Positions 1-20,280 of a stretch of 20,280 nucleotides of DNA are shown here, piece after piece (position 1 is the first letter of the stretch; each line of letters starts with the position of its first letter). Source of the DNA: Ochromonadaceae sp. CCMP2298 (taxonomy: Eukaryota > Sar > Synurophyceae > Ochromonadales > Ochromonadaceae); NCBI GenBank assembly GCA_026770595.1, contig MU633895.1:1-20280 (forward strand). The letters run 5' to 3'. The position numbers and the translations under genes were made by a program. The notes beneath the pieces are model-generated. The model saw only the letters and a program-made list of their open reading frames with translations, made no database searches and was not told the origin of the DNA.

Positions 1-32
<32 letters not shown>
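1..32. repeat. (AT)16 dinucleotide microsatellite
   Basis: Sixteen uninterrupted AT units begin the window and run into a short T tract. The tract lies just beyond the 3' end of VPS36, whose stop is at 96-98 on the minus strand. It may continue to the left of the window. Nothing else is seen in bases 1-95. Confidence 0.95.
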
Positions 33-35
<3 letters not shown>

Positions 36-95
36 TTTATGTGTTAAATATACAGTAGACTATTTTTCAATCAGGGCTTCTATACAGCTACTGTG

Positions 96-1343
96 CTACG
101 AACAAGCATATGTGTTGAAAGAATTGGGATAGAAGAAGAGCCCCTGTGGGCTCTCGTCGCGACACAGGTGCTCCATCCTCTCGGCAATTAGCAGCTGCTC
201 CTTTGCCACGAGGAGCGATATATTAAGCCGCATTGCGAGGTCCTGCGCCTGGATGCCGAACTGCCTGTACTCCGCGTCTCCATCGACCACCCCCAATATG
301 CGAGCACCCATATGCTCCTCGCTGTACGAGTCAGCCTGCAGCACCTTCACTCCCGAGGGGAAGACCCGCAGGTGCATGCCCAGACCCAGGTGCTTCGTTA
401 TCGTAGCAGCCTTGAGCAGGTCGTCCGGAGACACTAGCTCGGTCCCGCGAGCCCGGTTGAAGATGCAGTACAGATCCGTTAGCGTGATCATGCCGCCTAA
501 CCTATCGAGCCTCCCCTGGGCGAGCAGTATGTCAGCTACTTGTCTAGCCAGCTGCTGGTGGTACTGCCGCCCGGCTGAGAACTTCGTTACGGGAGAGATG
601 ATGCCTATATTCTGCATGATGGTCTCCATCTCGTTCTTCTCAACAGCCTGCGATGTCGTTTCGCTCAGCTCGTCTTCTTCTGCTGTTGCGGTCTTCTCCC
701 CAGCAGTGTAGGACGCATATCTCTCCACCACCGCAATCGCCTCCCTTGCACGCCGCATCAGCGTGTCCAGGTCGGAAAGAGCGTCCTTCGCGATGGAATC
801 CACGTTCTGCTGACTCCGCTCCTGTCGACGAATAATCCCCGCCACACCTGCATTGGAAGATGAGAAGGCATTCTTCTCCCGCGCTGCCTCTATTTGTTTC
901 GGCGACACCATGTTCGTCTCCCACGACTTCTTGTCGAGCGCTTTCTGCACAGCGGAACGAAATTCTTCCTTCCCGTCTTTCTCGAAGCGCAAACCTATCT
1001 CCAGTTCAGCCTCGAAGCACATGCGAATGCGTGTTGAAGTTCTGAATAATCTGGAGCAATCCTCCACGGACACAACCTTCCGGAGCTCGAACCCCCAGCC
1101 AATAGAAGTTGACTTGCTGCTCACCACTTCCGTTAGTATCACCACCATTCTGAAGTTTGTAAGCACCAGAAAGCCAGCCATGAACAACTCCCCGGTGACC
1201 TTCTTCTTTTCTTGGGTTACCACCGACACCCTGCTCTCGCTCTTGATTTCCACCTCATTTGTGAGAAGAATAGGCCGGCCGGACCCCGACAATGGGACCG
1301 GAGAGAAGTGCTCCATTGTAGCCAGGGAATCAGTCGTCACCAA
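96..1343 (-). CDS. VPS36: Vps36-like subunit of ESCRT-II
   Basis: This intronless gene encodes 415 residues, close to the roughly 390 of animal Vps36. Vps36 is the ESCRT-II subunit that binds phosphoinositide and ubiquitin on endosomes and helps sort ubiquitinated membrane proteins into multivesicular bodies. Residues about 24-142 look like the N-terminal GLUE (PH-like) domain, including the strand LTNFRMVVI and a closing helix ending KKSWE. A helical linker follows (about 150-215). The rest matches the EAP30 tandem winged helices: NIGIISPVTKFSAGRQYHQQLARQ (about 245-268), GGMITLTDLYCIFNRARG (283-300), LVSPDDLL, LRVFPSGV and the C-terminal HLCRDE...LFFYPN. No yeast-type zinc-finger insertion is visible in the GLUE domain. 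Met1 is the longest start; Met10 is an alternative. The family assignment rests on recognised similarity and is strong. Confidence 0.93.
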   Translation of the reverse strand: MVTTDSLATMEHFSPVPLSGSGRPILLTNEVEIKSESRVSVVTQEKKKVTGELFMAGFLVLTNFRMVVILTEVVSSKSTSIGWGFELRKVVSVEDCSRLFRTSTRIRMCFEAELEIGLRFEKDGKEEFRSAVQKALDKKSWETNMVSPKQIEAAREKNAFSSSNAGVAGIIRRQERSQQNVDSIAKDALSDLDTLMRRAREAIAVVERYASYTAGEKTATAEEDELSETTSQAVEKNEMETIMQNIGIISPVTKFSAGRQYHQQLARQVADILLAQGRLDRLGGMITLTDLYCIFNRARGTELVSPDDLLKAATITKHLGLGMHLRVFPSGVKVLQADSYSEEHMGARILGVVDGDAEYRQFGIQAQDLAMRLNISLLVAKEQLLIAERMEHLCRDESPQGLFFYPNSFNTYACS

Positions 1344-1814
1344 ACGCTCGGACAGAATGACGCGAAGCCAGCAGCCGAGATCCCGAAAGGCTTGGCCTCA
1401 TCTCAACCTCATAAGTTATGGTGTGGAAGATGATGGGAGGCCTCTGTGCCAAAAGGGAATGAAAAAAAGTTTCGCCGAAAGAAAGGGTTAATAAATCACC
1501 CGTAAAAGCGCCTAAATGAGAGAAATTTTGATACAAAAAACCCGCAACCAGAATTCTAAGTCGAATCGAGGACAGTTCGAAGAGTATTCTTGTCGCAAAG
1601 ACCGAATTTTCGGAAACAGAGGAGCTGACACAGAGCTTTCTTCTCTCCTTTCCTTTCCATTCCTTTCACATTCGTTAGGATCGCCCCCTCTTCCTCCCAC
1701 AGGTATTGCCATTGTTGGGCCAACGAGGACCTTCTGGAAGTCAGCTGGTTCCTGCATCCCGCATCGCACGATCGATCGCCTGGTCTCGTCTCACAAACCA
1801 CCCTGCTTGACGGG
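1344..1814. promoter_or_regulatory. Divergent intergenic region, VPS36 / COQ8-like
   Basis: These 471 bases separate two genes read away from each other, so the stretch must hold both 5' regions. A pyrimidine-rich run (about 1634-1678, repeated CTTTCC/CATTCC) precedes the COQ8 start and could mark a TATA-less initiation zone. I see no clear TATA box and no convincing ORF or RNA gene. The promoter role is inferred from gene orientation. Confidence 0.55.
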
Positions 1815-3681
1815 ATGAGCGTGAAGGATTTCGCTCGTGTGCTGAAGGGCGCCTCTCTGGTGATGGACCAGATCGTGCTGCGGAATAGACCCGAAGTTGC
1901 CTGGCGGTTCGAGAGGGCTAAGTACCACCTTGGGGAGTTGCTAAAAGTCATAGCAGAGGTGAGTCACAACCAAGTGCAGAACGGTCCCGCCGCAGCCGAG
2001 AAGGATTTCTCGGCCGCAGCGGACAGGGCGAAGCAAACCTTTGACGCGGTTGCCGCTGAGGTGAATAGCACAATGGCAAAGGTGCACAGCCAGACGGCGT
2101 CTGTAATACAGCCGCAGCAGAAGCAGGAGAGCGATCTGATCGGTTTCAGTCGAATCAAGGACGAGGATGTGCAGGCGCTCCGGGAGGCGTCCAAGAGGAA
2201 TGTGAACAACCAGGAGGCGAAGAAGATGATGCAGGAGAGGGCCGTTCCCGCCACCCAGCTGGGCCGCTTTATGGGCTTCGGCAGCCTGGCTGTGCGCATG
2301 GCGATGGGCGAGGCGATAGACCGCGCCTCGCACGCCATGTCCGGAGACACAGGTCCGCGCTACATCTCCGAGCAGAACGCAGAGCGTCTCGCGGAGTCAC
2401 TCTGTCGCATGCGTGGGGCGGCTCTAAAGCTGGGGCAGATGCTGAGCCTGCAGGACGAGAGCTCGCTGCCGCCCTCACTGGCCAAGGCCCTGGCGAGGGT
2501 AAAGCAGGCGGCTGACTATATGCCCCGACGGCAGCTTGAGGCGCAGCTGGTCACGCAGCTGGGCGCAGACTGGCAGTCCAAGGTCGCAGAGTTTGACTTT
2601 GTGCCTATAGCTGCCGCGTCTATAGGGCAGGTGCACCGGGCGAGGCTGCACGACGGCACGGAGGTGGCGATGAAGGTGCAGTACCCGGGAGTGGCGGAGT
2701 CCATCGACAGCGACCTGTCCAACCTCAAGACCCTGGTGCAGATGACCAACCTGCTGCCCCCGGGACTCTTTGTGGACAAAATAATCGAAGTGGCTAGCGT
2801 TGAGCTCAAGGCAGAATGTAGGTTTCCGCTAGCCCCTGACCTGTGTCGTATTCAGCGTATTCTGCGTATTCTGCCTGTCGTGCACACTCTCACCTCTTAC
2901 CCCACCCTTCTTACACCCTTCTAATACCCTTCTTGCAGGCGACTACACTAAAGAAGCCACGGCGCAGATCGAGTACCGGGAGCTCATCCTCGCCGACAAG
3001 ATTTTGCGCAAGCACACATACGTGCCGCAGGTGTACAGCGAGCTCTCCTCATCTAGGGTGCTCACTACCGAGCTCGTGCCCGGCGAGCCCGTCGACTTGG
3101 CAGTCAAGTTCCCGCAAGCTGTGCGCAACGCCATCGCGCGCACCGTGCTGATCGCCACCATCCGGGAGCTCTTCGAGTGGCGCTTCATCCAGTCAGACCC
3201 CAATTTCGCCAACTTCTTGTACGACGACCCGTCCCGCACGATAAACATGATCGACTTCGGGGCCGCGCGACGCTACTCCAAGGACTTCGTCGACGGCTAC
3301 ATGAAGCTCGTCTGGGCCGCGGCAAACAAAGATAGAGAGATGATTAAAGACGTTTCCAAGGACCTGGGTTTTATTACGGGCGATGAGACGCAGGAGTTCA
3401 TTGACGCGCACATAGAAGCCGGCTTGGTTGTGGGCGAACCCTTCCTCAAGCACGAGCCGTTCGACTTCGGCAACTCCCGCCTCACAGCGCGTATCGGCCA
3501 GTACGGCGGGACCTTCATGAAGTACCGCCTCACGCCGCCCCCCTCCGAGGCCTACTCGCTGCACAGAAAGCTGGCGGGTGCCTTCTTGCTGTCCATCAAA
3601 CTCAAGGCGGTCATTCCCTGCAGAGACATACTGGAGACGACCTTCAACGAGTACAAGTTCGGACCCGTTCCTGAGAAATAG
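1815..3681 (+). CDS. COQ8: COQ8/ABC1 (ADCK3/4-type) atypical kinase
   Basis: Two exons, 1815-2817 and 2939-3681, give 581 residues. The 121-base intron (gtaggt...ttgcag, branch-like CTAAT at 2921) splits the Cys codon of an ECDY segment that matches animal COQ8A. UbiB/ABC1 family members are mitochondrial inner-membrane ATPase/kinase-like proteins supporting coenzyme Q biosynthesis. Family hallmarks are present: the KxGQ motif (K205-Q208) in ALKLGQMLS, the Ala-rich AAAS loop (266-269) replacing the usual Gly-rich loop, VAMK with Lys287, the catalytic-type QSDPNFANF (D421, N426) and the IDFGA metal site (D440). The C-terminal PPPSEAYSLHRKLAGAFLL and KAVIPCRD also match COQ8A. Residues 50-130 are helical and poorly conserved. 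The N terminus is basic but is not a textbook presequence. Assignment to COQ8 rather than plastid ABC1K rests on the KxGQ-containing N-terminal extension and overall similarity. Confidence 0.92.
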
Positions 3682-4026
3682 GGCGTGTCCCTGCAAGCAG
3701 TGCATGTTCTGATTTTGTAATATTAACATCAGAATGTTTCATTGGGTCTTTTATCGCCCAAAAATCTTTCATGCAAACTATTCTATTATTCTGTGCGCAT
3801 ATTTTGGCGCCGATAATCATGTGCTGTTGCACAACGCGCGTGCGTTGTGCAAATCCCAGCAGAGTGGAGTTGGCAATGGCACTGCTGCTGGGATTGGATT
3901 GAAAGGCGGTTCAATCATCCAGAAGTTCTGTTCTGAGGCACGACACATCGCGTGTATCCTCTTTTGTTCCTTTCTGAGGCGTAGAGGAAGACGCACAATT
4001 AATCCCTTGCTTCCGTTCAGTATCTG
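3682..4026 (+). other. COQ8-PEPC spacer with three consecutive hairpins
   Basis: This 345-base spacer contains no convincing gene. Three inverted repeats follow one another: arms 3827-3837/3842-3852 (11 bp perfect, spacer GCGT), arms about 3855-3866/3880-3892 (12 bp with one bulge, 13-base loop), and arms 3897-3903/3910-3916 (7 bp perfect). All could form in one transcript. They could lie in the COQ8 3' UTR, the PEPC 5' UTR, or a small non-coding RNA. The PEPC promoter is also expected here. Confidence 0.5.
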
Positions 4027-6990
4027 ATGCTGAGAGGGTACTCCCTCACTCGGCGCGCGGGTCACGCCCTCGCGCGGTCTTCGAACTATCGCCTCACTGC
4101 AGCTGGCGGTGTGCACGCAACCAGCTCTGAAATCGAGGCCAAACTGCGCACTGACATCAAGCATCTGGGAAAGACCCTTGGGTACACGGTCAAGGACCAT
4201 GACGAGAAGGCCTATGATATGGTGGAGGACCTGCGCAAGCTGGGCAGAGAGGTAAGTCATCAAGTACCGTGGCCTGCAGCTTGATAGAGTCTGTTCCTAA
4301 AGATTACCCCCTCCAACCGTCGTCCCCTCAGTGGCGCCAAGAAGATGGAAGGCCAGAGGCATTTGAGGAGATGGTTGCTAAAGTGAAGGCGGGCGATGCC
4401 AAGCTGCTGTACGGTGTGAGCAGATCCTTCACAAACTTCCTCGCTCTGGCGAACACGGCGGAGAACTACCACAGAATCAGGAAGCTGCAGCACTCCCTGG
4501 TGGAGTCCAAGTCTCCCTACGGACTGTGGCCCAAGCGCGACTCGTGTGCAGGCAGCATCCAGCGCCTGATCAAGGAGGAGGGCGCGAATCCGGACGCCAT
4601 CATGTCGGCCCTGAAGCAGCAGCGGGTCGAAATCGTGCTCACCGCACACCCCACCGAGGTTAACCGCCGCACCCTCCTGCGCAAGCTGCACCGCATCAAG
4701 GAGATCCTGGAGAAGACTGACCGCTCCTCCATCTCCAAGTACCAGCAGAAGCAGCTAGACCAGCAGCTCTCTGCAGAGATATCCTCCATATGGGGCTCGG
4801 ACTTCCTGCGTCGCCGCAAGCCTACGCCCGTTAATGAGGCTCAGACCGGACTGGCCATTGTGGAGAACGTGCTCTGGAGTGCGATCCCCAGCTTCCTGCG
4901 CAAGCTGGACGACGTGGTGAAGACGGAGCTGAACCAGCCCCTGCCTCTGAATATCGCCCCCATAAAGATGGCATCGTGGATGGGCGGGGACCGGGACGGA
5001 AACCCCAACGTGACTCCCGAGGTCACCTTGGAGGTGTCTATGCTCTCTCGCTGGACGGCCGCCACGCTGTTCAAGAAGGACGTCTCTGACCTGAAGGCTG
5101 CCCTGTCCATCAACCACTGCTCCGAGGAGATGCGGGCCGTTACGACGAAGGAGCGCGAGCCCTACAGGGAGGTTCTGAAGGGACTGGAGGACAGGCTGCA
5201 GGCGACGCAGGAGTGGGCCGAGTCGTTCATCCGGGACGAGAAGATCATCACCCACGACGTTGCCGCAGAGGGGCTGCAGCCCATCACCAAGTCCAGCGAG
5301 CTGATGGAGCCCCTGCTGATGATGCACCGATCGCTGGTGTCCACAGGACTGGCCGCGGTGGCTGACGGGGCACTGGTTGACACCATCCGCAGAGTGGCTG
5401 TGTTTGGTCTGTCCCTCATGCCGCTCGACATTCGCCAGGAGTCCACCCGGCACACAGAGGCGCTCGACGCCATCACGCGCTACCTGGGCATCGGTTCGTA
5501 CGCGCAGTGGGACGAGGCCTCGCGCCGCAGCTGGCTACAGACAGAGCTGACCTCCCGCCGACCCCTGCTGCCCAAGGGCCTGGACTACACCAAGCACGAG
5601 GTGTTCACGCCCACTGTGATTGACACGCTGCGCACCTTCGAGACGGCCGCTGCTTTGAAGGAGGAGTCCCTAGGGGCCTACGTTATCTCGCAGTGCCAGC
5701 AGGCCTCCGACATTATGGCCGTAATGCTGCTGCAGCAGGACGCAGGCGTCTTCCCCCTGCTGCGCGTCGTGCCGCTCTTCGAGACGCTGGACGACCTGCT
5801 GCGCTCCGCAGACACCATAGACGCGCTCTTCTCCAGCGCGGTGTACCGGGGACAGATCGGGGGCAAACAGGAGATCATGGTAGGTGCTGAGGCATGTAAA
5901 AACACCTGATTGCACTAATCTCTCTATTATCACCTTACTCCACCAGGTGGGATACAGTGACTCTGCGAAGGACGCGGGACGGCTGGCGGCCAGCTGGGCG
6001 CAGTACAACGCGCAGGTGGCGATGATCGAGAAGGCTGAGAAGTACAACGTGGAGGTGACCTTCTTCCACGGCAAGGGGGGCACAGTAGGCCGTGGGGGCA
6101 ACCCCGCAGTCTTCGAGGCCATCCTGGCCCACCCCCCAGGCACCGTGCACGGTCGCTTCCGCGTCACCGAGCAGGGAGAGATGATTACGCAGAACCTGGG
6201 GCAGGAGGCCGTAGCCGAGCGCACGCTTGACCTGTTTACGGGCGGCGTGCTGACGGAGGGTTTCACCAAGCGGCCCGAGGTGAAGCAGGAGTGGCGCGAG
6301 ATGATGGAGCGCATGAGCATCGTCTCGTGCGACGCCTACCGCTCAGTGGTCAAGGGCGAGCCCCGCTTCGTGCCGTACTTCCGCACTGCCACTCCGGAGC
6401 TGGAGCTATCCGGCCTGAACGTGGGGTCCCGGCCAGCCAAGCGCAACCCCAAGGGGGGCGTGGAGTCCCTGCGCGCGATCCCGTGGGTCTTCGCGTGGAC
6501 GCAGACGCGGCTGAACCTGCCCACCTGGCTGGGCGTGGGCGAGGCGCTCTCTAAGGAGCTGGAGGAGCACCCCGAGATGCTGAAGGAGATGTACTCGCAG
6601 TGGCCCTGGTTCCGCACGCTGATCGACCTGCTGGAGATGATCATCGTCAAGAGCGACACAGCCATCGCGGCCAACTACGACAAGCAGCTCGTGACGGACC
6701 CGGAGTCTGTGGCGCTGGGCATCGAGCTGCGCGCCAAGCTGGACGAGACGGCCAAGGCGCTGCTGGCTGTGTCCGGCAACCCCTTCCTGCAGAGCAACAA
6801 CCCCCTCCTTCTGCGCAGCCTGTCGGTGCGCAACCCCTACGTGGACCCGCTCAACATAATCCAGGCCGAGCTGCTGCTGCGCCTGCGCGACGAGCACAGC
6901 AATTACTCCGAGGAGGAGCTGACGGTGATGCAGGACACGCTGCTGATCACCATAAACGGCATCGCTAACGGCATGCGCAACAGCGGGTAG
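4027..6990 (+). CDS. PPC: Phosphoenolpyruvate carboxylase, probably mitochondrial
   Basis: Three exons (4027-4251, 4332-5879, 5947-6990) encode 938 residues, in the family's range. Introns of 80 and 67 bases are both phase 0 with gtaagt/gtaggt donors. The enzyme converts PEP and bicarbonate to oxaloacetate and phosphate, feeding the TCA cycle. Visible motifs are VLTAHPTE with catalytic His181, GGDRDGNP (293-300), GYSDSAKDAG with Lys599, FHGKGGTVGRGG with His632 and Arg640, the RAIPWVFAWTQ segment, and the C-terminal NGMRNSG containing the Asn that binds inhibitory aspartate in the family. The plant N-terminal regulatory phosphoserine motif is absent. The first 34 residues contain seven Arg, many Ser/Ala and no acidic residue, which suggests a mitochondrial presequence. 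No ER signal peptide of the type expected for a complex plastid is evident. Lys634 replaces the Arg usual in the glycine-rich loop. Confidence 0.96.
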
Positions 6991-7529
6991 ATACCCAAGA
7001 ACCTATGGGGGCCTACCAGCGTGTGCCTGTGTACGTGCTGCACGTATTATACTTGAGACATCTCAGTTACGTCCACCGCATTCGCCTCTCTTCATGTCGT
7101 GGGATATTTTGCCTAATTAAGTCAAATACTGAATAGAGATATATAAGCGGCGCCGTTGAAACATTTTCTTATGTGAGGACCAGAGCCGTATCATAATCCA
7201 GGAGAACTACCGATACGCGGCGCAGGGTTATAACTGGTAATGTACGTAACTTACTGTAGGGAATCGGGAATTGGGGCCGAAAGATATTTGTCAGCTTCTG
7301 CCGCTGCCATCCTCCCAAAAGCCGATCTCGTTGGGAAAGTTGATGCCTGCTAATTAGTCTGTGCGGAGAGTGAGAGGCTGCAAGAAAAAAGCTGCGCTCT
7401 GATCAGACTTCCAGCGGCGCTGCACAGCACTTGCTTCCAGTTCACCACAGGCCGAGCAGCGTTCTCACACAGCGCGCGGGTTCTCTGCTCTCTTTTCCGG
7501 TTGACCTGCAATAGGAATCTCGAGGCACC
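6991..7529 (+). other. PEPC-AP2M spacer (3' UTR and promoter region)
   Basis: This 539-base gap between two same-strand genes must hold the PEPC 3' UTR and the AP-2 mu promoter and 5' UTR. A TATA-like TATATAAG lies at 7140-7147, about 380 bases upstream of the AP2M start, which would require a long leader or an unseen 5' intron. The last 150 bases are GC-richer. I see no further gene here. Confidence 0.5.
7140..7147 (+). promoter_or_regulatory. TATA-like box upstream of AP2M
   Basis: The octamer TATATAAG stands in an AT-rich patch after the PEPC 3' end. Its match to the TATA consensus is good, but its distance from the AP2M start codon makes a core-promoter role uncertain. Confidence 0.25.
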
Positions 7530-8904
7530 ATGGCTTCCGCCGTATTTTTCGTTAACCAGAAGGGCGAAGAGGTAGTCTCTAGGTACTACAGGAATAATGT
7601 GTCCAAGGCCAGCATCGAGGAATTCTGCCACAAGGTCAGTGGTTACGCATTGAATTAGTAACTCCAGAAGCGGCGACCTAATCGCATTCCCATTTCTCCT
7701 CTTTGCCTATCACCTGCAGATTATCGCCTCGAAGGCGACTGGCGAGCCCGTGGTTAAACTTGGGGACAGCTCATTTATGTACATAAGGCATAAAGACCTT
7801 TACCTCGTCGCAGCGACGACAGGCAACCCCAACGCCGCGCTGCTGTTCGAGTTCCTGTTCCAGAAGATCCGCATCATCAAGGCCTACCTGGGAAAGAAGT
7901 TCAACGACGACTCTCTGCACGCCAACTTCACCCTCATTTACGAGCTGTTCGACGAGACGATGGACTACGGCTACCCGCAGAACTGCAGCGAGGACGTGCT
8001 GAAGCTGTACATCAACCAGGGCGAGGCCAAGCACAACCTCACCTCTCTGCAGACAGGGGCCACCCTCACCTCCCAGATCACCGGCGCTATCGACTGGCGG
8101 CGCGAGGGCATCCGTTACCGCTCGAACGAGGTATACATCGACGTGCAGGAGACCATCTCCCTGGTGCTCAGTCAGAACGGCGCGTTGCTTAGGGGGGACG
8201 TGCACGGACGCGTGATGATGAAGACGCAGCTGACGGGCATGCCCGAGTGCAAGTTCGGCCTCAACGACAAGCTAATCATGGAGCGGGAGGGGGGCGCCGC
8301 AGCGGCTGCGGGGGAGCTGGCTGCGGGCGTGGAGATCGACGACTGCACCTTCCACCGATGCGTGCGGCTGGGCAAGTTCGACTCGGAGCGCACCATCACC
8401 TTCATCCCGCCCGATGGAGAGTTCGAGCTAATGCGCTACCGCGTGGCCAGCCCCGCCCAGCCCTTCCGCCTGCTGCCCAACATATCTGAGGACAGCAGCA
8501 CGAAGCTGTCTGCCACACTGAAGGTCTTCGCGGACTTCCCGGAGGAGCTGAAGGCAGCCAACGTTATCATCCGCATCCCCGTGCCAGTCACCACCGCCTC
8601 GGCGAAGATCGTGGTGGACCGCGGGAGAGCCAAGTACGAGCCCAGCGAGCGCGCGCTGGTTTGGCGCATCAGCAGTTTCCAGGGGCAGAGCACGTGCCTG
8701 TTCGATGCGGCGGTGACGCTGCTGCCCGACACGAAGGACAAGGCGTGGGTGCGACAGCCGGTCAGTATGGAGTTCCAGATTCCCATGTACTCGGGCTCGG
8801 GCGTGCAGGTGCGCTTCCTGAAGGTCTACGAGAAGTCTTCCTACCAGACCAGCAGGTGGGTCAAGTACCAGACCAAGGCGGGGGAGTATCAGGTGAAAGT
8901 ATAG
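7530..8904 (+). CDS. AP2M1: Clathrin adaptor AP-2 complex, mu subunit
   Basis: Two exons (7530-7634 and 7720-8904) encode 429 residues; the human protein has 435. The phase-0 intron of 85 bases starts gtcagt and ends cctgcag, with a CTAAT branch-like site near 7677. The first exon carries a short start, MASAVFFVNQKGEEVVSRYYR, typical of the longin-type N domain (residues 1 to about 141). The mu homology domain follows (about 160-429). AP-2 mu binds YxxPhi sorting signals and phosphoinositide at the plasma membrane during clathrin endocytosis. Diagnostic AP-2 stretches are TSQITGAIDWRREGIRYR, GMPECKFGLNDK, and DDCTFHRCVRLGKFD followed by FIPPDGEFELMRYR. Thr156 falls at the same number as the regulatory Thr of human AP2M1, and Asp176 matches the Tyr-signal binding Asp. 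The C-terminal RWVKY keeps the pocket Trp but has Lys where animals have Arg. These stretches favour AP-2 over AP-1, -3 or -4. Confidence 0.95.
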
Positions 8905-8992
8905 GCTACTAGTCAGGTCTGGGTGGTGCCCTCAGGGTGGCTGTATAATACACGGAAAAGGGGACGGACATAACAGGTTCTCAGCCGATTGA

Positions 8993-8998
8993 AATAAA
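8993..8998 (+). promoter_or_regulatory. Possible poly(A) signal of AP2M (AATAAA)
   Basis: A canonical AATAAA lies 89 bases after the AP2M stop. Many algal lineages do not depend on this hexamer, so its role is only suggested by position. Confidence 0.3.
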
Positions 8999-9067
8999 TT
9001 AAAACAGGGAATAGCTTTTTCCGACTCGCTTTTGTTTTCTCCCCGCCTGCTTGGGTTTTGCAATTTT

Positions 9068-9147
9068 GTTCTCTACAGAGTGTGTAGGGTCGAGGAGTAA
9101 AAAGTGCTGTTTTCCCCTTGCTGTCTTGCTCTGTCACGCTATTATTA
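9068..9147 (+). repeat. Diverged direct repeat, copy 1
   Basis: It begins GTTCTCTACAG and continues through a GGTCGAGG-AGTAAAA core and GCTGTTTTCC to an ATTATT end. It matches copy 2 at 9301-9399 along its whole length with small gaps. Copy 2 has about 20 extra bases after the shared first 11. Confidence 0.75.
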
Positions 9148-9300
9148 TCTCCCAAAATGAGTTGATTTTGCAGTATTGCAGCGGGAATATGCTATTTAAG
9201 CGGCATACGAAACACATATCGCAGCATACTGACCTCTCTAACTGATATATAAGTACTCGTACTGATATTCTTAAGTCCTTGGATTTTACAATGTATGTAC

Positions 9301-9399
9301 GTTCTCTACAGGCATGCACAGTATGTATGGAGTATGTGAGGTCGAGGGAGTAAAATGCGCTGTTTTCCTTCGCTGTTTTCGCTTCGTCGCGCTGTTATT
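9301..9399 (+). repeat. Diverged direct repeat, copy 2
   Basis: This is the second copy of the element at 9068-9147. It starts with the identical ten bases GTTCTCTACA, then has an insertion rich in GTATGT, then the shared GGTCGAGG...GCTGTTTTCC core. It ends ten bases before the complement of the tRNase Z stop codon (9409-9411), so it makes up the proximal 3' UTR of that gene. Confidence 0.75.
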
Positions 9400-9408
9400 G
9401 GCGCTGTG

Positions 9409-12400
9409 CTATTTTTGGCGCTGTTCTGCTGGTTCCGCAGTAGCCAGCGTCAGCTCCTTCTGACGCGCAGCCTCCAGTGCGGTGAGTATGAGGCCGATGG
9501 CGCGGGTGGCGCGGGGCAGTGCGTGGGCCTGGGAGGGGAAGGAGAAGCGCAGGAAATCGAAGGAGAGGGCAGCACGATCTCCGCGTTCGCCCCTGTCGCC
9601 TGCGCCCCCCCGGCTGTGCCCCTGCCCCTCCTCCTGCCCCATTCCCCCCTGGCCGTCGCCCTCCGCCACCTCCAGCGGGTATCGCTGGCTAAAGTGAGTC
9701 AGCACCACGTGCCTGGCCCTCATCTGCGCCGCCACCCTGCGCGCCTCCGAGGTAGTGGAGTGCCTCTTCTTGAGCGCGTCGGCCTGCCTGGCGTCCGTGA
9801 AGGTGGCCTCGTGGATCAGCAGGTCGCAGTCCAGGCCGGCCCGTGCGAGGCTCTGGCTCGGCCTGCAGTCCCCGCTGTAGACCACCTTGCACGCGGCGAA
9901 GTCCAGCACGAGGCCGTAGGAGCTGTGGCAGTGCAGGACGGGGACGCTGCGCAGGCGCGTGAGCAGGCCGCCCGTCGCAGCGGAGATGTGGGCCGTCATG
10001 CCGGCGTACAGCGTGTGCACGATGGGCGTGAAGGTGGCCAGACCGTCGAGCCCCGCCACGCAGGCTGCGAACTCCGCATACCTGAGCACCGCCTCTGAGG
10101 CTATGATCATCACCTTGTCTGCCTCATACCCGCCAACGAACATGCCAGGGCCCTTCGCTACGGAGGGTACCTGGCCAAGGGAGGCTGCGCGGGCAGAGCG
10201 TCTCATGCGTGCGCGCTCGATCTGCTCCAGCAGCATCGGCAGACCAGTCATGTGGTCCGCGTGGTGGTGCGAGATCCACACCACCTTCACGCCCAGCAGC
10301 AGCGCGTCGTACCTGCGCAGGTCGCCCCCCACGCTCTGCAGCATCTGCGCAGCAGTGCACTCGGCCACGTCCAGCAGCACGATCTGCGGGGCCTCAGAAG
10401 GCTCGCCTGCAACGCTCGTACTCACCCCCGCTCCCGCACCTGCACCCGCCCCTGCACCCGCCCCCGCACCTGTACCTCCCACGTCGATGGAGAGAGATGG
10501 TCGCTTTCTGCCGAAGCGGTTAGTGGGCGGGTCCTGCAGAGAGAAGCCGCCCCCGACCCCCAGCGGTGCAAGCGCAGGCTCAGGTGCAGCCGGGGGCTGG
10601 AGTGCGGCGGGGTTCGTGCTGCTAGCACCCGCCCCTGCACCCTTCCCGTGCATGTGCAGGGCCAGCATGATGCAGCTGCCGTTGCGGTACTTGGACGGTG
10701 TGGCGGAGCCTGTGCCCAGGAAGGTCGCCGTCAGCAGGTCCAGGGGGTGGGGCGGGGGCACGGCAAGAGCGTCGGCCGTCTGCGTCTGCGCGAGAGAGAG
10801 GGAGAGGGAGAGTTTTTCCGGTCCCAACCCCCGCTCCTGCTCCCGCTGTACCTGCTGCTGGTCGGGCTCCTGCTGCTGCTGGTCTTGCTGCCGCTGTTGG
10901 AGCTGATGTGGGTCCTCAGTGGAGTCGGCGTCCGTGACCGAGCTGAACGTGTTCCCGCCCGTGGACGAGAATGCAGAGGCAGCAGAGGCAGCAGAGGCGC
11001 CAGAGGCAGCAGTGCCCGGAGCGGAGAGGGAGCCGGGGGCGGGAGGGGACGATAGGTGCACTTGCAGGTGCTGAGGGGGCTGGGGGCACGTGGGTGGCCT
11101 GGGGGGCTGGGGAGGCTGGGGAGGCTGGGGCTGGGTCGGGTGCATCGGCTCAGTGGTCTGTGCTGAGGGTTCCTCCCCCGTCTCCGCCCCCGCCCCCTCT
11201 GCGCAGTCGGTACGAGAGGCGACGTCGAAGGTGAATGCGCGTGATGAGTCGTCCAGCCGCATGGTCTTCAGGGAGGTGACGGCCACTGGAGATCCCGCAG
11301 TGTCCCCAGTGTCCCCAATATCCCCCTCCGCCATATACCCCACTCCGGTGTAGATGGAAAGCCTGTCGCGCGCAGACAGCGGGGAGCGGGCAGAGCGCGG
11401 GGTGGTCTCCACAGAGGCAGAGTCGCGATAGGCACTGGGGTCGCCGTACTCTCCGCTGCGCCTGCCCAGCTTCCTCTTCTGCAGCTGGGCGCGAATCTGC
11501 AAAGCGGCTGAGAAGTTGAGGTTGGGCAGAGAGTCGCCCATACCCACCCCTGTCACTGCTCCTGCTCCTGTCCCTGCTCCTGCCCCTGCTCCTGCCCCTG
11601 CTCCTGCCCCTGCTCCTGCTCCGGTGTCTATACCACTCATACCACTAGCACCACTCATACCACCCGCACCACCCATACCACCAAAACAAGCCATATTACC
11701 CATACCGATACTCATCTGCATCGGGTGCTGATACTGCTGCTGCTGGAACTGCTGTTGCTGGAACTGCTGTTGCTGGTACTGCTGGTACTGCTGCTGGTTC
11801 TGATACTGCTGACGCTGGTACTGCTGATATTGCTGGTGCTGCTGATTCTGCTGCTGTTGGTGCTGTTGTTGGTACTGTTGCTGCTGCGGCAGTTGCTGGT
11901 ACTGCTGGTACTGCTGCTGCTGAAACTGCTGCTGATACTGGTGCTGCAGGTAAGCGGGGGAGCCCTCTTGCTCGTCCGCCGATCGGAAGGATGCCCCAGA
12001 TCGAAATGATGCCCCCCCCTCAGACCGGAAGGTCTCTGCACTGTCTTGGCGCCGAATCCCCGAGGGCAGCGCCAGCAGCGGCACCGGCCCACTCCCCAGG
12101 CGCGCGGGGACCGGGGCTGGGCCCCCGAATACTGCAAACATGGGAGAGCCTTCGCTGTCAGGCGCGCTGGCAGGCTGTGGGGGGGCCAGGAGGGCCGAGA
12201 GGTGGGGCAGGACCGCTGTGTTGTAAACCCGAATCTTAGAAGCTGAGCGCTGCGCTAGGCGCTGTGTCCCCAGGGCTGCGGAGTGCTGGAATACAGGTAC
12301 AGCCTGCTGGAATGTGGGGGCGCCTGCGCGTGTGTGTGCGTCTGTATGTGCGTATGTATGGGAGTGTCCGCTGACGCGGTCGCCCCTCAAGTCTTCTGAG

Positions 12401-14102
12401 TTATCTGAATCTGAACTTTCTGATTCATCTGAATTGTCTGATTTTTCTGAATTTGAGTCGTCGGAGAACGCTGCCGAGGCGACCCTCAGGGGAATTAGGG
12501 GGATCAAGGGGGTCGTAATGCTCAGCAGCGGTGCAGCAGGCTGCAGCCAGGGCGTGTGAGAGGGGCTGCTTGAGCTCTCTCTGTCATCTGAGCTCTCTCT
12601 GCCGATGCTGAGGCTGTCGGGCTGGCTCAGCAGCAGATCGCGCCTCGCCTGCGCCTGTGGGTCTATGTCGGGGAACAGGGGGTGACAGAGGTAGTGCAGG
12701 GTGGAGAGCATGCTTTGGGCGTGTCCGTACTCGCAGTAGCGGTTGCTGAGGGTGCCCTGCGTGTGGAGGATATCGGGGCAGATGTAGAGAAATAAGTTAG
12801 ACAGAGACAGCCAGTTATTATGATAAGCATAAGCATAAGCATAAGTATAAGCATAATAACTACCACCCATGCCACTCACCGATACGAGCAAGCCCCGCAC
12901 TGCGTACTTCCGGCACAGCTGCTGCAGGCTGCGGAACTGATCTGCCGCACCCGCATCCGCATCTGTATCCGCATCCGCACCCACCTCGACCCCATCTGCG
13001 TCCGCACCCGCCGCACTGACACACGTCCCGCTCGCTTGCTGGTCCTGGCCCTTAGTCTGGGCGGTTTGGCTCGCGTTCTCTGAGTTGAGCGGGTGTGGCG
13101 GGTTCACACACGAGGCCACCGCCAAGGGCGTGAAGAGCAGCACGGGCGTGGCTGCTGGCGCCACCGCGGCGGTGTAGGCGAGGCTCTGCTGCAGCAGCTG
13201 CTCTATGGAAGGAAAGGCTGCGAAGTAGTACGGCAGGGGCAGCACTGAGGTCACTGCGCATGCTGTGGCTGTGGCTGAGGCTTTGCTTGCTGAGGGACAG
13301 CCTGGGCCCATGTACACGCTGGCCCCGATGGCTATGACACGCGTGCTCGCCTAGAGGGTGTGTGGAGTGGGCTTGTGTGAGGCGGTGGAAAATACGGACA
13401 GGGATGCAGTGGTTTATGTGGTATGTGCGTGTCCGGAGTGTGTTGTGGGGGGGTGCAGTGAGCTTACCTCGTTAGCATGCACGGGGAAGATGCGCACGTG
13501 CATGTGCGGCAGCTGCACCACCAGCTCCTCCTCGGTGGGCCGATCCACCTCCACGATGGTGAGGGCTGGGTACTTGCGGTTGATGAAGGGCGTCATCAGG
13601 TCCAGGTAGCTCCGCACTCCAGTGGGGCCGATGACGGTAAGGCCACCCACACCCTGAGAAGGCAGGGGTAGAAAGAGAAGAGGTAGAGGCAGAGGAGAGC
13701 ACAGGCGGAGGAGGTTAGAGGAGGGTAGAGGAGAGCAGAGGAGGCAGGGGGGGGAAGTGCAAATTGAGGTCCTGGCAAGTGGGCAGTCCATCGCAGGCTT
13801 ACCAGGTCCGAGAGCGAGAGGAAAATGCCCGGAAAGCCTGAGATGTTGTGCGGCGCTAAAGAGGTGATAACGATGCAGGAGAGTCCGGAGAGCTTGATCC
13901 GGTTCTCGTTGCAGAAGCGCTGCGCCCCGTCCCCAACGTTGATCATGCACCGACTTATCACGTGCCGCTCGTTCGTGCGCTGGTTGATCACGCGCTCGGC
14001 AGAGACCAGCGTGGACACGCCGGAGGCATTGTAGCCACAGGTGAGGCAGGTAATCACGCACTCCATTGCAGCTCCGTCACTGAGCAGCCCGCATGCAGTC
14101 AA
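9409..14102 (-). CDS. ELAC2: Long-form tRNase Z (ELAC2), unusually large
   Basis: Three minus-strand exons (14102-13803, 13653-13468, 13350-9409) with phase-0 introns of 149 and 117 bases encode about 1475 residues; long-form tRNase Z is usually 700-950. The enzyme cuts the 3' trailer from pre-tRNA in nucleus and mitochondria. Residues 1-162 form the start of the degenerate N-terminal beta-lactamase half (INVGDGAQRF, PHNISGFPGIFLSLSDL). The catalytic half begins near 1037 with FLGTGSATPSKYRN (PxKxRN motif). It contains HHHADH (H1190, H1192, D1194, H1195), HCHSSYG (H1302), YSGD (D1323), LIHEATF (H1342), KKRHSTTSEA, and LTHFSQRYP (H1381), so all metal ligands are present. Between the halves lie Ser/Asp-rich, Gln-rich (about 626-708) and Gly-Ala (about 736-766, 1120-1140) segments. 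LDVAECT replaces the usual LDCGEGT. Exon 3 is open throughout, but an undetected intron within the low-complexity part cannot be excluded. Confidence 0.9.
10432..10476 (-). repeat. Coding Gly-Ala hexamer repeat (distal)
   Basis: Tandem GCACCTG/CACCCGCCC-like hexamers on the plus strand read as alternating Gly-Ala on the minus strand of the tRNase Z exon, near residues 1120-1140. They lie between the two conserved motifs PxKxRN and HxHxDH, inside the catalytic half. Confidence 0.8.
11550..11624 (-). repeat. Coding Gly-Ala hexamer repeat (proximal)
   Basis: About twelve copies of a CTGCTC/CTGCCC hexamer on the plus strand encode alternating Gly-Ala in the tRNase Z linker (near residues 736-766). 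The frame is kept throughout, as expected for a hexamer array in a coding exon. Confidence 0.85.
11719..11957 (-). repeat. Coding Gln-rich (CAG/CAA, Tyr-interspersed) tract
   Basis: On the minus strand this run encodes roughly 80 residues, mostly Gln with regularly placed Tyr, Phe and His (QQQYQQYQQ-type units). It is made of interrupted CAG, CAA and TAC/TAT codons and lies in the linker between the two halves of tRNase Z. Its mixed codons suggest selection on protein composition as well as slippage. Confidence 0.88.
12823..12852 (-). repeat. Coding ATAAGC hexamer microsatellite
   Basis: Five near-perfect ATAAGC units on the plus strand read as alternating Ala-Tyr on the minus strand in the N-terminal linker of tRNase Z. 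One unit has a single change (ATAAGT). Confidence 0.85.
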
Positions 14103-14414
14103 GCGGGAATTGGCGATCCGACGTAAAGAAGCTGTGTCCCCTGGTGCAACAGTGCTTCTTCCCTCTCCAGGATTGAGAGAGCCAGGGATGACCAGATCCC
14201 CATAGCTAACTTAAGTTAGCAAGGAAAAAGTGAGGACGATCGAAAGATTGGCATTTTGCACACATAAATATTTGATAAAAGCGCCTGAGCTTGAGCACAG
14301 AATATTGGTAATGCTGCTCAATGAAGGTGGGTTCCTCTTCCTTCATTTCAATCCCAGGGCAAGCCGCAGCGCAGAGAAGCTTCTTCTTACTCTTTTCACG
14401 TCCCCCCCCACACA
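14103..14414. promoter_or_regulatory. Divergent region, tRNase Z / selenoprotein M
   Basis: These 312 bases separate divergently read genes and should hold both promoters. The distinctive element is a perfect 16-bp palindrome at 14205-14220. No TATA box is obvious, and the short ORFs inside look spurious. Confidence 0.5.
14205..14220. promoter_or_regulatory. Perfect 16-bp palindrome GCTAACTTAAGTTAGC
   Basis: The sequence GCTAACTT/AAGTTAGC has two-fold symmetry without a spacer. It sits almost exactly one third of the way between the tRNase Z and selenoprotein M start codons, as a binding site for a dimeric regulator might. The regulatory role is inferred. Confidence 0.35.
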
Positions 14415-14871
14415 ATGGAGCTCCTGCGTGTGGCAATCCTGCTCGCGATCGCGGTCGCAACCCTGGCGATCGAGGTAAGATTGTATTGTCTATGCCTGCA
14501 GGCTCCTATTGAGCTGACGAGTTTCATCCTGCTCCAAATATGCAGGGTGAGATCATCTCGTGCACCGGGTGAAAGTTAAACAAGCTGCCTGAGGTCAGAA
14601 CCTTCTTGAAAGAAGCTGGCCATGCAGACAGCTACGATGGACTCACAATCACTTGGACGTCCGGGAAGAGCCCCACTCTCCACATCAAGGGAGCCAACGG
14701 GGAGACTTCGGAGACGATCGACCTGTCTGAGGTAAGATGCATTGCTCCTCTTTGCAGGTCTCCATTTGCTAACGAGTGCCCCGCACAATCTCAACTGCGC
14801 AGCATACCACCGATAGACTCCACGAGTTGATGGCAGCCAAGGGCTTCAAGCGCAGGAAGGTGGAGCTCTAG
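14415..14871 (+). CDS. SELENOM: Selenoprotein M (ER thioredoxin-like, UGA = Sec)
   Basis: Three exons (14415-14474, 14546-14731, 14803-14871), with two phase-0 introns of 71 bases each, encode 104 residues if the in-frame TGA at 14570-14572 is read as selenocysteine. Residues 1-20 form a signal peptide (MELLRVAILLAIAVATLAIE). The active site CTGU follows at Cys26-Sec29 and continues KLNKLPEVRTFL, matching the CxxU and QLNRLKEVKAF of animal selenoprotein M. The end, HTTDRLHELMAAKGFKRRK, matches the family's TREEINALVQELGFYRK. The protein ends KVEL, an ER-retrieval-like tail. Selenoprotein M is a thioredoxin-fold oxidoreductase of the ER lumen related to Sep15. Similarity on both sides of the UGA and across all splice junctions argues against a pseudogene. 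A SECIS-like hairpin lies downstream. Confidence 0.9.
14570..14572 (+). other. In-frame UGA selenocysteine codon
   Basis: TGA is the ninth codon of the second exon, preceded by Cys-Thr-Gly and followed by Lys-Leu-Asn-Lys-Leu. The position equals the Sec of the CxxU redox motif in selenoprotein M. The frame stays open and family-like for 75 further codons to a TAG stop. Confidence 0.88.
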
Positions 14872-15339
14872 ACTCTGAGTCTATGAATCAGTCTATTCTA
14901 GAGGCTTCAGTCCAGAGTCCAGAAAGAAGTTGTGGTATTCGTTGTGTATTATCCTTCGCACGCCCTCTCCACCAACTGCTGGTCTGAATGACACCTGAGG
15001 CGGCACTGATCACGGAGAGCTTGGCATAGCCTGCTCCTTGTTGGTACTGGTGCCATCCCTGGTCGATGTGACAGTGGTAGCGTGGGGAGGGTCGCGCGGG
15101 GCAGAATGCGTTCCCTGCTTTACGAAACGGCTAAATCAAATACATCATACAGTCGATGCTTCTTTTTTAGTTATTTAGCGTTGCCGGGTAATGCGCGGTG
15201 TTGGCGAGGGCGCGGCTTTCTCGGCGCCGGGCTCGGGGGATAGCAGGGTAGGGAGTGAAGGGTACGCTAGCTAAGCACACAGTGCACGATGCTTTGTATG
15301 TTGTGCGTTGTGGGTGATACATGGTGCTGTGCCATGCGC
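14872..15339. other. Convergent SELENOM / POLD3 3' region
   Basis: This 468-base gap lies between two genes reading towards each other. It holds the SELENOM 3' UTR with a candidate SECIS hairpin (14957-15098) and the POLD3 3' UTR. The remaining part, about 15100-15339, is GC-rich and shows no convincing gene. Confidence 0.6.
14957..15098 (+). promoter_or_regulatory. Candidate SECIS element of SELENOM
   Basis: A long imperfect hairpin starts 86 bases after the SELENOM stop. Its lower stem pairs 14957-14962 with 15093-15098, 14963-14970 with 15084-15091 (8 bp) and 14971-14978 with 15072-15078 (7 bp, one bulged A). After an internal loop comes ATGA (14988-14991) facing GAT (15065-15067), the SECIS-type U.U, G.A, A.G core. 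Above it, 14993-15008 pairs with 15048-15063 at 13 of 16 positions. The 39-base apical region has no AA. That is unusual; some animal selenoprotein M SECIS elements use CC there, and CC is present. Confidence 0.5.
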
Positions 15340-16770
15340 CTACTTCTTTCCGAAGAAGCTCATCATGCTCTTCTGCGCACCCTTGGGTTCCGCCTTCTTG
15401 GCCGCCTTAGCAGGGGCCTTCTTCTCCTTCCCCTCCTTGGCCTCCTTCCCGTCCGTGTTACTCTTGCCGTTCTCCTTGTTCGCCACAGACGCAGACGCAC
15501 CCTCCTTGAGCTTCGCGTAGGAGGTAACAGGAGCATCCATCTCGTCGTCCGTGACCTCCTCCCACACCATCTCGGTCACCAGGTAGCCCTTCTCGTCCGC
15601 GAACATCTTCTCCACCAGCTTGCGCTTCTTGGGCCTCGTCTTCCCCCCCTGCGCCCTCTTGTACTCCGCGATCTGCGCCTCCTCCATGAAATCGTCCATC
15701 GCCCCCCTCGTCAAGAGCTCCTTCTGCTTCCGCTTGGAGATCTTCTTCCCATCCTGCACAACCTCATCATCGTCAGATGCCGTCTGATCTAGAGAGTCTG
15801 GGACGTCTGCCAACTCCTCCACCGCGCCCACCTTGGGGGCCAGAGCAGCGCGAGCCTTCTCCTCCTCCTGCGTGCGCGCCTTCAGCTTGTTGGCGTCCGT
15901 CTTGTAGGCCGCGTCCCACTCCTCGTCGTCGTCATCGTCCATTATGATCTTTGAGCGCTTGGCCGGGACGGAGGGCTGACCCGCCTCTGTCTCGCCCTCA
16001 GCGTCAGCCTCCGCCTCCACCTCCGCCTCACCCCCAGCATCAGTAGTTTTCACGTTCGACTTGCCTGCCTTCTCCAGCTTCGCCTTCTTCTCCACCTTGG
16101 GGGCGGGCTTGGAGGGCTTTATCTTCTCTGTCTTCTCTGTCTTCGCTGTCTTCTCTGTCTCGGTCTTATCTGCCTTGGCAAAGAAGTTGGTCGCTTTGAT
16201 TGAGCCCTTGCTCTGCTTCACCGGCGCTTCCACAGGCTTCACGACACTGGCACTAGCAACTACCCTGGACACACTGCTCTTCACAGCCTCCGTCATGGCA
16301 ACCACGGGATCAGGCTTGTAGGAGGAGGAGAGGATACGCTGTCCTACGGGCTTGATGTCCATGCTGGGGCAGGAGAGGTAGCCCAGCGCGTTGCTCAGGA
16401 ACTGCTGCGAGTGCGGGTGCCCCATAGCCAGCACCTCCGCGCCGAGGGCCAGCTCCAAAGCCTGCAGTTCTATCTTGTTTGATGTTGACTTTAGCTTGTG
16501 CAGGCTGTAGATCTCCTCGCAGGAGACGGAGCTGTACTGCGCGCGCGTCTTCTCCAAGTCCGACTCTGCGACCACTGCGTAAGACCGGCCTCCCGAAGAG
16601 GCCACACCTGTCACCAGGTAGGATGCAGACACACCAGAGTTCTTCTCTTTGTATTCGGCCATCAAACCACGGGCCTTCTGCATGTGGACTCCCAGGTTGG
16701 TCGCGAGCCACCTGGTGGAGATGCTGTTCTCAACCTCCAGGAAAGCCGCGAGCTCCTCCATGCTGTCCAT
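15340..16770 (-). CDS. POLD3: DNA polymerase delta subunit 3 (p66/Cdc27-like)
   Basis: This intronless gene encodes 476 residues, about the size of human POLD3 (466). POLD3 is an accessory subunit of polymerase delta (and of zeta in animals) that links the enzyme to PCNA. Residues 1-147 match the N-terminal winged-helix domain that binds the B-subunit: STRWLATNLGVHMQKARGLM, ASYLVTGV, and VSCEEIYSLHKLK. The remainder is Lys/Glu/Ala-rich and disordered, typical of the family. The last residues contain the PCNA-interacting peptide QKSMMSFFGKK (Gln466, Phe472, Phe473), nearly identical to that of yeast Cdc27. A second motif, IKATNFFAKADK (191-202), resembles a REV1-interacting region. Met1 is the longest start and Met4 also fits. 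The gene diverges from the coiled-coil gene to its right. Confidence 0.9.
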   Translation of the reverse strand: MDSMEELAAFLEVENSISTRWLATNLGVHMQKARGLMAEYKEKNSGVSASYLVTGVASSGGRSYAVVAESDLEKTRAQYSSVSCEEIYSLHKLKSTSNKIELQALELALGAEVLAMGHPHSQQFLSNALGYLSCPSMDIKPVGQRILSSSYKPDPVVAMTEAVKSSVSRVVASASVVKPVEAPVKQSKGSIKATNFFAKADKTETEKTAKTEKTEKIKPSKPAPKVEKKAKLEKAGKSNVKTTDAGGEAEVEAEADAEGETEAGQPSVPAKRSKIIMDDDDDEEWDAAYKTDANKLKARTQEEEKARAALAPKVGAVEELADVPDSLDQTASDDDEVVQDGKKISKRKQKELLTRGAMDDFMEEAQIAEYKRAQGGKTRPKKRKLVEKMFADEKGYLVTEMVWEEVTDDEMDAPVTSYAKLKEGASASVANKENGKSNTDGKEAKEGKEKKAPAKAAKKAEPKGAQKSMMSFFGKK

Positions 16771-16987
16771 TCTGAAGCTGTTGAATCCAGTGGAGGCTCC
16801 GGCCGGGAAGATATTGGTCGTAGCTGGTTCGCGGGGCCGCTCAGAGCTGCTGAGTTATGGTTCTTCCTACTCTAACAGCAACAGACTGGATTTCGTGGGG
16901 GATCGGATCTGTGGAGATTTGAATTCGTTCGGGCTCTGTACCTCATTTAGGCGTCATTGACCAGCAGTTGACTTAGTTTTTTGTGGA
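16771..16987. promoter_or_regulatory. Divergent region, POLD3 / coiled-coil gene
   Basis: These 217 bases lie between two divergently read starts and are the only place for the POLD3 promoter. No TATA box is evident. The start of the right-hand gene is uncertain, so the non-coding stretch may extend to about 17137. Confidence 0.45.
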
Positions 16988-19900
16988 ATGATTTTAGTCG
17001 CGGCATCGGCATCGCGGAGTATCGAGGATCGCGGTCCAGTATCCCTGGTATCGAGTATCGAGGGTCCAGTTGTGTCACGAAAGGCAAGCTTGGCTAGCGT
17101 TCAGCCATCCGCGTCATCAGCTCGTCTCATCAGCTCGATGGAGGACCTCGACATCAGCTCGTCTCACCTCGTGGATGAGATCCAACGCAACCTACAGAAC
17201 CTTGACGATGAGGAGCAAAACCTGTTGTTGCTTCGCGGGCAACTCTCCAAGGTGAAAAGATTCCGTGAGGAGCAGGCCAAGAAGGACGACCTGATCGCCA
17301 CGCTGCAGGAGCGCATAAACATCTTGGAACATGATCGCGGGTTCTCGCAGCGGCAGAGCGCAGAGCTCGAGGAGATAATGAGCGAGCGCATCCTCACGCT
17401 GGAGAGGTCTTTAGCAGAGAACGATGACCTGGAGCGCCAGTACCTTCAATATCAGGCGCGGTTTGAGGAGATTGAGCAGGAGAGGGATGCGTTGGTGACA
17501 GAGCTGGAGGAGGAGCGCAGCAGGTGAGCACTCCATCGCTTCATCACTGCATCCCTGTATCCCTATATCCCTATATCCCTATATCCCTATATCCCTATAT
17601 CTTTGTATACCTGTATGACCACATCGCTGCATCCCCGCACCACCAGTCACGACCAGACACGCAAGGACTGCGCCTCTCTACACCAGGAGAACGCCACCCT
17701 GCAGTCTGGGATAAGCCAGGGCAAGGCAGCAGCCTACAGCACGCAGCTTCTCCTGGACCGACTGAAGCAAGAGCTGCACCGGAAGGAGGACGAGCTGAAC
17801 TCGCTGGGCGGGCGCTCCACATCCAGTCTGCAGGAGCTCACTCAGGAATTGGCGGTCTGTCGACGCGCGGCGGAGGAGATGGCAGAGGAGATGCTGATAG
17901 TGGAGACGGAGAGACGTGCTTTGGATGCGTCGCTGCGCAGGGCTGTATTGGAGATGGAGACGATGAGGCAGGAGTCCACTGCCAACATCGCAGAATTGCA
18001 GCGGTGGACCGCCATGTACGGAAACCTGGAGAAGGTCATGGGGACGCTGAAGATGCAGACAGCTGCGTCCAGCTACGGCGTCAGCAGGGAGGCAGAGCGA
18101 CTGACCCTGGAGCTGACACACCACAAGAAGGAGCACGAGAGGTTCAAGGCGGAGCTAGGCACCCACAACGCCACTCTAGCCTCTATCGCCTCTGACATCT
18201 CCGCCATCACGCGACTGGAGGCGCCTACCAGCCTGGAGCACGTGCAGCACCACCGCGTCGAGGTGATCGCCATCGTACGATCGATGAAGCGATTCGCGGC
18301 CACCCTGGGGGACGACAACACCTCCCTGATGTTCAAGCGAGTGGTCAGCTTTATCGACGAGCTCACCCAGAAGTCGCTCTCCTACCAAGAGGGGGTGGTG
18401 AGACGCACGCAGCAGGGCAACGAGGCCACCCAGCGGGCCGCGCAGCTGGAGGTCGTGTGCAACACGCTGCAGCAGGAGCTGGACTCTCACGACGCCTTAG
18501 CCAAGGTGCTGGTGCGGCAGTTGCAGAGCGCAGGCCTGCTGTTTACCGTGGACACGCTGGATCTGCGCGCGGCGCAGCGGGAGCGCGGGGTGGGGCAGGA
18601 CCAGGGGGGTGACTACCGCACTCGCCTGCTGGGGGAGCTGCAGCAGGGGCTAGAGAGTGCCCTGAAACATTACGCAGAGGGGGGCGTTGCGAGGGAGGAG
18701 TGGGTGCGACGCGAGGCGGGACATCTGGAGGCCAGTCGAAGTCAGCGCGACCGCTATGCGGAGGAGATCGAATTGCTGAGGCGTATGAACGACGAGGCAT
18801 TGGTGGCTGTTAAGGTGACCGAATATGAGAGTGGTTCGGAGCTGAACCGGATGAGAGAAGAGTACGCGAAGATGTGCTCGTCTAGCTCGCGCGATGGGGA
18901 CCTGCAGGTGCAGGACCTGCGTAGGGCGGCGCACACCGCGCAGGCCCAACACCAGCAGAGCAGCCTCTGCCTAGACCACATGGTGGCCTACATGCTGCCC
19001 CTGCAGCAGCGGTTGCACGCGCTCACCCATGCCTATAGCCTGCTGACGGTCATTAACCGGGGCGCACAGGAGGTTAGCGGGGGCGTGGAGTCGCTAGCTC
19101 GCTGCTGCCGCGTGCAAGACATGGGTACAGGTATGGGCGTAGGTGCGGGCGTGGCGGGGCTGTCTGGTACGTACGAGTTCGAGCCCTTCCTAGACCCCCT
19201 GGAGGAGCTGCGACCAGCCAGGCGGCCCTCTCTGCGCGTAGTGGCGCTGTACGTACTGGCGGCCGGGCGACTGCAGCGCCTATTGGTCGCACGTAGGGCG
19301 AAGGCGTGCAAACAGAGCCTACCGTGGAGCACGGATGCGGGGGAGGGGCCAGGGGCAGAGTCACGTTCAGGAGCGGGGCTGAGTGGGACTGGGGTGCGGT
19401 TTCTGGGCACGTCCCTGCCCCTGCCTTCGCTGCATCAGCTGCGCACGCAGAGTCCGCAGCAGACCCAGCAGGTGGCGCTGTTCCTGCTGCAGGCGGCCGG
19501 GGGGGCGCAGGCGTCTGGAGGTAGCGCTGAGGAGGAGTTCGATCTGTTCGTGAGGCGGGATATGAACCGGCACGGATATGTGGGTGGGTACGGGGGACAG
19601 GGACAGAGAGGTGCGCAGCAATCGCCCTCGCTTCTTGAGGCGGTGGCTCTGCCTCCCGACCGAGCGGACCTGGGTGTGGGTCTGCTCTTGTCCCTGCCCC
19701 TGCAGCACATCCGCCTTCTCTACACCACGCTGGTCTGCATGAGCCGCGGGCTGGGGCAGCTTCGCGGGGAGGGGCCCAGAACGCGTAGCGTGGTGACGCA
19801 GCTGGAGCAGCGGCTGCGCACGGCAGAGGAGCGCAGTGCCCAGCAGGAGGCGGCGCTCGTGCAGGCGCGACAGGCGGAGGCAGAGCTTGAGCGCAGGGTT

Positions 19901-20280
19901 GAGCAACTGGAGCGAGAGAAGCGCTCGAAAAGCTGGCATATCTTGAGGGAGATCCAGAGCGAACTGCGCAAAGAGAACCAACGTCAGGAGCAGGACTGGG
20001 AGGGCCCGGCGCAGCGGGCGCAGGCGCGGGGCAGGGGACAGGAGCAGTGGCAGGGACAGTGGCAGAGGCAGGAGCATGGGCAGGAGCAGTGGCGAGAGCA
20101 GGAGCAGGAGCCACGCTCGCCGCGTAGCGACCCGGACAGTCCGCTGGATCTTGGTGCCGTGCATGTGCATGTGCCTACACCGGGTGGCGCGCACTCGCCC
20201 TCCCGTCACCCGGACGACAGCCGTTTGAGCGCCAGCCCCATCACGGGGGGCAGGGGGGGAGGTTGGGGTGGGGATGGAGG
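16988..20280 (+). CDS. Long coiled-coil protein, partial at window edge
   Basis: Two exons are visible, 16988-17523 and 17647 to beyond 20280. They are joined by a 123-base intron (gtgagc...accaccag, phase 2) and give at least 1056 residues with no stop in exon 2. I do not recognise the family. Residues about 51-178 and much of 180-650 are heptad-like, rich in Glu, Gln, Arg and Leu, with few Gly or Pro, so long coiled coils are expected. Near residues 700-730 a basic-hydrophobic segment (RPSLRVVALYVLAAGRLQRL) breaks the pattern. A Gly-rich stretch follows, then another coiled coil (near 900-960) and a Gln-Trp-rich tract of QEQW units. The N-terminal 50 residues are Ser/Val-rich and unlike the rest; Met51 (17138) is a good alternative start. 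A cytoskeletal, Golgi or centrosomal scaffold is possible but not shown. No signal peptide or membrane segment is obvious. Confidence 0.7.
17551..17606 (+). repeat. Intronic 8-bp tandem repeat (ATCCCTAT)n
   Basis: About seven tandem units of an octamer, ATCCCTAT, fill nearly half of the single intron of the coiled-coil gene. The central five are identical; the first (ATCCCTGT) and last (ATCTTTGT) are degenerate. The array supplies much of the intron's pyrimidine content. Confidence 0.9.

Follow-up and report, generated by a model that had tools for sequence, protein, structure and literature searches.

We analysed a 20,280-nt stretch of DNA from Ochromonadaceae sp. CCMP2298 (positions 1 to 20,280 of contig MU633895.1, which is the whole contig, hereafter the window) and conclude with high confidence that it carries a genuine selenoprotein M (SelM) gene of a chrysophyte alga, in which an in-frame UGA would be decoded as selenocysteine (Sec). 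The gene is intact apart from this codon, a second SelM gene of the same genome keeps the UGA at the same position, and a SECIS-like element lies downstream of the coding sequence. CCMP2298 is an Arctic chrysophyte with a published assembly of 61.1 Mb in 12,764 scaffolds (PMC9756366).

Gene structure and family of the window SelM

The three exons of SelM (Table 1) join to 315 bases, which correspond to 104 codons and a terminal TAG, and the TGA at codon 29 is the sole in-frame stop upstream of this TAG. Both introns have GTAAGA...CAG splice ends. The spliced translation reads MELLRVAILLAIAVATLAIEGEIISCTG-U-KLNKLPEV...KVEL, with a redox motif of C-T-G-U, i.e., C-x-x-U and not C-x-U. A profile search of this translation, with Cys put at codon 29, matched the Sep15_SelM family (PF08806) at 63.5 bits over residues 22–97, spanning both sides of the TGA, compared with a curated Pfam cut-off of 26 bits. 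The solved SelM 2a2p was matched at 35.2 bits (residues 20–101), and the solved Sep15 2a4h at a lower 26.8 bits (residues 23–92). A first-pass annotation had read the locus as a three-exon gene running through the TGA within a CTGU motif, with similarity to selenoprotein M on either side; the intact frame, the splice sites and the profile scores bear this out. The span that it gave, 14415–15098, holds in part: coding ends at 14871, and the remainder is taken as 3′ UTR harboring the SECIS-like element, a candidate that is new here and was absent from that annotation.

Table 1. Coordinates of SelM, its downstream SECIS-like element and the second SelM gene (positions refer to the window unless a locus is named).
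Feature	Position	Strand	Remarks
SelM exon 1	14415–14474	+	begins with start codon; N-terminus hydrophobic, by eye a likely signal peptide
Intron 1	14475–14545	+	GTAAGA...ATGCAG
SelM exon 2	14546–14731	+	CTGU redox motif and most of Sep15_SelM domain
In-frame TGA	14570–14572	+	codon 29, predicted to be read as selenocysteine
Intron 2	14732–14802	+	GTAAGA...GCGCAG
SelM exon 3	14803–14871	+	end KVEL, then stop TAG 14869–14871
SECIS-like element	14969–15087	+	core between two stems, folding
Lower helix arms	within 14969–14984 and 15070–15087	+	
5′ core AATGAC	14987–14992	+	
Upper arm	14993–15063	+	71 nt
3′ core CGATGT	15064–15069	+	
SelM-b exons	L014 3885–4013, 4086–4202, 4418–4564		130 residues, CPGU; second SelM gene, on another contig

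Like known SelM proteins (SELENOM; PF08806, 2a2p), the algal protein has a Sep15/SelM domain directly preceded by a hydrophobic N-terminus, two residues between Cys and Sec, and a UGA at the Sec position. The motif itself differs, since CTGU in SelM and CPGU in the second gene, SelM-b, correspond to CGGC in the alignment of 2a2p, where the solved protein has Cys. In animal SelM the motif is CGGU and the C-terminus is longer than that of the algal protein. Sep15 (SELENOF, 2a4h) shares the Pfam domain but has only one residue between the redox positions in 2a4h (CTC); moreover, Sep15 has a Cys-rich N-terminal domain, for which there is no room in the algal SelM. Two possible signs of ER targeting are visible by eye, the hydrophobic N-terminus and the C-terminal KVEL, and most of the listed relatives are without the -EL end. 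The product would enter the secretory pathway, probably the ER, and is likely to be a small thioredoxin-fold C-x-x-U oxidoreductase, a redox function being known for the family.

In the public record, the gene is represented by ‘hypothetical protein B484DRAFT_323572, partial [Ochromonadaceae sp. CCMP2298]’ at NCBI. This protein has just 75 residues, the first of which directly follows the TGA, and the part upstream is missing, in agreement with the mis-annotation that had been predicted from the letters alone. The case documents a definite mis-annotation in a publicly available genome.

Six further ORF ends in the window (96, 3681, 6990, 8904, 9409, and 15340) all use TAG as stop codon, which is also the stop of both SelM genes and of a glutathione peroxidase gene described below (GPx2). 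The minus-strand ORF at 9409–13317 encodes 1302 residues with a beta-lactamase-fold domain near the C-terminus, preceded on its N-terminal side by low-complexity stretches of great length, Gln and Gly-Ala tracts among them.

Conservation of the UGA and the selenocysteine machinery

SelM-b carries TGA at the same codon as SelM, and 80 codons of the two genes could be aligned from GEI onwards. Over the 71 codons downstream of the TGA, dN is 0.39 and dS is 1.27. Twelve bases from the Sec codon on (TGAAAGTTAAAC, window 14570–14581) are identical in the two genes, while the rest differs widely; a local constraint at the RNA level is a possible explanation. Two selenoprotein M genes have also been described in the diatom Thalassiosira pseudonana (PMC2375036), like CCMP2298 a photosynthetic stramenopile although from another algal class; the likeness is one of gene count.

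Among 35 relatives retrieved by the profile search, the Sec column holds W in eight, C in six and S in one misaligned protein, and the other 20 start beyond the column; seven of these 20 begin one or two residues after it. The W residues probably stem from TGA translated under genetic code 4. Cys is found in relative P0012, which is named Ochromonas danica. Because SelM-b keeps the TGA and 14 of the 35 relatives show either Cys (six) or W, probably TGA (eight), the codon is more than a chance event. A tree of 20 rows, comprising both SelM genes and 18 of the 35 relatives with the other 17 left out, requires, going by its starred branches, a minimum of two changes in the Cys label (five of 17 inner branches are starred and nine are weak). 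None of 31 stretches that fitted the pattern in a scan of IMG/VR encodes a SelM relative according to tblastn.

The first-pass annotation had further implied a Sec machinery in this organism. We searched 11,247,203 bases on 724 contigs, about 18% of the published 61.1 Mb, and found support for this claim in a tRNA-Sec-like gene, in SepSecS and in three further genes with a TGA at the Sec position (SelM-b, GPx1, and GPx2). The tRNA-Sec match (L005 1501–1587, contig C179) scores 56 bits against a cut-off of 47, has the anticodon UCA in a CUUCAAA loop and a six-pair D stem, and is followed by a T run. Two pairs of its variable arm and three of its nine acceptor pairs are non-standard and its T loop is unusual; owing to the acceptor pairs it lends weaker support than it could. 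This copy may be divergent, or may have decayed with a better copy residing on the contigs outside the searched portion. SepSecS is represented by three open exon pieces that cover profile positions 1–388 of 389. It occurs on two contigs (C231 and C321), where both the scores and the spacing of the exons are the same; two haplotypes or a duplicated assembly piece may be the reason. Both GPx genes have the TGA at the Sec position in VNVASK-U-GLT, and Pfam GSHPx scores a piece of GPx1 at 63.7 bits and GPx2, with Cys at the TGA, at 108.5 bits. In our reading, UGA codon 29 of SelM would be decoded as selenocysteine by tRNA-Sec.

The machinery search suggested earlier was thus successful for tRNA-Sec and SepSecS and without result for EFsec; SelD and PSTK were likewise not found in 11.2 of the 61.1 Mb, absences that decide nothing because just ∼18% of the published assembly length was searched. 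For EFsec, the selB model returned six rows, which fall in five genes and all stay below the cut-off. One of these genes is eIF2-gamma by Pfam, and we take the remaining ones to resemble eEF1A, mitochondrial EF-G, EFL1, and an EF1A/HBS1-like fragment. No match to Rdx (SelW/SelT) was detected in the 11.2 Mb, and none of the six Thioredoxin and five AhpC-TSA rows has an inner stop.

SECIS-like elements in the 3′ UTRs

Folding of the SelM 3′ UTR revealed a SECIS-like core between two stems (Table 1), located ∼115 bases past the stop codon and flanked by an upper arm of −26.5 and a lower arm of −14.8 kcal/mol. It is the single core pair in the UTR stretch 14872–15330 that fits RATGAY...NGATGY, and is missed by a scan in which the upper arm is limited to <70 nt. 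Decoding of the UGA would be directed by this particular element.

Two-stem elements were also predicted after SelM-b and, twice, in the GPx2 UTR, with the common core RATGAY...TGATGY. In 30 regions (260,660 bases on both strands, some overlapping) we counted 34 core pairs, and an upper arm of ≤−10 together with a lower arm of ≤−13 kcal/mol was reached by the four selenoprotein UTR elements only and by none of the 30 other pairs. When 14872–15330 was dinucleotide-shuffled 10,000 times, 305 shuffles had a core pair and five passed both arm thresholds, possibly including some with energies near −180 (2 of 10,000; 1 of 3,000), which are impossible and result from forced pairing; the best believable shuffle reached −38.3 compared with −41.3 for the real element. 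These comparisons are not blind: the core pattern was written after the ATGA...CGATG of the window had been seen, the first letter of its 3′ half was kept free so that the window element would fit, and the arm thresholds were chosen once the values were known.

GPx2 (L024 minus, contig C72) has a single Sec TGA and harbors its two elements in tandem, with cores near 3094 (GPx2-I) and 2974 (GPx2-II). Two potential SECIS elements in one gene have been described for SelP, human Sep15, and Ciona SelW1 (PMC2874816). Of SelM-b, GPx1 and GPx2, GPx1 alone is without an element of the RATGAY...NGATGY form; a long hairpin in its UTR contains ATGAC, but the GATGY side is absent, so that it is not counted among the four.

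Eukaryotic SECIS elements are defined by two stems, an AUGA_GA quartet and, in most cases, two or three apical adenines that are unpaired (PMC11227280). All four elements resemble types I and II: they lie in the 3′ UTR and place the AUGA/GA quartet between two stems. They differ in the common 3′ core GATGY and in an upper arm of 23 to 71 nt, and by eye the apical AA is present in GPx2-II only, being missing in the window element, SelM-b and GPx2-I. The 71 nt of the window element exceed the 22–65 nt between the quartet halves for which Asgard archaea were searched in PMC11227280. AA is found in almost all vertebrate SECIS, with CC taking its place in the SelM of placental mammals and in mammalian SelO (PMC3316567), and a conserved UGUA in Dictyostelium provides a precedent for lineage-specific SECIS features (PMC2375036).

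A strict SECIS pattern matched seven places in the 11.2 Mb, three of which are the elements used for its design, compared with two in a reversed control, and it revealed no further selenoprotein. Rfam SECIS_1 returned no hit at E ≤ 10 in the 11.2 Mb (68 candidates scored), a scan that had no canonical algal SECIS as positive control; with lax filters it found none in the UTRs of SelM, SelM-b, GPx2, and GPx1, and an Rfam scan of the whole window likewise contained no SECIS. On the minus strand of L040, at about 540, a core pair of similar summed stability (−32.8) lies ∼100 bases past an ORF without an inner TGA, presumably encoding an ISCA protein; this element probably arose by chance. Sub-threshold matches to C/D-box snoRNAs were observed over the GPx2-I element (L024 3065–3138 minus, E 9.4) and the GPx1 hairpin (L025 3265–3318 plus, E 0.99). 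The C/D motif of snoRNAs and the SECIS core share a kink-turn, which these overlaps may reflect.

Alternative readings and significance

A pseudogene reading, in which the TGA truly terminates translation and a former Cys- or Sec-containing SelM is decaying, is very improbable. The partial annotated protein and the Cys of some relatives, including the one named Ochromonas danica, would fit such decay; however, apart from the TGA the frame and the splice sites are undamaged, the TGA is kept at the same codon in both paralogues with dN below dS downstream of it (see above), and a SECIS-like element follows the gene. Even less probable is a genome-wide use of TGA for an ordinary amino acid, for instance Trp. 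It could appeal to the W called in eight relatives, a residue that is itself unlikely in a C-x-x-C-type motif, yet the six window ORFs with Pfam domains are read without an inner TGA, the eIF2-gamma ORF ends in TGA, and the TGA of both SelM and both GPx genes sits exactly at the Sec position.

More weight is due to the possibility that the gene encodes a selenoprotein, but that the element at 14969–15087 is not its SECIS, although we regard this too as unlikely. The absent apical AA, the unusually long upper arm and the lack of an Rfam SECIS match speak for it, as do the comparable L040 element after an ORF without in-frame TGA and the resemblance of the core to snoRNA C and D boxes, with the weak snoRNA matches over GPx2-I and the GPx1 hairpin. 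On the other hand, the element has the sole core pair of its UTR stretch, only 5 of 10,000 shuffles pass both arm thresholds, and this core is found again behind SelM-b and, in two copies, behind GPx2. Taking the element as the SECIS of SelM, we tentatively raise the broader and rather less secure idea that chrysophytes use a SECIS variant of their own, with an ATGA/GA core extended on its 3′ side to GATGY, a dispensable apical AA and an upper arm of 23–71 nt; standard models would miss it, and the chrysophyte selenoproteome would consequently be largely unannotated. This variant is unproven, but it is the interesting part of the finding and worth pursuing.

SelM is among the most widespread selenoproteins of algae, and the gene described here is therefore one more SelM in a family that is well known, from a class that has received little study. 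The main text of a survey of algal selenoproteomes (PMC7539508) does not name chrysophytes, Ochromonas or CCMP2298, and in the portions of the literature covered by our search, including PMC8234872 and PMC6254913, we found no report of a chrysophyte selenoprotein; the latter counts Aureococcus as a chrysophyte. The window gene points to the use of selenocysteine in a chrysophyte, and the four elements give an initial, testable view of a type of SECIS that is missed by a standard RNA model and that could hide more selenoproteins in these algae.
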